Assembly: GCA_030425385.1 (NCBI GenBank)
Contig: JAUIAH010000003.1
Coordinates: 124,001-188,000 of the forward strand
Source: Verrucomicrobiia bacterium
Lineage (GTDB): Bacteria > Verrucomicrobiota > Verrucomicrobiia > Verrucomicrobiales > DEV007
Reading direction: 5' to 3'
Length of the DNA: 64,000 bases
Part shown: in pieces, positions 1 to 64,000 of the stretch
How positions within the stretch are numbered: the stretch's first letter is position 1
How the letters are laid out: each line of letters opens with the position of its first letter
The notes under the pieces: generated by a model
Database searches by the model: none
What the model was told of the DNA's origin: nothing
What the model saw: the letters and a program-made list of their open reading frames with translations, nothing else
Translations under genes and position numbers: made by a program

Positions 1-556
1 CTTCGGGCTCAAAGTCGAAGCGGCGAGCCCAGCGAGTGGATTCCAAGGCCTGGCGTAGAGCGCCCACCGGATAGACTCGCATACCAAAGAGGCAGTCACC
101 AATGCCGCCGCCCAGGGTGATGAAAGCGGTCCAGCCGTTGGCAATCTTGCGCCACCAGACGCGTTCGATCGGAGCTTCCGCACCGAACTTGGGCTTTCCC
201 AAGATCATGGCGTCTGGCTGTTCTTGAGAGAGTGTGAGGAAGGTTGTGATGCAATCGGCGGGGTGCTGGCCGTCGCTGTCGAAGGATAGCAGGTGCGTGA
301 AGCCTTCTGCCTCCGCTCGGCGGACGGCTTCTAACATCACGCTGCCTTTACCTCGGTTCTCTGTGAAGCGGAAGAGCGTCACGCTAGGAAGCGTTTCTGC
401 GAGAGTCGCCAGGCGCTCGGGGCTACCATCATCACTCCCATCGATCATGACCCAGACAGGTGCCCAGATGTTCGCGAGGCTCCGGACCACGTCTTCCACC
501 ACCACGCCAGGATTGTAGGAGGGAACCACAATGACGTGCGTGGAAGAGGGTTTCAC
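1..556 (-). CDS. Family 2 glycosyltransferase, partial (3' end beyond window)
   Basis: Read on the minus strand from a GTG at 554-556, lying just after and in the same frame as the hprK stop codon. The product opens with a short strand leading to SYNPG, followed by a DGSDDGS nucleotide-binding segment and DSDGQHP, the DxD-type motif of GT-A fold family 2 enzymes of the dolichyl/undecaprenyl-phosphate mannose synthase type. It probably transfers a sugar from a nucleotide donor to a lipid or glycan at the inner face of the cytoplasmic membrane. About 185 residues are visible and the C-terminus is missing. It is the last visible gene of the kdsA-lpt-hpf-hprK operon, 18 bp after hprK. The family is secure; the acceptor is unknown. 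Confidence 0.85.
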   Translation of the reverse strand, partial: MKPSSTHVIVVPSYNPGVVVEDVVRSLANIWAPVWVMIDGSDDGSPERLATLAETLPSVTLFRFTENRGKGSVMLEAVRRAEAEGFTHLLSFDSDGQHPADCITTFLTLSQEQPDAMILGKPKFGAEAPIERVWWRKIANGWTAFITLGGGIGDCLFGMRVYPVGALRQALESTRWARRFDFEPE

Positions 557-574
557 GGGCGTGGGAGTGGACGC

Positions 575-1603
575 TCAGACGTCGCGGTGATCGCGCAGTT
601 TGCGCAGCAGGCGATTGTTGAATTCGACAGCCGTGTCGTGACCAAACACTTTCAGTTTCACATCCATGGCGGCGACCTCGATGAGCTTGGCTAAGTCTCG
701 GCCCGGAGCGACCAGGAGTTCCACGTGAGGCAGATCCAAGCCGAGGATCCGGTAGGTCTTGGGTTCCAAACCGAGGCGTTCCAATTGATGAATGTCGTCG
801 GCGGGCCGAAGGGTGATGACGACGTTCAGCGCTTTCTCCAAACGGACCGCGCCGATGCCATAGAGAGCCATGACATTGATCAGGCCAAGACCGCGCACTT
901 CCATGTGATTGCGCCCCACTTCCTTCGAGGTGCCCATGATGTCGCCCCCTTCGATCCGGCGGAAGCGCACCAGGTCATCGGCGACCAGGGTGGCACCGCG
1001 GTCGATGAGGCCAATGACGGTCTCACTCTTTCCCGAACCGCTTTCGCCACGCAGGAGCACGCCGATCCCATGGATGTCCACCATGCTCCCGTGCTCGGTG
1101 GTGGTGGGCGCGAAGGCCCACTGCAAGCGGATGGTGGCGGCATTGAGAAAGTGCATGGAGGCCATCTCCGTTTGAAAGATCGAGAGCTGCAAGCGATGCG
1201 CCTCGTCCATGAAGGCCTTGGGAAGGCTGTGGCCACGGGCGAGGATGAGGCAGGGTACCGCCTGGCGACATAGTTCTCGAAATCGGGCGAGCCCGTCTTT
1301 GGTCTCTAAACAGGTGAGATAGGAATGCTCCGCATTTCCAATGACCTGAATCCGTTGCTCTGCGAAGTAGGTGTAGAAACCTGCGAGAGCAAGGCCAGGG
1401 CGGTTGAGCTCTGGCTCAATGATCTTGCGCTCGAATCCGGATTCGGATCCTACCAGGACGAGTTGGAGCGATTGCTGGTAGCTCTCATAGAAGTCGCGCA
1501 CACTCATCGATTTGAGTCGACGAATGGGCGCCTTACTCGTGTTCTGGTTCTTATCCAGAAGGATCGGAGCGTCTTCGCTCGGATTGGGAACGGGGACGTC
1601 CAT
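575..1603 (-). CDS. hprK: HPr kinase/phosphorylase
   Basis: This bifunctional serine kinase/phosphorylase acts on HPr, the phosphocarrier of the sugar phosphotransferase system, in the cytoplasm. The P-loop GESGSGKSE lies near residues 186-194 and the family signature EVRGLGLINV near residue 233; total length is 342 residues, against about 310-320 usually. The extra length is an N-terminal extension: residue 33 is a Met at 1507 that begins MSVRDFYE, where relatives normally start. The long start sits 20 bp after the hpf stop and suits the tight operon, so it is kept here, but 1507 is a real alternative. No HPr or EI gene is in the window. Confidence 0.93.
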   Translation of the reverse strand: MDVPVPNPSEDAPILLDKNQNTSKAPIRRLKSMSVRDFYESYQQSLQLVLVGSESGFERKIIEPELNRPGLALAGFYTYFAEQRIQVIGNAEHSYLTCLETKDGLARFRELCRQAVPCLILARGHSLPKAFMDEAHRLQLSIFQTEMASMHFLNAATIRLQWAFAPTTTEHGSMVDIHGIGVLLRGESGSGKSETVIGLIDRGATLVADDLVRFRRIEGGDIMGTSKEVGRNHMEVRGLGLINVMALYGIGAVRLEKALNVVITLRPADDIHQLERLGLEPKTYRILGLDLPHVELLVAPGRDLAKLIEVAAMDVKLKVFGHDTAVEFNNRLLRKLRDHRDV

Positions 1604-1622
1604 GAGAGCAGGGGGATTTCTG

Positions 1623-2216
1623 TTAGGGTTCGATCATCCCGTAGTCGCCATCCTTGCGCCGGAAGAGAATGGAAAGCGTGTCGGTCTTGGCGTGCCGGAA
1701 GACGATGAAAGAGCGTTCGCTGAGTTCCATTTCCATGATGGCCTCATCCTGATAAAGAGGACGGATGCGGTAGTTCTCTTTGTGCACAATGACAGGCGCG
1801 ACTTCTGCTTCCTCAGTTTCCTGGCTGTCAGAAACTTCCGGGACGTCAGGTTTGAAGACCTGCTCGCTGATGTATTTGATCGTTTCGTCGCGACGTGGAC
1901 GGTGGCTCTTGAGTAGGCGCGTCTTGTACTTGCGCATACGCCGCGCAATCTTGCTCATCGTTTCATCAATGGACTTGTACATGTCCTCCGTTTCGGAACT
2001 CGCCTCAATGGTGATGTGATTCGCGCAGAAGAGAATGATCTCGGCGATCTGACGTTTCTTATCTTCCACGTCGAGGATGACTTTGGCCTCGATGATGCGG
2101 GGGTAGTCGAGGTGAAGCCCTTCGACTTTCTTGTGGGCGAAATCGCGCATGGCTTCCGTGACTTCGACGTGGCGTCCGGTCACCGTGATGGGCAAGTTTA
2201 CGTTGGCTGTCTGCAT
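1623..2216 (-). CDS. hpf: Ribosome hibernation promoting factor, long form
   Basis: This protein binds ribosomes in slow growth or stationary phase and, in its long form, drives 100S dimer formation. The N-terminal ~105 residues have the HPF/YfiA fold: an opening ITVTGRHVEVTEAM and a basic helix ending KYKTRLLKSHRPRR. An acidic linker follows, and then the C-terminal dimerisation domain, recognisable by KENYRIRPLYQDEAIMEMEL, SFIVFRHA and ILFRRKDGDYGMIEP. At 197 residues it is the usual long-form length. It lies between lptB and hprK in one operon, the same neighbourhood that hpf occupies in proteobacterial lptB-rpoN-hpf-pts clusters. Confidence 0.95.
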   Translation of the reverse strand: MQTANVNLPITVTGRHVEVTEAMRDFAHKKVEGLHLDYPRIIEAKVILDVEDKKRQIAEIILFCANHITIEASSETEDMYKSIDETMSKIARRMRKYKTRLLKSHRPRRDETIKYISEQVFKPDVPEVSDSQETEEAEVAPVIVHKENYRIRPLYQDEAIMEMELSERSFIVFRHAKTDTLSILFRRKDGDYGMIEP

Positions 2217-2258
2217 AGGATTAATCTGGGTGGGTTTATGTTTCGAGATAAGACCATA

Positions 2259-3038
2259 TTACATGCTGAACCGATCTCCCAGGTAAAGTTCCCGGGTGAT
2301 AGGATCGTTGATGAGAAAGTCGCTCGTGCCTTCGCTCTCCACTTTCCCCTCGTAGATGAGGTAGGCACGGTCCACGATATCGAGCGTCTCCCGCACATTG
2401 TGGTCGGTGATGAGGATGGCGAGCCCGGAATCGCGAAGGTCGCGGACAATTTCTTGCACGTCGTTCACGGCCTTTGGATCCACGCCGCTGAAGGGTTCAT
2501 CTAGCATGAGGAGGCTGGGATTGGTCACCAGCGAACGGGCGATGGTGAGGCGACGCTTCTCCCCACCGCTGAGCGTGAGCGCCTGACTCTTGGCAAGCTT
2601 GGCAATGCCGAACTGCTCTAACAGTTGCTCGCAGCGTGCTTTCCGCTCCTGTCGGCTCATGGGCTGCGTTTCTAACACGCCCATGATGTTCTGTTCCACG
2701 GTCAGTTTGCGAAAGATAGACTCTTCTTGGGGGAGATACCCCATGCCGAGACGTGCCCGCTTGTACATGGGTTGGCGCGTCACGGCATGCTCGCGAAAGA
2801 TCACGTCACCTCCATCCGGTGGCACCAGGCCCACGATCATGTAGAAGGTAGTCGTCTTGCCAGCGCCGTTGGGCCCTAGCAAACCCACCACCTCGCCTGG
2901 GCGCACGTTGATGTCCACGCCTCGGACGACGGCACGGCCATCGTAGACCTTGACCAGACCTTTCGTCGCCAAGAGAGCTTCTCCCCTCTCAGGATGGCGA
3001 TCTGTTGCTTGCGTAGACTTCGATTTGCCGTGCGCCAT
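2259..3038 (-). CDS. lptB: LPS export ABC transporter ATPase LptB
   Basis: This is the ATP-hydrolysing subunit of the LptB2FG complex, which extracts lipopolysaccharide from the inner membrane. Visible motifs are Walker A GPNGAGKTT near residue 54, the ABC signature LSGGEKRR, Walker B LLMLDEPFSGVDP and the switch histidine in LITDHNVRETL. At 259 residues it is slightly longer than typical because of a short charged N-terminus. It starts 5 bp after the lptA-like gene and precedes hpf. The LptF/LptG permeases are not in this window. Confidence 0.95.
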   Translation of the reverse strand: MAHGKSKSTQATDRHPERGEALLATKGLVKVYDGRAVVRGVDINVRPGEVVGLLGPNGAGKTTTFYMIVGLVPPDGGDVIFREHAVTRQPMYKRARLGMGYLPQEESIFRKLTVEQNIMGVLETQPMSRQERKARCEQLLEQFGIAKLAKSQALTLSGGEKRRLTIARSLVTNPSLLMLDEPFSGVDPKAVNDVQEIVRDLRDSGLAILITDHNVRETLDIVDRAYLIYEGKVESEGTSDFLINDPITRELYLGDRFSM

Positions 3039-3043
3039 GAACT

Positions 3044-3898
3044 CTAAGAATTCCCCTCCCCGGTATCCACCTTGGGAAGTTGAATGTCAATCGCGCCGTG
3101 TGTGGAATACCGCAGCTTGCGGTCGCTTCCGCTCCCACTGGATTCAAGTTTGATGTAGGCGCTCTTGTCCTTCGCCTTCACCATGCGCTCGCCCATCTTG
3201 AGCTCTGGCCAATCGCGCAGATACATGACGTCATCTTGATAGATGGCCGTTTGGCAACGCGCTTCGACCGGTTGGTCCTTCTCATCGATTCCTTTGATCA
3301 CCACCATGCGCCCGGTAGCTACCACCGACTTGATGCCTCGATCATTGGCGCCTTTGTTAGGGTCGGGTTCTTCTAAATGGACCTCCAAGCGATCGCAGCG
3401 CATGGTGAACTGATCGGTAGTGACAAAGACATCGTCGGAGAAGACGAGCACGCCGTCGTCCGTGCTCCCAACAAATTTCCCTGAATTCTCGATGGAGATC
3501 ATTCCTTCCAGGGGATTCTCCGGCTTGGTCTTGGGCGCCTTTAAAGGAGGGGGCCCCAATACATCGGTGGACGCGACATTCTCGTCGCTAGTGCCACTCT
3601 CCAAGCCGACGGCAGAGGCAGCTTTGTCTAACACATCCGGCGAAATGAAGCCGCTTTCCTGAAGGTCTTTCATCCGTTCTTTGGCCATGCGAATGGCCTC
3701 GTCTGGATCGGCCAGGCTCTCCAAGTCGGCGTCTTGAAGGAGTCGGCGAAGCTCTAACTCTTCAGTCAAATTGGCCTTCTTGAGTTCTTCCAAGGCATCT
3801 TTGAACAGCGCCAGGTCCTCCTCTTCCTGAGCCCAGGCGAGAGGAGAAAGGAGCGTGTTGATGGCTAGAAAGAGGATGGAAAGGGCAGTCGTCTTCAT
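3044..3898 (-). CDS. lptA: LptA/OstA-like periplasmic LPS transport protein
   Basis: A signal peptide occupies residues 1-23 (ends PLAWAQ). A long acidic helical region runs to about residue 130, and then a beta-rich OstA-like segment (about 150-275) contains repeated strands such as GVLVFSDDVFVTTDQFTMRCD and an ATGRMVVIKG stretch. LptA proteins form the periplasmic bridge that carries LPS to LptDE. At 284 residues it is larger than the usual 170-200, mostly through the N-terminal helical region. Its start codon overlaps the stop of the lptC-like gene (ATGA), and lptB follows directly, so the role is well supported by context. Confidence 0.8.
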   Translation of the reverse strand: MKTTALSILFLAINTLLSPLAWAQEEEDLALFKDALEELKKANLTEELELRRLLQDADLESLADPDEAIRMAKERMKDLQESGFISPDVLDKAASAVGLESGTSDENVASTDVLGPPPLKAPKTKPENPLEGMISIENSGKFVGSTDDGVLVFSDDVFVTTDQFTMRCDRLEVHLEEPDPNKGANDRGIKSVVATGRMVVIKGIDEKDQPVEARCQTAIYQDDVMYLRDWPELKMGERMVKAKDKSAYIKLESSGSGSDRKLRYSTHGAIDIQLPKVDTGEGNS

Positions 3899-4410
3899 GG
3901 CGATTTGGACGGTGCGTCTGGAGGGGTTATTTCATCACTTTTCTCGGATTCTGGAAGAACAAAGCGCGTCTTGCCCTCACTGAGCACGCTCCAGATCTTC
4001 TGCTTGAGGTGGTAGACAAAGCCACGGCCTTCGACTTCGGTCGTGCCATCGTCAGTACGCTTCACGGTCACCCAGTCTTTTCCCGTGACGAGATCGTGCT
4101 CCAAGTAGACCTTGGCTCGTCGAGTGGTGAGCACTCGAGGCGGTTGACCGCTTTCAAAGAGTTGCACCTTGACGTCGTCCATTTCGAAGACACTCGCACT
4201 GACGCGACGAACCGCTTTGGCTTCTAGCACTGAAGTCAAGTTGCCTTCCTCGTCGACCTCGGGCAGGCGAAAGTCACGGATGGGCACGTTCAACGGCACC
4301 ATCTCCGCCAGGCGCAGCTTCTTCGCAAGCTTAGGATCGGCGTCAGATGCCTGCTCCTGGGCGACGGCTGGTAGCAGGCAGACCATGGAGAAGAGAATCA
4401 TCCTAACCAT
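3895..4410 (-). CDS. lptC: LptC-like LPS export protein
   Basis: This 171-residue protein has an N-terminal hydrophobic signal or anchor (residues 1-18). It then shows a beta-strand pattern typical of LptC: an opening RDFRLPEVDEEGNLTSVLEAK, a middle strand set ending TRRAKVYLE, and a closing segment DGTTEVEGRGFVYHLKQKIWSVLSEG. LptC anchors the periplasmic Lpt bridge to LptB2FG. Overall similarity is by pattern rather than strong motif, but its position directly between kdsA and the lptA/lptB genes, with overlaps at both ends, makes the assignment likely. Confidence 0.75.
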   Translation of the reverse strand: MVRMILFSMVCLLPAVAQEQASDADPKLAKKLRLAEMVPLNVPIRDFRLPEVDEEGNLTSVLEAKAVRRVSASVFEMDDVKVQLFESGQPPRVLTTRRAKVYLEHDLVTGKDWVTVKRTDDGTTEVEGRGFVYHLKQKIWSVLSEGKTRFVLPESEKSDEITPPDAPSKSP

Positions 4411-5212
4411 GATGTGCGGCTTGATGCACGCGCTGCAGCGTGGCTAACACTTCTTTTAATTGGCTCAAAGGCACTTGGTTTGGCCCATCTGATAGCGCTG
4501 CCTCCGGGTTTGGATGCGTCTCCATGAAGACACCATCGCAGCCTACAGCCACGGCAGCTCTCGCTAACACAGGTGCCAAGACTCCATCGCCGCCGCTCGT
4601 CTCACCCTGACCACCCGGCCGCTGCACGGAATGGGTGGCATCGAAGATGACGCGGTAACCTTGTTCCCGGATCCAGTAGAGTGAGCGCATGTCCGCGACC
4701 AGGTTGTTGTAACCGAAGGAGACGCCACGCTCTGTGAAATAGAAATCTTGGCACCCAAACGCCTCCAGTTTCACGGCGATGTTCTTCACATCCCAGGGAG
4801 CGAGGAACTGCCCTTTCTTCACATTCACCACCTTTCCCGTTTCGGCGGCTGCCTGGATGAGATCGGTTTGGCGACAAAGAAAGGCGGGAATTTGGATCAC
4901 GTCGACGACTGCTCCCAGCAGGCGAGCTTCTTCGGGTGTATGCACATCGGTCGTCACGGGAAGGCGCAAATCCTTCTGAATCGCGCCCAGAAGGTCACGA
5001 CCCGCCTCTGGCCCTGGTCCACGGAACGAGGAGGAGGCACTGCGATTCGCCTTGTCGTAGGAAGCCTTGAAGATCACGGACAGCCCCAGCTCCTCACCTA
5101 TGGCCTGCACGGCGCGAGCCATCTCCCAAGTGAACGCTTCCGACTCCATCACGCATGGGCCCAGGATAAAGAAGGGATCCTGAGAAGCATCGGCGGAGAG
5201 AAGGGCAGCCAT
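4403..5212 (-). CDS. kdsA: 3-deoxy-8-phosphooctulonate (KDO-8-P) synthase
   Basis: The enzyme condenses phosphoenolpyruvate with arabinose-5-phosphate to KDO-8-phosphate, a committed step of LPS inner-core synthesis. Motifs include FILGPCVMES at the N-terminus, FKASYDKANRS, TDVHTPEEA, NVKKGQFLAPWD, ERGVSFGYNNLV and DATHSVQRPGG. The start was placed at the ATG at 5210-5212 (MAALLSADASQD), giving 269 residues, the family size. An upstream ATG at 5293 would add 27 residues without homology character. It is the first gene of the kdsA-lptCAB-hpf-hprK operon and its end overlaps lptC. Confidence 0.94.
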   Translation of the reverse strand: MAALLSADASQDPFFILGPCVMESEAFTWEMARAVQAIGEELGLSVIFKASYDKANRSASSSFRGPGPEAGRDLLGAIQKDLRLPVTTDVHTPEEARLLGAVVDVIQIPAFLCRQTDLIQAAAETGKVVNVKKGQFLAPWDVKNIAVKLEAFGCQDFYFTERGVSFGYNNLVADMRSLYWIREQGYRVIFDATHSVQRPGGQGETSGGDGVLAPVLARAAVAVGCDGVFMETHPNPEAALSDGPNQVPLSQLKEVLATLQRVHQAAHHG

Positions 5213-5363
5213 CACCGACCGTAGAAACAGGAGGCTCCTTGGCAAGCGCGATTGATTTCCGGGAGCCGCTTGCGGAAAGGAGATGAGCGGCATGCCAAGG
5301 ATTGGGACTTAGACATCTAGCTGTCTAGATACCTGGCGATCGAGAAGCGAAAGAAGCGCTAAT

Positions 5364-5396
5364 GCAATAAATTATAATAATTATTGTATTTATGAA
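5364..5396. promoter_or_regulatory. AT-rich likely bidirectional promoter between kdsA and pilin genes
   Basis: This short AT-rich stretch in a GC-rich region contains a perfect TATAAT at 5373-5378 on the plus strand, and the overlapping ATTATA at 5371-5376 reads TATAAT on the minus strand. It sits between the divergent kdsA operon and the pilin pair. No convincing -35 box is visible in either direction, so the exact start sites are a guess. Confidence 0.4.
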
Positions 5397-5417
5397 AACT
5401 TTCCATTTATTCCTTGG

Positions 5418-5891
5418 ATGAAGCAAGGAATCTCTCTTCTGCGTGGGGCGCGTGGGTTCACACAATTGGAGGCGCTTCTCGTCCTCTCCGTTATGGGGCT
5501 CCTTGGGGCCGTTGCCATCCCACTGGTTTCCAACGTGACCAACTCTGCCAGCCTGACGGTTCTCAAGTCGAACCTGCACCACATGAATGCCATCCTGCGG
5601 GAAGCGCACCGCGCCGGGAGCATTGGGACCAATCTTGAGGGCGTGGAGTCTGGCGTGTCCGTGCTGTGTGAACGGCTCACACACGGGGCGGGCGTCTTTG
5701 TGGACGCTGACAACGACGGGGAACTTGACCCTCATGAGATTGGATTTGAAATGGATATTCCTCCTAACAAAGATCCTTACCATTATCTTATTGGACAGCA
5801 CCTCGAAAGCGGCTTCGCCGTCAAGCTCGAGGGCGACAGCCCTGCTCAACTTGCCATTTACGAAGGAGACAAACTTTATGACATTCCCTAA
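5418..5891 (+). CDS. Prepilin-like protein with an EF-hand-type loop
   Basis: This 157-residue protein has a class III (type IV pilin) leader. Cleavage is predicted after Gly13, giving FTQLE with the conserved Glu at +5, followed by a hydrophobic helix ending GAVAIP. Residues 96-107 (DADNDGELDPHE) match the canonical EF-hand loop at positions 1, 3, 5, 6, 8, 9 and 12, suggesting calcium binding in the globular head, as seen in several pseudopilins. Its last 14 bases overlap the next pilin gene. It probably belongs with the secretion/pilus machine encoded convergently downstream. Major and minor pilin roles cannot be told apart from sequence. Confidence 0.82.
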   Translation: MKQGISLLRGARGFTQLEALLVLSVMGLLGAVAIPLVSNVTNSASLTVLKSNLHHMNAILREAHRAGSIGTNLEGVESGVSVLCERLTHGAGVFVDADNDGELDPHEIGFEMDIPPNKDPYHYLIGQHLESGFAVKLEGDSPAQLAIYEGDKLYDIP

Positions 5892-6531
5892 TCGAATCCA
5901 TAGCCGTACGCAGGGCTACTCCATGCCGGAGTTGCTCATGGTGATCTCGATCATTGCCATCCTTTCTGCCCTCTCCTATCCGGTGGTCCGAAACTTTTCG
6001 GAGGCAACCGACCACGCTGAGGCTCAGACAAAAGCGGAGGCATTGACCGTTGCGAAAGCCCTCTTCTACAGGTCCGATCCCTACTCCAAGGATAAATGGC
6101 AGAATGTGGATGATGACGACAGCCGCTTCGATCTGATCGAGCCCTATCTCTACAGCCAAGACGAAACCTCACTGGGCGAATACGCCGCATCCGCTCCCTA
6201 TGAACAATTGGATCTGGGAGACGCCATCCAAGATCCGGTCACGCTGTTGACGGCACCTCCTAGTGAACCGAGCGACCCGGACGGCGAGTGCTCGCCAACG
6301 AGCGGGAATGGGAATGGGAATGGGAATGGGAATAATGGGCACGGGAATAACGAAGACGGTGTCGATGTTAGTAATCCCGGGCAAGGACATGGAGGGCCCA
6401 ATGGAGAGGTGGATCCTTCTGGAACGGTCGATGACGAGAACGGAAACGGAAACGGAAACGGAAACGGAAACGGAAACGGAAACGGAAACGGAAACGGAAA
6501 CGGAAACGGAAACGGAAACGGAAAGAAGTGA
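5878..6531 (+). CDS. Pilin-like protein with C-terminal Gly-Asn repeat tail
   Basis: The start is the ATG at 5878, preceded by AAGGAG at good spacing, although the frame is open further upstream. The 217-residue product has a prepilin leader (cleavage after Gly13, YSMPE, Glu at +5). Its central domain is clearly paralogous to the pseudopilin at 18512-18904: both share KAEALT.AK, RFD..PYL, ETSL and a DLG ending. After about residue 130 it becomes low complexity, with five Gly-Asn units, an acidic spacer and fourteen Asn-Gly units before a terminal KK. The tail is encoded by exact hexanucleotide arrays and is absent from the paralog. It converges on gspE with a 7-bp gap. Confidence 0.82.
   Translation: MTFPNRIHSRTQGYSMPELLMVISIIAILSALSYPVVRNFSEATDHAEAQTKAEALTVAKALFYRSDPYSKDKWQNVDDDDSRFDLIEPYLYSQDETSLGEYAASAPYEQLDLGDAIQDPVTLLTAPPSEPSDPDGECSPTSGNGNGNGNGNNGHGNNEDGVDVSNPGQGHGGPNGEVDPSGTVDDENGNGNGNGNGNGNGNGNGNGNGNGNGNGKK
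6304..6333 (+). repeat. Hexanucleotide array (GGGAAT)x5
   Basis: Five perfect tandem copies of gggaat inside the pilin-like gene encode Gly-Asn repeats. They use GGG and AAT codons, different from the second array at 6439, so the two arrays expanded separately. Confidence 0.97.
6439..6522 (+). repeat. Hexanucleotide array (AACGGA)x14
   Basis: Fourteen perfect tandem copies of aacgga encode Asn-Gly repeats just before the pilin stop codon. Slippage by one unit would change tail length without shifting the frame. Confidence 0.97.
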
Positions 6532-6538
6532 TCGGTGA

Positions 6539-8719
6539 TTACCACGCTTTGTTGAGCGTCATCGCTGTCTCGTAACTGATCGTGCCTTGCAGGCAATGCT
6601 CCAATCCCTCGCGATAAAGGGATTGGAAGCCTGCCTCAGTGGCTGCTAATTCGAGTTCCATGGTGCCCGCCCCGTTCGCGATCATTTCTCCAAGGCGATC
6701 ATCGACCTGACAGAGTTCCATGACGGACAGGCGACCTTTGGTTCCGGTATTCAGGCAGGAGGAACAGCCCCCTTCCTTGTAGATAATTTCTGGAGCCTCT
6801 AAGCCTTGGGCTTCGAAGGATTCCAGCTGTTCATTTGTGGGCTGAGTGGCGCGTTTGCATTCGCAGAGGCGGCGGACGAGTCGTTGCGCCTGCAGGAGGA
6901 TAAGCGATTCGCCAAGCATGTAAGACGGGACGCCTATTTGCGTGAGACGTCGAACGGTACTAATCGCCGAAAGCGCGTGGACGGTGCTCATGACCAGATG
7001 CCCTGTCAGGGCCGCATTGGCGGCAGCTTCCGCGGTCTCGCGATCGCGAATTTCGCCAATCATCATGGTGTCAGGATCCTGACGGAGAAGGGAGCGCAAG
7101 ACTCTCTCATAATTCAATCCTCGTTGAAGATTGATCTGTGTCTGATTCAGTCCATCCAATTCATACTCGATTGGATCTTCAATCGTATGAATATTGGATG
7201 ATGCCTGATTGAGGTGATCCAGCATGGCGTAGAGCGTGGTCGATTTGCCGCTTCCGGTGGGTCCGGTCACGAGGATCAAGCCCTGCGTTTGCCGACAGGC
7301 TCTGCCAATAATGGAGGCATGGCGATCGGGTAGTTTGAGATCGCTCAATTTCTTAAATCCGGCGCCTTTATCGAGAAGCCGCATGACGATCTTCTGGTAA
7401 CCCCTTCGAAAGGGGACGGCACTCACCCGCACGTCGACAGACTTACCATCCACGCTCACAGTGAAGCGATTGTCGTCGGTATCCAAATGACTCGGATTCA
7501 TCCCGCAGGAATTCTTGATCATGGCCAGAACTCCTTTCAATGAATTCAACCCCATCTTGTGGGCTTCAATGAGCGTACCGTCGACTCGCATGCGAACCCG
7601 TGCGCCTGTACTCAATTGTTCAAAGTGAATATCACTAGCGCCGATCGTTACCGCTCGGAAGAGGAGCCACTGAACCAGATGCTCCGTGGAAACCCCTTCA
7701 GCCACATTCAGATCGGCGACATCACTTTTCCGAATGGTGATTTCCGCGGTTTCTTCCGCTTCAGGATCCTCCATTTCATCTTCGAAGTCGACACCGGCCA
7801 TGCTTAGTTGGCGGATGCGGAGACCTTCTTGTGAAGCAAGGTGAGGGCGTTGGTGCTGGCTTGAGACAAGCACGAAGAACACTTCACGGTCCACGTCTCG
7901 CTTCTGTGCGATCAGATCGCCAAGATGGAAACGTTCTGTGTGGGGCGATAGGACAAAGGTGGCTGTGCGACAATCGTGGTAGACCAAGAGATCATTGCTT
8001 TCAGCTACAGTGGTTGGAATGGCTGATTGTAGGACGGGATCGATGGCGAGCTGGCGGACGTCCACGCAAGGCTGGGTTTCCTCCAAATACTTCAACGCCG
8101 CATCAAATCCGGCAAACATGGGATTCTTTGCAAAGGTCGTGATTAGGGTCTCTGTGTCAGGCTCGCCACGGTGCATGTCATCCAGGACGCGCCGCCATTC
8201 GTCCACGCGATCTGCTTGAAAGATGCCGAAATCAGAGAGCCAAGCCAGGGTGTCGAGAGAGTCTGTCGAGCTGGGACGCAATCGAGGGAGGTGTGCGTGG
8301 GGCGCCGCAAACCAATCGCTGTCCTGCCCCTCCAATAAGGCAGCGTGAAAGCGCTCCATACTCTTTAAGTAGAATTCCTCCGTCAATAGGACACGAGGCG
8401 CGAACCACTGAGGAAGCGGAGCTGATTGAGCAAAGCCGATCGGGTCGAGGTGGCCAATCACCGGAAGGCATCCGAGAACACCCACCGGAACCCAGGGGAA
8501 TTTATCGATCGCCAGGTCGAGATTCAAGGTGCCAATATATTTGGCGTAGAGGCGGGCGGCCTCGAGCGTACACGCCTCTTGGCGTCCCAAGTAGGGGGCG
8601 ATATGATGTTGATAAGCGTCGAGGATGAGCGCATCACGTTTCCGCGGCTCGGGCTCGAAGCGAAAGAATGGTGACTCCTCTTCTTTCGAATCGTTAGGCG
8701 TCAAATTGTTGGCAACCAT
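6539..8719 (-). CDS. gspE: GspE/PilB-type assembly ATPase
   Basis: This cytoplasmic ATPase powers pilin or pseudopilin assembly. The C-terminal half carries SDIHFE, Walker A GPTGSGKSTT near residue 486, an Asp box, Walker B MMIGEIRDRET near residue 551, the His box and two CxxC-like pairs (CECK, GGCSSCLNTG) of the zinc-binding C domain. At 726 residues it is longer than usual, with about 340 residues before the catalytic core where a GspE N-domain is expected. It is the last gene of the 12-kb minus-strand secretion operon, 4 bp after gspF, and converges with the repeat-tailed pilin gene. Confidence 0.92.
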   Translation of the reverse strand: MVANNLTPNDSKEEESPFFRFEPEPRKRDALILDAYQHHIAPYLGRQEACTLEAARLYAKYIGTLNLDLAIDKFPWVPVGVLGCLPVIGHLDPIGFAQSAPLPQWFAPRVLLTEEFYLKSMERFHAALLEGQDSDWFAAPHAHLPRLRPSSTDSLDTLAWLSDFGIFQADRVDEWRRVLDDMHRGEPDTETLITTFAKNPMFAGFDAALKYLEETQPCVDVRQLAIDPVLQSAIPTTVAESNDLLVYHDCRTATFVLSPHTERFHLGDLIAQKRDVDREVFFVLVSSQHQRPHLASQEGLRIRQLSMAGVDFEDEMEDPEAEETAEITIRKSDVADLNVAEGVSTEHLVQWLLFRAVTIGASDIHFEQLSTGARVRMRVDGTLIEAHKMGLNSLKGVLAMIKNSCGMNPSHLDTDDNRFTVSVDGKSVDVRVSAVPFRRGYQKIVMRLLDKGAGFKKLSDLKLPDRHASIIGRACRQTQGLILVTGPTGSGKSTTLYAMLDHLNQASSNIHTIEDPIEYELDGLNQTQINLQRGLNYERVLRSLLRQDPDTMMIGEIRDRETAEAAANAALTGHLVMSTVHALSAISTVRRLTQIGVPSYMLGESLILLQAQRLVRRLCECKRATQPTNEQLESFEAQGLEAPEIIYKEGGCSSCLNTGTKGRLSVMELCQVDDRLGEMIANGAGTMELELAATEAGFQSLYREGLEHCLQGTISYETAMTLNKAW

Positions 8720-8723
8720 CGAA

Positions 8724-9971
8724 TCATCGTGATTGAATGACTTCCTGGGCGAGAAGGAGAGTCGGAAGATAGACGGATGCCATGATCACTCCGATGACAC
8801 CGGCCAGGCCCGCCATGACGATAGGTTCCAATAGTTTTGGAAGCTTCTCTGTCTTGCGAAAAGCATCTTCCTCTTGGACCGCAGCAAGCGTCTCTAGAAT
8901 ATTGGTGATATCACCTGTCTTCGCACCGATATGCATGTAGTTGGCGATTCGCATGCCGTCATTGCCGATGAGATGACGTTCTCTGAGAAAAGCTTCATAG
9001 TATTCATCCCCATTGAGAACGTGATGCGCAATGTTGGAAACGTAGGCGCTGTAGTCGGGTTGCCCTGCGGTCTCGGCGGTGAGTCGGAAGGCCGTCCGAA
9101 CGTCGACGCCACATCCAAGGAGTGTTCCCAGCGTCCGCAAGACACGCGACAGCGCCAATCCTCTGAGTACGGGTCCAATGATGGGCGTCCGGATCAACCA
9201 ATCTTGAATCCATCGAGAGCGATAGAATTGCGCGATGGCTGAGCGGAAATAGAACGTCAGCCCGAACAGCGGAAACGCTGCCCACCAGAACTGGCGCACG
9301 ATCGTCGCCGCTTCCGCCACAGCGGTGGAGTACCAAGGCACTTGTGATTGGAATTGGGCGAAATTCTTGGCTGTCGCCGGGATCAAGGTGAAACTCAGGA
9401 GCACAACGACTAGCATTCCCATGACAACGACAATGCCAGGATAGACCATCCCTGAAATGAGCTTCTTCTTGAGTTGATTCCCCTGAGTCATGGCAAAGGT
9501 GATCTGATCGAGGGCCTCGGGAAGATTACCGGCTTCCTCGGCTGCCGTGACACTGGCCACGACAAAAGGATCAAATGCCTTGGGAAAGCGTGTCATGGCT
9601 TGCGAGAGAGTTTCCCCTTCTTTCATGCGCAAATGCATGGTGGCTACCAGGCCACGGAACATGGGGGAACGGGTCGAGTCGACGACCATTTCCATGGTTT
9701 CGAGCAATGAAAGTCCGATATTCAGACAACGGCGGAGCCCTTCGAAGAAATCGATGAGTTCGGTCGTGGATGGACGTTCGGATGAGAGGAGTTGGTGAAG
9801 CATCCGCTCGAGGGCTCCCAATCTGCGCGGGCGAACGTGCTCATCTGGAGCAGGATGCATGGCATAGGGAAGAGCCTCTGGCGAACAGGCGACATTCACT
9901 TGACGGCGTGCCTGATTGGCAGACTCCACCCAGAAACTGTGAAAGCGAAATTCAGAATACTCGGCATTCAT
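8724..9971 (-). CDS. gspF: GspF/PilC-type inner-membrane platform protein
   Basis: This polytopic membrane protein forms the platform that couples the assembly ATPase to pilin insertion. Two T2SSF domains are visible. The first (about residues 75-200) contains LSLLETMEMVVDS and EAGNLPEALDQI, followed by a transmembrane helix (VYPGIVVVMGMLVVVLLSF). The second (about 280-405) contains GCGVDVRTAF and MHIGAKTGDITNILETLA and ends in a final hydrophobic helix. The length of 415 residues is normal. It lies between the secretin and the ATPase gene. Confidence 0.92.
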   Translation of the reverse strand: MNAEYSEFRFHSFWVESANQARRQVNVACSPEALPYAMHPAPDEHVRPRRLGALERMLHQLLSSERPSTTELIDFFEGLRRCLNIGLSLLETMEMVVDSTRSPMFRGLVATMHLRMKEGETLSQAMTRFPKAFDPFVVASVTAAEEAGNLPEALDQITFAMTQGNQLKKKLISGMVYPGIVVVMGMLVVVLLSFTLIPATAKNFAQFQSQVPWYSTAVAEAATIVRQFWWAAFPLFGLTFYFRSAIAQFYRSRWIQDWLIRTPIIGPVLRGLALSRVLRTLGTLLGCGVDVRTAFRLTAETAGQPDYSAYVSNIAHHVLNGDEYYEAFLRERHLIGNDGMRIANYMHIGAKTGDITNILETLAAVQEEDAFRKTEKLPKLLEPIVMAGLAGVIGVIMASVYLPTLLLAQEVIQSR

Positions 9972-9990
9972 CTTTCAGAACAATGATCGG

Positions 9991-12324
9991 TTATCGTCCC
10001 TTGCGCCGAGCAGACCAAGGACGTCGCTGAGATTTGCGAGTCGATGCACGTTTCGCCGCGTGAAAGGCGGTCGACCGCTGATGCACGTCATCCTTGAAAG
10101 CGGTGATGGGCGTCGCCGAAAGCTGGGGTGGAGATTGTTGGCAAATCTGCCAGGTATTCGCGATCCCTGATTCGCAGAAATCGAGCATCTTCGAGGCCCG
10201 ATCCGTTTGGATGCCGCTGGTTTGGAATTGCTGGAGGTGTTCTGCTAGAGCTACCAGCTCACGATAAACGAAATCGGCTTCGGCGGCTGTCGCGCTGGTC
10301 ACCCCTTTCAAATCCACTTCCTGCATCAAGGCATCGTGTTGTCGGCGAATCCCGGACACATAACGATCTAAAGCATCGAAGGTCTCAAAGCGTGCGGTTT
10401 GAATGGAACCCACGGGTTCCTCTCGCCCAAGATGATGCCCTCGCATCGTGTAGTCGACACCGCTAGAGGCATCATTCAGGATGCGAGGCGTGATGAAGAT
10501 CACGAGATAGGAACGTTCTTCCTGAGTGGAGTCCCGACCAAAGGCTTTGCCAACCAGTGGGAGCCTTCCAAGGACGGGAACGCGGCTGCTGGATTGAACT
10601 TCCTCGGTGGTCTCAAATCCGGTGATGGCGAGACTGTACCCATCCTGAATCACCACAGGGCCTTCATAGGTTTGTTTCGAAATGACCGGATACTCCCCGC
10701 CTGAGGACCCTTCAAAGAATTGTTTGAAACGGACAATGTTCGAATCTTCCAATCGCAACCGCATCTTCACCTTATCGTCGGGAAGGATTCGTGGAAGGAT
10801 ATTGATGACGGTTCCAATGATCTCTTTATCGATAGTTAGGAGGACACGTAGACCAGACTCGGAATCGACTTCTTCGCGGTCGCCAATCACAGGCTCTTCG
10901 ATCACGTTGGAAAGAACTACTTCGCGGTTATCAAGGGTCATCTTCTCAATATAGGAGATGCGCTTCGTCAGCGAATCGTTCTTGATCGCGTCGAGCGTGA
11001 TGGATGCTTGCGAGTTGGAGAGCAAGACGCCGGTGGGATTGCCTCCGAGACCGCCGACCAATTGATCGAGGCTTACTTTCCCTTCATCGAAGGTTCCCGA
11101 AAGATCGAACTTGACTCCTTGACTCCAATCAACCCCCACGAGAGAACTCGGATTGCGTTTGGTGCGGACCAGTTTCACTTCTAGGGCAATGGCTCGCTGT
11201 TTCTTATCAAAGTTATTCAAATAGGCTTCAATTAGCCGATGCTGATCGGCGGTGGCGACCGCCATGAGGGTATTCCCATCTTCGTTGAGAAACACGGCTG
11301 AGCCCGTGGATTCATTGGGACCGAGATTTCCTCGCAGCAATACGTTGAGATCGTCGATCATCCGATCGTAATTGGCCTCAAACACCGTGCGCCCGGCGAG
11401 GAGATTGCCCGATGAAGCGATTCCATCGCCACCGAAGCCGCCATTGCTGCCTCCGGCACTGGACGATCTCGAAGAGAATCCTCCGCTTTGATTGATCTCG
11501 AGCCTCTCCAGCATGTTATTGGAGATGCGATAGCTGCGTGTGATGAGAGGGGCGCGCCTTTCCGAAGGTCCTTTCTGTGCGATGCTCGGCGGCGTCGTTG
11601 AAATGATTGCTGGGACAGGTTCCTTGCCGACGAACGTCCATAAGCCTTGATGGTAGTCCATCTCAAACTGATAAACTTTTGAGAGGTTCTTAAGGAGGCG
11701 AAAGGGGTTTCCGACGAGGGAGCCCGTCACGTTGCCTTCTAACACTCCATTACTAGCGTAGCTCATGCCTGCGGCGTCGGCGATCATGGCCACGGCCAGA
11801 GAAAGTGGCTCTCCATTGAATCTCAGAGAAGCCGCGGGGAGTTGGAGTAGGCGAGCTTCCTCCTGGAAGAGCGATAACGGAAGATCACTCACATCTGGGG
11901 GCAAGACGTCGACGCGGGGTGGAGACGCTCCGATAGTGGGTTCTTCAGTGGGAGGTGCTTGGGTGGCGACGGGTGTCACACGGACATGATCATCAACGCG
12001 CGATGTCGACTGATCGGGGATCGGTGTCTCAGTGGGGCCGGATGGCAAGGGCACAGTACGGTCGGCGGTGATCTGAAACTCCTCGGCGATACCAATGTCA
12101 GAAGGAGCGCTTCGAGAGCTGGCTTGAGACTCTTTGGTGCCTACGGCGAGTGTCCAAGACGCAGATGCGAGTGCAAAGACAACAAACCCCACGAATAGGG
12201 TGCCCGCGATCCGTTTGTTTCCAGGGTCCCGGGGAACGGTGTGGAGGAGGGGCTGAGATCGCTTGGGAAGAAGATCGTTTGTAAGCGATTCGATCCCGGC
12301 GGCGTACTCTGGGCGGTCATTCAT
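9991..12324 (-). CDS. gspD: GspD/PilQ-like secretin
   Basis: Secretins form the outer-membrane pore of type II secretion and type IV pili. The C-terminal secretin domain (about residues 375-635) includes VGVDWSQGV, an ITLDAI strand, LSNVIEEPVIGD, the YPVISKQTYEGPVVIQDGYS segment, VPVLGRLPLVGKAFG and LVIFITPRIL. Unusually, the N-terminus has a predicted transmembrane helix at about residues 39-62 after a 38-residue cytoplasmic-looking stretch, rather than a standard signal peptide. A Pro/Thr-rich linker follows. The C-terminal ~130 residues are helical and basic. The 777 residues include one N-type domain near 170-230. PilN/O/P-like genes lie upstream, as in pilMNOPQ clusters. Confidence 0.9.
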   Translation of the reverse strand: MNDRPEYAAGIESLTNDLLPKRSQPLLHTVPRDPGNKRIAGTLFVGFVVFALASASWTLAVGTKESQASSRSAPSDIGIAEEFQITADRTVPLPSGPTETPIPDQSTSRVDDHVRVTPVATQAPPTEEPTIGASPPRVDVLPPDVSDLPLSLFQEEARLLQLPAASLRFNGEPLSLAVAMIADAAGMSYASNGVLEGNVTGSLVGNPFRLLKNLSKVYQFEMDYHQGLWTFVGKEPVPAIISTTPPSIAQKGPSERRAPLITRSYRISNNMLERLEINQSGGFSSRSSSAGGSNGGFGGDGIASSGNLLAGRTVFEANYDRMIDDLNVLLRGNLGPNESTGSAVFLNEDGNTLMAVATADQHRLIEAYLNNFDKKQRAIALEVKLVRTKRNPSSLVGVDWSQGVKFDLSGTFDEGKVSLDQLVGGLGGNPTGVLLSNSQASITLDAIKNDSLTKRISYIEKMTLDNREVVLSNVIEEPVIGDREEVDSESGLRVLLTIDKEIIGTVINILPRILPDDKVKMRLRLEDSNIVRFKQFFEGSSGGEYPVISKQTYEGPVVIQDGYSLAITGFETTEEVQSSSRVPVLGRLPLVGKAFGRDSTQEERSYLVIFITPRILNDASSGVDYTMRGHHLGREEPVGSIQTARFETFDALDRYVSGIRRQHDALMQEVDLKGVTSATAAEADFVYRELVALAEHLQQFQTSGIQTDRASKMLDFCESGIANTWQICQQSPPQLSATPITAFKDDVHQRSTAFHAAKRASTRKSQRRPWSARRKGR

Positions 12325-12327
12325 GGG

Positions 12328-12819
12328 TTATTGGTTCTTGGGTGCGATTTCAGTGGCGGATCTGGCATTGGATTTCCTCAAGCGAATGATGGATACCTTT
12401 CCGGTGATTGGGTCTAGCTGGCGGAGGCGAACTTCTGATTGAGTGATCTCGTGAACATCAATGGGCGAATCACCTTCGGGGGGAGTGAGGGCGTCCCCAG
12501 GGCGGCAAATGACGCCGTTGATCACTGCACGATTGCGTGGCGAGTTCTCGGAGAAGAACATGATGGTTTGAAGTCGATAACGGAGTTCGACAGGGCCTTC
12601 AGCCGCTTCCGAGGGTTCGGGTCTTAAGCCTTTCAAGTTGCGGTGACTTGCTGCGAGGGTAGCAGCGAAAGGATTGCGAAGGGTTTTCCCCAAGACGAGA
12701 GAATGTGAGAGGTCTGCGGGCATCACATAGTCGAGTTCTGAGGCAGCGGCCGTGCTGTGCCCGAGTAGCATGGCGACGATCAGATTGAGCGGTATTCTAC
12801 AGTTTATCGTCATCATCAT
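12328..12819 (-). CDS. PilP/GspB-like periplasmic protein
   Basis: This 163-residue protein has an N-terminal signal peptide (ends STAAAS). Then comes a RNPF motif and a segment RAVINGVICRPGDAL that resembles the 'INGK..R.GD' strand of PilP, GspB and GspC family proteins, which link the inner-membrane assembly to the secretin. The order (after the PilO-like gene, 3 bp before the secretin) is that of pilP in pilMNOPQ operons. The first 23 bases overlap the preceding gene. Similarity is modest, so the name rests on the motif plus position. Confidence 0.6.
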   Translation of the reverse strand: MMMTINCRIPLNLIVAMLLGHSTAAASELDYVMPADLSHSLVLGKTLRNPFAATLAASHRNLKGLRPEPSEAAEGPVELRYRLQTIMFFSENSPRNRAVINGVICRPGDALTPPEGDSPIDVHEITQSEVRLRQLDPITGKVSIIRLRKSNARSATEIAPKNQ

Positions 12820-13435
12820 TCACTTCAGCCCATTGTTGCGTGTTCCATTCTCCATTTGATTCTAAGATGGCGCGGTCATTCTCCGGAATCTCCACATCAA
12901 ACTTTCCAATCTCTAATGTCAGGTGGACGGTCGCTTCACGGATTTCAAAGTCGACGGATTCAACCGTGAGGAACGGATAGGATGTCCGGATGCGATCCAA
13001 GTAGCGAACAAGGCGATCATAGCGTCCTGCCAGGGTAATCTTGAGGCGATCAAGAGTTCCCGAGCGGCCTCGCAGATCCACCGATTCATCATGGGTGACG
13101 CCTTTCTTCATGAGGATCAGATTGAGTGCGTAGGCATCGACGATGAGATCAGAAACCAATTGATCAGAGTCCTCGCAGCGGTAGATCTCAGGGAGCCAAC
13201 GTTGATAGAAGCTCTCCGCTTGATGAAAGGAAGCCCGTTCGCCTGTGATGCGGTGATCCAGTCGCTTGATCACCGCATCGATGATTTGAATCTCGGCGCG
13301 AAGCGTTTCCGCTTGCTTGGCACTCGCTTCTTTCGCACTCGCGGTCCAGCGGAAAGTTCCGAGTAAGGCCAATAGGATCATCAGGCATCCCGTGGCACCC
13401 TGCGCTAGCGTTCTCATAGGTGCCTTAGCTGTCAT
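12797..13435 (-). CDS. PilO/GspM-like inner-membrane protein
   Basis: This 212-residue bitopic protein has a short N-terminus, one transmembrane helix (about residues 13-31), a helical coiled-coil-like stretch (about 35-90), and a C-terminal domain with a ferredoxin-like pattern (TLDRLKITLAGRYDRLVRYLDRI, then VESVDFEI and TVHLTLEI). This is the layout of PilO and GspM, which form the periplasmic alignment complex. It overlaps the PilN-like gene by 11 bp and the PilP-like gene by 23 bp. No strong sequence signature is present; the call relies on architecture and gene order. Confidence 0.65.
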   Translation of the reverse strand: MTAKAPMRTLAQGATGCLMILLALLGTFRWTASAKEASAKQAETLRAEIQIIDAVIKRLDHRITGERASFHQAESFYQRWLPEIYRCEDSDQLVSDLIVDAYALNLILMKKGVTHDESVDLRGRSGTLDRLKITLAGRYDRLVRYLDRIRTSYPFLTVESVDFEIREATVHLTLEIGKFDVEIPENDRAILESNGEWNTQQWAEVNDDDDKL

Positions 13436-14018
13436 GGTGGGTAAGCGAGGAGATTGATTGGACGTGATCTTCCAAGAGGACGTCGATCTCCATGGAGGCT
13501 CCGTTGGGGCGTGGATCCATTCGGATATCGGCGACTTTCATTCCTGGTGCAGTGGTAAAGAATCCGGTGAATGAGCGAAAGAGGTTATTGTACGATTGTG
13601 ATGATCCTTCCACGCCGACCTTTAATTGAAGAGCGGAACGCTGCGGGTCGTGTCGTAATGACAGGCTGCTGACGAGGGTGCCGCGGGGGACGACTTGAGC
13701 ACACTGATGGTAAACGGCATCGAGTGCGCATCGCTGATCCAACCAGGCTTGAATGTCGGCGACCAGGGCTTGGCGTTTGTTGAATTCGACGGTGACGGAT
13801 TCCAGCATTGCTTGTTGGCTTGAAGCTTTGCCTTTGTCCTGCTGGAGGGCATGGATGGCACGCTCGTGGTTCCAGTACTGGAGTGCGTTCGCCGCTATCG
13901 CGGTCAGACCGACACACGATGCAATATAGAAGCCTATGACGGCGAGTTTGAGGGAACTCGGGAGCCTGGGCTCATAAGTCGACCGCTCTTTGCGAAGGTC
14001 TCTTTCGTGTAGTTTCAT
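13425..14018 (-). CDS. PilN-like inner-membrane protein
   Basis: This 197-residue bitopic protein has a basic cytoplasmic N-terminus, a transmembrane helix at about residues 25-46, a coiled-coil-prone stretch rich in Gln and Lys, then a mixed alpha/beta domain with LVSSLSLRHDPQRSALQLKVG, which is typical of PilN. The start overlaps the previous gene's stop (ATGA). PilN binds PilM through its cytoplasmic tail and pairs with PilO in the periplasm. The assignment is by architecture and operon position. Confidence 0.65.
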   Translation of the reverse strand: MKLHERDLRKERSTYEPRLPSSLKLAVIGFYIASCVGLTAIAANALQYWNHERAIHALQQDKGKASSQQAMLESVTVEFNKRQALVADIQAWLDQRCALDAVYHQCAQVVPRGTLVSSLSLRHDPQRSALQLKVGVEGSSQSYNNLFRSFTGFFTTAPGMKVADIRMDPRPNGASMEIDVLLEDHVQSISSLTHHDS

Positions 14019-14914
14019 GGGCGTCCTTCGGTGAGTAATAATTCAAAGGGGTGCCTCACGTCCCCAATGGTGAGATCCTCGTCCCCTAGCATCTCGGAAA
14101 GCAGCTCTCCGAAACTACCTTCCTTTGAGCGTTCCAGGGACAGATCCAGGAGAACGACGCGGCTTCCGGAGCGGAGATAGCGTTTCAACCCGCTCAGAAC
14201 GATGGAAGATTCCGCCGGAGGGATTCCCGAGCCGTCTGTCCTACAGAAGATATTTGGCGTGAATCCACTTTCATTCACTTGGACGATGGTGACCGTAGGG
14301 GCATCCCATAGGACCAAATCAATCGGCTGAGATTGCCATCCATGAGCGGCGGTTGTTTCCAACCAAGATGACAGGGCGAGCTCCACGCCTCCCGCAATCT
14401 GCAGAAAAGTGATAGGAGTGCCTTTTGCAAATCCTTCGAGGCGTGCGATGGCTGAGTGTGCATACGTGATCACAAGAGCCTGGCTAGGATCTGACGGGTG
14501 CCTGACGAGGGAATATCGAGACTGGCTTTCAATGCCACCGCCAAGGATCGCCGCGGGCTCTCTCCGAATGACTTCAGACTCGGACTCAAGAGAGTCTCCC
14601 AGCCCTTCGCGAAGCTCGATGGTGAAGCCATGGCTGAGAAGTCCGATGGCGTATCGCATGTAGTGGCTTCGAGCGCGATTGGTGATCTCCTCTTTGAGTT
14701 CATCATCATGAAGGCCATCAAATTCCTGTGTGGATGATAGGATGACGCCGGGAGATTCTTTGAGTTGGAGATTGCACAGAGAGACGCCGGTCCTCCATGC
14801 GTCGATACCCAACAGGTTCTCGTCGATATCGCGATTACCGAAAGGAATTCGATGATCGCGAATATCGGCCCGAAACGCTTTCATCGTAAGCATGTCTAAG
14901 GTTGCCTGAATCAT
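14015..14914 (-). CDS. Protein in PilM/GspL position, unknown fold
   Basis: This 299-residue protein appears soluble and has no clear transmembrane segment. It sits immediately upstream of, and overlaps by 4 bp, the PilN-like gene, which is where pilM or the cytoplasmic part of gspL would be. An early LLGIDAWRTGVSLCNLQ segment resembles the first strand-loop of actin-like PilM proteins, but the remaining phosphate motifs are not obvious. The role as the cytoplasmic partner of the assembly platform is an inference from position. Confidence 0.55.
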   Translation of the reverse strand: MIQATLDMLTMKAFRADIRDHRIPFGNRDIDENLLGIDAWRTGVSLCNLQLKESPGVILSSTQEFDGLHDDELKEEITNRARSHYMRYAIGLLSHGFTIELREGLGDSLESESEVIRREPAAILGGGIESQSRYSLVRHPSDPSQALVITYAHSAIARLEGFAKGTPITFLQIAGGVELALSSWLETTAAHGWQSQPIDLVLWDAPTVTIVQVNESGFTPNIFCRTDGSGIPPAESSIVLSGLKRYLRSGSRVVLLDLSLERSKEGSFGELLSEMLGDEDLTIGDVRHPFELLLTEGRP

Positions 14915-14926
14915 GACGGGTAGTGG

Positions 14927-15952
14927 TTAGACAGCAAGGCGCGTGGCGGCATCGAAATCTTGTGGGAGGAGTCCAGAAGCCACCCGTTGCTCCACCGATC
15001 GTTCCCAACTGAACTGACCGCGTTTGCTTCCGACGACCAGTTCATTGGGAATGCGTTCAAATTTCTTATTGCGGATGTGCGTGGCGATGGCGCTGGTCAT
15101 CAGAGCCACTTCATGCACAGAGACGCGTCGCTTGAGTTCTGGATTGTAGATTAAGGTTTGGGCAATCGCCATTTGCAGCGTTCCGGCAAGGGCATCACAA
15201 ACATTGTCGACATGGTGATTGGCGAGCAGTTTGACAAAACGCAGGCAGGCTTGATCTACGGAATGGGCATGGACAGTGGAGACGACCAAATGCCCACTTT
15301 CGGATGCTTTTAACGCGGTGAGGGCTGTTTCTTCATCGCGGATTTCCCCCAGCATGATGACATGAGGAGCCTGTCGCAAAGCGTCTCGAAGGCCATCCCC
15401 AAACGAGGCGCAATCCCTCCCTACTTCTCGCTGGAAGATATTCGATCTGGTGTCGCTAGGGTAGAGATATTCAATTGGGTCCTCGATAGTGATCACGTTC
15501 TCGGGTGCCACTCGCATGCGCTCCTGCAATAGAGACGCAATGGTGGTGCTTTTGCCAGAGCCGGTGGGGCCTACGAGAAGAATAAGCCCGTGGTCCAAGC
15601 TCTTGAAATGGTCGACGACAGAAGGGTAGAAATGAATCGTCTCAGGAGTAGGTATCGCTGCGGGTAGAAGCCGCATGACCACCGATTGACCATTGCGGTG
15701 CTTAAGAGCGGATAGACGGAAGCGATGCCCTGCCAAAGTGACGGCACCTTCGACAGTGTATCCTTGCACCTCGCGTTCCGGAAAGAGTCTGTCCATCAGG
15801 GCCTTCCATTGAGATCGAAGGCATTCGGGAAGTTCTAGTTTGTTGGCAGATCCATTGGCGAGCACACAGTAGTCTCCCTGCTCGGATAGAATGATGTCTG
15901 AGACACTCGGAATGGTGTCGACGATATCAGTAATCAGGTCTTCCCAGGTCAT
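14927..15952 (-). CDS. pilT: PilT-like secretion/pilus ATPase
   Basis: This cytoplasmic ring ATPase belongs to the retraction (PilT) group. It has Walker A GPTGSGKSTT near residue 127, ITIEDPIEYLY, the Asp box, Walker B HVIMLGEIRDEETA, a His box GHLVVSTVHAHS and a downstream AGTLQMAIAQTL helix like PilT's LAxxLxxVxxQ region. At 341 residues it has PilT length and lacks the GspE zinc domain. Its presence together with a GspE-type ATPase in one operon suggests a machine able to retract as well as assemble. Its start overlaps the preceding small pilin gene by 4 bp. Confidence 0.85.
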   Translation of the reverse strand: MTWEDLITDIVDTIPSVSDIILSEQGDYCVLANGSANKLELPECLRSQWKALMDRLFPEREVQGYTVEGAVTLAGHRFRLSALKHRNGQSVVMRLLPAAIPTPETIHFYPSVVDHFKSLDHGLILLVGPTGSGKSTTIASLLQERMRVAPENVITIEDPIEYLYPSDTRSNIFQREVGRDCASFGDGLRDALRQAPHVIMLGEIRDEETALTALKASESGHLVVSTVHAHSVDQACLRFVKLLANHHVDNVCDALAGTLQMAIAQTLIYNPELKRRVSVHEVALMTSAIATHIRNKKFERIPNELVVGSKRGQFSWERSVEQRVASGLLPQDFDAATRLAV

Positions 15953-16197
15953 GGTGTTGTCAGGCCCTCCAGGTCATGGGTAAAAGGAACTGCCATTCCG
16001 AGACCACTGGCTTCCATTGAGAAGAGATAGGTATTCTGCTTCTCCTTCAATTGGACGGCTCGAAATCGCTCGAGCTCGATCGTGCTTCCAAACAATGGGA
16101 GGATACTAGATGAAATGAGACCGGAGATGCCAACCACAGCAACCAACTCGAAGGCTGCGGAAGCTTGGCAAGAACCACGGCATGATCGGATCTTCAT
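15949..16197 (-). CDS. Small pseudopilin-like protein with degenerate processing site
   Basis: This 82-residue protein has a short basic N-terminus followed by a hydrophobic helix beginning SAAFELVAVVGISGL, close to the pilin pattern F-x-L-x-E / VVI. The usual Gly before the cleavage site is replaced by Ala or Ser, but a Glu would still sit at +5 if cleavage is after Ala. It overlaps genes on both sides by 4 bp, so it is translationally coupled in the pseudopilin block. It is probably a minor pseudopilin; whether it is processed is unclear. Confidence 0.55.
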   Translation of the reverse strand: MKIRSCRGSCQASAAFELVAVVGISGLISSSILPLFGSTIELERFRAVQLKEKQNTYLFSMEASGLGMAVPFTHDLEGLTTP

Positions 16198-17678
16198 GGA
16201 TTGAGTTCTCCAATAGGGTTCAAGGTGGATTTGGTATCGACGAGAAGCACGCGAGGGGAGATCTCTTCAAGCGCCTCATAGTACCCTTCAGCGGGATGCT
16301 GAAGGACCGGGGTGGGGTGATTGCCGAAGCCGACAAAGGCACGTTCTAGCAATGAACTTGGACCGAGGATCGTCCCATAGATTACCCGTGTGTTCTGAGC
16401 GCTAGAGTAGTCGTACTGAAAGAACGAATGATCATCGAGAAGGAAGGCACCCGCGATGGCGCCGGAGGGAATGGCTCCTCCTCCTTGAGTCGATCCTGAA
16501 AAGGTGACAGTGGTGGAGGTCAGCACATACAGCACCGGCCGCGTGATCACTTCTTCGAAGCCAATGGTGAAATCGCCAGGACCCGATCCGCCATCGACGA
16601 CGATCATGAGAGGGGCGTTGGACGGCTGGCTTTCGAGGAAAGTGATGTCGATGCTTTCGTAAGGATGCTTTAGGTAGAGAACTTCCGCTCCGGGAAAGCG
16701 GCTGATGTCCATCTTGCATGAATTGCCCTCGACCGGAGGGATGGGGTCGCCTGGAGGCGTGTCCTCTTGTTCCTGAGTGAAAAGTCCGTCGTGGTCTTCC
16801 ACTGCCTGGGGCAGGCTACTAACATTGATCACGGTGGTCTGACCGCTGATCTCGAGATCCTCAAGATATGGGCCATGAAACAGATAAGGGAAAAGGGCTT
16901 CGGTCACTTGCGCGCGGTGGCGATAGGAAGGAGTGGTGGATTGTGATCCTAACAGGTTGATGTCATCGATGATCTCACCGCCGTCCGCGCGCGGGTGGTG
17001 GCGGGTGATGAGGAAACCCAAGGAATCGTCTAATTGATCTAGCTGGGGGGCATTGAGAGGGCGCGTCTCTTCCGTTGTATAGAGCACTAGCCGCTGTGAG
17101 GTGAGCGCGACCTCGCGAAAGGAAACATCAATCGTGATGCCTTGATTGATTTCACCCGATCGTTTGCACCCGAAATGGATAGATGAGGGGGAGGCGCCAT
17201 TCTCAGAAACGTAATAGCCTTGGTGGAGAAATGAGGCAGCTGCGCCAAACGGGAGATCGTCGATGGGAACCTTTCCTGAAATGGGCATACGTGATGTTCG
17301 AGAACGGGATTGGGGATAGAACGCGACCGGCGTGAGCGACTGCACCGAGGTGGCATCCAAGAGATGAAGGGTGCTATTGGGTGGCAGTTGCATCCCTGTG
17401 AGACGGTCGTTGATCTCCGTGACCACATCAGTGGCGGTGTCGTGGTAGTAGGCCTCTTGTCCGATCGTCCGCTGCAAGCTCGCGTGGACAATGGCCTCCA
17501 ATTGACGTGCCATGGCGTAGTTCTCCCGCTCCTCGATCAGGATCGAATCTGCCTCCATCCGAGACAGATTCGCTCCGAGATTGAGGACGAGCAGTGAAGT
17601 CACTGCAGTAAGGAGAAGGGCGATGCTCAGCGCGAAATATCCCCGCTGTTCGCCTTGAGGAGATCGCTGGATGTTCAT
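16194..17678 (-). CDS. GspK/PilX-like minor pseudopilin, large
   Basis: The start is the ATG at 17676-17678, overlapping the previous stop (ATGA), rather than the upstream in-frame codon at 17750. The 494-residue product has a prepilin-like N-terminus (RG followed by YFALSIALLLTAVTSLLVL) that lacks Glu at +5, as GspK and PilX tip pseudopilins do. The remainder is a large extracytoplasmic domain rich in beta strand, with one acidic linker (about residues 310-325). It probably sits at the tip of the pseudopilus. The family name is inferred from the leader, size and position. Confidence 0.65.
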   Translation of the reverse strand: MNIQRSPQGEQRGYFALSIALLLTAVTSLLVLNLGANLSRMEADSILIEERENYAMARQLEAIVHASLQRTIGQEAYYHDTATDVVTEINDRLTGMQLPPNSTLHLLDATSVQSLTPVAFYPQSRSRTSRMPISGKVPIDDLPFGAAASFLHQGYYVSENGASPSSIHFGCKRSGEINQGITIDVSFREVALTSQRLVLYTTEETRPLNAPQLDQLDDSLGFLITRHHPRADGGEIIDDINLLGSQSTTPSYRHRAQVTEALFPYLFHGPYLEDLEISGQTTVINVSSLPQAVEDHDGLFTQEQEDTPPGDPIPPVEGNSCKMDISRFPGAEVLYLKHPYESIDITFLESQPSNAPLMIVVDGGSGPGDFTIGFEEVITRPVLYVLTSTTVTFSGSTQGGGAIPSGAIAGAFLLDDHSFFQYDYSSAQNTRVIYGTILGPSSLLERAFVGFGNHPTPVLQHPAEGYYEALEEISPRVLLVDTKSTLNPIGELNP

Positions 17679-18499
17679 TTCACCACGGACAGAAAGTAAG
17701 TGAATTTGGAAGTGACCGTCTTGGATTCGGGATGGAGTGAAAGGTGCCAATGGTGGTCTGGGAAAGAGACCTGACAGATGCCTTCCTCAGAGCGCGCCCA
17801 CAATTGATGATCGTCATCATGACGGAGCCAAGCGTGCGTGGCTCCGAGATGGAGACGGCTTTGATGCTTTTGAAAGTCGCTCGTTCGTAGAGCGCACCGG
17901 TAGCTGAGATGCTCTTCCCAGCCGCTTCCTGCCGGGAGGAAGATGGAAGCCGTGGAGAAATGCCAGTCTCCTTCATCGGTCAAACGATGCGTGGTGATTG
18001 CACTGACTTCACGATTCTCTAGAACTGTCAGAACGGTAAAATCATAAGGGGATTGAGGTGTGGGTGAATCAAATGCACTCGGGTAGGCCTCCTGAAGGCT
18101 TTGCGTGACCCGATAACTACTCCAAGCATGTTCTGGCCGATCGAGAGCGGAAAGAAGATGGAAATGGCTCTGATCCCATGATGGATGGAAGGAGAAATTG
18201 GCGGCTGCCTCAGAGTTGGGATTCCAGCGATTGCCTCCAATAACATAGGTCATGGTGGCTTCATGGATCAGCTTTTGGAATTCCAGATGAAAGAGCGTCA
18301 CCTCCATGCTGATATGGTCAGCAGGAAGCACAGAGGCAGCGTCGCCGCGAGCATTCACCACCTGCTTTTGTGTCCCATGCATGCTTGTGAGGACGGACAA
18401 GGCAGTGAAGGCAGTGCTTATCGCTAAAGTCGCCGTGGTGACGACCAGAATGATTTCACTGATGGCAAAGCCTCGTGAGCTGTAGCGATGGATTCTCAC
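17675..18499 (-). CDS. Minor pseudopilin (GspJ/PilW-like)
   Basis: This 274-residue protein has a clear class III leader: cleavage after Gly10 gives FAISE, with Glu at +5 and a hydrophobic helix to about residue 35. The remaining periplasmic domain is beta-rich and unassigned. Size and place next to the GspK-like gene suggest a GspJ/PilW-type minor pseudopilin. It follows the GspG/H-like pseudopilin by 12 bp and overlaps the next gene. Confidence 0.7.
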   Translation of the reverse strand: MRIHRYSSRGFAISEIILVVTTATLAISTAFTALSVLTSMHGTQKQVVNARGDAASVLPADHISMEVTLFHLEFQKLIHEATMTYVIGGNRWNPNSEAAANFSFHPSWDQSHFHLLSALDRPEHAWSSYRVTQSLQEAYPSAFDSPTPQSPYDFTVLTVLENREVSAITTHRLTDEGDWHFSTASIFLPAGSGWEEHLSYRCALRTSDFQKHQSRLHLGATHAWLRHDDDHQLWARSEEGICQVSFPDHHWHLSLHPESKTVTSKFTYFLSVVK

Positions 18500-18511
18500 G
18501 ATGGGATGATG

Positions 18512-18904
18512 CTAGTTGGTGGATGCGACCCGCACAATCGACCGGAGCCGATTGCCGAGGTCGAATTGGTCATACGGAGGATCTGCAGAGAAGGCGCTGA
18601 GCGAGGTCTCGGCTTGAGGGAAACCAGCTTGCTTGAGGTAGGGATGGAGGTGGTCGAACCGTTCTTGGTCGGACTCGGCGGTGAGCCATGCGTCCGCGGC
18701 CTGATCACTGCTTCGGGAAAAGGCAAGCTTTGCGGCGGTCAGTGCCTCTGCTTTGGCTATTGCTTCCTGTTGGGAGGTGAGTCCTCCAAGGTTGCGCAGG
18801 GTAGGGTAGGATGCCGTCCCCACCAAGACCGTGACCGAGATCACGACGAGCATTTCGATGAGAGAGAATCCCTTTCTGGATCGGCGTTCAAGTTTCGCGA
18901 GCAT
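18512..18904 (-). CDS. Pseudopilin (GspG/H-like), paralog of the repeat-tailed pilin
   Basis: This is the first gene of the secretion operon. The start chosen is the ATG at 18902-18904 (MLAKLERRSRKGFSLIEM), giving 130 residues and a textbook leader with Gly12 then FSLIE; the frame also allows a start at 18931. The C-terminal domain aligns with the pilin-like protein at 5878-6531: KAEALTAAKLAFSRS, RFDHLHPYL, ETSL and YDQFDLG. It lacks the Gly-Asn tail. It is a likely structural pseudopilin or minor pilin of the machine encoded by the genes that follow. Confidence 0.8.
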   Translation of the reverse strand: MLAKLERRSRKGFSLIEMLVVISVTVLVGTASYPTLRNLGGLTSQQEAIAKAEALTAAKLAFSRSSDQAADAWLTAESDQERFDHLHPYLKQAGFPQAETSLSAFSADPPYDQFDLGNRLRSIVRVASTN

Positions 18905-18931
18905 GGGAGGAGGCGACTGATGAGGGTCCAA

Positions 18932-19292
18932 TAAACGATGCTTCCACTATAATTTCTATAATTTAATCAGCTTGGTTCGCTGGCTTGCTCGCGGGCATGC
19001 GAGTTTTCGGAAAGCTGAGAAGGTTTTGCCAGGCACGCTGCGAAAAGCCTGTTGAATCGAGAAAGCTAGATTCGAAATGGCGAGGGGCGGCCGTCGATAG
19101 ATCGCATCGGTGAGCAGATTCTTAGGCCGTGCTCGGTGGGCACGTAGCCCTTTATGAGGTCATGCGTGTTCGCCTCGACTTGGGTGACGCCAGCGTGTCC
19201 CTTTCACAAGGCCCCAGAGAACTTGCGCTTTCTCGCTTTAGCTATAGAGGAAAGCCCGCTAAACTAGCCTTCCAGTCTACTCTAGAATCACC
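18932..19292. other. Divergent intergenic region between pseudopilin operon and ilvB
   Basis: About 360 bp with no gene. The left end (18946-18962) holds two TATAAT-like hexamers in an AT-rich patch and probably the promoter of the minus-strand pseudopilin operon. Nearer ilvB a TATAGA lies at about 19239 with a poorly spaced TTGCGC upstream. A weak hairpin occurs at 19125-19149. No leader peptide with runs of branched-chain codons, T-box or riboswitch was recognised. Confidence 0.4.
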
Positions 19293-21128
19293 ATGAGTTC
19301 ACAATCCACCACAAAGAGCAAGCAAGACAAGCCCGCCAAAGAGCGTGGCGAAGCCATGACCGGGGCGGAGATCCTGGTCAGCTGTTTGGAGCGGGAGGGC
19401 GTCGAGGTCATGTTTGCCTACCCTGGCGGGGCGAGCATGCCCATTCACCAGGCGCTGACACGATCCAAGCAGATCCGCACGGTCTTGCCGCGCCATGAGC
19501 AGGGTGGTTCCTTTGCAGCCGAAGGCTACGCGAGAGCAACTGGCAAGGCGGGTGTGTGCATGGCCACGTCCGGCCCAGGGGCTACGAACTTGGTGACGGC
19601 GATTGCGGATGCGTTTCTCGATAGCACGCCTTTGGTGACGATCACTGGGCAGGTGCCGCAATTCATGATTGGGCGAGGCGCTTTCCAAGAGACGGATTTC
19701 TTTGGGATGACCTTGCCCGTGGTGAAGCACAGCTACTTGGTGACGGACATCAATGAGATCCCGCGGATCGTGAAAGAAGCCTTCCACATCGCGACCTCGG
19801 GTCGACCGGGGCCGGTGGTGATCGATATGCCGAAAGATGTGCAAGAGGCGAAGGCGCAGCCGGTGTATCCGAATGAGGTCCACTTGCGAGGTTACGATCC
19901 CAGCCGACCCCTGGACGAAGTAGCGTTGAATGAAGTCATCGGGCTGATCAAGGAGGCCAAACGCCCCATGATCTACTGTGGCGGTGGCATCATCACGGCG
20001 GAAGCGTGTGAAGAATTGAACGAATTTGTCCAGCGGACCGGAATCCCGGTGGCGACGACCATCATGGGAATAGGGGCCTTTCCCGAGAGCCATGATCTCT
20101 CGCTCAAATGGCTCGGCATGCACGGAACGGTCTACGCGAACAATGCCGTGAATGAGGCCGATCTGTTGCTGGCTCTCGGCGTGCGCTTTGATGATCGCGT
20201 GACCGGGAAGGTGTCAGAATTCGCCAAGCACGGGACGATCGTGCACGTGGATATCGACAATTCCGAGATCAACAAGAACAAGGACGTTCGACTGCCCATC
20301 CTGGCCAACGTGAAAGAGGCACTGGCGCGGCTCAACACCTTACTGGACAAGGCTGGCGCCAAGCCGAAAGCAAGCGGGCATGACCAATTTCCCGAGTGGT
20401 ATGCGCAGATCGCTGATTGGAAGGCGAACAATCCGCTCAAGTATGATGATCCGGATCCGAACTTGATCCCGCCGCAGTATCCCATTGAGGAGCTGTTCAA
20501 AGTAAGCGGCGGCGATCTCATCATGACCACGGGCGTGGGGCAGCACCAAATGTGGGCGGGGCAGTTCTATCATTTCGACAAGCCACGGCGTTTCATCACT
20601 TCCGCTGGACTCGGGTCCATGGGGTATGGGTATCCAGCAGCGCTCGGAGCCAAACTTGCCTACCCAGATGTGGAAGTTGTCGACATTGATGGCGATGGCT
20701 CCTTCCTTATGAACATTCAGGAGCTGGCGACGGCAAAGGTGGAGAACATCGCTGCGAAAGCCATCATTCTGAACAACCAGCACCTCGGCATGGTGGTGCA
20801 GTGGGAAGATTTGAAGTACGAGAGCAATCGGGCACACACCTATCTTGGGCGTCCGGATGAGCCCTCAGACATCTATCCGGACTACGTGAAGATGTGCGCA
20901 TCCTTCGGGGTCACCTGCGAACGCGTGGTGCACCGCGAGGATGTGCGTCCGGCAATCGAGCGCATGCTTGCGGCGAAAGAGGCCTATGTGCTCGACATCA
21001 TCGTTCCCTATACGGAACACGTGTTGCCGATGATCCCAGGAGGTATGACCTACAAGGACATCATCACCGAACGGATCGGCGAAGAATTCCAGAAGAACGC
21101 CAACAAGCACATCCCGACTGCGCTGTAG
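19293..21128 (+). CDS. ilvB: Acetolactate synthase, large (catalytic) subunit
   Basis: This thiamine-diphosphate enzyme makes acetolactate and acetohydroxybutyrate, the first common step of valine, leucine and isoleucine synthesis. The three domains are visible. The Pyr domain has [12 protein letters not shown] and the catalytic Glu in RHEQGG. The central FAD-binding domain contains [12 protein letters not shown]. The PP domain has GDGSFLMN near residue 470, completed by LNNQHLGMV. The length of 611 residues includes a short charged N-terminal extension; MTGAEIL at residue 22 resembles the usual start. The regulatory ilvN subunit is not adjacent. Confidence 0.96.
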
Positions 21129-21142
21129 CGTGAGACTGGCCG

Positions 21143-21643
21143 ATGGTAGTGGCCGTCCTCAGCGATAGTCACGATCGCCTCGATCATCTGGAGGCGGTCT
21201 TGCAGTCCGTACGAGATTCGGGAGCGGCGCAGCTGTGTTTCTTGGGAGACTTCTGCGCCCCCTTTGCGCTCGCCTGTCTTGCGGAAGGGTACGATGGGCC
21301 GATCGATGCTGTCTTCGGGAACAATGATGGCGATGTCTTCTTGTTAGGTCAGGTGGCTAGCAAATTCCCTCACGTCCGCTTTCATCACCCTTTGGCAGAG
21401 CTTGAAATCGATGGGGCACGGATTGCGCTGCAACATTATCCCGAGTTAGGGAAACGGTTAGCGCAAAGCGGTGCCTACGATGCAGTCTTTACGGGGCATG
21501 ATCACCAACGGTATGTGGAGACTATTGGTGACACCTTGTGGGCCAATCCCGGAGAAATCATGGGACGCTTTGGCGTCGTCAGCTACGGATTGTACGACAC
21601 TGTCGAGCGGAGCTTCCGGCACGTGGAAGTGTCAGTGCACTAG
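21143..21643 (+). CDS. YfcE/MJ0936-type metallophosphodiesterase
   Basis: This 166-residue calcineurin-like phosphoesterase is small and cytosolic. Metal-binding blocks are visible in order: LSDSHDR (D8, H10), FLGDFC, GNNDGD, a mid-domain LQHYPE (usually GHGH) and FTGHDHQRY. The family hydrolyses phosphodiesters with Mn2+; no substrate can be given. It starts 14 bp after ilvB and may be cotranscribed with it. Its stop overlaps the converging DUF2288 gene by 4 bp. Confidence 0.85.
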   Translation: MVVAVLSDSHDRLDHLEAVLQSVRDSGAAQLCFLGDFCAPFALACLAEGYDGPIDAVFGNNDGDVFLLGQVASKFPHVRFHHPLAELEIDGARIALQHYPELGKRLAQSGAYDAVFTGHDHQRYVETIGDTLWANPGEIMGRFGVVSYGLYDTVERSFRHVEVSVH

Positions 21644-22011
21644 CGCTTTCCTGGGTCCGTTGGCTGGATCAGGATGAAGGGGGAGACCACCTGGCAGATG
21701 AAGGTGGCTTTCATAGATTGCCAGTAGCTGCCGTGAGGCGCGGAGGGTCGGACGAGGTCTCCATTCTTCAACCAAGCGTGGACCTGGTCCTGATCATCCT
21801 CCGCGAAGGCTCGCCCCACCTGCGTGAGGTCTAGCATGGGGTCAACATAGATGAGTGCCCCACTTTCGAGATGAGGCTTGAGAATTTCCCAGTCCGCCTC
21901 ACCAGAGTACTTCTCTAACTTGTCTGCCAAGGTAGAATCATCGCGACCGAGCATCGCATAGCGCATGGGTTCTTCGTGAGGAAGAGAGTGAGAGTCGCCG
22001 TTGTCTGGCAT
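21640..22011 (-). CDS. DUF2288 family protein
   Basis: This 123-residue protein of unknown function matches the DUF2288 pattern: DWEILKPHLESGALIYVDPMLDL, then QVGRAFAEDD, a VHAWLKNGDLVRP helix, and the closing ICQVVSPFILIQ. It has no signal peptide or membrane helix. A later Met at residue 16 (MRYAML) is an alternative start. It stands apart from the HU-like gene upstream, from which it is separated by a terminator-like hairpin. Confidence 0.8.
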   Translation of the reverse strand: MPDNGDSHSLPHEEPMRYAMLGRDDSTLADKLEKYSGEADWEILKPHLESGALIYVDPMLDLTQVGRAFAEDDQDQVHAWLKNGDLVRPSAPHGSYWQSMKATFICQVVSPFILIQPTDPGKR

Positions 22012-22043
22012 GATGTGAGGAAATGGTGAGGGGTGGAAACAGC

Positions 22044-22075
22044 AAACCCGCGTGACCGGGAGGTCACGCGGGTTT
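22044..22075 (-). terminator. Strong hairpin terminator downstream of the HU-like gene
   Basis: A perfect 14-bp stem (AAACCCGCGTGACC and its complement) with a 4-nt loop lies about 60 bp past the HU-like stop codon. On the minus strand it ends GGGTTT, followed by a short T-containing stretch, so it fits an intrinsic terminator for that gene. Confidence 0.75.
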
Positions 22076-22134
22076 GGCTTGTGAGGGAATCAACGACGTC
22101 GTTGAAAGAGCAGCGAGTCGCGTTCGCTCTGGAT

Positions 22135-22464
22135 TTAGACCACCATGTCCTTGAGCTTCTTGAGCGGACGGACTTTGACGGCAACGGAAGCAGGCTTGGC
22201 TTTGAAGATGGTCTTCTCGCCAGTGAATGGATTGATACCCTCACGCTCTTTCGTTGCTGGCTTCTTCACGGTAGCGATCTTGAGAAGGCCGGGGAGGACG
22301 AACTCACCCACAGAACGTTTCTTGATGTGCAGCTCGATGACGTCCGTAAGGCTATCGAGCACAGCGGAGACCTGACGGCGGCTGAGCTCGGTTTCCTCAG
22401 CGATGGCGTCGAGGATCTGCGTCTTGGTGTATTTGTCTTTAATGGTAGATGGTTTCTTGGCCAC
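22135..22464 (-). CDS. HU-family DNA-binding protein
   Basis: This histone-like nucleoid protein has the planctomycete/verrucomicrobial character. It begins with an HU helical part (TKTQILDAIAEETELSRRQVSAVLDSLTDVI), then the beta-arm region with GEFVLPGLLKIATVKKPATKER and NPFTGEKTIFKAKPASVAVKVRP, ending KLKDMV. The frame is open upstream to a Met at 22533, but the likely start is the GTG at 22462-22464 giving MAKKPST, as in homologs; no ATG is available there. The product is 109 residues. A strong hairpin follows the gene, as expected for a highly expressed nucleoid protein. Confidence 0.85.
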   Translation of the reverse strand: MAKKPSTIKDKYTKTQILDAIAEETELSRRQVSAVLDSLTDVIELHIKKRSVGEFVLPGLLKIATVKKPATKEREGINPFTGEKTIFKAKPASVAVKVRPLKKLKDMVV

Positions 22465-22624
22465 GATGTTGTTTGAGTAGGTTTTAACTAGGGGATTTCG
22501 CAATCTCTTGCCCAAGCTTTGCCCTTTCAACAAGCACTTTTTTAAGAAAACCCTTATTTTTTAAGGGCTTGACGATTGTCGGATCTCGTTAGGAAGGTCG
22601 CTCTCGTCGTCCTTTCGTTGATCC

Positions 22625-23596
22625 ATGACCTCTTCTGATCCTCTCGTTCTTGTCACTAACCAGGTCCCTAAAGAGCACTTTCCGGCTCTAGCAGAGCTTC
22701 CGCTGAGATGGGAATTTGCCACGCACCCTGAGACCCTGATGCCTCGCGAGGAACTTCTCGACCGTGTCTCTGAGGCGCAGGTGATTATTAGTCAGGGTGA
22801 GGTGCTTGTAGACGAGGCTCTGCTAGAGCGTGCGCCTCATTTGAAGATCGTCGCGAATGTTGCGATTGGGACGGACAACTTTGACGTGGAGGCGATGGCG
22901 CGGCGCGGAGTCTGGGCGACGAATGCGCCTGATGCCTTCACGGCTTCAACAGCCGATGCGACTCTGGCATTGCTCCTGGCGGTGACTCGGAATGTGGTCC
23001 GCGGAGATCGGTATGTTCGTGAGGGTATTTGGCACGATGAGGGGATGCGGCCAGCTCGGTGGGAGGGGCCTTTGTTAGGTGGATTGACTTTGGGGCTCGT
23101 CGGATATGGAAAGATTGCTAGGGCGGTGGAGGAGCGTGCTCGGGCATTTGGGATGACCGTCTTGCACACACGTCAGTCACCTGATGAGAGTGATGGCTTT
23201 CGTGAGCTTGAGGATTTGGTGAGGGCCGTGGATGTCTTGAGCTTGCATATTCCCCTGACGGAAAGTACGCGGCATCTGATAGACGCGTCGTTGCTTGCCA
23301 AGATGAAGCCCGGAGGATACCTGATCAATCTGGCTCGGGGTGCGGTGGTCGACGAAGCGGCATTGTTAGGTGCCTTGCAAAGTGGTCAATTGGCTGGGGC
23401 GGGACTCGATGTGTTTCCGCAAGAGCCTTATGTGGCACAGGAATTGCGGGCCCTGCCTCAGGTGCTCCTAACACCTCACCTAGGTGGCGCTGCGAGGCAG
23501 GCACGGCTGGCAGCGCGTGCAGTGGCTGCGGAGAACGTCGCCGCCGTCTTACGCGGAGAGTTGCCGCAGACGCCTGTCAACCATCCTCACGTATAG
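22625..23596 (+). CDS. D-2-hydroxyacid dehydrogenase (glyoxylate/hydroxypyruvate reductase-like)
   Basis: This 323-residue NAD(P)-dependent dehydrogenase reduces a 2-keto acid to the D-2-hydroxy acid. The Rossmann motif GLVGYGKIARAVEERA lies near residue 157. The family signature region LHIPLTESTRHLID and LINLARGAVVDEAAL supplies the catalytic Arg (near 239), with Glu in DVFPQEPY and His in TPHLGG (near 285). The substrate cannot be fixed; glyoxylate or hydroxypyruvate are the usual ones for this subgroup. It is a monocistronic unit with its own hairpin terminator. Confidence 0.88.
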   Translation: MTSSDPLVLVTNQVPKEHFPALAELPLRWEFATHPETLMPREELLDRVSEAQVIISQGEVLVDEALLERAPHLKIVANVAIGTDNFDVEAMARRGVWATNAPDAFTASTADATLALLLAVTRNVVRGDRYVREGIWHDEGMRPARWEGPLLGGLTLGLVGYGKIARAVEERARAFGMTVLHTRQSPDESDGFRELEDLVRAVDVLSLHIPLTESTRHLIDASLLAKMKPGGYLINLARGAVVDEAALLGALQSGQLAGAGLDVFPQEPYVAQELRALPQVLLTPHLGGAARQARLAARAVAAENVAAVLRGELPQTPVNHPHV

Positions 23597-23648
23597 AGAC
23601 CGTGTAGCCGATGGGGGACGGACGCACGGTCTCTTTACGGGAGTGGAA
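23595..23648 (+). terminator. Hairpin terminator after the hydroxyacid dehydrogenase
   Basis: A perfect 10-bp inverted repeat (AGAGACCGTG at 23595-23604 and CACGGTCTCT at 23635-23644), with a 30-nt loop and short TTT, starts within the dehydrogenase stop codon. The long loop is unusual for a simple intrinsic terminator. Confidence 0.5.
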
Positions 23649-23682
23649 ATCGATGGCAGTTGGGTGGCTGGTGAATTGATTG

Positions 23683-23724
23683 GCTATGATAATAATTAAT
23701 CAAGCGGAAATTATCATTATTCAT
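23683..23724 (+). promoter_or_regulatory. AT-rich promoter-like patch upstream of secreted protein gene
   Basis: An abrupt AT-rich stretch holds TATGATAATAATTAAT and, 12 bases on, a partly inverted ATTATCATTATT. It lies about 100 bp before the start of the gene at 23814. It resembles the AT-rich patches before the pilin operons. A -35 box is not clear. Confidence 0.35.
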
Positions 23725-23813
23725 GAAATATCTTGTACTTGATGGCCGGGTGCAGGTTGCCTAGTTGCTAGTTGCGCGCAGAAGCGCGAAACTTGTAAGG
23801 CTACGCTTCGCTC

Positions 23814-25283
23814 ATGATCCGTCATTTCATTCTGCCCCTCATTCTCGTGTGGACGGCCGCTTCGGTCGTTCATGCGCAGGTCACAGAGGCGGATGTGGTC
23901 ATCCCGGAAATGGGTCAGACGACGAGTGCCAGCAAGCAGTTTCGCATCATTGGGGGGGATCGACAGATCCGGAATGCCTTCGCGTCCTATGCGGAGCGAG
24001 TGAAGAACCGTTTCCTCCAGGCCCTGCAAAAGGACAAAGAGGATGCGTGGCACCATCGCATTCTCATCCGCGTGGCGGGGCGCTTGACGGATCCCTCTCC
24101 TGAGGAGTCGATCGATTGGAAAGTGAGTCAGTTTGGGAATCACTTCACGCTTGAGATTCGGGTGACCTTGAGCGCGGCGTTTGATCGCGAGACGATGACG
24201 GCCGCGCTCTTGCACATGCTGATGTTCGAGATGGCGTTGCGTGATGTGGAGGTGGCCGTGAATGATCAACTGATCCCCCGATGGCTGCGAGTGGGATTGC
24301 CAGGTGCCTTGAAACGGCGGGAAGCGGGGCGCCCGAGCGGATTCTTCAAGACGATGTTCGAGCTGAATCTGATCACGCCAGCAGACGAGATTCTCACGGC
24401 GACCAAGGATGACGTGGATGCGGTGTCGCGCTCTGTTTATGAGGCCTCTGCGAGTGGCTTTGTCCTCATGCTCCTGGACCAGCAGGGAGGCCCCGCCAAG
24501 TTTGCGAAGCTGCTTCATGGGCATGGGGGAAGCCATGGCGTGCGGGGGCACGACCTCCTGGCGCGGTATTTCCCGGCCTTGCGTGGGACCAAAGAGCGGC
24601 TGGAGAAGACCTGGATCCTCTATTGTTCGAAATTAGCGGCTCCACAGGCGATGGAATTTCTCAATCCAGAAGCGACCGAGCGCGCCTTGGCGGAAGCGCT
24701 GCAGGTGTCCTTCCTGGAATTTGTCCCGGAAACGGCACCCGAGCGGTCCCCGAAGCCGATCCGATTTCTTGGCAATCTGTGGTCGCGAGGGAAGGCGGAG
24801 AAAGACAACGAGAAGGGAGATGAGGGATCGGCCCCTGAGGATGCAGGGGCAGGAGAGGGGGAGCGGCCCACCCAGGCGTTTGAAGGGACGTTGGCTGACT
24901 TTGAGCGCTTTCTTGGGAGGGCGGACCGCGAGGAGATTCTGATCCCGGTTCGCGATCGATTGCTGCATCTGAACGTGCGCTCATTTCCCCTCTATCGCCC
25001 CCTGGTGCAAGATTATCAGGAGGTGGTCGCGAAGCTCCTCGCTGGTCGGCCCGAAGGGGTGGCGAAGCACTTGGAGGCACTCGCGGAGGAGCGGGGGCGC
25101 ATGACGCAGCTGCTGGACGCGATCCGAATCTTCATGGATGAGCATGAGAGACGCCCTCGGGACACGAAGACGGGCGTCTTCGACAACTATCTCCGTCAGG
25201 TAAGGGAGATCGAACGTGGGTCGCGGGCCAGTCAGGATCCCATTTCTAAATACATGGATGAGGTGGAGAACGCGTTGGAATAG
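23814..25283 (+). CDS. Secreted protein resembling a catalytically dead MA-clan peptidase
   Basis: This 489-residue protein has a signal peptide ending in VVHAQ. The stretch TAALLHMLMFEMALRDV, then IPRWLRVGLPGALKRRE, then a helical region ending MLLDQQGGPAKFAKLLHGHG, follows the layout of peptidase-MA-like gluzincins, whose corresponding parts read HELTHV and LPRWLSEGLAEY. The zinc-binding HExxH is missing (LHMLMFEM). An acidic low-complexity linker (about 330-355) separates a C-terminal helical domain. It is followed within 7 bp by a small membrane protein and a Minf_1886-family gene, likely an operon. Function unknown. Confidence 0.7.
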   Translation: MIRHFILPLILVWTAASVVHAQVTEADVVIPEMGQTTSASKQFRIIGGDRQIRNAFASYAERVKNRFLQALQKDKEDAWHHRILIRVAGRLTDPSPEESIDWKVSQFGNHFTLEIRVTLSAAFDRETMTAALLHMLMFEMALRDVEVAVNDQLIPRWLRVGLPGALKRREAGRPSGFFKTMFELNLITPADEILTATKDDVDAVSRSVYEASASGFVLMLLDQQGGPAKFAKLLHGHGGSHGVRGHDLLARYFPALRGTKERLEKTWILYCSKLAAPQAMEFLNPEATERALAEALQVSFLEFVPETAPERSPKPIRFLGNLWSRGKAEKDNEKGDEGSAPEDAGAGEGERPTQAFEGTLADFERFLGRADREEILIPVRDRLLHLNVRSFPLYRPLVQDYQEVVAKLLAGRPEGVAKHLEALAEERGRMTQLLDAIRIFMDEHERRPRDTKTGVFDNYLRQVREIERGSRASQDPISKYMDEVENALE

Positions 25284-25289
25284 TCCGAG

Positions 25290-25478
25290 ATGAGTGCCAA
25301 ACGCCCGCCTAAAACGAGTCGTTTGACCTTGCAGGAGCACGCCCTGCTGTTACTGCTTCTTGGCATCCTCGTGCTTGGATCGTTCGTGCGTTACAAGCGC
25401 TACGAAGCCGAACCTGCACCGACGACTACCACTCCAAACACACCATTTCCTGAGTCAGCAACCGACTCCCTTCCCTGA
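25290..25478 (+). CDS. Small single-pass membrane protein
   Basis: This 62-residue protein has a basic N-terminus, one transmembrane helix (ALLLLLLGILVLGSFV, about residues 18-34) and a Thr/Pro-rich tail. Its stop codon overlaps the start of the next gene (TGATG), and it begins 6 bp after the previous stop, so it appears to be a real member of a three-gene operon. No function is recognised. Confidence 0.65.
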   Translation: MSAKRPPKTSRLTLQEHALLLLLLGILVLGSFVRYKRYEAEPAPTTTTPNTPFPESATDSLP

Positions 25479-25885
25479 TGGCGAAGCAATTAGATTTCGA
25501 TGAAGCCGTGGGCCAGTTGGTCGAACGGGATCCACGATATCCGTTAGGTGCCTACCATTTCATGCGTGACGCGCTTGATGCCACCCTGCGCCAAGTGCGT
25601 CAACCGGCGGATGCATCCGAGCAGCGTCACGTTTCAGGGAAGGAACTTGCCGATGGGATCCGCACCTACGCGCTGAAAGAGTTTGGCCCCATGGTGATGA
25701 CGGTCTTTGAAGAGTGGAACATCCGTTCCTGCGCCGACTTTGGTGAAATCGTCTTCAATCTCATCGAGGCACGGGTCTTTGGGAAGACCGAGGACGATCG
25801 AAAGGAAGATTTCGAAGGGCATTACGACTTCCAAGATGCCTTCGTGAAGCCTTTCCTTCCCAAGGTGGCGCCTGGAAACGCCTAG
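25478..25885 (+). CDS. Minf_1886 family protein (verrucomicrobial/planctomycete conserved protein)
   Basis: This 135-residue soluble protein matches the family known from Methylacidiphilum and planctomycetes: YPLGAYHFMRDALDATL, HVSGKELADGIRTYALKEFGPM, and EEWNIRSCADFGEIVFNLIEA, with a C-terminal acidic DFQDAFVKPF. The function of the family is not known. The gene is coupled to the small membrane protein before it. Its presence is one of the better taxonomic clues in the window. Its end overlaps the SelW-like gene on the other strand by 4 bp. Confidence 0.8.
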   Translation: MAKQLDFDEAVGQLVERDPRYPLGAYHFMRDALDATLRQVRQPADASEQRHVSGKELADGIRTYALKEFGPMVMTVFEEWNIRSCADFGEIVFNLIEARVFGKTEDDRKEDFEGHYDFQDAFVKPFLPKVAPGNA

Positions 25886-26106
25886 TTGCGCGATTGGAGG
25901 ATCTGGATCACCTCACCTCGCTCAGGGAAGCGACCGAGGTCGTGTTTGCAGTAGATCCGCTCGCCATCCACGGTCACATCGAAGATGCCGCCGCCGCCAG
26001 CGATCAATTCGGCATCCACTCCCGTCGCCGCTTTCAAGTCAGCTGCTAAACTAGCAGCCTTCGGTTCATAATTTCACTGCGCGCAATACTCGATCTGAAT
26101 CTTCAT
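25882..26106 (-). CDS. SelW/Rdx-family protein with in-frame TGA, probable selenoprotein
   Basis: Reading from the ATG at 26104-26106 gives MKIQIEYCAQ, then TGA (26074-26076, codon 11), then NYEPKAASLAADLKAATG, an AGGGGIFDV turn and GERIYCKHDLGRFPERG, ending at TAG 25882-25884: 74 residues if the TGA is read. The Rdx (SelW/SelT/SelH) thioredoxin-fold family has CxxC or CxxU exactly at this place, so the TGA replaces the second redox cysteine. Both sides of the TGA keep family sequence, arguing for selenocysteine rather than decay. A hairpin suited to a bacterial SECIS follows. The family is thought to act in thiol redox reactions. A TGC-to-TGA nonsense mutation is the alternative. Confidence 0.8.
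26042..26058 (-). promoter_or_regulatory. Putative bacterial SECIS hairpin
   Basis: On the minus strand, 15 nt after the TGA, GCTGCTA-GTT-TAGCAGC forms a perfect 7-bp stem with a 3-nt loop, extendable by one G-U pair. The loop's first base is G and lies 23 nt after the TGA. This agrees with the general bacterial SECIS description (apical loop roughly 16-37 nt from the UGA, G at one of the first two loop positions). The stem forces the rarer codons AGT and TTA. Confidence 0.7.
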
Positions 26107-26200
26107 AGGTGAGGAACTCGGTTAGGCGAGGCTGGCACTGCTTGGCGAAGCGGTCAACGCCTTTACAAGCGAGAAATGCGTGCTCTAGGCTGGCGACACC

Positions 26201-28717
26201 ATGGCTAGCAAAGACGGGAAACTCACCCCCATGATGCAACAGTACCAGGGCCTGCGAAAGAGCCTGCCCGAGGATGTGCTTCTCTTATACCGTCTGGGCG
26301 ACTTCTATGAACTCTTCTTCGACGATGCTAAGGAAGCGGCAGGGATCCTCAACGTGGCGCTGACCAAACGCAACGGGATGCCCATGTGCGGCGTGCCCCA
26401 TCACTCGGCAGAAGGCTACATTGGCAAACTGATCCAGGCAGGGAAACGCGTCGCCATCGCGGAACAAACGAGCGATCCCCAGCCAGGTAAGATTGTAGAA
26501 CGGGCCATCAGCCAAGTGATCAGCGCGGGGACGATCAGCGATCTGAATCTGTTAGAAGCGACCCAGTCAAATTATCTCGCGGGCGTCTATCAAGCCAAGA
26601 AAGTGTCAGGATTGGCTTACATCGATCTCAGCACGGGAGATTTCCGGGTCACGGAGTTCACTGATCGACAGGCGTTGCGAGACGAAGTGCATCGTATCTC
26701 GCCTTCCGAACTGCTCTTCAGTGATGAACAGGAGAAGCTCTTTGGGGATCTGCCAGGGGGTGCAGCCTATGACGGTTACGCATTTCTCTTTGATCAGGCG
26801 GTCCATCAGTTGAAAGAGCACTTCAAGGTGCATTCGTTAGATGGATTTGGTTGTGGGACACACACTGCGGCGGTGAGTGCGGCGGGTGCTCTCATGCACT
26901 ATTTGCAACAAGTCCTTCGGCGACAGTTGGATCACATTCTTTCCCTGCAACCATACCACACAGATGCGGGGGTGCTCATCGACATCGCCAGTCAGGTGAA
27001 TCTGGAGCTGGTCTCCAGCCGCGCGGGCAAGCAGCACACGCTCTTGCATGCTCTTGATGAAACGCGCACACCGATGGGAGCTCGTAAGTTGCGTGATTGG
27101 ATGCTGCACCCGCTGCGAAATTTGGATGCCTTGCACAAACGTCAGGGAACCGTCGCGACCTTCTTGCAGCAGCCGTTCGTCCTCTCGCAGTTGCAGGAAG
27201 GGCTGAAGGGTATCCGTGATGTGGAGCGTACGCTTGGGCGCTTGAGTCAAGGCACGGGTAATGGTCGTGATCTGCGTCACTTGTTAGGGGCGTTACAGTG
27301 CCTTCCTGACTTGCGTGGTCACCTCCAAGCCTTGCCTTCCATCGAGGAAGCGAGTTTGTTAGGAGAGTGGTTGGAGCGTTTGCCAGAGTTTCCTGACCTT
27401 TGTGAGCGGCTTGAGAAAGCGCTCGTCGAGGAGCCGCCCGTTTCCATCAAGGAAGGTGGCATCTTTCGTGATGGTTACTCCGCGGACCTCGATGAGATTC
27501 GGAAAGCGTCGACTGAGGGGAAGCAATGGATTGCCGATTTGCAAACACAGGAGATTGATCGCACCGGGATCAAGTCGCTCAAGGTGCGTCACAACGCTGT
27601 CTTTGGCTATTTCATCGAAGTGACGAAAGCAAATCTGGCACAAGTGCCAGAAGATTACCATCGCAAGCAGACAACAGCCAATGCCGAGCGATTCATCACG
27701 CCAGGACTGAAGGAGATGGAGAACAAGATCTTGGGGGCGGATGAGCGCATGCGCGCCTTTGAGCACGAGGAATTTCTTGCTTTGCGAGGTGAGGTGTTAG
27801 AGCAGCTGCGGCTTCTGCAAGTGGTGGCAGATGCTCTAGCAGAAATTGATGTCATCGCTGGGTTGGCCGAGAAGGCGCGGCTCTACAACTATTGCCGGCC
27901 GGTTCTCAATGAATCCAAGAACCTTTACCTGAAAGAAGGACGGCATCCTGTGCTGGATCAGCAATTGACGGACGAAAAGTTTGTTCCTAACGACACCACT
28001 CTGGATCACGAAGCCAACCGACTGCTCCTCATCACGGGCCCTAACATGGCTGGAAAGTCGACTTATATCAGGCAAGTTGCGTTGCTTGTGCTCATGGCGC
28101 AGATGGGCAGCTTCATCCCAGCGACGCAGGCGGAGATCGGTCTCGTCGATCGCATCTTCACCCGTGTCGGGGCCAATGATGATTTGGCGAGGGGGCAATC
28201 AACCTTCATGGTCGAGATGAATGAGACGGCGAGCATCATCAACAATGCGACGGATCGTAGTCTGATTGTGTTAGACGAAATTGGGCGAGGCACGTCGACC
28301 TTTGACGGCTTGTCGATTGCCTGGAGCGTGGCCGAGCATGTGAATGATCACATTCAAGCGCGGACACTCTTTGCCACTCATTATCATGAACTCACGGCGC
28401 TGGCGCAAAGTCGACCGAGCGTGCAGAACTACAACGTTGCCGTGCGTGAGTGGAATGAGGAGATCATCTTCCTGAGAAAGATCGTTCCCGGCGCTGCGGA
28501 TCGCAGCTATGGTATTCAGGTGGCGCGTCTCGCCGGGTTACCCAAAGAAATCATCGAACGGGCGCAGGCCATCCTGGATCATTTGGAGACCAGCAATCGC
28601 GCTCAAGGCGAGGAGGGGGCGCCGCCCGTGAAGAAGCGCGCCCGTCCCACGCGCGCCAAGGAGAAGGGCGACGTGCAGCCGGAAAGTTCGTCTCCGCAAA
28701 TGACCTTGTTTACCTAG
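26201..28717 (+). CDS. mutS: DNA mismatch repair protein MutS
   Basis: This protein recognises base mismatches and small loops and starts methyl-independent or strand-directed repair with MutL. The N-terminal mismatch-binding domain has the F-x-E motif in GDFYELFFDDA (near residue 35). Connector, core and clamp domains follow (DETRTPMGARKLRDWMLHPL, RHNAVFGYFIEV). The C-terminal ATPase has Walker A GPNMAGKST (near 614), then VGANDDLARGQSTFMVEMNE, LDEIGRGTSTFDG and ATHYHEL. The 838 residues are normal for MutS1. A basic tail (KKRARPTRAKEK) precedes the C-terminal QMTLF beta-clamp-type motif. Confidence 0.98.
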   Translation: MASKDGKLTPMMQQYQGLRKSLPEDVLLLYRLGDFYELFFDDAKEAAGILNVALTKRNGMPMCGVPHHSAEGYIGKLIQAGKRVAIAEQTSDPQPGKIVERAISQVISAGTISDLNLLEATQSNYLAGVYQAKKVSGLAYIDLSTGDFRVTEFTDRQALRDEVHRISPSELLFSDEQEKLFGDLPGGAAYDGYAFLFDQAVHQLKEHFKVHSLDGFGCGTHTAAVSAAGALMHYLQQVLRRQLDHILSLQPYHTDAGVLIDIASQVNLELVSSRAGKQHTLLHALDETRTPMGARKLRDWMLHPLRNLDALHKRQGTVATFLQQPFVLSQLQEGLKGIRDVERTLGRLSQGTGNGRDLRHLLGALQCLPDLRGHLQALPSIEEASLLGEWLERLPEFPDLCERLEKALVEEPPVSIKEGGIFRDGYSADLDEIRKASTEGKQWIADLQTQEIDRTGIKSLKVRHNAVFGYFIEVTKANLAQVPEDYHRKQTTANAERFITPGLKEMENKILGADERMRAFEHEEFLALRGEVLEQLRLLQVVADALAEIDVIAGLAEKARLYNYCRPVLNESKNLYLKEGRHPVLDQQLTDEKFVPNDTTLDHEANRLLLITGPNMAGKSTYIRQVALLVLMAQMGSFIPATQAEIGLVDRIFTRVGANDDLARGQSTFMVEMNETASIINNATDRSLIVLDEIGRGTSTFDGLSIAWSVAEHVNDHIQARTLFATHYHELTALAQSRPSVQNYNVAVREWNEEIIFLRKIVPGAADRSYGIQVARLAGLPKEIIERAQAILDHLETSNRAQGEEGAPPVKKRARPTRAKEKGDVQPESSSPQMTLFT

Positions 28718-28872
28718 AAGGAAAGTGCTGGCGAGACCAAGTATCGCTTGCGTTTCCTCTGCCAAGGCGGCTAGTTCCCCGCCCCGGTCGTAGGCGCCCC
28801 CGTGACCGGGCTTCGAAGGGGGCACTGTCGGACGTTATCAACGAACCTACAACCTAACCCTTAACGAGTTAT
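28718..28872 (+). other. mutS-rpsA intergenic region with overlapping hairpins
   Basis: It contains an inverted repeat CCCGGTC...GACCGGG (28783-28810) and an alternative pairing of GCCCCC with GGGGGC slightly downstream. These could act as a mutS terminator or in the rpsA leader. No defined RNA family was recognised. Confidence 0.35.
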
Positions 28873-30579
28873 ATGAGTACAGAAACAGAATTGTCTGCCT
28901 TGTCAGACATGATCTCGAAGTCGTTCCAGACGTATCGAGAAGGCAGCATCGTCAACGGTACGGTGCTTGAAATCAAACCGCAGGTCGTCCTGGTCGACAT
29001 CGGTTATAAATCAGAGGGAGCGATTCCGATCACGGAATTCGAGGATGAAGAATTTGAAGTGGGGGACGAGATCGAAGTCCTTCTAGAGCGCCTTGAGAAC
29101 GATGAGGGCATGGTGGTCCTCTCCAAGGAGAAAGCCGCTCACAAGCAGAACTGGGACAAGATCGTCAAGGTTTACCAAGATGGTGGCCTGGTGCGGGGCA
29201 AAGTGAAATCCGTCGTCAAGGGCGGACTCATGGTCAATGTGGGCGTCGAGGCCTTCTTGCCAGGCTCCCAGATCGATATCATTCCACCGAAAGATCTCGC
29301 TGAGTACGTCGGGAAGGTCTTCGAGTTCAAGATCGTCAAGGTCAACGACGATCGGAAGAACATTGTTCTGAGCCGCCGCGAAGTCATCGAGCAAGAACGC
29401 GCCGAGCTTCGCCAGAAATTCCTCTCTGAGGTGCAGGTGGGCGATAAAGTCGAAGGCTTGGTCAAGAACATCACTGACTTCGGAGTCTTTGTCGATCTCT
29501 CTGGCATGGACGGCTTGCTCCACATCACGGACATGAGCTGGGGCCGCATCAGTCATCCAAGCGAGATGGTGGCCATTGGGCAGAATCTCGAAGTGATGAT
29601 CTTGGAAGTGAATCGCGAGAAAGAGCGCGTGTCGCTCGGTCTCAAGCAGATGGCAGACAATCCATGGGAGAACATCGAAGATCGCTATCCTGTTGGGCAC
29701 CAAGTCAGAGGGAAGATCACCAAGCTCGTACCTTATGGGGCGTTTGTGGAGATCGAAGACGGTGTCGAAGGCCTCATTCACGTCTCTGAGCTTTCGTGGA
29801 CGAAGCGGATCACCCGTCCATCCGATGTGCTCGAACTCGACCAGCAAGTCGAGGCCGTGGTCTTGGGCATCAACAAGGAAGAGCAGAAGATCTCCTTGGG
29901 TGTGCGTCAACTGGAGCCCAATCCCTGGGACGAAGTGGAAACCCGTTACCCCGTTGGCAGCCAGATCAACGGCAAGATCCGCAACCTCACCGCCTATGGT
30001 GCCTTTGTGGAACTGGAAGATGGTATTGACGGCATGATACACGTCTCCGACCTCAGTTGGACGCGTAAGATCAATCATCCAAGCGAGCTGCTCAAGAAAG
30101 GGCAGGAACTCGATGCGGTCGTCATTGACATCGATAAGACCAATCAGCGTATCAGCTTGGGCATCAAGCAACTGGAGAATGATCCATGGTCTGAGATCGA
30201 CACCCGATTCAAGGTTGGCGACCTCGTCAAGGGCACCGTTGCCAAGATCGCGAGCTTCGGAGCCTTCGTGCAATTGCAGGATGACATCGACGGCCTCGTG
30301 CACATCTCACAGCTCAGTGAAGATCACGTCTCACGGGTCAAAGACATCCTCAAAGTGGGTGACGACGTTGAAGCGCGCGTCATCAAGGTCGACAAAGTAG
30401 AGCGTCGGATTGGACTCTCGATCAAAGCGGCCAACTACGATCAGGAGCAACTCGAGCGCGAAACCAAAGCCTTCGAGGCTCTCCGCCCAAGTGCAGATCT
30501 GGTTGGACTCGAGCACGCCTTCAACCTGGCCACCGAAGAGTGGAGCCCGGGCGAAGACAGCAGCGGGGACAAAGAGTAA
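28873..30579 (+). CDS. rpsA: 30S ribosomal protein S1
   Basis: Six S1 (OB-fold) RNA-binding repeats occupy almost the whole 568 residues. The first (GSIVNGTVLEIKPQ) and second (VKSVVKGGLMVNVG) are ribosome-binding types. Repeats three to six are closely similar to each other, each with a GAFVE/GVFVD turn and a G(L/M)(L/I/V)H(I/V)S-type strand (HITDMSWG, HVSELSW, HVSDLSW, HISQLS). S1 helps recruit structured or Shine-Dalgarno-poor mRNAs, which suits this window where strong Shine-Dalgarno sequences are scarce. A strong terminator follows 17 bp after the stop. Confidence 0.97.
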   Translation: MSTETELSALSDMISKSFQTYREGSIVNGTVLEIKPQVVLVDIGYKSEGAIPITEFEDEEFEVGDEIEVLLERLENDEGMVVLSKEKAAHKQNWDKIVKVYQDGGLVRGKVKSVVKGGLMVNVGVEAFLPGSQIDIIPPKDLAEYVGKVFEFKIVKVNDDRKNIVLSRREVIEQERAELRQKFLSEVQVGDKVEGLVKNITDFGVFVDLSGMDGLLHITDMSWGRISHPSEMVAIGQNLEVMILEVNREKERVSLGLKQMADNPWENIEDRYPVGHQVRGKITKLVPYGAFVEIEDGVEGLIHVSELSWTKRITRPSDVLELDQQVEAVVLGINKEEQKISLGVRQLEPNPWDEVETRYPVGSQINGKIRNLTAYGAFVELEDGIDGMIHVSDLSWTRKINHPSELLKKGQELDAVVIDIDKTNQRISLGIKQLENDPWSEIDTRFKVGDLVKGTVAKIASFGAFVQLQDDIDGLVHISQLSEDHVSRVKDILKVGDDVEARVIKVDKVERRIGLSIKAANYDQEQLERETKAFEALRPSADLVGLEHAFNLATEEWSPGEDSSGDKE

Positions 30580-30596
30580 CCCACCCAAATTCTCGA

Positions 30597-30625
30597 AGAA
30601 GGCGCACCCACAAGGTGCGCCTTCT
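30597..30625 (+). terminator. Intrinsic terminator of rpsA
   Basis: A perfect 12-bp stem (AGAAGGCGCACC) with a CACAA loop is followed by CTCTCTG. It lies directly after rpsA and before the REP-like palindrome. Confidence 0.8.
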
Positions 30626-30634
30626 CTCTGCCAC

Positions 30635-30675
30635 TTCAATAAAAGCACATTGCTTTTATTGAAATAGCGGTTGAC
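30635..30675 (-). repeat. REP-like palindrome next to the RAYT gene
   Basis: A perfect 13-bp inverted repeat with a 3-nt centre (TTCAATAAAAGCA, CAT, TGCTTTTATTGAA; 30635-30663) is followed on the plus strand by GGTTGAC. Read on the minus strand, GTCAACC-nnn-ATTTCAATAAAAGCA-rTGTGCT matches the copies at 36939 and 37052. It lies 33 bp upstream of the transposase start. Confidence 0.75.
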
Positions 30676-30707
30676 GAGGTGAGGCGATGGGGCGTTAGCT
30701 GGTTGGG

Positions 30708-31691
30708 ATGAAGCCACGTCAGATGCAGATTTGGACCTCCGAGGGCTCGCGAGGGCAGTATTTCCATGTGATCGCACGTACGGCGAATCGCGTGTGGTGC
30801 CTGGATGATGAGGCGAAACGAATGTTTGTGCGCTTGATGCGCAAGACGGAGGCGTTCTCAGGGTGTGCGGTGGTGAGCCACTGCTTGATGGATAATCATT
30901 TCCACCTGGTTCTCTTTGTACCGAATCGCGAGGGCTTGGAGAACGATCTGAGCGATGAGGCGTTCTGGGATCGCTTGGCGGCACTCTACACGCGCGAGGA
31001 AATGGACGCGATCCGGATGCGGATGATGCTCTTTCATCGGTTGAATCCCGGTCCCGTAGGGTTGGCGCAAGAGGCGTCTTACCGGCAGACGTTCTTGAAG
31101 CGAATGTGGGACCTGAGCGAGTTCATGAAGACACTCCTGCAACGATTCTCGACATGGTTTAACAAGCGCCATGACCGAGTGGGGCGGCTGTGGGAACAGC
31201 GTTTCAAGAGTTTGGTGATCGAAGGTCGGCAGGAGTCGTTGATGGCGGTGACTGCCTACGTGGATCTGAATCCTGTGAGGGCGGGGATGGTGGAGGATCC
31301 GAAGGACTATCGGTGGTGTGGCTACGCAGAGGCGATGGCGGGGAAACGAGAGGCGCGCTGTGGATTGGGGCACTTGATGCATGGACAAGGAGATTGGCGC
31401 GTTGTTAGTCGGGAATATGGAAGGCTCCTCAGTGGAGAGCCCTCTGAGGGTGCATCGACAGATCGTGCGAAAGTGCATGCGAATCTCTCTCTGCCAGTGC
31501 TACTGCGCTGTCGGGTGCGCCATTTCACAGATGGCGTTGTCATTGGGTCGAAGGCTTTCGTCGACGCCTTCTTTGAAGCCAAGCGCACCTACTTTGGTTC
31601 CAATCGGAAGGACGGTGGTAGGAAGTTGCCTAAGGGGCAGTGGGGGCAGATCCGCAGTTTGAGAGATTTGCGGGATGATCAATCAGGATGA
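30708..31691 (+). CDS. REP-associated tyrosine transposase (RAYT, Y1_Tnp/IS200-like)
   Basis: This HUH-type single-strand transposase relative has 327 residues. The metal-binding His pair lies in DNHFHLVLF (H64 and H66). The catalytic Tyr is expected in AYVDLNPVRAGMVEDPKDY (Y184), and LWEQRFKSLVIEG precedes it, all typical of RAYTs. RAYTs are single-copy, host-maintained proteins that are thought to disperse REP sequences. The REP-like palindrome directly upstream and similar repeats 5-6 kb away support this assignment. The C-terminal ~120 residues are an extra, Arg/Lys-rich domain without a recognised family. Confidence 0.85.
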   Translation: MKPRQMQIWTSEGSRGQYFHVIARTANRVWCLDDEAKRMFVRLMRKTEAFSGCAVVSHCLMDNHFHLVLFVPNREGLENDLSDEAFWDRLAALYTREEMDAIRMRMMLFHRLNPGPVGLAQEASYRQTFLKRMWDLSEFMKTLLQRFSTWFNKRHDRVGRLWEQRFKSLVIEGRQESLMAVTAYVDLNPVRAGMVEDPKDYRWCGYAEAMAGKREARCGLGHLMHGQGDWRVVSREYGRLLSGEPSEGASTDRAKVHANLSLPVLLRCRVRHFTDGVVIGSKAFVDAFFEAKRTYFGSNRKDGGRKLPKGQWGQIRSLRDLRDDQSG

Positions 31692-31709
31692 GATCCTAAC
31701 GGAAATTTG

Positions 31710-33125
31710 TCAATCGAGGCCGTCTGCGTAGTCATCGAAATCATCACCGCTTTGTCGCCGACGTCTGGCGTGGCGAATGGCCATCCCCACAATGACCGCA
31801 ATGGGAATCAGTGTTAGGAAAGTGTAGAGTGCTTTCTTCCCGGCCATGCTCTTCACCTGGAAAGTGACCGATGCTGGTTTGACTCCCCGCGCAGTGGCAG
31901 CGACACGGACGCGATAAGCACCCGATTGACGGAGCGAGAATGATGCACGGGTGCCATCAACGGTCTTCTTGGGTATCTTGGCGCCAGGTGGCCCCGTGAC
32001 GGTGACCAGATACTGACACCCGGGTGGGGGATTCACCACACGCCAACTAACAGAAACGCTTCCTGAAGTGATCACCATATCTTTCCGTGGTGACTGAAGA
32101 ATGATCTCGCTCAATGCACTTGGATCATCAGTTGACGTCGCCTGCGCATTGCCAACATCGAAGCTGCCTTGTAGCCGGTTGCCGTCTTGCGTGGTGACGT
32201 CTACCTGATGCCTCCCTGCCTGGAGCGCTGGAAAGCTGACGCGAGCTGTCGGCGTTCTTTGAACCAAGGGCACTCCATTCGGAGGCGTAAGCGTCACTTC
32301 ATATTCCATTCCTGCGGTCGCATTGAAACTATCCCAAGAAATGACGGCATCCCCCCCTTCACGAAGGCCTTGGGGGACCTGCAAATTCCCTAACTTGGCG
32401 CTTCCGGTTCCTGTCGGAGTTGTGTCGCCCGCTAGCCTAACCAAACGGACGTTCACCTGAAGGACATACTCCCCTTGAGTGTCCCGGTGGGTGAAAGCCC
32501 CGATCTCGCCGTTCACCGGCACATGCTTGAGGCTCTTGAACTCTCTCACCGCGATCTGGTCGTCTGTATCGACGATGTTCTCCTTGTCTTCACGCGCATC
32601 AGTGATCTCTACTAACAAATAGGCTGTGAGGCCTCTAGCGATAGCCTCTTGCCGAGTCTTGGCCCTCGCTAACCAAAGAAAAGTTCGTTGATCGCGGAAA
32701 TCATTCGCTTTGGGAAAGCTCGCAAAGAGCTCCTCCACATCCCGCGATGGATCGCTGATGACGCGGTGGAGCGCAGGGGTTTTTGAGGAGGCAGGATCTC
32801 CGAAACGCTTGAGAAACAGGTGACTCCCTCTCTCTAGCAGAGGGATGCGATTGGCACTCTGACTGGTGATGGATTGGATCTCAGGAGAGAGAAGAGTGTA
32901 CTGCCAACGCCCGTGGTTGCCCCAATCAAAGCGGTCAGTGAGCAAGTCGCGGACAAGAGTCTTCGCTTGCATGACCTTGTCGTGCCCAATGCCATATCGA
33001 GTTCCAGTCATTGAGCCTGACACATCCACCAAGACGAAGATGTCTTTAGGTAAGGCGCGCTCCTGAGCGACTGCTTGCACACAAGCAGTGATCAAGATGA
33101 GGAAGCCAATAGCGAATCTCGACAT
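31710..33125 (-). CDS. Membrane-anchored von Willebrand A domain protein
   Basis: This 471-residue protein has a signal peptide (ends AVAQE). Its vWA domain opens IFVLVDVSGSMTG (the DxSxS metal-ion site). An extracytoplasmic region with two or three Ig-like strand sets follows (about 260-430), then a C-terminal transmembrane helix (TFLTLIPIAVIVGMAI) and an acidic cytoplasmic tail. It is the last gene of a minus-strand set with a second vWA gene, a coiled-coil membrane gene and an SGNH hydrolase. It is probably a protein-interaction module at the cell surface; no ligand is suggested. Confidence 0.72.
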   Translation of the reverse strand: MSRFAIGFLILITACVQAVAQERALPKDIFVLVDVSGSMTGTRYGIGHDKVMQAKTLVRDLLTDRFDWGNHGRWQYTLLSPEIQSITSQSANRIPLLERGSHLFLKRFGDPASSKTPALHRVISDPSRDVEELFASFPKANDFRDQRTFLWLARAKTRQEAIARGLTAYLLVEITDAREDKENIVDTDDQIAVREFKSLKHVPVNGEIGAFTHRDTQGEYVLQVNVRLVRLAGDTTPTGTGSAKLGNLQVPQGLREGGDAVISWDSFNATAGMEYEVTLTPPNGVPLVQRTPTARVSFPALQAGRHQVDVTTQDGNRLQGSFDVGNAQATSTDDPSALSEIILQSPRKDMVITSGSVSVSWRVVNPPPGCQYLVTVTGPPGAKIPKKTVDGTRASFSLRQSGAYRVRVAATARGVKPASVTFQVKSMAGKKALYTFLTLIPIAVIVGMAIRHARRRRQSGDDFDDYADGLD

Positions 33126-33138
33126 AGAATGTGAAGCT

Positions 33139-34422
33139 CTAACGGACGCGCTGCATGCGCTTGGGAGTGATAAAGAGTGCTAGAAGGGCGCAGATGACGA
33201 AGATCAGAACGGTGATGAAGACGAGATCCTTGTCCACCGTCCATGGGCTCAGCAGGTCCTTCAACACCCGCTGATACATTTCCGGGTCTTGTGCATCATT
33301 GTAAGTCATTCCGGCCGATTCAGCAGCACGGAAGAAGGACTCGCCTTCACCACCCGCATCTTGTTCGAGGCGCACGTCGATGAAGTGCACCATGTCACTG
33401 GGAAAGACGGTGGCAAAGCCCTCGTCTCCATTGAAATAGTGCGCGTCCGTTTCACGGTAGAGCACGCGCCGATCTTTCCCATCGGTGATGATGAGAAAGA
33501 GGCGATTGGGGAATGTGAGGGGATCTTGCTGGTTGACATCAAGGTAAGTTTTCCAAATGCCCTCGCTGATAGGTGATCCTTGGTCGGTGCTCACGCCTTC
33601 GATGTGAGCGATCGCTTCGTCGGCATTCTCAAAAGCTTGCACTGAGCCGGAAAGGGAATCCATCTGGCCGGGCGTCACGTCCATGATCTCTCCGATAGAC
33701 CGGTAGGTGGGTTCGCGGTCGAAAGTGGTGATCACAAATTTCGATTTGTTAGGAAATTGAGGCAAGATGGTACGAAGGATCTCACGAGCTTGTGCAATGG
33801 GCTCCTCCATGCTGCCCGAATTATCGAGAAGGATGGCCACCAGTGATGGCTTGCTTAGACCTGGAATGAAGAGTACGGCGAGCCCTAACAGAGGCAGTAA
33901 GAGCCAAACCTTCGTTTGACGGAACGCACGGCGCAGACGTGTGACTGTGCGCACTTCTTCTCGCGGGGTATGCGCCTGTGGTGCCAAATTCTTTAACTTC
34001 TGCCGTGTGAAGCTTCCTCGAAGTTTCACCAAGGCGATGACTGGGCAGAGCATGGCGATGGTGAAGCTGATCAATGTTGGCAATTCATAATTGGTCCGGA
34101 AGGCTTCTCCTCGGCGACTGACAAAGGTGATCCATGCCACAAGGAGAAGAGCGGTGAGACAGCCAGCAACGAGCCAGGCGCGCCATAGATTAAAGATCCG
34201 GGTAAAGCGAACAGGAGGATCGCCTGGTAGAGGATTGGTATCTGAGTTAGGGTATGGGCGTCGGTAGACCTTGGCCATGATCAAGACCATGAAGATCATG
34301 ATGAGCACGGTGGCAATCGGCGTGACCCAGAACTTAAGGCTCAGCAGATTGGCGTGTTGAAAGTATTTCAGCAACGTTGGCCAAACGTTGTTGAAGCGTT
34401 CTGTGAGGGCGTCCAGATTCAT
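33139..34422 (-). CDS. Multi-pass membrane protein with vWA domain
   Basis: This 427-residue protein has an N-terminal membrane region of about four helices (near residues 30-50, 85-105, 115-135, 170-190). A vWA domain opens AILLDNSGSM, followed by LFLIITDGKDRR. One more transmembrane helix lies near the C-terminus (LVFITVLIFVICALLALFI). This is the general layout of BatA/BatB-like proteins, although the usual MoxR ATPase partner is not in the window. It is 13 bp from the next vWA gene and in the same operon. Confidence 0.7.
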   Translation of the reverse strand: MNLDALTERFNNVWPTLLKYFQHANLLSLKFWVTPIATVLIMIFMVLIMAKVYRRPYPNSDTNPLPGDPPVRFTRIFNLWRAWLVAGCLTALLLVAWITFVSRRGEAFRTNYELPTLISFTIAMLCPVIALVKLRGSFTRQKLKNLAPQAHTPREEVRTVTRLRRAFRQTKVWLLLPLLGLAVLFIPGLSKPSLVAILLDNSGSMEEPIAQAREILRTILPQFPNKSKFVITTFDREPTYRSIGEIMDVTPGQMDSLSGSVQAFENADEAIAHIEGVSTDQGSPISEGIWKTYLDVNQQDPLTFPNRLFLIITDGKDRRVLYRETDAHYFNGDEGFATVFPSDMVHFIDVRLEQDAGGEGESFFRAAESAGMTYNDAQDPEMYQRVLKDLLSPWTVDKDLVFITVLIFVICALLALFITPKRMQRVR

Positions 34423-34443
34423 GCCTTAGTTAGGAAAACCGGT

Positions 34444-35727
34444 TTAGCTGAGGATGACTTGCGTTTCTTCATTCTCCCAACCCCGTTCACGCCGCAAGCC
34501 ATAGGCGAGCACACAGAGGATCTGTCGACGCGGCAGATCCAGGTGACGGTAAACTCGTGGAAGCTGTTTGGACGCGTTGTTGCGCACGAAGCTGGCGTCG
34601 GTGTCCGTGAAGTCGGAGAACAGTGGAACGTAGTTTGGAGTATAACCAGCGAGTCGCCTCGTCTTCGTCAGAAGGGTTTCCACCATAGGGTTCACTTGAT
34701 CGGCAATGGCTTGGCATCCGTCATGAGACGAAAGAGCGCCGCAGAAATTCGGGAGATGGCGCAATTCCTCCACGAGAATGAGGTGATCACTGATGCTCTG
34801 CTCAAGGACATCGCGGTAGAGGGCGCGGTGAATCGTCCGGGCGCCTTCCTCAGGAGACGATGTGCGTTGCAGACGTTCAGACAACGAGAGATCACAAATA
34901 TAACCACTTTCCTCAGCGGCCTGCAGGAGTGCCCGCCAACGGGCTTGAGGCAGCGATGCTTGCTTGTGATGAAAGCGTGAGAGGATCCAGCTCATAAGGG
35001 CTAAGGATTCTCCAGGGTCCTCGGCTTCAGAAAGCGCATCATAGATAGTGCCGATGCGTTCTCGGATGTCTGCTAAGGAGTCGAGAAATTGGCGCGGGCC
35101 TTCGACTGCTTTGGGAATCCATTCGTCATTCTGAAAGAAGGGTGAGGCAGCCCCGGAAGCGGGAGTGGCGCGGTCCGTCGACAAGCGAGAACTCTCGCCA
35201 AGGTGATCGCGCAGCCGATCGGCGACTTGGCTGGTGTCTAACGTCGGGCTGGGCAAATTTCCTGGCAAATGACGCAAACTGTCCTCCACTCCTTCCAGGC
35301 GAAGCCGCTGGCGCTTCAACTCGTCGTGCTGATTCTTAAAACGTTGGGCGAGCCACCATCCTAATAGAAAGAGTGAGATAGGAAGAAGGACAAAGGCACT
35401 GAGCATGAGCCAGAGAAGGCGGCCTTGAAGGCCTTCCGTGATCCGGTGAATCCGGGCCACATCATTGCTGAGCCCTTGGTGTCGACGGCGTGCTTCAGCT
35501 TCCTGGATACCTGTCTCGCGTTCGAGAGATTCCAGTAGATCACTTCTTGTAATGGCTTGTAAGTTGGCCTCGATCGCCTCGATGCGGGTTGTATCGGCGG
35601 ATGCCTCCACCATTCCCTCGGGCTCCTCAACCTCAGAGGAATCCTGTGCGGGGACCGTCGCTATGAGGAGCCAAGCTGCGAGCGGCCACCGGAGCCAAGT
35701 GGAGAATCGCCGAGGAACGATAGCCAT
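34444..35727 (-). CDS. Coiled-coil membrane protein of unknown function
   Basis: The start is taken at the ATG 35725-35727 (MAIVPRRFSTWLRW), which opens a plausible signal peptide; an upstream in-frame ATG at 35772 would overlap the neighbouring gene. The 427 residues comprise a signal peptide, a coiled-coil-prone periplasmic stretch (about 30-100), a transmembrane helix (LLWLMLSAFVLLPISLFLLGWW) and a large cytoplasmic helical domain. No family was recognised. It lies upstream of the two vWA genes and probably works with them. Confidence 0.6.
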   Translation of the reverse strand: MAIVPRRFSTWLRWPLAAWLLIATVPAQDSSEVEEPEGMVEASADTTRIEAIEANLQAITRSDLLESLERETGIQEAEARRRHQGLSNDVARIHRITEGLQGRLLWLMLSAFVLLPISLFLLGWWLAQRFKNQHDELKRQRLRLEGVEDSLRHLPGNLPSPTLDTSQVADRLRDHLGESSRLSTDRATPASGAASPFFQNDEWIPKAVEGPRQFLDSLADIRERIGTIYDALSEAEDPGESLALMSWILSRFHHKQASLPQARWRALLQAAEESGYICDLSLSERLQRTSSPEEGARTIHRALYRDVLEQSISDHLILVEELRHLPNFCGALSSHDGCQAIADQVNPMVETLLTKTRRLAGYTPNYVPLFSDFTDTDASFVRNNASKQLPRVYRHLDLPRRQILCVLAYGLRRERGWENEETQVILS

Positions 35728-35768
35728 GAGAGGTGTAGGGTAGCCCGCTCCTTGCGAAGTGCAATCGT

Positions 35769-36872
35769 TCACCGTGTGCTCTCAGCGCCCGATAAGTGGT
35801 TGTTCACCAAATACTTGGCAAAGAGCTGTGCCTTGAGGAGACTACCATCTCGGTTGACGTGGCGACCATCGTGCCAATAGCGCTTCTCCTGTGACATCTG
35901 TGAAGCAAAGTCGAAACAAGGCAATTCCTTGTCTGCAGCAAGGCTTCGGACGACGGCATTCAGTTCTCGGAAGCCGCGCTGATAGAAATCAAAGCTGGCA
36001 TAATCATGCTCAAAACCGGGACACCAAGCCCAGGTGGTAAGCACGCATTCGACTCCGTGTTCGGCGCAAATGGCTGCCATATTGCGAAGGTTATTCCGAT
36101 AATGCGTTGGCGGGTGTTCATCTAGCAATTTATCGAAGGCAAGATTGGGATCCTCATATTGGCTGTAGGGGCCAATGTAAGTGTCGGCGTCCACAAACGG
36201 TTCCAACCCAATATGGGACCCTTTGTGAAGCCTCTTCACGATCCGATACATGGTCGAGTGCTGCTCTAGCCACGAAAGATCTTCCCATTCCCAGGCTTTC
36301 CGCCGACCGCGATTGTCCGCGCGGTAGTGCCCAGGACGTACAAAGCGGCAGTGAACGTCATTGGCGCCGTGGTGGATCAGCACCAGATCGGGCTCCATTT
36401 CTAATCCGCGAAAGCAGAGATTGATCAAGGACTCAAAGGAATTGTAGCCGGGAACCCCCGCATTGATGACCTCGACCGTGGAATATCCATGTTCCTCACG
36501 CAACAGGCGTTGGAGGTGAGCTGGAAAGGTCTCACGGTCAGCGCCGACGGCTTCGGTGTAGGTTGTGGAACCTCCGAGCGCCAGGATTCGGAAAGTCCCC
36601 TCAGGTTTGGTCAATGTCGTTTCAGGCCCTCGCCAACCGAGAGCATTGTGGTGCTTGTCGCCTTGGGTGTAGCCGGGAGTGTTCACATAAGTCAGATACG
36701 GATGGGTGCTCACTCGGCGCTCCCTAGGAGGAACGTCCTCAAACACGGAGAACTGGTGCCTGATGGGAGTCGGAGCGATCCACCGTACGTAGACGCGGGC
36801 CAACCCTTCGGTAACCAGTAAGCCAAAGCCAACGAGCAGGATCTTGGGCCAGAATGGCAAGCGACGGTTCAT
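35769..36872 (-). CDS. SGNH/GDSL-type hydrolase, membrane-anchored
   Basis: The start is the ATG at 36870-36872 (MNRRLPFWPK), giving 367 residues with an N-terminal membrane anchor. Catalytic blocks of the SGNH fold are visible: ILALGGSTTY (nucleophile Ser in block I), an INAGVPGYNS block II, IHHGANDVHC (block III Asn) and HDGRHVNRDG (Asp and His, block V). Such enzymes are esterases or deacetylases, often acting on cell-surface glycans. The 5' end is flanked by the REP-like repeat cluster. The substrate is unknown. Confidence 0.75.
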   Translation of the reverse strand: MNRRLPFWPKILLVGFGLLVTEGLARVYVRWIAPTPIRHQFSVFEDVPPRERRVSTHPYLTYVNTPGYTQGDKHHNALGWRGPETTLTKPEGTFRILALGGSTTYTEAVGADRETFPAHLQRLLREEHGYSTVEVINAGVPGYNSFESLINLCFRGLEMEPDLVLIHHGANDVHCRFVRPGHYRADNRGRRKAWEWEDLSWLEQHSTMYRIVKRLHKGSHIGLEPFVDADTYIGPYSQYEDPNLAFDKLLDEHPPTHYRNNLRNMAAICAEHGVECVLTTWAWCPGFEHDYASFDFYQRGFRELNAVVRSLAADKELPCFDFASQMSQEKRYWHDGRHVNRDGSLLKAQLFAKYLVNNHLSGAESTR

Positions 36873-36920
36873 GCGGTCATTGTGGGCCAAACCCGAGCGG
36901 GAACAACACCAGGCTAGCGC

Positions 36921-36970
36921 GAAGTCCACCGCATCTGCGTCAACCTCATTTCAATAAAAGCAGTGTGCTG
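36921..36970 (+). repeat. REP-like repeat copy A
   Basis: This 50-bp unit matches copy B (37034-37083) at 47 of 50 positions. It contains GTCAACC and ATTTCAATAAAAGCA, the same core found on the minus strand next to the RAYT gene. Short tandem units of the form gctgttatcgggaggcg follow it. It lies between the SGNH hydrolase and YdcF-like genes. Confidence 0.8.
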
Positions 36971-37026
36971 TTATCGGGAGGCGAAAGCGGTGTGCTGTTA
37001 TCGGGAGGCGCTGTTATCGGAAGGCG
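36964..37026 (+). repeat. Tandem short repeats between the two REP-like copies
   Basis: The unit gtgtgctgttatcgggaggcg occurs at 36964 and 36990 (the second preceded by aaagcg), followed by a shorter ctgttatcggaaggcg at 37011. Diverged versions follow copy B at 37077-37111. The units look like decayed right halves of the REP palindrome. Confidence 0.7.
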
Positions 37027-37033
37027 CTGGAGC

Positions 37034-37083
37034 GAAGTCTACCACATCGGCGTCAACCTCATTTCAATAAAAGCAGTGTGCTG
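37034..37083 (+). repeat. REP-like repeat copy B
   Basis: This is the second 50-bp copy, with the ATTTCAATAAAAGCA core at 37061-37075. Its right half continues as gctgctatccagaggcg, which no longer pairs well with the left half. Confidence 0.8.
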
Positions 37084-37133
37084 CTATCCAGAGGCGCTGT
37101 TATTGGGAAGCGGTCGATGGGTGTGCGGGGCCT

Positions 37134-37799
37134 TCAACGACCGCTGTCGGCGAATTGTTCGAAGGTAGAGGCGATCAGCTCCATGACGACCGATTTCATG
37201 CCGCTGCTGGATTTCCACCAGCTCGCGGGGGAATAGGTCTCGGGGTCGGCGACGATCATGCCAATGGCGATGTCCTTTCCAAAGATCTTGTGAGCGACCA
37301 TTCGGCTGCGCCGTGCGTGGGCGCCCTCCGAGACGATGTTGATGCGCTTGTGGGAAACACCGAGCGCCTCGAGCTTTGCCTTGGCGGCTTCGAATCCCTT
37401 GTACGTGCGGTGGCGCTGGATGGGACCGCCCGGCGCGACGATGAGCTTATCAGGAGGCACCCCCATCCCCTTCAGGGTCTCAGCCGAGAGGGTGGCCCAG
37501 TCTTTCCACTCGGAAAGCACGTGGCCTTTGTCCAGATCCACTCCGGCCGCGCAGATAAAGTCACACCGGTTGGCGTCGAGTTCCTCCTTGGCAAGACGGA
37601 GCACTAGATCGGGAATCCAGCCTTCGACAATGACGATGTCGGCTTGGCCGAGGCGGTCATCATGGGCGAGGAAAGGATAGAGCCCTCTGAGGACGAGAAA
37701 GAAGACTCCTAAGGCGATCAGCAGAAAGAGAATCCAACCTTTCCAGGTGGGAAGAATGAGCTGTCGGCGTCGTGCCAGTCCGAACCACATGGCGAGCAT
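37134..37799 (-). CDS. YdcF/SanA-like DUF218 membrane protein
   Basis: The start chosen is the ATG at 37799 (MLAMWFGLARRR), giving about 221 residues; a Met at 37853 would overlap the divergent CotH gene. One N-terminal transmembrane helix (WILFLLIALGVFFLVLRGLY) is followed by a DUF218 domain with IVIVEGWIPD near its start and an INIVSEGAHARRSRMV segment, where this family keeps conserved Ser, His and Arg residues. The family is linked to envelope integrity and peptidoglycan or surface-polymer metabolism in other bacteria. The gene ends just past the REP-like repeats. Confidence 0.7.
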   Translation of the reverse strand: MLAMWFGLARRRQLILPTWKGWILFLLIALGVFFLVLRGLYPFLAHDDRLGQADIVIVEGWIPDLVLRLAKEELDANRCDFICAAGVDLDKGHVLSEWKDWATLSAETLKGMGVPPDKLIVAPGGPIQRHRTYKGFEAAKAKLEALGVSHKRINIVSEGAHARRSRMVAHKIFGKDIAIGMIVADPETYSPASWWKSSSGMKSVVMELIASTFEQFADSGR

Positions 37800-37883
37800 C
37801 CAAGGGGGTGACGACGGAAAGTCAAGACTGGCAGTGGCGTGATTCCATTGCATTTCACAGGCAGGGAGGCGAACATCTCTCTC

Positions 37884-40800
37884 ATGGTCCGGATCCTATT
37901 CGTTTGTGCGCTGTGGGGGCTCGCTGCCTCTTCGTTAAAGGGGGAACCCGTGATTTCGGAATTCATGGCGCAGAATGCTTCCGGTCATCGTGATGATGAA
38001 GGCGAACCTTCCGATTGGATTGAGATCCACAATCCGACTGCAGACGCGTTGCAACTTGAGGGCTATGCGCTGACAGACTCCAAAGACGACCTCCAACAGT
38101 GGACGTTTCCTAAGATCACGCTGCCTGCTGGCGGTTATCTTTTAGTGCATGCGTCAGGAAACTCGAAGAAACAAGTTCCCGAGCCTTTTCGTCAAGACGA
38201 GCGGAGACGACGATTGCTGGATGCTGGATTGCCGGAGGGCTTGATTGATAACTTGTCACCTGAACAATTGGACCGCTTTCTGAGGCGCTTGAATGACCAA
38301 CAACGCCGCGTGCGCCTACCTCGTCGTCATATTCAAGCGCTTCATACCAATTTCAAATTGGACGGTGATGGCGAATTTCTCGCCCTTGTTAAGCCTGATG
38401 GGAAAACACTCTGCCATGCGTTTGAGCCTGAGTTTCCCAAGCAATTCGATAATGTGTCTTACGGATTGATTGAGGGAGATCGTAATCGCGTGGGCTATTT
38501 GTTAGAGCCTTCCCCCGGACGTCCGAATGGCCCAGAGTTGGCCGGTTTCGTAGAGCCCGTGGAGTTCAGTGCGGCAGCGGGGTTTTACCAGGATTCGCTG
38601 GTGCTGACATTAGCGTCTGCGACGGAAGGTGCCGAAATTCGATTCTCCATGAATGGCAGTCTACCGTCGGTTGGTTCGGGCACGGTTTACCAGAAACCGC
38701 TTACCCTGACAAAGACAACAACTTTGCGTGTCATGGCGTCGAAGCCTGGGTATCGGTCTCCGCGGGTCCAAACGAGGACATTCTTCTTTCTTGATGATGT
38801 CGTGCGGCAATCGGATCGGGAGTCGCCTCCGGACTGGCCTGGCAATTATGTCAATGGGCAGGAGCTCGACTATGGGATGAGCCGAGAGGTCGTGGAGGCG
38901 CATTCGCCAGAGGTCGTGAAGGCCTCTCTTCGTGCACTGCCCACGCTTTCGATAGTGGCTCCGCTCGATAGCTTATTTGATCGACGGCGTGGCATCTATG
39001 TGAATGCAGATCGTAGCGGGCGGGATTGGGAGCGAGAGGCTTCAGTCGAATTGATCCATCCCACTGGAGAGGACGGGTTTCAGATCGATGGAGGTTTGCG
39101 CATGCGGGGTGGCTTCAGTCGGCAAGGGGCCAACCCGAAACATGGATTTCGCATGATCTTTCGCAAAGAATACGGTAAAGGGAAACTGAAATATCCACTC
39201 TTTGGGAAAGAAGGGGCGGATGAATATGATAAAATCGATTTCCGCTCAAGTATGAATTACTCCTGGGCGATGGGGCATGGGCGCGGGAACACCCTGCTAC
39301 GTGATGTGTGGTCGCGCGACACGCAGCGAGACATGGGTCAACCCTACACGCGGAGTCGTTTTTATCATTTGTATCTCAATGGGCACTATTGGGGGATTTA
39401 TATGACGCAAGAACGTGCGGAGGCTTCTTTCGGCGCCACGTATCTTGGCGGAAAGAAAGAAGATTATGATACCGTGAAGACTCACGGGGAGGTGGCGGAC
39501 GGAACCGGCGAGGCTCGAGGACGACTCTTTCGTGCGACGTTGCAGGGATTTGAGGATGAGGAGAATTATTTCCGTGTGCAGGGGCTCACCGTGGATGGGT
39601 CCCCCAATCCAGAATACGAGCGCCTGGTGGATATCGACAATATCATCGATTACATGCTCATCACGTTCTATACCGGGGACAAAGATGGTCCAGGGGGTGT
39701 CTTCAGTAAGGGAAATAACTATTTCTCGATCTACAACCGCCGCAATCCTGACGGATTCAAGTTCTTCGAACACGATTCAGAGCATTCGTTAGGTCTGGGC
39801 CAGGAAGATATGACAGGTTCCTATATCGACGAGGGGCGATGGCGGATGAGTGAACGGCAGTTCAATGTGCATTGGTTGCACACGCGGTTGGCGGCCAGTC
39901 CGCATTACGTCGAGCGCTTCACGGAGCGGACGGAGCAGCATTTGTATGGTGGCGGAGCGCTATCGCCAGAGGCATGTTTGGAGCGCTTGGCGAAACGCGA
40001 GCGCACGATTGATCAGGCAATCATTGCGCATTCGGCGAGATGGGGAGACGCGGGTGGTTGGGATCGTTCGCGCACCCGAGAGGATTGGAAAGAAGAGGTG
40101 GATCGCATTCGCGAGTTCATGGCTGGGCGCAATGAGACGTTGATTCGGCAATTGCATTACCGTGGGTGGTATACCGGCTTGCCAGCGCCCACCTTCACCA
40201 GGAGCGGTGGGCCCGTTTCTGAGCCTTTCCAATTGTTTGCCAAGTCAGGCGAAGGCGTGATTTATGCGACCACCGATGGCTCGGATCCTCGTGGGCCGGA
40301 TGGGAATCGATCGTCCAGCGCGGTTCGGATGGAGATTCCGCAAGTGGATCGTATCAGCCTCTTGCGATCGCCTGCCCTCGTGCGTGCTCATGTGCCGCGG
40401 GATGGTCAATTAGGCATGGCGTGGACGAGTCTCCCTTTTGATGATTCCGCTTGGATGGTGGGGAGATCGGGAGTGGGATACGACACGCGCATGGACTATC
40501 GGCAATTGATTGGGCTCGATTTGGAAGAGGTGATGCATGCGAAGAATACCTCCGTTTATGTGAGAACTCGGTTTGCCCTCGATGATCTTGCAATCGTGCA
40601 GGACGGCGAGCTTACCTTGCGCATGCGTTATGATGACGGGTTCGTCGCTTACCTCAATGGAGAACGCGTAGTGGCTGCCAATGCGCCCGACCTTGCCGAT
40701 TGGCAGGCGACGGCTATCAATGATCATCCTGATGACGAAGCGAGAGTCTTTGCTGACTTCTCACTCGACCACGCTCGTGCGTTGCTCCGTGAGGGAGAGA

Positions 40801-40994
40801 ATGTGTTAGCAATCCATGGGATGGATGGAGAAAGCAGCTCCGATTTCCTCATCACTCCCGAGATTGAAATCGTTCGCTACTCAGGTGCTGAACCGCTCCG
40901 CCTTCCAGCCGGGAGAACGACCGTGCAGGCGCGCTCATTCAAGGATGGGAAATGGTCTCCCGCGACGATCCTGTCGTTTGTGCGGGAACCGTAG
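37884..40994 (+). CDS. Large secreted CotH-kinase-family protein with lamin-tail domain
   Basis: The start is the ATG at 37884 (MVRILFVCALWGLAASS), a signal peptide; the frame is open from 37839. The 1036-residue protein begins with a lamin-tail domain (ISEFMAQNASG, SDWIEIHNPT), then a chitobiase-C-like fold (EIRFSMNGSLPSVGSGTVY). The CotH domain (about 350-750) carries LRMRGGFSRQG, FRSSMNYSW, a RSRFYHLYLNGHYWGIY block and FFEHDSEHS. A second chitobiase-C-like unit and a jelly-roll end follow. CotH proteins are atypical kinases in Bacillus spores, and the combination seen here is common in secreted verrucomicrobial and planctomycete proteins. The role in this organism is unknown. Confidence 0.85.
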   Translation: MVRILFVCALWGLAASSLKGEPVISEFMAQNASGHRDDEGEPSDWIEIHNPTADALQLEGYALTDSKDDLQQWTFPKITLPAGGYLLVHASGNSKKQVPEPFRQDERRRRLLDAGLPEGLIDNLSPEQLDRFLRRLNDQQRRVRLPRRHIQALHTNFKLDGDGEFLALVKPDGKTLCHAFEPEFPKQFDNVSYGLIEGDRNRVGYLLEPSPGRPNGPELAGFVEPVEFSAAAGFYQDSLVLTLASATEGAEIRFSMNGSLPSVGSGTVYQKPLTLTKTTTLRVMASKPGYRSPRVQTRTFFFLDDVVRQSDRESPPDWPGNYVNGQELDYGMSREVVEAHSPEVVKASLRALPTLSIVAPLDSLFDRRRGIYVNADRSGRDWEREASVELIHPTGEDGFQIDGGLRMRGGFSRQGANPKHGFRMIFRKEYGKGKLKYPLFGKEGADEYDKIDFRSSMNYSWAMGHGRGNTLLRDVWSRDTQRDMGQPYTRSRFYHLYLNGHYWGIYMTQERAEASFGATYLGGKKEDYDTVKTHGEVADGTGEARGRLFRATLQGFEDEENYFRVQGLTVDGSPNPEYERLVDIDNIIDYMLITFYTGDKDGPGGVFSKGNNYFSIYNRRNPDGFKFFEHDSEHSLGLGQEDMTGSYIDEGRWRMSERQFNVHWLHTRLAASPHYVERFTERTEQHLYGGGALSPEACLERLAKRERTIDQAIIAHSARWGDAGGWDRSRTREDWKEEVDRIREFMAGRNETLIRQLHYRGWYTGLPAPTFTRSGGPVSEPFQLFAKSGEGVIYATTDGSDPRGPDGNRSSSAVRMEIPQVDRISLLRSPALVRAHVPRDGQLGMAWTSLPFDDSAWMVGRSGVGYDTRMDYRQLIGLDLEEVMHAKNTSVYVRTRFALDDLAIVQDGELTLRMRYDDGFVAYLNGERVVAANAPDLADWQATAINDHPDDEARVFADFSLDHARALLREGENVLAIHGMDGESSSDFLITPEIEIVRYSGAEPLRLPAGRTTVQARSFKDGKWSPATILSFVREP

Positions 40995-41003
40995 CCGAGC
41001 TTT

Positions 41004-42980
41004 TCAGGGATAGTAGAATCGCACGCGGTAGTGTCGGGTAGGGTGCTCTTCTGCAGCGGCGTCAGCGAAACTCGCGTCATTGCGTGAGGAGGCGATATCT
41101 GTGAGAGTGCTCCATTGAAGCAGATCCTCGCTCGATTCAATGAGATAGAATCGTTGTGGTTGGCTGGCCCAGCGAATGGTGGGCAGGCCGTCTTCCATTC
41201 CAAATCCAGTGAGGGTAGGGATAAGCCCTTTGGGAATGCGACGGATGAATCCCGTCTCGTTGGTCACCAGAACGAGATCGCCGTAGGGTGAGAGGCTCAC
41301 GCTATAACATTGACTCATCACCGTGACGTCATCCATGGCTGCCAAGTTGCGCAGGACTTGGCCATCGCCATCGAGTAGATTGCCATTTCCAGTCCCTCGC
41401 AGCAGCACATAGGCGATGCCGTCTGGGTTCATGTACCAGAGACGGGCGCCGTCTTCAGTCGCAACGAAATAGCCGCCATGACCGGCAGCAGCGAGGCCTC
41501 GAGGCTGCTCCAATTCGGCTTCGGTGGCATCAATGCCAGACAATCGGCCTCGTCCTCCGCCAGCAATGTGCTCTCGGCTACCCCCATCGACAGGCACACG
41601 CCAGATGGTTCCATCGTCAATGTCCGTGACGAGATAGGATTTCGTGTGCGGATCGAAATCGAGCTGAGAAACGCGTTCAAAGCCGTCCGCCAGAACCTCA
41701 ATGGTACCTGCTGCGCCACTCCATTGTTTCACAGCGGTGCGGCTTCCGTAGACGATGGTACTTTCGTCAGGAGAAACCCACAAGCCGCGCCCAGTGAGGA
41801 AGGGGGGATCTGTCGTGTCGTGAAAGACGGTGGAGAGTTGGCCATCAGGCGTCACCTTGCGTATCCGCTGGTTATCAATGTCGAGGATGTAGAGATTGCC
41901 ATTCGGCATCATCGCAAGGCCGTTGGGTTGGTCTAACTGAATTTCTAATGCATCTCCCTCCTCTCCATTGAATCCCTCGGCGCCGCTTCCAGCCACGGTG
42001 TGAATGGTGCCATCGAGATCAATGCGACGGATGCTATGGGCGTAAGTATCAGTGACATAGAGGGTGCCATCCGCAGCTTCGACGGCGACGGCAGGGCGAG
42101 AGAGCTCTGCGTCCAGAGCGGGGCCCCCTTCATAGCGGCCGCGCCAATGATTGTCGCGACCACCGTCCTCGCCACGGCCACCGACGGTGGTGAGCGCATC
42201 GTAATTGGTCACGACTTTGACCACGTCAGATGGAGCCGCGAAGGTGATCTCGAGCATCGGCCGATTGATTTCTTCCGGGTAATCCCCACTGGCAAACTGG
42301 ACCGCATTGCTTACCAAATTGGTCTCTTCGCCTAACAAGATCCATCCAAAGTGAGCGTCGGGTTCATTGATCAGACGTTGCACATCGGCGACGAAGGCCT
42401 CGCTCGTAAACGCGATGGCTGGCAGGTCTGTTTCATTGGTGTCATCGTTCACGACCACGCCGAAATCGGCGACCAATGGTTGATCGGGGTTGAAGTCACC
42501 TCCGCCCGTTTCCGTCTGCCATGGCACGCGGGAAGTCTCAACGGTGTTGTAATTCCGATAGAGCCAGGTCACATCCCCATTCTGAGCGAGCTCTCCTGAG
42601 AATTCGTCTTCAGGATCGGTCACGCCAGGTGACCACGGGCGGTCCAGTGGGAAGATGAAGAGAGCCGGCGAGCTGAGGGCGGAAAGAGCGGTGAGCAGTA
42701 AGCGTGCTTCCTGCACGATGGCTCCAGCGGAAACAAAGCGATCGGGTTCGAAGTCGATCAGCGCGCGGCGAATCAGGCCTGCTTGCAATGCGCCGACGGT
42801 GAGCGAATCGCCCTTGCCATTGGCCCGGGCGAGGCCGTCAAAGGTGTCCTCGCCAAAGAGGACGGCATCGCGGGCGACGGGGACACGGACGGTCTGAATC
42901 GTCTCTTCTGATTCCTGGCCGAGCAAGGGGATCACGGAGGGTAAGAAGGTGATGACGAAAGCTAGGAAGCGGCGATTCAT
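41004..42980 (-). CDS. Secreted NHL-repeat protein
   Basis: The start is the ATG at 42978-42980 (MNRRFLAFVITFLPSVIPLLGQ), a signal peptide. The frame stays open to 43436, but that stretch runs opposite the YraN gene and has no protein character. The 658 residues comprise a DNRLRE-like beta domain (about 30-230, with DNTVETS-type strands) and then NHL beta-propeller repeats (about 250-560: RPAVAVEAADGTLYVTDTYA, IRRIDLDGTIHTVAGSG, DQPNGLAMMPNGNLYILDID). A C-terminal strand set, FYLIESSEDLLQWSTL, is of a kind frequent at the ends of verrucomicrobial secreted proteins. It converges with the CotH gene, 9 bp apart. Confidence 0.78.
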   Translation of the reverse strand: MNRRFLAFVITFLPSVIPLLGQESEETIQTVRVPVARDAVLFGEDTFDGLARANGKGDSLTVGALQAGLIRRALIDFEPDRFVSAGAIVQEARLLLTALSALSSPALFIFPLDRPWSPGVTDPEDEFSGELAQNGDVTWLYRNYNTVETSRVPWQTETGGGDFNPDQPLVADFGVVVNDDTNETDLPAIAFTSEAFVADVQRLINEPDAHFGWILLGEETNLVSNAVQFASGDYPEEINRPMLEITFAAPSDVVKVVTNYDALTTVGGRGEDGGRDNHWRGRYEGGPALDAELSRPAVAVEAADGTLYVTDTYAHSIRRIDLDGTIHTVAGSGAEGFNGEEGDALEIQLDQPNGLAMMPNGNLYILDIDNQRIRKVTPDGQLSTVFHDTTDPPFLTGRGLWVSPDESTIVYGSRTAVKQWSGAAGTIEVLADGFERVSQLDFDPHTKSYLVTDIDDGTIWRVPVDGGSREHIAGGGRGRLSGIDATEAELEQPRGLAAAGHGGYFVATEDGARLWYMNPDGIAYVLLRGTGNGNLLDGDGQVLRNLAAMDDVTVMSQCYSVSLSPYGDLVLVTNETGFIRRIPKGLIPTLTGFGMEDGLPTIRWASQPQRFYLIESSEDLLQWSTLTDIASSRNDASFADAAAEEHPTRHYRVRFYYP

Positions 42981-43074
42981 GCGAAGGACAGGCTCAGGGT
43001 GGAAGGTGGGCAGGTCAATGGTGGCCACCATCATAGCGTTGGAGCCTGGCCCGTCTTGTCTTATTGTGTCGGCC

Positions 43075-43596
43075 ATGGACGACATCCTCGATGAACGCTG
43101 GCATCTCGGTAAGAGCTTGTGGAAAGCCTTGGGAGGCTCGGCGCTGCGAGAATGGTGGCATGATTTCCGTGAGGATCCGTTGGCCACGCCCGTGCAATTG
43201 GGAGATGCAGATAAAGATGAGATTGGCCGATTGGGGGAGGATCTGGCGGCGCACTTTCTGCGGCGACAGGAGATGATGCGTGTTCTCCGGCGTAATTTCC
43301 GGGCGCCGCAAGGCGGCGAGGTCGATATTGTCTGCCGGCATCTAGAGGATCTTGTCTTTGTGGAAGTGAAGACGCGCACGTCCACTGACTTTGGGCGTCC
43401 CATTGATGCAGTGGACGCTGAGAAGCAACGACTCATCGCGAGGGGAGCGCTGGAGTGGGTGCGACTCCTTCACCGCCGCGATATTCGTTTCCGGTTCGAT
43501 GTGATCGAGGTGGTGTTGAAGGAAGGGAAACGACCGGACATTCAGCGGGTGCAGAATGCCTTTGAATTGCCTGACAACTACTACTTACCCGGTTAA
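43075..43596 (+). CDS. YraN/UPF0102 family nuclease-like protein
   Basis: The start is the ATG at 43075 (MDDILDERWH), 173 residues. The core matches UPF0102: GRLGEDLAAHFLRRQ, VLRRNFRAPQGGEVDIVCRH, LVFVEVKTRTSTDFG and AVDAEKQRLIARGALEWV. These carry the E-x-D and E-V-K residues of a restriction-endonuclease-like fold. About 45 extra N-terminal residues precede the core. The cellular function of the family is not settled. It lies divergently from the NHL gene and 9 bp before the phosphatase gene. Confidence 0.82.
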   Translation: MDDILDERWHLGKSLWKALGGSALREWWHDFREDPLATPVQLGDADKDEIGRLGEDLAAHFLRRQEMMRVLRRNFRAPQGGEVDIVCRHLEDLVFVEVKTRTSTDFGRPIDAVDAEKQRLIARGALEWVRLLHRRDIRFRFDVIEVVLKEGKRPDIQRVQNAFELPDNYYLPG

Positions 43597-43605
43597 TTCT
43601 CTGTG

Positions 43606-46098
43606 ATGAATGAGGGCTTCACGTGGATTCTGATAGTGGGGGTGTTGTTAGGAAAAGGATTGGAGGCTCAGGAAGAGGCGGCGGTCTTCAGTCGCTTGCC
43701 CTATATTCAGAACACCACGACCACTTCTGCGGTGATCGTCTGGCGGACCGTGGGACTGCAAGAGCCGGTCGTGCGTGTTGGTCTGGATGTGCACCAACTG
43801 GTTCGCGAATTCCGTGAGGGGCGAGTGCTCTATCCGGCTGGCGGTGCGTTTGGCGAAGACGGTGAGGATCTGACTCCCCTTGATGATGAGGAGCGAGAGT
43901 GGCTCTTTGATAGTCCTAACAATGTTTATCAGTATGAGTGGACCTTGACTGATCTAGAGCCGGACACAGCGTATTTCTACGCCATCGATGTCGATGGTCT
44001 TCGATTGATCGGAGGAGATGAGCTGCATACGGTGAGGACCTCCCCGCCTCGCGAAGCTTCCCGTCCTCTTCGCTTCTGGGTGGTGGGGGACACCGGAAGT
44101 GGAAATGATCTTCAGCGAATGTCTTTCCAGGCCATGCAAGAAGTGGTGGCGGCGACCGGGCGTCCGGTCGATGCCTCGTTACATCTCGGGGACATGGCCT
44201 ACAATGATGGGGCGGATTGGGAATTTCAGGCGCACTTCTTTGACATCTATGCCAGGATGCTGCGCCACACAGTGACCTGGCCGACCATGGGCAATCACGA
44301 GGGTCATACAGCTAGTGGAGTCTCGGCTAGGGGCCCTTACTTTGATGCGTATGTGTTGCCCAAGCATGGGGAAGCTGGCGGCGCTCCTTCAGGCACGGAG
44401 AGTTACTACGCCTTCGACTACGGTCCCATTCATTTCGTGTGCTTGAATAGCCATGACCTGGATCGATCGCCCCATGGGGTCATGGCACAGTGGCTGCGAG
44501 AGGATTTGAATCGTGTCCAAAGTCCGTGGTTGATCGCTTTCTTTCATCATCCTCCCTATAGCAAGGGGACGCATGACAGTGATAGAGAGTATCAACTAGC
44601 AGAAATGCGTACGCACATCATGCCGATCCTGGAAGCTTATGGCGTCGATCTGGTATTGGCTGGACACTCGCACACATATGAACGTTCCATGCTCATTGAT
44701 GGAGCGTACGCCACGCCCACGGTGGTGGATGGGGTGGTGCTAGACGATGGTGACGGTGATCCCGATGGGCACGGCCCCTATAGGAAAAGCGCTGGCTTGC
44801 GCCCTCACGAAGGCACGGTAGCCGTGGTGGCTGGGCATGGCCGCGGAGCAGTGCAACACTATGGATTCATGCCCGTGATGCGGCGGACAGTTCCAGAGGC
44901 GGGTTCGTTCCTTCTTGATTTGGAAGGGGATCGGCTCACCGGCTACATGATCAACTTTGAGGGCAAGGTGCGAGATCGTTTTCAGATGATTAAAGCAGGA
45001 ACGCGTGGGGAGCCGGAGCGTCAGGACTATCCGTGGCGGCCTCATGGCCCTCGTGTGACGACCGCTTTGTTAGGCGAGGGTTTCATGAAGATCACGCTCG
45101 CGCCAGACCCACCAGCGCCCGATGCTGTGGTGCGCTATACGCTTGACGGATCTCCGGTGACGGCCGATTCGCCAATCTACATCGAACCTCTGGTTGTGTC
45201 TCAAGACGTCTACGTGACAGCGCAAGCCACTTGGCGGGAAGGCGCACGGGTGAGTCCGTCGACAGTCACCGGTTGGCTGCGTGTGCGCGATCCCCATCAA
45301 GTGTACATTCCCATCGCCTCTGGGGACGATGACGGCGTTGTCGTCGAGGGGAGATGGCAAGCGAGCGGAAATGTGATCGATTTCGAGAGCGATCAGACAG
45401 CGCTGCGTTTCCTCGACGTGCGGATTCCTCGCGAAGCGATCATTGCGAGGGCTTACCTGCAATTCACCTCCGCTCGGCCCGACACGCGTTCTGCTAGAGC
45501 GACGATCCAAGTGGAGCGTGCCCTTGATTCGGCGCCTTTGTTAGAAAGGGAATCACTTCTTGACCGGAGGTGGTCTGATGAAGCGGTTGCGTGGGATATA
45601 CCTCTGTGGCCCTTGGAGGCATCGACCTCGACGAGCCAGCGCTCTCCGGACCTTTCCAATCTGTTGCAGGCATTGATCGCCGAGGAGGGATGGGAATCTG
45701 GAGGGGCCTTGACGTTCCGGCTGCAAGGGGAAGGACCGCGCCAGGTTGTGGCTTTTGAGGGGCGGCCGTCCCGATCGGCAACGCTCGTCGTCGCGTATGA
45801 GGTAGGATCGCCGTTGGAAGTGGCCGTTTCTCAGCCGCCGTTGGTGCAGCAATATATCGTAGGGAACGCCACACGCACCCAGGTGGCCTACAGGCGATTG
45901 ACAGGCTATGCGGGTGACGGGCTGACCTACGTTCTCGAATCCTCGAGCGATCTCTCGCCTGGTTCGTGGCGACCCGCCACTGAGTGGGAACCTGTCGAAT
46001 TGCCGATCTTGGAAGGGTCCTGGCAATTTGCGACATTCCAACGCTTGGGCCCATTGTCAGGAACCGAGTTTGTCCGATTCCGCGTCACGGAGCAGTGA
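43606..46098 (+). CDS. Secreted purple-acid-phosphatase-like metallophosphoesterase
   Basis: The start is the ATG at 43606 (a GTG lies one codon earlier); 830 residues. A signal peptide (ends GLEAQ) is followed by an FN3-like N-domain (PYIQNTTTTSAVIVW) typical of purple acid phosphatases. The calcineurin-like domain runs from about residue 154, with VVGDTGSG, HLGDMAYNDG, MGNHEGH, FFHHPPYSKG and LAGHSHTYERS giving the dimetal ligands. The C-terminal half holds a chitobiase-C-like unit (VRYTLDGSPVTADSPIY), a DNRLRE-like beta domain and a terminal strand set. It probably releases phosphate outside the cytoplasm. The last 14 bases overlap the converging GH9 gene. Confidence 0.82.
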   Translation: MNEGFTWILIVGVLLGKGLEAQEEAAVFSRLPYIQNTTTTSAVIVWRTVGLQEPVVRVGLDVHQLVREFREGRVLYPAGGAFGEDGEDLTPLDDEEREWLFDSPNNVYQYEWTLTDLEPDTAYFYAIDVDGLRLIGGDELHTVRTSPPREASRPLRFWVVGDTGSGNDLQRMSFQAMQEVVAATGRPVDASLHLGDMAYNDGADWEFQAHFFDIYARMLRHTVTWPTMGNHEGHTASGVSARGPYFDAYVLPKHGEAGGAPSGTESYYAFDYGPIHFVCLNSHDLDRSPHGVMAQWLREDLNRVQSPWLIAFFHHPPYSKGTHDSDREYQLAEMRTHIMPILEAYGVDLVLAGHSHTYERSMLIDGAYATPTVVDGVVLDDGDGDPDGHGPYRKSAGLRPHEGTVAVVAGHGRGAVQHYGFMPVMRRTVPEAGSFLLDLEGDRLTGYMINFEGKVRDRFQMIKAGTRGEPERQDYPWRPHGPRVTTALLGEGFMKITLAPDPPAPDAVVRYTLDGSPVTADSPIYIEPLVVSQDVYVTAQATWREGARVSPSTVTGWLRVRDPHQVYIPIASGDDDGVVVEGRWQASGNVIDFESDQTALRFLDVRIPREAIIARAYLQFTSARPDTRSARATIQVERALDSAPLLERESLLDRRWSDEAVAWDIPLWPLEASTSTSQRSPDLSNLLQALIAEEGWESGGALTFRLQGEGPRQVVAFEGRPSRSATLVVAYEVGSPLEVAVSQPPLVQQYIVGNATRTQVAYRRLTGYAGDGLTYVLESSSDLSPGSWRPATEWEPVELPILEGSWQFATFQRLGPLSGTEFVRFRVTEQ

Positions 46099-49000
46099 TC
46101 TCCAAACGTACGAAGCGTTGGCCACCGGCGCCGGGCTGGAAGCGATCGTCGTTGAAGTAGATGGAATCGGTGTCGTTGTCATGTTCCTCCACGAGGCTCG
46201 GTTCCAAGGGGGGATCGAATGACTGCCATTGGTCCAAGTCTGTCGAGTAAGTGATTTCGTATTGCACGCCTGGGCGGTAGATGGGGCGGGTGTAGTAGAG
46301 TACGGTACGCCCTTGCCCATCGAGCAAGGACTGCAAGCGTTGCGCCGGACCGTCATTCGCTGCTGGGTCCGTTCCCAGGGCATACTCGAGGAGGTTGGTG
46401 GCACCATCGGCATCGGGATCCGCTAGAGCCTCGGCATCGCTGCCCAGAGTGTCCACGGCCCATTGGGAATAGTGTGAGAGAGGAGGGAGAGCGATGCCCG
46501 CGGGATTGTCCGGTGTCCCCGTACCTGCCTTCACAATGAAGTCACTGACATAGCCGCGAAAGCCGCCGAGGAGTAACTTGATCCGACGTTCAGGATTGAG
46601 CCATTCATCGAAGGCCTCCGTGGGCACTTGATCCACCTGTTCGCCATTGCGATAGAATGTCGTGTGGGTCCGGTCCATGACGGTGCGGACATGAAGCCAT
46701 TCGCCAGGGGGGACAAAGGCACTCAGATCAGTGATCTGAGACTTCCCATAAATGCCGGTGACCGGCCCTTGCCAGGGATCCTTGTAAAGCCACAAACGCA
46801 CGGGCTGTGCCTGGGCTTCGATGTCGAGGCCAAAGAGGTAGGCTGCCCCACGATTCTCATCAAATTCTTCAATGTAGATGATCGATTCCACGCTGATCCA
46901 CTCGGTTTGTGGGGGAAACAGTTCGCGTGCGAAGAGGGTGCGATCCGGTGTTTCCAACAGATCATCGGAATTGTCCAGGCGCAGGGCGCGAAAGTTCGGG
47001 CGCGAGTCCGCGTAGTTAGGCCATTCAAAGTTGCCATTGTCGAAGATGGGAGCGCCATCCGTGCGGAGCCGATAGGCATCGGAGGCATAGCCACGCCGCA
47101 ATGGGACGGCCTGCATGACATCTTCGAAATGCTCGTCGAGGGGGTAATAGAGCCGAACGCTGCGATTGCCTAGCACTTTGGCATAAGGTGCGGTCCCTGG
47201 CACGAGTGGCGTGGGTTGATACTGCTCGGTGCTTTGCGTGACCTCGTCTTTCACGTCGAAGACCGCCCGTGCATAGCTACGTTTCCCGTCCTCCCACAGC
47301 ACTTCGACTTCGACCCAAGACTCGCGTGCAATGTCCGTCGTGATCGTGTAGGTGCGCGATTGCGAAAACTCGTGGCCCGGGGCCTCCCAAACGATGCGCC
47401 CATCGCTCAGATCAGCCTCAGATGAAATGACCTCCAAGTCGTAGAGTCCACCTACTTCGGCGCGTCCAGGAGCACCCAGGATCTGGATGGCTGGCGCAGG
47501 CGTCTCTGACGCACGGCTCTCATCCGTCATCGAATAGAGGTAGGAGGCCGTCGCGAAGGCCTTGGCATGAATGGGGATGACGAACTCATTGCTCACATCC
47601 CAGACATCGATGGGACGATGATAGACTCCGTAAGGCGTGGCGATGTCCGTTTCATTGGTGGCCGGTGGGTAGGTTTGAACGCCGAGCAATCCTTGGTATT
47701 CAGCCAGCCAAGGCACACCGGTGTTCACACTTCCCACCGTGATGCCTGCTGGAGGCAACTGGCGTTCGTCGTTGTCCGCGAACTGAGAGACAATTTCATG
47801 CGTCTGCGACCAGCCCAATCCAGTGACAAACGTGCGATTCGAGGGATTCGAACCCAGGTGGTAGTTGAGGTTGCTCAAGACTGCTCTGAAATAGTCCGGA
47901 TTCGAGTCTAACAACGATGCGGTGAGCAGATCAAAGCCATTGGCAATGGCAAAGAAGTAGATCACGCTGTTGAACTTCTTGGACTCTAACGGAACGGCGG
48001 AACGGTAAGGGTTGGATTCCGTCCACTCGAGAAGATCCTTGCCATAGCCGAGCACTTCGTCGCGTACGTGTTCATGATAGGCTTTCGGTCCCACAGGGGT
48101 GTCATCGTAGCTGATGCTGCGTCCACTGCGATTGCCGCGACCCGCAAAGAGATAGTTGCGCATGGCTGCCCCGGTGGATTCGTAGGTTTTTAACCAGGTG
48201 AAACGGCGGAACTCTCGCCATCCGAAGGCGAGACCATGAAGTTCAGCGGTATCCCAGGGCATCCACTCGCGGAGACGCGCTTCGTATTGAGGATCGCCGG
48301 TCGCGGCAAAGAGAGCCGCTGCCGCCCAGCCAACCTCGTCACGGGCCTCGGCATCGGCGCCATAATGCCAGAGTCGTTGGAAGGCGCCATCGACGCCGTG
48401 GGTCTCGACTGCTCTGACAATAAACTCCCAACCGCGCATGCCCGCTTCCATGTAGCGCGCGGCATCCTCCGGGAAATGGCGGGCAAAGGCAGGAGAGGAG
48501 GCGGTTTCCACCAAGGCACCCACGGCGGCTCCGGTGGAGGAAAGTGTCTTGGGCCAGACCACTTGAGGATCTCCCTCGGAAGGAAGCACATTGGATTCAA
48601 AGGTGCGGTTGCGAGGATGCACGAGGAAGAAGAAACCGCCATCGGTGTCTTGCATCTTCACAATATAATCGGCTTCCCATTTGGCGGCGTGTAGGATGTC
48701 CGCGATGCCGTCGCCGCTTTCAGGCAGGCCCAGGTTGTCCATGGGATCAGGGTCGTTTCCATCTCCTGGCAATTGCAGCAACTGATCCGCTGTGAAGATG
48801 AAGGTGTGCAAGGTCAGGGCGCTATTGATCATGTACTTGCTGTAGTCACCCGCGTCAAAGTGCCCCAACGAAACATCAACCCACGGACCCACCCCTTTGC
48901 TGGCTGCAATCAGTTCGTCATCGGCAACCACAGACTCACGGATGCGCAGGTCGTCCATCAAGCCTCCCAGAAACAGACCGTCTGTCAGAGCGCTATCGGT

Positions 49001-51337
49001 TCCAAGATGGAGGACGGCATCCGTGTTTGGTAGGCTAGTGGTTCCCGCCGTGCTGGCTGTTGCAACCGTGCTCGGGGCATCCATCCAGAGACGCAGGCCT
49101 GCGGGATCGTTTGCCGTGAAGGTGGCACTGACAAAGTGCCAACTGAAATCGTTCCAGGCGGTGGCGGCTTCGACGGTGTGGGTGCCGACGCGCCAGCGCA
49201 GGCGGCGGCTGTCTCCATCGTAGGTCAGGGCGAAGTCTGTGACGCCGTTTGCAGGCCCCTTCGCAAACACGGTTTGAGAACGGTCGCGGTCATCGAGCTT
49301 GAGCCAGAGACTGATGGTCAACGCCGTGTCTCCCGTGAGGTGAGGCAGGGCGTGGGTGACGACGTGATCATCGTCGCCATCAAGGACCAAGCTGAGGCCG
49401 AGAATGGCTTGGCTCTGGCGGTCCGTGATGTGGGCGCCATTCTTCATGGTCCCGGCGTGACGATGAGAGGAAAGATCCCGCACCTGATCGCGATGCGATT
49501 GGCGAACTTCATCGACTAACAAATACCCAATAATGCTGCTGTCGATGATCTGAACTGTGGCGGTTTGACCCAGCCAGGGAGTGACATCCCAGTGATGAGC
49601 TTGGAGGAGATTGCGATCCTGACCGGTAGCTGTTGCCACCGCTTCTCCATTCACTAACAAATTAATTGCGGTGACGCCGCTTGGTTGGCCGCCAGCATCG
49701 AGATCGTAGGGTTGGTTGGTCCCCGCGATGAGAAAGGAGATCCAGGGGCGTTCGATTGTGAAAGGAGTGGTTTCCAAGATTCCCGTGGCCCGCGTCTCCG
49801 TCGGGGGAGCATCGATCTCATCCGGATCTGGCTCGAAGATTTGATAGGTGTTGATGAAGCCAACACCATGAAATCCGGAGAGTTCGTTGGCACTGCGTCC
49901 ATCTGGGGCTTCCCATGACTGTTGAGGTGTGATGGCTTCAGTGGTATCGGTCGCAGAGCGGCCAGGATAGGCGGAGCGTGCGGGTTGGTTGCCAAACGCA
50001 TGGCCCAAGGGGCTGCCGGCGAAAGGGTCGGTGATCGTGAAGCCCTCATAAGTTCCCTCATTGAATCCGGCGATCATCACATCTTCCTCAAAGACGGGTT
50101 TGCCATCGAACGGCCACCAGGCGGCGACATCGCCCACAAAAGGGAAGAGCGATGTCTCAGGGGAACGCAATTGAGCCGCTGGATGATCAGCTGCGAGGTC
50201 TTCGCGCGCGAAGACGAAGTTCGATGCCTCACGGCCTCGGCGATAGGCCCAGCCATCCTGCCAATCATCAAAAGGAATCGAAGCGGGGGCGAGGTGCCCC
50301 GGTGGATCGACAAAGCGCGTGTAGGGCAATTGATGATCTTCTCCGGAACGTTGATGGTAGAGCCCGTGCGCCAGGGTTCGCGTCAGCGTCATGGCCATCT
50401 GGTCTCCAATGGTGAAGGGCATGGAGGCTCCAAGTCCCGGCACGCGCAGCCGATACGTTCCCGGAGTCACCAATGAACTGAAATCGAGCTCTAACACACC
50501 ATTGTATGTCGGCCAATGGCTGTCGTCGCGCACAGTGTAGGCATTGGGATCCGATTGGAAGACGACTGCTTTCGTCTCTGCGTCGATGATCTCGAAGCGG
50601 CTTGCGAACGAGAGGCCAAGCGGAGTGGCTTCATCCGTGAGAATGGCGTCAATGGTCGCGGGAGCGATCATCCATTGCCCCGCCTCTTCATCGGCGTAAA
50701 TGCGGCCAAGGTCGCCAGCGAAGAGACTGACGTGGGCAATCTTGTCCCCAGGGCCATCTTGCACTGGCCACGTGGCTCCATAGCCTAACGCGTTCACATG
50801 AATCAGCGGGCTCAAGCGATTGGGATGGGACTGCGTTTCGAAAGAGAAATCTTCCAGGTAAGGGGTGGCAGATCCTGGAGCATCGCGGACAGAAACAACC
50901 GCATTGTTAGGCACGGCTTGGTCTAACAAAAGGTAGATGGATTGGCCCACCCGCAGGACCTCACCCGTGCGGTCTCCGTGGAAGCTGCGCCGACGAAACC
51001 CCACCCGTTCGATGCCTGCGGCTTGACCATCGATCTCGACCGTGAATGAGGCAGGCGTGGGTGCATTGGCGCGAGGCGCGCGCCCATCGAGAAAGTCCCA
51101 CCAGTAGGGCGCGGTCAAGGGCGGGAGCATGGAGATCGGCCGCGTGGAGGTATCCCAACCTCCGGGCTGATCTTGAGAGTTGACCAGGTAGAGTTCTAGA
51201 AGGCGAGGCGTGAGTACGCGCAGTTCATGGTAGCCGATGTCTGGGAGCTCGAGACCTTGATCAAAGTCTTCGAGAGAGGGGTTGGCCGGGGGAATGACGA
51301 GCTGCGTGATGAGGGGTAGGATCTTGAATAGAGTCAT
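46085..51337 (-). CDS. Giant secreted GH9-family glycoside hydrolase with inserted modules
   Basis: This is a 1750-residue protein with a weak N-terminal signal (MTLFKILPLITQLVIPP). After an N-terminal beta region, a CelD-N-type Ig-like domain lies at about 197-312. GH9 catalytic elements follow: GHFDAGDYSKYM near 822 (catalytic Asp loop), YHLGSNPSNRTFVTGLG near 1160 and VSNEFVIPIHAKA near 1250 (the Glu region). About 450 residues are inserted before the Asp loop, including a sugar-binding-like segment (WDVTPWLGQTATVQIID) and a LamG fold (about 656-810). The C-terminus has another LamG-like domain and a DPDADGATNLLEYALGTDP end. It is presumably an extracellular beta-glucan or related hydrolase. 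Confidence 0.78.
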   Translation of the reverse strand: MTLFKILPLITQLVIPPANPSLEDFDQGLELPDIGYHELRVLTPRLLELYLVNSQDQPGGWDTSTRPISMLPPLTAPYWWDFLDGRAPRANAPTPASFTVEIDGQAAGIERVGFRRRSFHGDRTGEVLRVGQSIYLLLDQAVPNNAVVSVRDAPGSATPYLEDFSFETQSHPNRLSPLIHVNALGYGATWPVQDGPGDKIAHVSLFAGDLGRIYADEEAGQWMIAPATIDAILTDEATPLGLSFASRFEIIDAETKAVVFQSDPNAYTVRDDSHWPTYNGVLELDFSSLVTPGTYRLRVPGLGASMPFTIGDQMAMTLTRTLAHGLYHQRSGEDHQLPYTRFVDPPGHLAPASIPFDDWQDGWAYRRGREASNFVFAREDLAADHPAAQLRSPETSLFPFVGDVAAWWPFDGKPVFEEDVMIAGFNEGTYEGFTITDPFAGSPLGHAFGNQPARSAYPGRSATDTTEAITPQQSWEAPDGRSANELSGFHGVGFINTYQIFEPDPDEIDAPPTETRATGILETTPFTIERPWISFLIAGTNQPYDLDAGGQPSGVTAINLLVNGEAVATATGQDRNLLQAHHWDVTPWLGQTATVQIIDSSIIGYLLVDEVRQSHRDQVRDLSSHRHAGTMKNGAHITDRQSQAILGLSLVLDGDDDHVVTHALPHLTGDTALTISLWLKLDDRDRSQTVFAKGPANGVTDFALTYDGDSRRLRWRVGTHTVEAATAWNDFSWHFVSATFTANDPAGLRLWMDAPSTVATASTAGTTSLPNTDAVLHLGTDSALTDGLFLGGLMDDLRIRESVVADDELIAASKGVGPWVDVSLGHFDAGDYSKYMINSALTLHTFIFTADQLLQLPGDGNDPDPMDNLGLPESGDGIADILHAAKWEADYIVKMQDTDGGFFFLVHPRNRTFESNVLPSEGDPQVVWPKTLSSTGAAVGALVETASSPAFARHFPEDAARYMEAGMRGWEFIVRAVETHGVDGAFQRLWHYGADAEARDEVGWAAAALFAATGDPQYEARLREWMPWDTAELHGLAFGWREFRRFTWLKTYESTGAAMRNYLFAGRGNRSGRSISYDDTPVGPKAYHEHVRDEVLGYGKDLLEWTESNPYRSAVPLESKKFNSVIYFFAIANGFDLLTASLLDSNPDYFRAVLSNLNYHLGSNPSNRTFVTGLGWSQTHEIVSQFADNDERQLPPAGITVGSVNTGVPWLAEYQGLLGVQTYPPATNETDIATPYGVYHRPIDVWDVSNEFVIPIHAKAFATASYLYSMTDESRASETPAPAIQILGAPGRAEVGGLYDLEVISSEADLSDGRIVWEAPGHEFSQSRTYTITTDIARESWVEVEVLWEDGKRSYARAVFDVKDEVTQSTEQYQPTPLVPGTAPYAKVLGNRSVRLYYPLDEHFEDVMQAVPLRRGYASDAYRLRTDGAPIFDNGNFEWPNYADSRPNFRALRLDNSDDLLETPDRTLFARELFPPQTEWISVESIIYIEEFDENRGAAYLFGLDIEAQAQPVRLWLYKDPWQGPVTGIYGKSQITDLSAFVPPGEWLHVRTVMDRTHTTFYRNGEQVDQVPTEAFDEWLNPERRIKLLLGGFRGYVSDFIVKAGTGTPDNPAGIALPPLSHYSQWAVDTLGSDAEALADPDADGATNLLEYALGTDPAANDGPAQRLQSLLDGQGRTVLYYTRPIYRPGVQYEITYSTDLDQWQSFDPPLEPSLVEEHDNDTDSIYFNDDRFQPGAGGQRFVRLEITAP

Positions 51338-51428
51338 GGCGACGGGGTAAGCACCGAACGAGCGTCAAGGGGTGTTCGCTCGTTTGAGAAACGTCCGTTA
51401 CCATAATTCGGAGGCAAGAATTTGCCAC

Positions 51429-52028
51429 TCAATTGGAGCGCTCTTCGTGCAAGCGCGCACACTGACTGCGCCATTGATCCCGCCGGATGCGATCTTTGAA
51501 GGACAGCCGTTCGGAGAATTTCGCCATCACCGCGTCGTCCCAGTTGGCGATCTGCCAGAACGTGTAGACGCCAAATGCGTGAAGCCGCTTCTCCAACACG
51601 GAAGCCACCCCTTTGATCTTCGTGAGATCATCCTGGGCCTCTGGGTCTGGAGCCTTCTCATAAATGAGGCCAAGTTCGGGATCCAAGCGCATCCCGGCAG
51701 GAATCTCTGGTTTCCGAGGAGAGGATGCCACCGGTTCTGCGGGAGGCCTGACCACTTCCGGCTCAGCGACGGATGCGCTGGGAGGAGGCGATTCCTGAAG
51801 GGGAGGCAGCGGGGCTGTCAACGTGCCCTTGGCCGTCTCTGGCGCACCCGCTTCGGGTTGAGGTGCCGGAGAGGAAACGGGCCGGATTGGGGAATCGGGT
51901 ACGCGCGCTTTGGGGGCGGGCTTACCACCATCGTTCATGGAGCCCTGAATGATTGCGATGAGGAGTGGAATTGTCAGGGCCAACGAGAAGAGCCCTAGCA
52001 TGAGCAGGAAGAATGCGAAGCAGACCAT
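51429..52028 (-). CDS. Membrane protein with C-terminal helix-hairpin-helix domain
   Basis: The start is taken at the ATG 52026-52028 (MVCFAFFLLMLG); an upstream Met at 52094 would lie in the divergent promoter. The 199 residues comprise a transmembrane helix, a long Pro/Ala-rich linker (about 25-125), and a C-terminal domain with DDLTKIKGVASVLEKRLHAF then GVYTFWQIANWDDA, the helix-hairpin-helix pattern found in DUF4332-like and ribosomal L21-associated domains. The domain may bind nucleic acid or protein. It faces the ThuA gene divergently. Confidence 0.68.
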   Translation of the reverse strand: MVCFAFFLLMLGLFSLALTIPLLIAIIQGSMNDGGKPAPKARVPDSPIRPVSSPAPQPEAGAPETAKGTLTAPLPPLQESPPPSASVAEPEVVRPPAEPVASSPRKPEIPAGMRLDPELGLIYEKAPDPEAQDDLTKIKGVASVLEKRLHAFGVYTFWQIANWDDAVMAKFSERLSFKDRIRRDQWRSQCARLHEERSN

Positions 52029-52148
52029 GACGGGGGAAAGATAGCTTTCGGACCCTACACACATCGCCAAGTGATGGTCAATCCTCGTCCCCACCTTGCG
52101 GAATGGCGGTCACCGGGTTACCTCCTCGGAAACGTTGCATTGATACCC

Positions 52149-53057
52149 ATGGCGAAACCTGTCCGCACTCTTCTTCCGTTCTCACTTCTCCTGACTGTCT
52201 TCCTGGCGTCCCTGTGGCTTGGCCAAGCCGCCAAGGACGAAGACGCGGCCGCGACGGCGAAGGTCTACAAAGTCTTGATCATTGATGGCCAGAACAACCA
52301 CCAATGGGCCGTCACCACCCCAGTGCTGAGACAGGCGCTCGAGAGCAGCGAGCGCTTTGAGGTTGAGGTCTCGACGAGTCCGCCGAAAGGCGCGGACGAG
52401 GGGTGGGACACGTGGCGCCCTGCGTTTGCAGATTACGACGCTGTGTTGAGCAATTACAATGGGGAACTCTGGCCGGAACCGGTCCGTGATGCCTTTGAGG
52501 ACTATGTGAAGGGCGGCGGCGCTTTTGTCGTCGTGCACGCAGCCAATAACGCTTTTCCGGGGTGGCCGGAATACAATGAGATGATCGGCCTCGGAGGCTG
52601 GGGGCGGCGCAATGAGGCAAATGGACCCTATATCTACTACAAAGAGGGCCAGCTAGTCCGTGATGATTCCAAAGGCCGTGGAGGTTCCCATGGCAAGCAA
52701 TGGGAGTTTCCCGTCCAAATTGTGGATCCAACCCATCCGATCACCAAGGGCATGCCGGAGACTTGGAAGCACGCCAAGGATGAACTGTATTCCGAGCTGC
52801 GGGGGCCCGCGCGCAATATGAAGGTGTTGGCGACGTCGCCTAGCAAAGCGACGAAGCGCGATGAGCCTATGATCATGGTGTTAGAGTATGGCAAGGGGCG
52901 CGTGTTTCACACGCCGATGGGACATGCCGACTATTCGATGCAATGTGAGGGCTTCTTCACCACTTTGCAGCGAGGGACAGAATGGGCCATCACGGGTGGG
53001 GTGACTATCCCGATGCCGGAGAATTTCCCTGGCAGTGATGCTGTTGTCCTGCCGTGA
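52149..53057 (+). CDS. Secreted ThuA-domain protein
   Basis: The start is the ATG at 52149 (MAKPVRTLLPFSLLL), 302 residues, with a signal peptide ending near AAKDE. The ThuA (trehalose-utilisation-like) class I glutamine amidotransferase-like fold is visible: VLIIDGQNNHQW, DAVLSNYNGE, FEDYVKGGGAFVVVHAANN, FPVQIVDPTHPI, a DELYSEL strand and VLEYGKGRVFHTPMGH. Members are common in secreted verrucomicrobial and planctomycete sugar-metabolism loci; the catalytic activity is unproven. It is followed 22 bp later by asnS. Confidence 0.85.
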   Translation: MAKPVRTLLPFSLLLTVFLASLWLGQAAKDEDAAATAKVYKVLIIDGQNNHQWAVTTPVLRQALESSERFEVEVSTSPPKGADEGWDTWRPAFADYDAVLSNYNGELWPEPVRDAFEDYVKGGGAFVVVHAANNAFPGWPEYNEMIGLGGWGRRNEANGPYIYYKEGQLVRDDSKGRGGSHGKQWEFPVQIVDPTHPITKGMPETWKHAKDELYSELRGPARNMKVLATSPSKATKRDEPMIMVLEYGKGRVFHTPMGHADYSMQCEGFFTTLQRGTEWAITGGVTIPMPENFPGSDAVVLP

Positions 53058-53079
53058 ATCTCTGTCTTCTTGATTGTCT

Positions 53080-54447
53080 GTGAGAACACGTATCGTTTCT
53101 ATTCTACAGCGCGAGGAACCCTTGGATGAGGTTGAGGTGGCCGGTTGGGTCCGCACGCGGCGCGACTCGAAAGCCTTCTCTTTCATCGAGCTGAACGATG
53201 GCTCATGCTTGCGCAGCATTCAGATCATTGCAGACGCCGATCTGCCTACCTACGGAGAAGTGAGCCGTTTGGCCACTGGGGCGGCAGCGTCCATCAAGGG
53301 GAAGCTTGTGCCTTCACAAGGGAAGAACCAGAAGTGGGAGATACTTGCTTCTGAAGTGCGTGTGTTAGGGGAGTGCCCAGAGGACTATCCCCTGCAGAAG
53401 AAGGGGCATAGCCGTGAGTTCCTCCGGAGCATCGCTCACCTGCGCCCTCGGACCAATCTCTTTGGAGCCGTCTTTCGAGTGCGGAGTCGCCTGGCCCATG
53501 CCATCCACACCTTCTTCCAGGAGCGTGGTTTCGTCTACGTTCATACGCCCATTATCACAGGAAGCGATTGCGAAGGCGCGGGAGAAATGTTCCGCGTGAC
53601 CACTCTCGATCCGCACGCAGCGAAGCGTCAGCATGATGCCGACGATTTCTTTGGTCGTCCCACCTATCTGACGGTGAGTGGACAGCTGGAAGGGGAAACG
53701 TTTGCCTGCGCTCTCGCGGACATCTATACCTTTGGGCCTACCTTTCGCGCGGAGAATTCTCACACTTCTCGCCATGCCAGTGAGTTCTGGATGATCGAGC
53801 CCGAGATGGCTTTCTGCGATCTTCAGGGTGACATGGAGTTGGCTGAGGAAATGGTCAAGGCATTGATCGGTGATGCATTGACGCATTGTGAGGATGACCT
53901 CAAATTCTTCAATCAGTTCGTAGACAAGGGACTGCTAGAACGCCTCGAGCATGTGGTGACGAAGCCCTTCGAACGTGTGACTTACACGGAAGCGGTGGAG
54001 ATTCTTCTCCAGTCAAAGCAGTCCTTTGAGTACCCGGTGGAGTATGGTCTCAATTTGCAGTCTGAACACGAGCGATTCCTCACAGAAACGCATTTCCGAG
54101 CGCCGGTGACGGTCTGTGATTATCCCAAGGATATCAAGCCCTTCTACATGCGGCGCAACGATGACGAGAAAACCGTGGCGGCCATGGATCTCCTCGTGCC
54201 CGAGATCGGAGAACTCGTGGGTGGCAGTCAGCGAGAAGAGCGTATTGGTCTGTTAGAAGAGAACATGCGGGCGCACGAGCTCTCCATGGAGGATTACGGG
54301 TGGTATCATGACCTGAGGAAATATGGGAGTGTGCCCCACGCCGGCTTCGGTCTTGGATTCGAGCGGTTGATCATGTTCGTCACCGGGGTTGCGAATATCC
54401 GGGACGTCATCCCGTTTCCGCGCACCCCCGGTTCAGCTGCATTCTAA
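53080..54447 (+). CDS. asnS: Asparaginyl-tRNA synthetase
   Basis: This class IIb aminoacyl-tRNA synthetase has 455 residues if started at the GTG 53080 (MRTRIVSIL); a TTG two codons earlier is also possible, and no ATG or Shine-Dalgarno sequence decides between them. An N-terminal OB-fold anticodon-binding domain ([21 protein letters not shown]) is followed by the catalytic domain. This contains [36 protein letters not shown], motif 2 [15 protein letters not shown] and motif 3 [15 protein letters not shown], ending [16 protein letters not shown]. This ending and the SxTSRH Asn pocket mark AsnS rather than AspS. Confidence 0.96.
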
Positions 54448-54467
54448 AGGGACTGATTGTCCCCTCA

Positions 54468-54803
54468 CTACATCTGGGCGGCGGCTACGGAAAGACCGAT
54501 GAAGAGAGCGGCCACCAAGGTCGCCAGATAGAATCCCACAATGTAGACCCACCGGAATCGGTGGCCTTCGTAGTAGAATCCAATGGGCACCCATCCCGCT
54601 ACAAGGGAGATCCCCATGGCACTCAGCACGCCGTAGGGAAGCGCTTTGAGGGACGCTATGAAGGAACTCTCCATCGCGTAGCCTATCCAATAACCTAAGC
54701 AAGCCAGCAAGGCCGTCATTCCAAGGAACCGGCCAACCCGCACCCAGAAGGCGCGTCGCTTCGTCGCTTTCACTTCTTCTGTATGGATCACTGTCGTTGT
54801 CAT
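54468..54803 (-). CDS. Small multi-pass membrane protein
   Basis: This 111-residue protein has a charged N-terminus and three predicted transmembrane helices (about 24-44, 55-75, 85-108). No family recognised. It converges with asnS (20 bp apart), with a weak GGGAC/GTCCC hairpin between them, and its upstream side borders the RHS island. Codon use is like the housekeeping genes, so it probably predates the island. Confidence 0.6.
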   Translation of the reverse strand: MTTTVIHTEEVKATKRRAFWVRVGRFLGMTALLACLGYWIGYAMESSFIASLKALPYGVLSAMGISLVAGWVPIGFYYEGHRFRWVYIVGFYLATLVAALFIGLSVAAAQM

Positions 54804-54894
54804 ATGAGGTTACTTCAGACTAAAGCGCGAAAAGTCACATCGATCGATTACAAAGGTCGAGAGCCATTGTAGCATCAAGATAGGAAGGATCCGT

Positions 54895-54962
54895 TCGAAT
54901 ACGACTACCTCGAGAACTCCACGACCGACCGCCTCCACAAAACCCGCGCCCCCTTCATCAAG
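54895..54962 (+). repeat. 68-bp direct repeat, left copy (RHS coding)
   Basis: It is identical to 58330-58397 at 65 of 68 positions, and all three differences are synonymous third-codon changes (GAG/GAA, ACG/ACC, GAC/GAT). It encodes EYDYLENSTTDRLHKTRAP. The two copies are in the same orientation, 3435 bp apart. Confidence 0.95.
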
Positions 54963-55007
54963 GAAACGGAATGGACCTACGAACCCGGCCGTGATACCAT
55001 CCCCAGC

Positions 55008-56588
55008 GTGACCAACCGCGTCGGCTTTCACCTAGACCAGCAACTCTCGCAATATACCTACGAGAACAACGCCGACGCCCAACGCATGGCCCGCACCAGC
55101 GAGCAAGCAGGTCAAGAATGGACGGACCACTTCACCTACGACCCCGACACCGGAGGCATCACCGCCAGCAACCCAGACACAGATGAGCGAGAGCCTGAGG
55201 CCTATCAATACGACAAAATCGGCAACCGCCTAGAAGCAAGCAAAGGCAACCAAACCACAAAGTACGAGGCCAACGCCCTCAATCAATATACGGCCATCTC
55301 GGATCTCCCATCTTCCATCTCCCGCGCGCCAGCGCACGACGCTGACGGCAATCAAACCCGCGAGGACAACCGAACCTACACCTGGGACGGAGAAAACCGT
55401 TTAGTAGCCATCCAAGAAGGCAGCTCTATCATTGCTAAATACACCTACGACCACCAAAGCCGGAGAATCGCCCGCTGGATCAACGACGGCACCGACGAAC
55501 GCTACCTCTACGACGGCTGGAACCTCATCGCCGTCTATCAAAAAGGCGACACCAAACCAGTGGAAACCTACACATGGGGCAAAGACCTCAGCGGCACCCT
55601 CCAAGGAGCCGGAGGCGTCGGCGGCCTCTTATTTGCCCAAATCCAAGGAGCCAAACCCAATACGTGGATCTACCACTACGACGCCAACGGAAACATCACC
55701 CAAGTCACCCACCCAAGAGGCACGATCCTAGAACAGAACACCTACGACATCTTCGGGAACACCACCACAGAATCCCTAATCCCCAACCGATACTGCTTCA
55801 GCACCAAACCACAGGATCGTGAATCCGGATACAACTACTACGGCTACCGATACTACAATCCGAATAATGGCAAGTGGCTTTCGCGAGATCCAATTGGAGA
55901 AAATGGTGGAATCGGTTTATATTCGGTTGCTCTAAATGACTGTATTAATGGCGCTGACATTCTAGGACTGAAGAGATGTTGCGTGTCTGAGCCACTATCT
56001 GTAACATGGAATCCTTATGGATTATCGACAACTGAGGCGATAAATATTTTTGCCTACTTCGAAATAGAGGCAACGTTTAGTGCTCCGAGTGGTGATTGTT
56101 GCCCTGAATGTTGCGACTTTAGGCAAGATGTATCCAACTACCTAGTGGAAAGCTCTCAAAGTCCGTCTTCAAGCACCATTATTTCGAATGACCCGGCCAT
56201 GAATTCAAACTCATGGGGGCAGCTAGTTCCCTCTAATTCCTACGTTCGCGACGGGTACGGCTCAGACGTGCCTGGAGCCAATACGACGTGGCAGTCAATC
56301 GCAGGTTCTGAAGTTAAGGCCCACTCCTTTTACGATGCCTACTTTCGGACAGATTCTCTGTCGGAGATTGAATATGTTGGCTATGATCGCCCAGGCTATG
56401 CGCCTAACGCTTTTGGAAATAATTGGAGATATTCCGGGTGGTTCGAGTTTAGGGGTTACATTTGGGATACATGCAATGGATCTCGTGTCGGAAGTCGGCG
56501 AATCTATGGATTTAGCTGGACCGATTTAGCGCTTGATGGAGTTTCGCCTTCGCATCCCGATTTCACGAAATGGGGATTTGATAATTAG
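55008..56588 (+). CDS. 5'-truncated RHS-repeat protein with variable C-terminal tip
   Basis: The frame is open from 54873 after a TAG and has no good start; a GTG at 55008 is the first usable codon. The product carries YD repeats (YDPDTGGITASN, YQYDKIGNRLEAS, ADGNQTREDN, YTWDGENRLVAI, YHYDANGNITQVTH) and the RHS core end YYGYRYYNPNNGKWLSRDPIG, then GLYSVALNDCINGADILGL. The remaining ~205 residues are a Cys-rich tip of unknown function (RCCVSEP, CCPECCDFRQDV). DNA changes from C-rich to AT-rich exactly at the core/tip junction (about 55860), as in polymorphic-toxin RHS genes. The intact 5' part is missing, so this is probably a displaced fragment. Confidence 0.75.
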   Translation: MTNRVGFHLDQQLSQYTYENNADAQRMARTSEQAGQEWTDHFTYDPDTGGITASNPDTDEREPEAYQYDKIGNRLEASKGNQTTKYEANALNQYTAISDLPSSISRAPAHDADGNQTREDNRTYTWDGENRLVAIQEGSSIIAKYTYDHQSRRIARWINDGTDERYLYDGWNLIAVYQKGDTKPVETYTWGKDLSGTLQGAGGVGGLLFAQIQGAKPNTWIYHYDANGNITQVTHPRGTILEQNTYDIFGNTTTESLIPNRYCFSTKPQDRESGYNYYGYRYYNPNNGKWLSRDPIGENGGIGLYSVALNDCINGADILGLKRCCVSEPLSVTWNPYGLSTTEAINIFAYFEIEATFSAPSGDCCPECCDFRQDVSNYLVESSQSPSSSTIISNDPAMNSNSWGQLVPSNSYVRDGYGSDVPGANTTWQSIAGSEVKAHSFYDAYFRTDSLSEIEYVGYDRPGYAPNAFGNNWRYSGWFEFRGYIWDTCNGSRVGSRRIYGFSWTDLALDGVSPSHPDFTKWGFDN

Positions 56589-56602
56589 ATTCCCAGTTAC
56601 TT

Positions 56603-57109
56603 ATGAAAACAAATACAATTATACTCGCGGGGGTGGCGTTGTTAGGCTTAGCGGCGTATGGACAGCGTGGAAAGTTGCCTAAAGAAGTTAAAGAAGCCAT
56701 GAAGTCGGCTAGTCGTACAACGACTGTTGAAAGCGTGCAAACCAAGGTGGAAATGAGTGATGTTATTGTGATTGGTCGAATCACGCGCATACTGAGTGGC
56801 GCGATCGTTAATCACAAGATAGAAGTCATCAAATGTTTCCGCAATACGCTAAAACCTGGCGATACCACAGTGGTGGCATTGGGCCTTCACGAAAGCACAG
56901 ATTATGCTCTTGAAAAAAGCAAAGAGAAAACTCCTGTAGTGATGTTCCTCAAACGGGAACTTTTACCATCAGGCAAGATAGTGCGTTGGCGAGCATTGAG
57001 TGGACCTACTGACAGAGAGAAATTTCTAGAAGTGACTCCAGAATTGGTGGATAGCATAGAGAAGGCCCTATCATCGCCAGGCAAGAAAAGCACATCGGCA
57101 ACAAGGTAA
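56603..57109 (+). CDS. Small secreted protein following the RHS tip
   Basis: This 168-residue protein has a signal peptide (MKTNTIILAGVALLGLAAYGQ). It is AT-rich and starts 15 bp after the RHS gene. The core contains SDVIVIGRITRILSG, EVIKCFRNTLKPGDTTVVAL and TPVVMFLKRE, an apparently beta-rich fold without a recognised family. In RHS/polymorphic-toxin loci the gene directly after the tip is often the immunity protein; that role is possible here but not shown. Its 3' end overlaps the orphan peptidase frame. Confidence 0.6.
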   Translation: MKTNTIILAGVALLGLAAYGQRGKLPKEVKEAMKSASRTTTVESVQTKVEMSDVIVIGRITRILSGAIVNHKIEVIKCFRNTLKPGDTTVVALGLHESTDYALEKSKEKTPVVMFLKRELLPSGKIVRWRALSGPTDREKFLEVTPELVDSIEKALSSPGKKSTSATR

Positions 57110-57534
57110 CTATTAATCTTCATTCAATAGCTAACAGAATAGAGCATTCAGTTTCAAATGAGTGGAACGCAGAGCCTCATTGGATAGTCGGTAACTGTTG
57201 TAAAATGTTTATCGAGGCAGATGTCACCGTGAATACATGGGCGAGATATTCGTGGCAGGTGTGGAATGATAATGAAATCGCAATTGTGAGTGACTCTAAC
57301 CATCATAGCTATGTAAACGGAGGAAATGACTCGGGCGTTTGGGGTGCATCTGCATCTGATTGGACATATGCCCACGAGGTGGGGCATCTGATGAATCTAC
57401 CCGACGAATATTCAGGAACTGGCACTCCGGAACCTGGTTACGAAGGAACGATGATGGGGCAGTTCGGAGGTTCTGTCACTAGGGACGAGACAATTCGTGA
57501 TCTTGTTCAGGCTAATGGAATTCAATGCCCGTAA
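57055..57534 (+). pseudogene. Orphan RHS-type metallopeptidase tip
   Basis: The frame is open from 57055 (after a TAG) to TAA 57534; the first ATG is at 57205, yet protein-like sequence precedes it (HIGNKVTINLHSIANRIEH, ANEW-like NEWNAEPHW). The domain has a zinc motif YAHEVGHLMNLPDEY followed by GYEGTMMGQFGG, like metallopeptidase tips found at the ends of RHS proteins (HExxH, a Met-containing turn). It lacks an RHS core and a start, so it looks like a tip left behind when another tip replaced it. A short protein starting at the ATG 57205 (109 residues) cannot be excluded. Confidence 0.65.
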
Positions 57535-57550
57535 TCTAGATAAAATATAT

Positions 57551-58069
57551 ATGAACATGATAGAAATCAGGAGAGTGTTAAAAGGAATTCGTCGGGTCCT
57601 CCGAAGGGTTGGATGGATTGGGGTTGCCATTGTTTATTTGGTCTTGGCGGGATTTGCGCAGGCAAATTCTCCGGAGAAGTGGTTGAGTCCACAAGATCCT
57701 GGGCAAGGTTCGTTAACAACTGAACGAGAAAGTAGAGTAAGACCTTCCAGTTATCATGAAGTCAAAGTAACAAGCATGTTGACGGCGCTAGAACGTCTAA
57801 ACAAGACATCGGCAATATTATTGTCACCGAGACAAGTGGTATATTTTGTGGGGCATGAAATGAAGCCGCCAAGGGGCACAAAACCTTATCTGGTTAGAGG
57901 GTTGTTCTGCAATTATACTGGATCACACACTATATTCTTCAAGGGAGAAAGGCTGTTGGTAAGGCATGAATCATTAGGAAGGGTTTTTAAGCCGGAATTC
58001 TGTCCATTGGTTATTTATCTTCCAAGCAAGCCTTTGATTGTTCACGTAGAGGTTGGTGGTGCGAGATAA
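57551..58069 (+). CDS. Small secreted protein following the orphan peptidase tip
   Basis: The start is taken at the ATG 57551 (MNMIEIRRVLKG), 172 residues; a second ATG is at 57557. A signal or anchor segment (GWIGVAIVYLVLAGFAQANS) is followed by a beta-rich domain with LNKTSAILLSPRQVVYFVGHEM and LVRGLFCNYTGSHTIFFKGERLLV. AT-rich, with no recognised family. Position just after a metallopeptidase tip makes an immunity or inhibitor role plausible. Confidence 0.55.
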   Translation: MNMIEIRRVLKGIRRVLRRVGWIGVAIVYLVLAGFAQANSPEKWLSPQDPGQGSLTTERESRVRPSSYHEVKVTSMLTALERLNKTSAILLSPRQVVYFVGHEMKPPRGTKPYLVRGLFCNYTGSHTIFFKGERLLVRHESLGRVFKPEFCPLVIYLPSKPLIVHVEVGGAR

Positions 58070-58137
58070 TAACGAGGCCAGAAAGGGACAGCAACGAGAG
58101 ATAGGGACAGGACCTAAATGAGGAGATAACAGCAATA

Positions 58138-58203
58138 CAGAGGGACAGGACCTTAGCCGCAATGGCCTTGCAGAGGGACAGGACCTTAGCCGCAATGGCC
58201 TTG
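58138..58203 (+). repeat. 33-bp perfect tandem duplication
   Basis: Two identical 33-bp units (58138-58170 and 58171-58203) duplicate eleven codons (AEGQDLSRNGL) in the RHS frame, at the broken 5' edge of the remnant. Partial copies of gggacag occur just upstream. Confidence 0.95.
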
Positions 58204-58329
58204 ACGACCTCTCCCGCTCCACCGGCTTCCAAATCGGCACCGCAGCGGACCCCAACCAAGACGACGAAGTCCGCTACGGCTACGACCACGTCAACCGCCT
58301 CAGCAGCGTCGCCGCCCAAGGCTACTGGA

Positions 58330-58397
58330 TCGAATACGACTACCTCGAAAACTCCACCACCGATCGCCTCCACAAAACCCGCGCCCCCTTCATCAAG
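58330..58397 (+). repeat. 68-bp direct repeat, right copy (RHS coding)
   Basis: This is the right-hand partner of 54895-54962. Together they bracket the tip and its following genes. Confidence 0.95.
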
Positions 58398-58400
58398 TAA

Positions 58401-58565
58401 GGCGTCATCGGACTATCATGGACCCGATTTGAATTTGAACGTGAAATTCAGCCCTCGGTGCAGTGCGTTTCCCCACATCAGTGGGGCTGGAACAGCTACA
58501 TCACGCAGAAACTAAGCTCTCTGTCGACTCATGGCATGGGTACTTCAACCGTGCCTCTTGGAGAT
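58401..58565. other. Non-coding edge of the RHS island
   Basis: This stretch has no gene. It includes a small hairpin CCCCAC-ATCA-GTGGGG (58471-58486) that might serve the converging M28 peptidase gene as a weak terminator. Confidence 0.35.
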
Positions 58566-59558
58566 CTACGGCTCCATTGCCAACTCACCTAGAAGATACT
58601 TCTCCACAAACAAGAGCGCCGTGGAGCCAACGATGCGGAGGCTTTCGGCGCTGACCTGATCCATGGTGTCACCAGCGGTGTGCCACACGGCGTAGTCCAA
58701 ATCAATGATGTCGATGGTGGGGATCCCTATTTGATTGAGAGGGACATGGTCGTCGATGATGGAGGCGCTGTGTTTGCCAAAGTAGGCGCTGTAGTTGAGA
58801 TCGGCGGCGGCTTGGGTCAGGGCTTCGAAGAGCTTGTAGGGACTATCGTTCGGCACTCCGATGTTAAGATTGCGGTCACCGATCATGTCGAGAATGAGGC
58901 CGTGAGTCGGGCGCTGATCACTCGGGAGCTTGCGCGCTTGCCGTGCATAGTATCGGCTTCCATAGAGACCATCAGTCGGCGTGATATTCTCCTCGAAGGC
59001 TTCCTCGCCGTCAAAGAAGACGAGCTCTAACTGAGTTGCTAAGGTGGGGCGTTTCGCCGTCACGCGCGCGATCTCGATCAGTGCGCCCGTGCTGGATCCG
59101 CCATCGTTCGCACCGACAAATGCGAAGTCTTCGTAGAGCTTGGTGTCATAATGAGAGCCGATGAGCACGGGCGTGCGGCGCGACCAGAGGTCGGCAATGG
59201 GACGGTCCCCTTGAAAGCGGGCGCGGAGATTGACGAAAGAGACGGTTCCAATCGGCGTCTCGTCGTCGAAGGCTTGCCGTTCCGTGGCCCAGCCGAGAGC
59301 AATGAGCTGCTCTTCTAGATAACGTCGAGAGGCCTCCAAGGCGTCACTTCCCGCCGGGCGGGGACCGAAGCCAACCAGCTTCTCGACATGCGCGTAGGCG
59401 AGATCTCCCGAGAAGAGGTGGTAGGTGGCGTTGTCAGGATCGTAGGCGTAATCGTCGGCCTTGGAGGAGAACTTCCACGTGGCTAGGCTAGCGATGAAGA
59501 GAAGGGTCACGCCGATGGCGACCAGTTTAGGCGTGTTGCTAGAGTTCATCGAGCTCAA
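58566..59558 (-). CDS. M28-family zinc peptidase, glutaminyl-cyclase-like
   Basis: This 330-residue protein has an N-terminal membrane anchor or signal (VAIGVTLLFIASLATW). M28 metal ligands appear in order: GSHYDTK, FVGANDGGSSTGALIE, FFDGEEAFEE, LDMIGDRNLNI and VWHTAGDT. The SIIDDHVPLNQIGIPTIDIID stretch is characteristic of secreted glutaminyl-peptide cyclotransferases, which form N-terminal pyroglutamate; an aminopeptidase activity is the alternative. An internal Met at residue 4 is an equally good start. Its 5' end overlaps the end of parB by 20 bp. Confidence 0.85.
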   Translation of the reverse strand: MSSMNSSNTPKLVAIGVTLLFIASLATWKFSSKADDYAYDPDNATYHLFSGDLAYAHVEKLVGFGPRPAGSDALEASRRYLEEQLIALGWATERQAFDDETPIGTVSFVNLRARFQGDRPIADLWSRRTPVLIGSHYDTKLYEDFAFVGANDGGSSTGALIEIARVTAKRPTLATQLELVFFDGEEAFEENITPTDGLYGSRYYARQARKLPSDQRPTHGLILDMIGDRNLNIGVPNDSPYKLFEALTQAAADLNYSAYFGKHSASIIDDHVPLNQIGIPTIDIIDLDYAVWHTAGDTMDQVSAESLRIVGSTALLFVEKYLLGELAMEP

Positions 59559-60495
59559 GTCCCATCACTTCCAAGAGGCGTTCAAGGTCTTCATCACCGT
59601 AGTATTCGATCTCGATCCGGCCTTTCTTGTTGCCGGGAACGAGGCGCACGCTGGTGGCGAGATGTTCGCGCAGGCGATTCTGAATGTGAAAGAGCGCGCC
59701 GGGCAAAGCCGCTTCCGCTTGACTGGGCGTGGCTTTCTTAGGTTTCTTGTTGCTGCCTTTGTTAGGATCCTGGAGCTGTTGCAAGAGGCGTTCGGTAGCG
59801 CGGACGGTGAGGCCCTGTTTGACGACCGTCTCTGCAGCGAGCTTCTGGCTCTCCGTTTCCTTCAATCCCAGTATGACCTTGGCATGGCCAACGGAGAGGC
59901 GTCCCTGAGCCAGATGTACCTGGACATCAGGGTCTAATTCTAACAAACGCATGGTGTTCGCCACCGTCGCGCGATTCTTGCCCACGCGTTTGGCGATGTC
60001 CTCCTGGCGCATGCTGAAGTCTCGAGAGAGGCGCACGTAGGCCTCGGCTTCTTCGATGGGATCCAGGTCTTCCCGCTGAAGATTCTCGATGAGCGCCATC
60101 TCTAAGACGTCTTTGTCAGAGGCCTCGCGGATGATGACGGGGACTTTCGTGAGACCACTGATGCGTTGGCAGGCACGCCACCGCCGTTCACCGGCGATCA
60201 GCTCCAACTGGCCGTCCTCGGCAGCCCGAACGATCAGCGGTTGGATGACGCCGTGTTCTTGAATCGATTCCACCAGTTCTTGCAGCTGCTCTTCGCGGAA
60301 ATGTTTCCGGGGCTGAAGCGTGCTCGCCTGGATGCGCGAGATGTCCACTTCTTGAACGGCCTCTCCGTCAACGGGCTCGGCGGCTGGGCGTGCGCGTTTG
60401 GATGCTGCGAAGGGGGATTTCCCAGCATTCTCACCACGTTTCTCTGGAGACCCGATGAGGGCTCCGAGTCCTGTGCCCAGACCTGACTTTGCCAT
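59539..60495 (-). CDS. parB: Chromosome partitioning protein ParB
   Basis: The start is the ATG at 60493-60495 (MAKSGLGTGLGALIG), the classic ParB N-terminus; 318 residues. The CTP-binding ParB domain includes LQPRKHFREEQLQELVESIQ, EHGVIQPLIVR, IAGERRWRA and MALIENLQREDLDPIEEA. A helix-turn-helix follows (MRQEDIAKRVGKNRATVANTMRLL), with a C-terminal dimerisation segment. ParB binds parS sites and loads SMC with ParA (parA is not in the window). No parS-like 16-mer palindrome was spotted here. Confidence 0.95.
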   Translation of the reverse strand: MAKSGLGTGLGALIGSPEKRGENAGKSPFAASKRARPAAEPVDGEAVQEVDISRIQASTLQPRKHFREEQLQELVESIQEHGVIQPLIVRAAEDGQLELIAGERRWRACQRISGLTKVPVIIREASDKDVLEMALIENLQREDLDPIEEAEAYVRLSRDFSMRQEDIAKRVGKNRATVANTMRLLELDPDVQVHLAQGRLSVGHAKVILGLKETESQKLAAETVVKQGLTVRATERLLQQLQDPNKGSNKKPKKATPSQAEAALPGALFHIQNRLREHLATSVRLVPGNKKGRIEIEYYGDEDLERLLEVMGLELDEL

Positions 60496-60604
60496 GTAGC
60501 TCTTATGACGTCGAACTCGCCTCCTTGGCAAGTGATCTTCCTCTGGACGCCGACAAAGGCGTTGCGCGGAGGGGAGATTCAGCGCACGATCCGCCTGGAA
60601 CCCG

Positions 60605-61801
60605 ATGGACGCGACCTTTCCTGCCGATCCTCGTGCGACGGAGACTTTCGAGAAGGTCTTCGGGTGCGCGCCCCAATGGGGTGCCAGGGTGCCAGGCCGC
60701 GTGAATGTGATCGGGGAACACATCGACTACAATGACGGCACCGTCTTGCCCGCGGCGATCAACCGCTACCTGACGGTGCTTGCCGCCCCGAGCGAAGGGT
60801 CGGACGAGCTTCTGGTAAAGAGCGATCTCTTTCCGGAAGGGGCCCGTTTGAATCTCGCTGACATTCCCAGTGCGCAGGATCTGGAACCTCGGTGGATGCG
60901 TTATGTGCTAGGGGTGGTAGCGGGGTATCAACGTCTCGGAGTCTATGTGCCTGGGATGCAGGTGTGGGTGGAAAGTACGATCCCGGTAGGAAGTGGTTTG
61001 AGCAGTAGTGCGGCTTTGGAAGTTGCTTTCGCCACGCTCTTTGAATCAGCTAGTGGCAAGTCTCTGGCGCCGAAGCAGAAGGCGCTCTTGTGTCAACGCG
61101 CGGAACAAGAATTTGCTGGGGTGCCCTGCGGAATCATGGATCAGTTCGCTTGTGTGCTCAGTCAGAAAGATCACTTCCTAGACATCGATTGTCGCACCCT
61201 GGAGGTGGCGCACATTCCTTTCAGTGATCCCGACGTGACCTTGCTCATTGCCAACACAGGCGTGAGTCACGACTTGGCAACCTCAGAGTACGCCAAGCGC
61301 AAACGCGATTGCGAGTTGGCCTTGCGGCGCCTGGGACGCACGTCTTGGCGCGCTGTCACCGCCGATATCCTAGCCTCTGCTAGTGGCTTGTTAGAGGAAT
61401 CACTCTACAGGCGTGCGCGACACGTCGTAACCGAGATCGAGCGGGCACAAACAGCAGTAGACGCTGTTCGCGAACGGTCCTGGGAAGAGCTGGGAGAATT
61501 GATGGACGCGAGCCACCAGTCCCTAGCGGAAGACTATGAAGTGAGTTGTGCGGAATTGGATCATATGGTGGCGACCGGCCGAGAAATTGGATTGGCAGGT
61601 GGGGTGTATGGTGGACGCATGACGGGTGGGGGATTCGGCGGTAGCACCGTTTGGCTCATTCGAACAGAGGCGGCGGAAACGATCATGAATCGCATGGATG
61701 AAGGATTTGAGAAGCGCACGGGCCATGTGGCCGAACTCTTTGTCACCCGTCCGATGAGAGGTGCGCAAACGCTCACTTTTCCCGAAACGACTGCATCATA
61801 A
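60605..61801 (+). CDS. galK: Galactokinase
   Basis: This GHMP-family kinase phosphorylates galactose to galactose-1-phosphate in the Leloir pathway. It has the family signature GRVNVIGEHIDYNDG (near residue 31), the ATP-binding PVGSGLSSSAA (near 128), AGVPCGIMDQF with the catalytic Asp region, and a C-terminal GGRMTGGGFGGSTV. The 398 residues are normal. It is divergent from parB across 109 bp and followed 7 bp later by pyk. Other gal genes are not visible. Confidence 0.95.
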   Translation: MDATFPADPRATETFEKVFGCAPQWGARVPGRVNVIGEHIDYNDGTVLPAAINRYLTVLAAPSEGSDELLVKSDLFPEGARLNLADIPSAQDLEPRWMRYVLGVVAGYQRLGVYVPGMQVWVESTIPVGSGLSSSAALEVAFATLFESASGKSLAPKQKALLCQRAEQEFAGVPCGIMDQFACVLSQKDHFLDIDCRTLEVAHIPFSDPDVTLLIANTGVSHDLATSEYAKRKRDCELALRRLGRTSWRAVTADILASASGLLEESLYRRARHVVTEIERAQTAVDAVRERSWEELGELMDASHQSLAEDYEVSCAELDHMVATGREIGLAGGVYGGRMTGGGFGGSTVWLIRTEAAETIMNRMDEGFEKRTGHVAELFVTRPMRGAQTLTFPETTAS

Positions 61802-61808
61802 ACACACC

Positions 61809-63374
61809 ATGGAGATTCCTAACAATCGGCACAGCCTCACCAAGATCATTGCTACCCTGGGTCCTGCTTCTGGAGATGAAGCCACCATTGCCGCGCTGAT
61901 CCGCACGGGTGTGAGTGTCTTCCGAATCAACTTTTCGCACGGCAAACAAGCGGAGTTTGCGCGTATGCTAGACCTTGTGCGGCAGGTGGCGGATCAGCTC
62001 GGGCGGCCCATTGGCGTCTTGGGGGATTTGTCAGGACCCAAGGTGCGTGTGGGAGAAGTGGAAGAAGGTGGGGTGAAGCTAGAGAAGGGGCAACACGTGC
62101 GATTCGTCAAGCCGACGACGCGGACGACCGCGCAGACGCCGGTGACATTCTCAACCACTTGTCCGGAAGTGCTGGACGAAATCCAGCCGGATGAGCCCAT
62201 CTTGTTAGACGATGGCAGCGTTCGCTTGCGGTGCGTGTCCCGCGCGGGTGAGGGCGAGGATACCATTGTCACCGCAGTGGTGAATGTGGGCGGCGTGGTG
62301 ACCTCGTCTAAGGGCATGAATCTGCCCAAGACCAACCTGACCTTGCCTGCCCTGACGGAATACGACCAGACCTGTCTTGAGTTTGCGGTGGAGAAGGGGT
62401 TCGACTTTGTATCGCTCAGTTTCGTCCGCCATGCGGAAGATGTTCGAGCGATCAAGCAACGGCTGCGCGAGTTGGGAGCCCGGCCCCAGCCGGCACCGCC
62501 GACATCCAAGGGTTCGCCTAGCGCTTTTGCTAGTTATGGATCCCAGAAGTTTATCCCGGTGGTGTCGAAGATAGAGAAGCCTCAGGCCATCGATGCTTTG
62601 GAAGAGATAGTCTTTGAGACAGATGTGGTCATGGTGGCGCGGGGAGACCTTGGCGTTGAGATGGATCTGGCACAAGTGCCAGTGATTCAGAAAGAGATCA
62701 TTGCTGAATGCAATAATCAAGGAAAGCCTGTCATTGTGGCCACACAGATGCTCCAGAGCATGATCGAATCTCCAACGGCGACGCGTGCGGAGGTGAGCGA
62801 TGTTGCCAATGCTATTCTCGATGGTGCGGATGCCGTCATGCTGTCGGGAGAGACGGCCGTGGGCAAATATCCGGTCGAGGCGGTGAAGACACTGCGGGAA
62901 GTCGGGCTCTACACGCATCAGAAGCGGCGCGAAGATCCCAATTTGCCGTGGTTGCCAGGCAAGCCGCGTGCTTCGAAATATCGGACGGCTGCATTAGCGC
63001 GCGGGGTGGGGGTTGTGTTGCAAGAGTTGGAGGCTCCGTTAGTAGCTTGCTGGTCGTCCTATGGAGGAGGCGCGAGTTACCTCTCTCAATTGCGTCTCCC
63101 GCTGCCGGTAGTCGCATTCAGTGCGGACCGCGCCGCCTTGCGTCGCATGTCTATCATGTTTGGTGTGTGGCCGGAGTGGCGGGAACTCCCGGATCAGACG
63201 ACGGATTTCATTCGAGAGACCGATGGATTTCTCTTGGAGAAAGGTTGGGTCGAGAAGGGTGACCCCATTGTGGTGGTGCTAGGTGTGCCCATCGGTCGCC
63301 CCGGCCTGACCAACGATTTGCGCATTCACTATGTCGGCGATGACGTTGACACCGCCCCCTATCATGAGGCCTAA
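61809..63374 (+). CDS. pyk: Pyruvate kinase
   Basis: The enzyme converts phosphoenolpyruvate and ADP to pyruvate and ATP in the last step of glycolysis. The start is the ATG at 61809 ([19 protein letters not shown]), 521 residues. The barrel motifs are [84 protein letters not shown] and [26 protein letters not shown]. Near residue 225 a proline/serine-rich insert of about 20 residues ([16 protein letters not shown]) sits between barrel elements, which is unusual for the family. Confidence 0.96.
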
Positions 63375-63387
63375 TCCACACGATGCT

Positions 63388-64000
63388 ATGAAACTCACAT
63401 GCGCGCTTTCCTTTCTCTTGCTAGGCCTGTTCTCAGCGCTGGCGGATGATCATGAACCGGCCAAGCCCAACGTCATCTTCATCATGGCGGATGATCTTGG
63501 CTATGGGGATCTAGGGTGTTTCGGTCAGACGAAGATCAAGACGCCGCGCTTGGATCAGATGGCGGCGGAAGGCATGAAGCTGACACAGTTCTATGCGGGA
63601 GCCACGGTGTGCGCGCCGTCTCGTTGTGTGCTCATGACAGGGCAGCACACGGGGCGCTGCTGGGTGCGTGGGAATGCAGGAGCAGGCAACATTGAAAGTC
63701 AGGCCCTCCGAGATGAGGACAAGACGATCGCCGAAGTGTTCAAGGACGCAGGTTATGCGACGGCGCTCTTTGGGAAATGGGGGTTGGGAGAAAGCACCTC
63801 TCCAGGACATCCCAATAATCAAGGTTTCGATGTGTGTTATGGCTATCTTAATCAACACCACGCCCACAATTACTATCCTAGTTTCCTCTATCGGAACAAG
63901 GAACGGGTAGCCTTGCGAAACGTCCCCCAGTGGGAGAATGCCGAGCGTGGAGAAGGCTGGAGCATGGAGCGGGTCGACTACACGCACGACCTCATTCATG
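63388..64000 (+). CDS. Secreted sulfatase, partial (3' end beyond window)
   Basis: Begins at the ATG 63388 ([19 protein letters not shown]), a signal peptide, and runs off the window after 204 residues. It has [20 protein letters not shown] (metal-binding Asp pair), then [17 protein letters not shown], the C-x-P-S-R motif whose Cys75 is turned into formylglycine. FGKWGLGES and [19 protein letters not shown] follow. It is a family S1 arylsulfatase, in this group usually acting on sulfated polysaccharides; the substrate cannot be told. It lies 13 bp after pyk but probably has a separate role. Confidence 0.92.

Follow-up and report, generated by a model that had tools for sequence, protein, structure and literature searches.

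Introduction

SelW-like proteins with a CxxU motif belong to the most common selenoproteins of bacteria (PMC2398784), and the SELENOW-like family is listed with this motif in Table 2 of PMC2398784, in Table 1 of PMC9312934 and in PMC13188914. The reviews of 2022 (PMC9312934) and 2026 (PMC13188914, with one Sec) both give SELENOW-like proteins as CxxU and assign UxxU to other families; a UxxU form of SELENOW-like appears in neither, although it may have been described elsewhere. For the bacterial SECIS (bSECIS) element, the model of PMC13188914 specifies a loop of 3-9 nt on a stem of 4-16 bp, with a G in the first two loop positions and the loop lying 16-37 nt from the UGA.

The gene described here lies in a 64,000-nt stretch of a Verrucomicrobiales genome, referred to in its entirety as the window. 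As judged from its sequence, it is a genuine though unremarkable SELENOW-like CxxU selenoprotein gene of a known family. It is like the other members of the SELENOW-like family (PF10262) in length, fold family, N-terminal CxxU and single Sec, as well as in having a bSECIS just past the UGA and in occurring together with the Sec machinery, and it differs from them in nothing of substance; residue 53 is Cys, in place of the Ser of most relatives.

Results and Discussion

A SelW-like gene with a single in-frame TGA

The SelW-like (Rdx family) gene, referred to here as selW, occupies positions 25882..26106 on the minus strand, running from an ATG at 26106 to a TAG at 25884-25882. Its 75 codons include a single TGA at 26076-26074, and the predicted product has 74 residues with Sec at residue 11. 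The read-through protein begins MKIQIEYCAQUNYEPKAASLAADL..., in which CAQU corresponds to residues 8-11: codon 8 (26083..26085, minus strand) specifies the first residue of the CxxU motif, which is Cys in CxxU homologues and presumably has the resolving role, and the TGA of codon 11 (26074..26076, minus strand) supplies the second, almost certainly read as selenocysteine. A first-pass annotation, made from the letters alone, had described a 75-codon frame with one TGA at codon 11 giving YCAQ-U-NYEP, and it is correct in all of these details. Because an in-frame TAA lies just upstream, the ATG at 26106 is the only ordinary start. The Cys at residue 53 (within IYCKH; 25945-25965, minus strand) is shared only with the congener L028, and nearly all relatives have Ser there.

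Both neighbours of selW are on the plus strand. The convergent gene (25478..25885) encodes a Minf_1886 family protein (TIGR04138, Plancto_Ver_chp, E 1e-45) and overlaps the selW stop by 4 bases, and the divergent neighbour (26201..28717) is mutS (NF003810, E 5e-304), which also adjoins selW in both of the other selW-bearing members of the genus (L025 and L028; 74-77% identity by tblastn). We note that a 489-residue frame at 23814-25283, plus strand, has no NCBIfam match.

The likeness to SelW/Rdx proteins that the first-pass annotation had recognized is borne out by family models, as the read-through protein scores above the gathering cut-off of PF10262 (Rdx; E 6.2e-17, 62 bits, cut-off 22.6) and above that of TIGR02174 (CXXU_selWTH; E 1.6e-13, 50.7 bits, cut-off 34.2), and it carries CxxU near its N terminus, where Rdx members have CxxC or CxxU. 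The best-scoring NCBI model is NF041051 (SelTWH_Campy, E 1.9e-24); the 85.7 bits obtained fall just below its curated cut-off of 88, so that this narrow equivalog label is not applied. Solved relatives identified by sequence include 3dex, 2fa8, 2ojl, 2oka, 2obk, 2p0g and human C17orf37 (2ljk), with a best E of 2.5e-8; these have longer chains than the selW product and the likeness is a family-level sequence match, from which we infer a thioredoxin-like fold.

Conservation of the TGA and of the protein beyond it

Codon 11 is TGA in 63 of 65 non-redundant homologues and TGC in two (L079 and L097), and Rdx members with CxxC are found in the phylum. A scan of contigs, in which codon 11 formed no part of the search patterns, recovered 59 selW-related loci, among them loci of Pseudomonadota, Thermodesulfobacteriota, Myxococcota, Acidobacteriota, Planctomycetota, Gemmatimonadota, Nitrospirota, Chloroflexota, Actinomycetota and Zixiibacteriota. 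The TGA is kept at codon 11 by relatives from ten phyla or more, and some relatives have Cys. The comparison of homologues at this codon that the first-pass annotation had proposed accordingly yields either TGA or Cys. L104 (genome G355, of the same order as the genome of the window) and L048 (Akkermansiaceae, JALZVD010000336.1) encode SelW proteins identical to each other, which assigns the window to Verrucomicrobiales; the Minf_1886 family match of the gene beside selW is consistent with this assignment.

Within the genus, changes 3' of the TGA number 11/8/28 and 8/8/27 at codon positions 1/2/3, such that third positions account for 28 of 47 and 27 of 43. By this measure the selW sequence beyond the TGA is evolving under protein-level selection, and where degraded sequence around the TGA in relatives had been named as a sign of a pseudogene or sequencing error, protein-like evolution past the TGA is seen instead.

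Selenocysteine machinery and co-occurrence with selA

The genome containing the window (8.0 Mb in 74 contigs, 95.5% complete) was searched with family models, and all four of the selA, selB, selC and selD genes whose presence the first-pass annotation had suggested checking are there: selA at 491 bits (cut-off 268), selB at 283 bits (cut-off 242), selD at 361 bits (cut-off 125), and a tRNA-Sec at 65 bits, over its cut-off and confirmed by ARAGORN with anticodon TCA. The selD gene (L018, minus strand of 1501-2424) itself contains an in-frame TGA within TCGUAAK, the usual Sec position of SelD, and the genome thus has at least one further selenoprotein gene. TGA terminates 15 of the 36 long frames in the window, and there is therefore no genome-wide reassignment of UGA.

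Among 57 related genomes, including that of the window, 26 have selA and 19 have an Rdx match, each with at least one in-frame TGA. Every one of the 19 Rdx genomes is among the 26 with selA, and Rdx is absent from all 31 that lack selA (P ~1e-9, a value that ignores shared ancestry). The match in G044, counted among the 19, is weak and interrupted by several other stops, such that the Rdx gene there may not be intact, and a search of the G001 genome, which belongs to the same genus and has selA, found no Rdx gene. In the wider order nearly all Rdx matches have one or two TGAs, with three genomes also having a Cys copy; in the remainder of the phylum Cys-type Rdx copies prevail.

The hairpin downstream of the UGA

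A putative bSECIS hairpin is located at 26041..26059 on the minus strand. Its stem, GCTGCTA-GTT-TAGCAGC (26058-26042), starts 15 nt past the TGA and comprises seven Watson-Crick pairs, extended to 8 bp by a flanking G-U, with a GUU loop whose G is at +23 from the UGA; all of these features fall within the bSECIS model of PMC13188914. The perfect 7-bp stem, GTT loop and 23-nt distance had already been seen in the first-pass annotation, and the SECIS-like spacing that it proposed is now joined by covariation across relatives.

Considered alone, the window gene gives a modest signal. A 37-nt stretch containing the hairpin folds at -10.6 kcal/mol (z -2.4), with 5 of 200 dinucleotide shuffles folding equally well, and a 60-nt fold of the region favours a different pairing over the SECIS stem. 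Synonymous recodings reach the same stem in 5-10% of cases (P 0.05-0.10); the codons for AASLAA are prone to pair in any case (some 5.2 of the 7 pairs are expected after recoding), and for that reason the hairpin of the window gene is not significant by itself.

The signal emerges when the family is pooled. Counting pairs in the fixed stem and recoding synonymously at matched third-position GC, 330 of 364 stem cells are paired in 52 UGA genes versus 240 +/- 6 in recoded sequences, the highest count among 1000 recodings being 259; Acidimicrobiia-type genes and L078 were left out of this count as they do not fit the fixed register. The wobble pair +20/+32 occurs as all six standard types (31 CG, 10 TA, 5 GT, 3 TG, 3 GC and 1 AT), and a register-free stem measure gives z 9.6 for 69 UGA genes versus z 1.5 for 24 Cys-type genes. 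A minimum-free-energy version of the recoding test is weak (mean z -0.9) because it counts any structure, and the fixed-stem pair count is the decisive one. On this pattern of covariation we identify the hairpin downstream of UGA-11 as a bacterial SECIS element by prediction, with its pairing kept beyond the demands of the protein.

Interpretation of UGA-11

We are almost certain that the window gene is a functional SELENOW-like selenoprotein gene with Sec at UGA-11. The insertion of selenocysteine proposed in the first-pass annotation is supported by the family assignment, the machinery, the hairpin and the conserved UGA/Cys site. A ribosome arriving at UGA-11 would meet the hairpin, 15 nt further on and in complex with SelB, GTP and Sec-tRNA(Sec), and the SelB-bound hairpin would direct selenocysteine insertion at this codon and not termination. 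The product would be a 74-residue thioredoxin-fold Rdx protein, in which Cys8-x-x-Sec11 could form a selenenylsulfide and may take part in thiol-based redox chemistry.

Other explanations can be weighed against these data. That the hairpin is a mere by-product of near-palindromic AASLAA codons, and does not act as a SECIS, is very improbable: the default pairing of these codons in the window gene is what such an origin would predict, and yet the wobble covariation and excess of pairs extend across the family, and the Cys-type relatives lack both the motif and a clear excess of stem. It is slightly less probable still that this was once a Cys-type Rdx gene, in which the TGA either is a genuine stop or comes from a miscalled base. 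Although a single base separates TGA from TGC or TGT, and Cys-type Rdx genes do occur in the phylum, the same TGA is present in dozens of independent assemblies, the sequence past it is under protein-level selection, the hairpin covaries, and Rdx is found among the 57 nearest relatives only alongside selA.

The least probable of these readings, to which we attach next to no weight, is that UGA is decoded as another amino acid, through genome-wide reassignment or near-cognate readthrough. The selW frame would be equally open under such a code, but TGA closes many of the long frames in the window, codon 11 is the redox Cys/Sec site, and tRNA-Sec, SelA, SelB and SelD are all present. Conservation, selection, covariation, TGA stops and Sec machinery together led us to reject a pseudogene, a base-call error and a reassigned code. 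As a selenoprotein gene, selW adds to those likely to be overlooked or shortened by standard gene finders, and with it the use of Sec is firmly placed in its Verrucomicrobiales genus.

Variant SelW genes in relatives

The window gene itself is CxxU, and 14 of 387 genomes of Verrucomicrobiales, in two families, have a SelW-like gene with two TGAs. Reading one locus per genome (L021, L022, L023, L024, L026, L027, L035, L105, L106, L107, L108, L110, L148 and L149), all 14 are UxxU, mostly YUGMUNY, with YUGQUNY, YUGVUNY and YUSKUNY once each. The UGAs are at both redox positions, 9 nt apart, and are followed by a single SECIS-type stem in the same place. A tree requires four changes and suggests several origins of UxxU, although a single clade is not rejected by an AU test (p 0.19). 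Probably, one SECIS recodes two UGAs in these genes, making a diselenide possible in a variant outside the 2022 and 2026 review lists, and the window gene represents the CxxU state in a lineage where Cys has been converted to Sec, perhaps more than once. The UxxU genes and their close CxxU sisters offer a small natural system for learning how a single SECIS can act on two neighbouring UGAs, and for asking what a SelW-type protein gains from a diselenide.

A different departure is seen in the Acidimicrobiia-type SelW genes (L083, L084, L089, L090, L092-L095, L098 and L099), in which the hairpin lies in another register and several loops are CGTGA, suggesting a lineage-specific SECIS shape.

Follow-up and report, generated by a model that had tools for sequence, protein, structure and literature searches.

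A RAYT-class transposase gene and its left-end palindrome as a probable asymmetric mobile element

A transposase gene preceded by a palindrome, with repeats of the same core near 37 kb, raises the question of whether such a locus pairs a RAYT enzyme with dispersed REP sequences or is a mobile element in its own right. The locus lies in a stretch of 64,000 nucleotides (G000:C35:124001-188000, hereafter the window) from a genome of 8.0 Mb in 74 contigs. The reading preferred here, at a probability of roughly 70% and argued from sequence comparison, is that gene and palindrome together make up a single asymmetric mobile element, some 1.05 kb long, of the RAYT (TnpAREP-like) class.

The gene occupies 30708-31691 on the plus strand and encodes 327 amino acids with the motifs NHFH, WEQ, and YVDLNP. 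It matches Pfam Y1_Tnp (PF01797) at 38.5 bits (cut-off 23) and is a family A copy, as defined below. Upstream lies a hairpin without assigned strand (30635-30663), whose arms TTCAATAAAAGCA and TGCTTTTATTGAA (30635-30647 and 30651-30663) pair perfectly over 13 of 13 bp around the loop CAT. Folded as single-stranded DNA it scores z = -3.3, and an equally good fold appeared in one of 200 shuffles. The first-pass annotation was thus right about a Y1-type transposase with a perfect palindrome upstream; its distance of 33 bp is true if taken from the GTTGAC motif, and about 44 bp separate the end of the hairpin itself from the ATG. The motif in question, GGTTGACG (30669-30676, plus strand), is the complement of an unpaired foot, 5'-CGTCAACC, on the minus strand of the hairpin. 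It could also be a candidate -35 box of the transposase promoter; a search for a consensus sigma-70 promoter at this motif of the window copy found none. GTTGAC, GTTGTC, or CTTGAC is kept 3' of the left-end core in families A, B, and C and in many relatives.

Homology among the three family A copies starts at the hairpin, which stands directly beyond the terminator-like hairpin of an rpsA-like S1-domain gene (28873-30579). The latter hairpin, resembling a host intrinsic terminator (30597-30625, plus strand; an inverted repeat pairing 12 of 12 bp), identifies the sequence to the left of the insertion as host flank. An equivalent terminator hairpin follows the orthologous rpsA-like gene in all three congeners, and in none of the three was the palindrome or a transposase found after it. 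A precise empty site with both flanks was not found when the window copy and a second copy (L042) were compared with the three congeners, because the right flanks are not syntenic there and only the left flanks are. For L042, no left end adjoins the orthologous gene in G001, and the G003 contig stops about 15 bp past the match. The congeners themselves hold 0, 2, and 2 transposase matches. To the right, family A homology runs out at approximately 31664-31673 (plus strand), inside the open reading frame, so that the last codons and the stop are specific to each copy.

The fold of the protein was predicted with AlphaFold (18 sequences; pLDDT 81.7). In Foldseek the model matched best (E 4.7e-5) with 4er8, a structure of E. 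coli TnpAREP in complex with a REP hairpin, and VIA-align gave Z 15.9 for IS608 (rmsd 2.8, 103 aligned) and Z 13.4 for 4er8 (rmsd 3.0, 158 aligned). The class-2 motif Y[IV]DLN[PAS], not the class-1 Y---Q, is present in 78 of 79 aligned sequences. The curated cut-off of NCBIfam REP_Tyr_transpos (80 bits) was not reached (58.5 bits). At the level of fold and class, the enzyme is of the RAYT/TnpAREP type. Its nearest named relatives come from Verrucomicrobiota and Kiritimatiellota MAGs; the insertion and the C-terminal tail are partly shared with Pseudoalteromonas and Vibrio homologues, and plasmid matches to Alteromonadales are consistent with a place in TnpAY1 subclass 2.3, which the protein resembles in length and motifs.

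The gene is far from single. A tblastn search of the genome returned 40 matches, none with an internal stop. The analysis covered 35 loci (A 3, B 17, C 15, one of the last being truncated), the remaining five rows being fragments, and 34 copies are full-length and open (A 3, B 17, C 14). Protein identity to the window copy is 86-87% for the other two A copies, about 64% for B, and about 40% for C. Within families, DNA identity has a median of 94% in B and 91% in C, with a maximum of 96% in both. The ratio dN/dS is 0.10 at dS 0.21 in B (16 copies, without L037) and 0.13 at dS 0.28 in C (14 copies), from which it follows that the B and C copies are old and have been kept functional. Transposase matches occur in 36 of 57 genomes, this one included, with up to 46 in one. 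That the copies are at most 96% identical is unlike a recent IS burst, and counts against reading them as mobile elements.

Outside the elements, only three pairs among 68 flanking segments are similar, all of them right flanks of B copies. Since some B copies have right flanks in common over up to 529 bp, segmental duplication may account for the spread of some of the copies. Sequence has also been exchanged within the gene. The A copies are mosaic, 97-99% identical in the catalytic half and 59-61% in the C-terminal third, with dS rising abruptly from 0.16 to 2.5 (saturated). The C-terminal part of one of them, L019, is nearer to B (0.68) than to A (0.61), and L021 and L028 combine a B body with a different left end and different first residues. 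These patterns suggest that 5' parts have been swapped between elements.

The two ends of the element differ in kind. Homology among A and among C copies begins abruptly, some 59-72 bp 5' of the gene, and each family has its own left end: the palindrome in A, AAAGGGACAGG...GTTGTC in B, and AAGGGTCnGACC...ATTGACGG in C. Relatives carry AATAAAGGGACAGGC...TTTTATT...CTTG at the equivalent place (by eye), and two copies of AAGGACAG[AG]C lie upstream of a Vibrio plasmid homologue. All three A copies have the left-end hairpin (median z -6.4), core motifs precede the gene in 28 of 32 B and C copies, and folding of the B left ends gave no stable hairpin. At the right end no hairpin was found (median z -0.34, -0.90, and -0.31 for A, B, and C). 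An inverted left-end core near the right end is present in none of the 34 copies, and no inverted match of at least 9 nt joins the two ends in the 15 of 34 copies tried. No right-flank similarity was found among A copies or among C copies. In A, and in roughly half of the C copies, the final codons and the stop differ from copy to copy, and B right tails are common within subgroups over about 28 to several hundred bp. A fixed 3' terminus in family C was considered and rejected: about half of the 14 copies seem to keep a related, TTCGTAG-like stop and the others are copy-specific. The element is asymmetric, with a sharp left end and a variable right boundary.

This anatomy bears on a conventional alternative, an insertion sequence of IS200/IS605 type that has a hairpin at either end and excises exactly. 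The fold resemblance to IS608 (Z 15.9), the left-end hairpin of family A, and the high copy number all agree with it. It would nevertheless demand a Y---Q motif in place of the class-2 YVDLNP, a right-end hairpin where median z is only -0.3 to -0.9, an inverted repeat, and a fixed rather than variable right limit, and is accordingly very improbable.

The arms of the palindrome are matched beyond the window copy. In L019 they form 32 contiguous pairs and in L020 37 of 38 positions are paired. When the two are compared over the first 36 positions, each of the seven right-arm differences is offset by a complementary left-arm change. One of the two has the loop CAT, the other its reverse complement, ATG. 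Either the sequence of one arm was copied onto the other, or the match is held by selection; fold-back copying would best account for the inverted loop.

Left ends are also frequently repeated in tandem. Within 300 bp, direct repeats of at least 12 bp are present to the left of 15 of 35 copies (one of which, L061, is a host array) and to the right of 2 of 35 (Fisher 0.0005), with 1/32 and 0/31 in far controls. Two or more left-end cores lie within 420 bp upstream in 17 of 32 B and C copies, two of these cases (L030 and L039) being doubtful or of a different type; right-side windows contained any core in 0 of 32 cases and far-upstream windows in 3 of 23. The arrays examined are head-to-tail, and not paired in inverted orientation. 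In several copies, for example L027, L029, L036, L037, and L040, the repeated unit takes in host flank, which marks the repeats as duplications rather than successive insertions. Relatives show no significant left bias (8/43 left vs 6/46 right, p 0.57), and the clear bias is that of one genome. The copy in G003 has a messy left-end array of its own (by eye).

Tandem units of this kind, and the perfect arms as well, could arise without any enzyme, by slippage and quasipalindrome correction at AT-rich repeats, the gene copies having spread by segmental duplication and horizontal transfer. Template-switch mechanisms of this sort are known in general. The variable unit borders and the junctions with little or no common sequence (by eye) fit such an origin, as do the long right flanks common to some B copies, and slippage is a real rival as a possible source of the tandem units. 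As an explanation of the whole it is improbable, given that the tandem excess is confined to the left side of the gene, that A and C copies have no flanking similarity, and that the left limit is sharp.

The repeats near 37 kb can be read against these arrays. The two copies of the core that had been reported there exist as units of 71 bp on the minus strand, 89% identical and spaced 113 bp apart, neither with a transposase: unit 1 at 36913-36983 (core 36948-36962, CGTCAACC foot 36938-36945) and its tandem duplicate in direct repeat, unit 2, at 37026-37096 (core 37061-37075). The exact core ATTTCAATAAAAGCA stands at 36948 and 37061. Both fold into weak hairpins only (z -0.35 and -1.07). The short decayed units described beside them are likewise real, as three smaller direct tandem units of 48 nt made up of the left end's outer half together with flank (36957-37004, 36984-37031, and 37070-37117, within 36957-37117, minus strand). 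In anatomy the solo pair is the same as the tandem left ends of gene copies. Because left ends of gene copies are often tandemly duplicated, the pair is read as a solo, duplicated left end.

Counting the core genome-wide shows how restricted it is. The exact 15-mer occurs four times (about 0.0045 expected under an independent-base model): one copy at the gene, two in the solo pair, and the fourth at C42:66363. Neither the GTCAACC motif nor a palindrome was found at the last of these or at a match with one mismatch on C73, and both look unrelated to the element. Within the window, allowing up to three mismatches, the core has four matches against 0.89 expected, a number reached by 1 of 100 shuffles. 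The palindrome ATAAAAGCA-N3-TGCTTTTAT (up to three mismatches, genome) is found at five places, namely before the three gene copies, where the other two family A palindromes are diverged, and in the two solo units. The first-pass annotation had taken the core for a dispersed REP and had named confinement to three places as the outcome that would speak against this; since the palindrome is present at five places only, that outcome is nearly what the genome holds, three gene copies and one solo locus. The 37-kb units are a solo, tandemly duplicated left end and not part of a large REP population.

Modules without a gene do exist elsewhere in the genome. The pattern AAGGGWC-N10-30-TTGACG has 40 matches, against 8 for its reverse. 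In the stretches covered, a module called D comprises about 16 gene-less units of 34 bp (one of 35) at 10 places, which have AAAGGGACAGG...CTTGAC in common and mostly also GGCCTTGAC, and which form tandem arrays of 2 to 5 at several places; only 1 of the 12 stretches searched had a transposase match. The count comes from a pattern that required TTGAC, and the constant 3' border is therefore partly built in. A mismatch-tolerant search with a pattern one base too long returned a single unit and is no measure of abundance. About half of the D units agree over some 12 further bases, and as some lie inside RHS-like sequence, part of their spread may be RHS duplication. Gene-less C-type pairs occur at C27:7502 and C35:291257, and B-type left ends on C33 without a gene and on C50 with an internally deleted one. 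In the genomes of 38 relatives the canonical left end TAAAGGGACAGRC had 0-2 matches each, no more than its reversed control. A small REP-like population is present, of a module type other than that of the window. The loose, locally repeated copies of left ends resemble an early step towards the short repeats typical of the RAYT class.

These modules give some footing to a classical REPtron, in which a domesticated and essentially immobile RAYT scatters REPs and the window would hold the gene with three REPs of a distinct family. Enzyme class and hairpin fit, and purifying selection on the copies suits a domesticated gene. Set against this are 34 copies at unrelated sites, a window core that is not dispersed, a CGTC foot instead of GT[AG]G, the head-to-tail arrays, and a better candidate for such a system elsewhere in the genome (C39), all of which leave it rather improbable. 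What survives of the proposed RAYT/REP pair of a distinct family is a RAYT-class enzyme with its own palindrome and gene-less left-end modules; the classical REP pair does not.

For the asymmetric mobile element, the observations relied upon are many copies whose sites are unrelated, a palindromic left end with a sharp limit, the lack of recognisable right-end structure, and a post-rpsA insertion absent from three congeners, together with tandem left ends and matched arms. On one strand, the Y1 HUH enzyme would bind the left-end hairpin as single-stranded DNA and nick there, probably, as its relatives do, at replication forks. The transferred strand would start at the left end and stop loosely on the right. 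Nicking or fold-back replication at the left end could yield local tandem copies of the left end with host flank, and could also copy one arm onto the other, perfecting and lengthening the palindrome. Failed or local events would leave tandem left ends, some of which may outlast the gene.

A further step, tentative and short of probable, is to regard the element as a living intermediate between IS and REP, a RAYT transposase that still moves its own gene in a one-ended fashion and sheds its left ends as gene-less modules. It would take a single-strand route with a fixed palindromic left end and an open right end, and tandem duplication of the left end with host flank would generate the short gene-less modules. 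If true, this would show how REP families could be born. The RAYT class is normally thought immobile, and here a genome carries 34 intact, unlinked copies with a defined left end. With left-end modules caught in tandem duplication in the same genome, RAYT mobility and REP spread become directly testable together.

Among known systems, TnpAY1 subclass 2.3 is close. Its description gives a median of 325 aa, the HUH motif NHYH, and no REP-like sequences (Quentin et al., 2018; PMC6006769). The present protein is alike in its 327 aa, WE and YVDLNP motifs, long insertion after the HUH strand, long C-terminal tail, and many copies that are not near-identical, and differs in having NHFH, nearest named relatives outside Chromatiales/Alteromonadales, a left-end palindrome, and gene-less modules. 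For class-2 (RAYT) genes in general, two sources state 'no evidence' of mobility (PMC6006769, PMC8266576), and the second describes most tnpAREP as single copy and the way REPs spread as unknown (PMC8266576). Nothing on mobile, multicopy RAYTs like these appeared among the papers listed by the literature searches, and no wider claim of novelty is made.

With REPtrons and their TnpAREP (PMC8266576; PDB 4er8), the element shares the fold, the HUH-Y1 catalytic residues (Y---NP type), and a hairpin with an unpaired foot adjoining the gene. That foot is CGTCAAC here and GT[AG]G in REPtrons; the gene is multicopy, with its 34 full-length copies at unrelated sites; the window palindrome is limited to three gene-linked places and one solo locus; and the arrays run head-to-tail, not as inverted BIME/REPIN pairs. 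The CGTC foot beside a hairpin recalls the CGTC-tagged REPs, which have stems of 8-9 bp and loops of 4-5 nt and are said to have no dedicated transposase (Di Nocera et al., 2013; PMC3733652). Membership in that group was attractive for this last reason. Stem and loop do not fit it, being 13-37 bp and 3 nt here, with a transposase adjoining, which leaves membership doubtful; GTTGACG may moreover be a promoter -35 box (by eye), and CGTC here may be just the complement of a TTGACG promoter box. TIRYTs and TIRtrons (PMC3733652) are approached by the B-type left end AAAGGGACAGG, which is like their GGGGWSAS motif, and by gene-less repeats, and are set apart by the inverted left-end core near the right end, seen in 0 of 34 copies. 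IS200/IS605 elements (IS608, ISDra2) share the enzyme fold, the left-end hairpin, and the high copy number, and differ from the present element in right-end hairpin, in Y motif, and in copy identity, which is at most 96% here. As tested here, the element fails the defining features of classical REPtrons, IS200/IS605, and TIRYTs; it works like an IS, and its enzyme is of the RAYT class.

Transposases matching that of the window, a RAYT-class Y1/HUH enzyme, reach 46 matches in a single genome of 5.5 Mb (G022) and 34 in another of 2.8 Mb (G046), and in both they are denser still than in the source genome, G000. In a congener (G003), a related transposase at locus L191 (contig C338) is preceded upstream by a long irregular array of GGGACGGAGTA and GGGACGGGGTATTTTTTGGTC units.

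Three family A copies of the source genome (L018, L019, and L020) are nearly identical in their catalytic halves but strongly divergent in their C-terminal thirds, with dS values of 0.16 and saturation, respectively. This uneven divergence points to recombination or 5'-directed conversion. Among family B copies, L024, L025, L030, L034, L035, and L036 have common tails in their right flanks with CACAGATGG-type tandem repeats, which may constitute a separate dispersed family. The gene-less, left-end-like D-type modules at L241 (C54), L237 (C55), L238 (C59), and L242 (C47) lie within or adjoining RHS-repeat-like coding sequence.

A RAYT separate from the window type is encoded on contig C39 of G000 (L248, positions 128000-133000; minus-strand ORF at ~1878-3000 of that stretch) and scores 82 bits, above the NCBIfam cut-off. 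A pattern search found five matches to the palindrome GCCGACG-N4-CGTCGGC within and adjoining this gene, and translation showed that several keep its reading frame; this RAYT/palindrome system is absent from the window. L248 thus likely represents a classical REPtron whose own RAYT gene has been invaded by its REPs.
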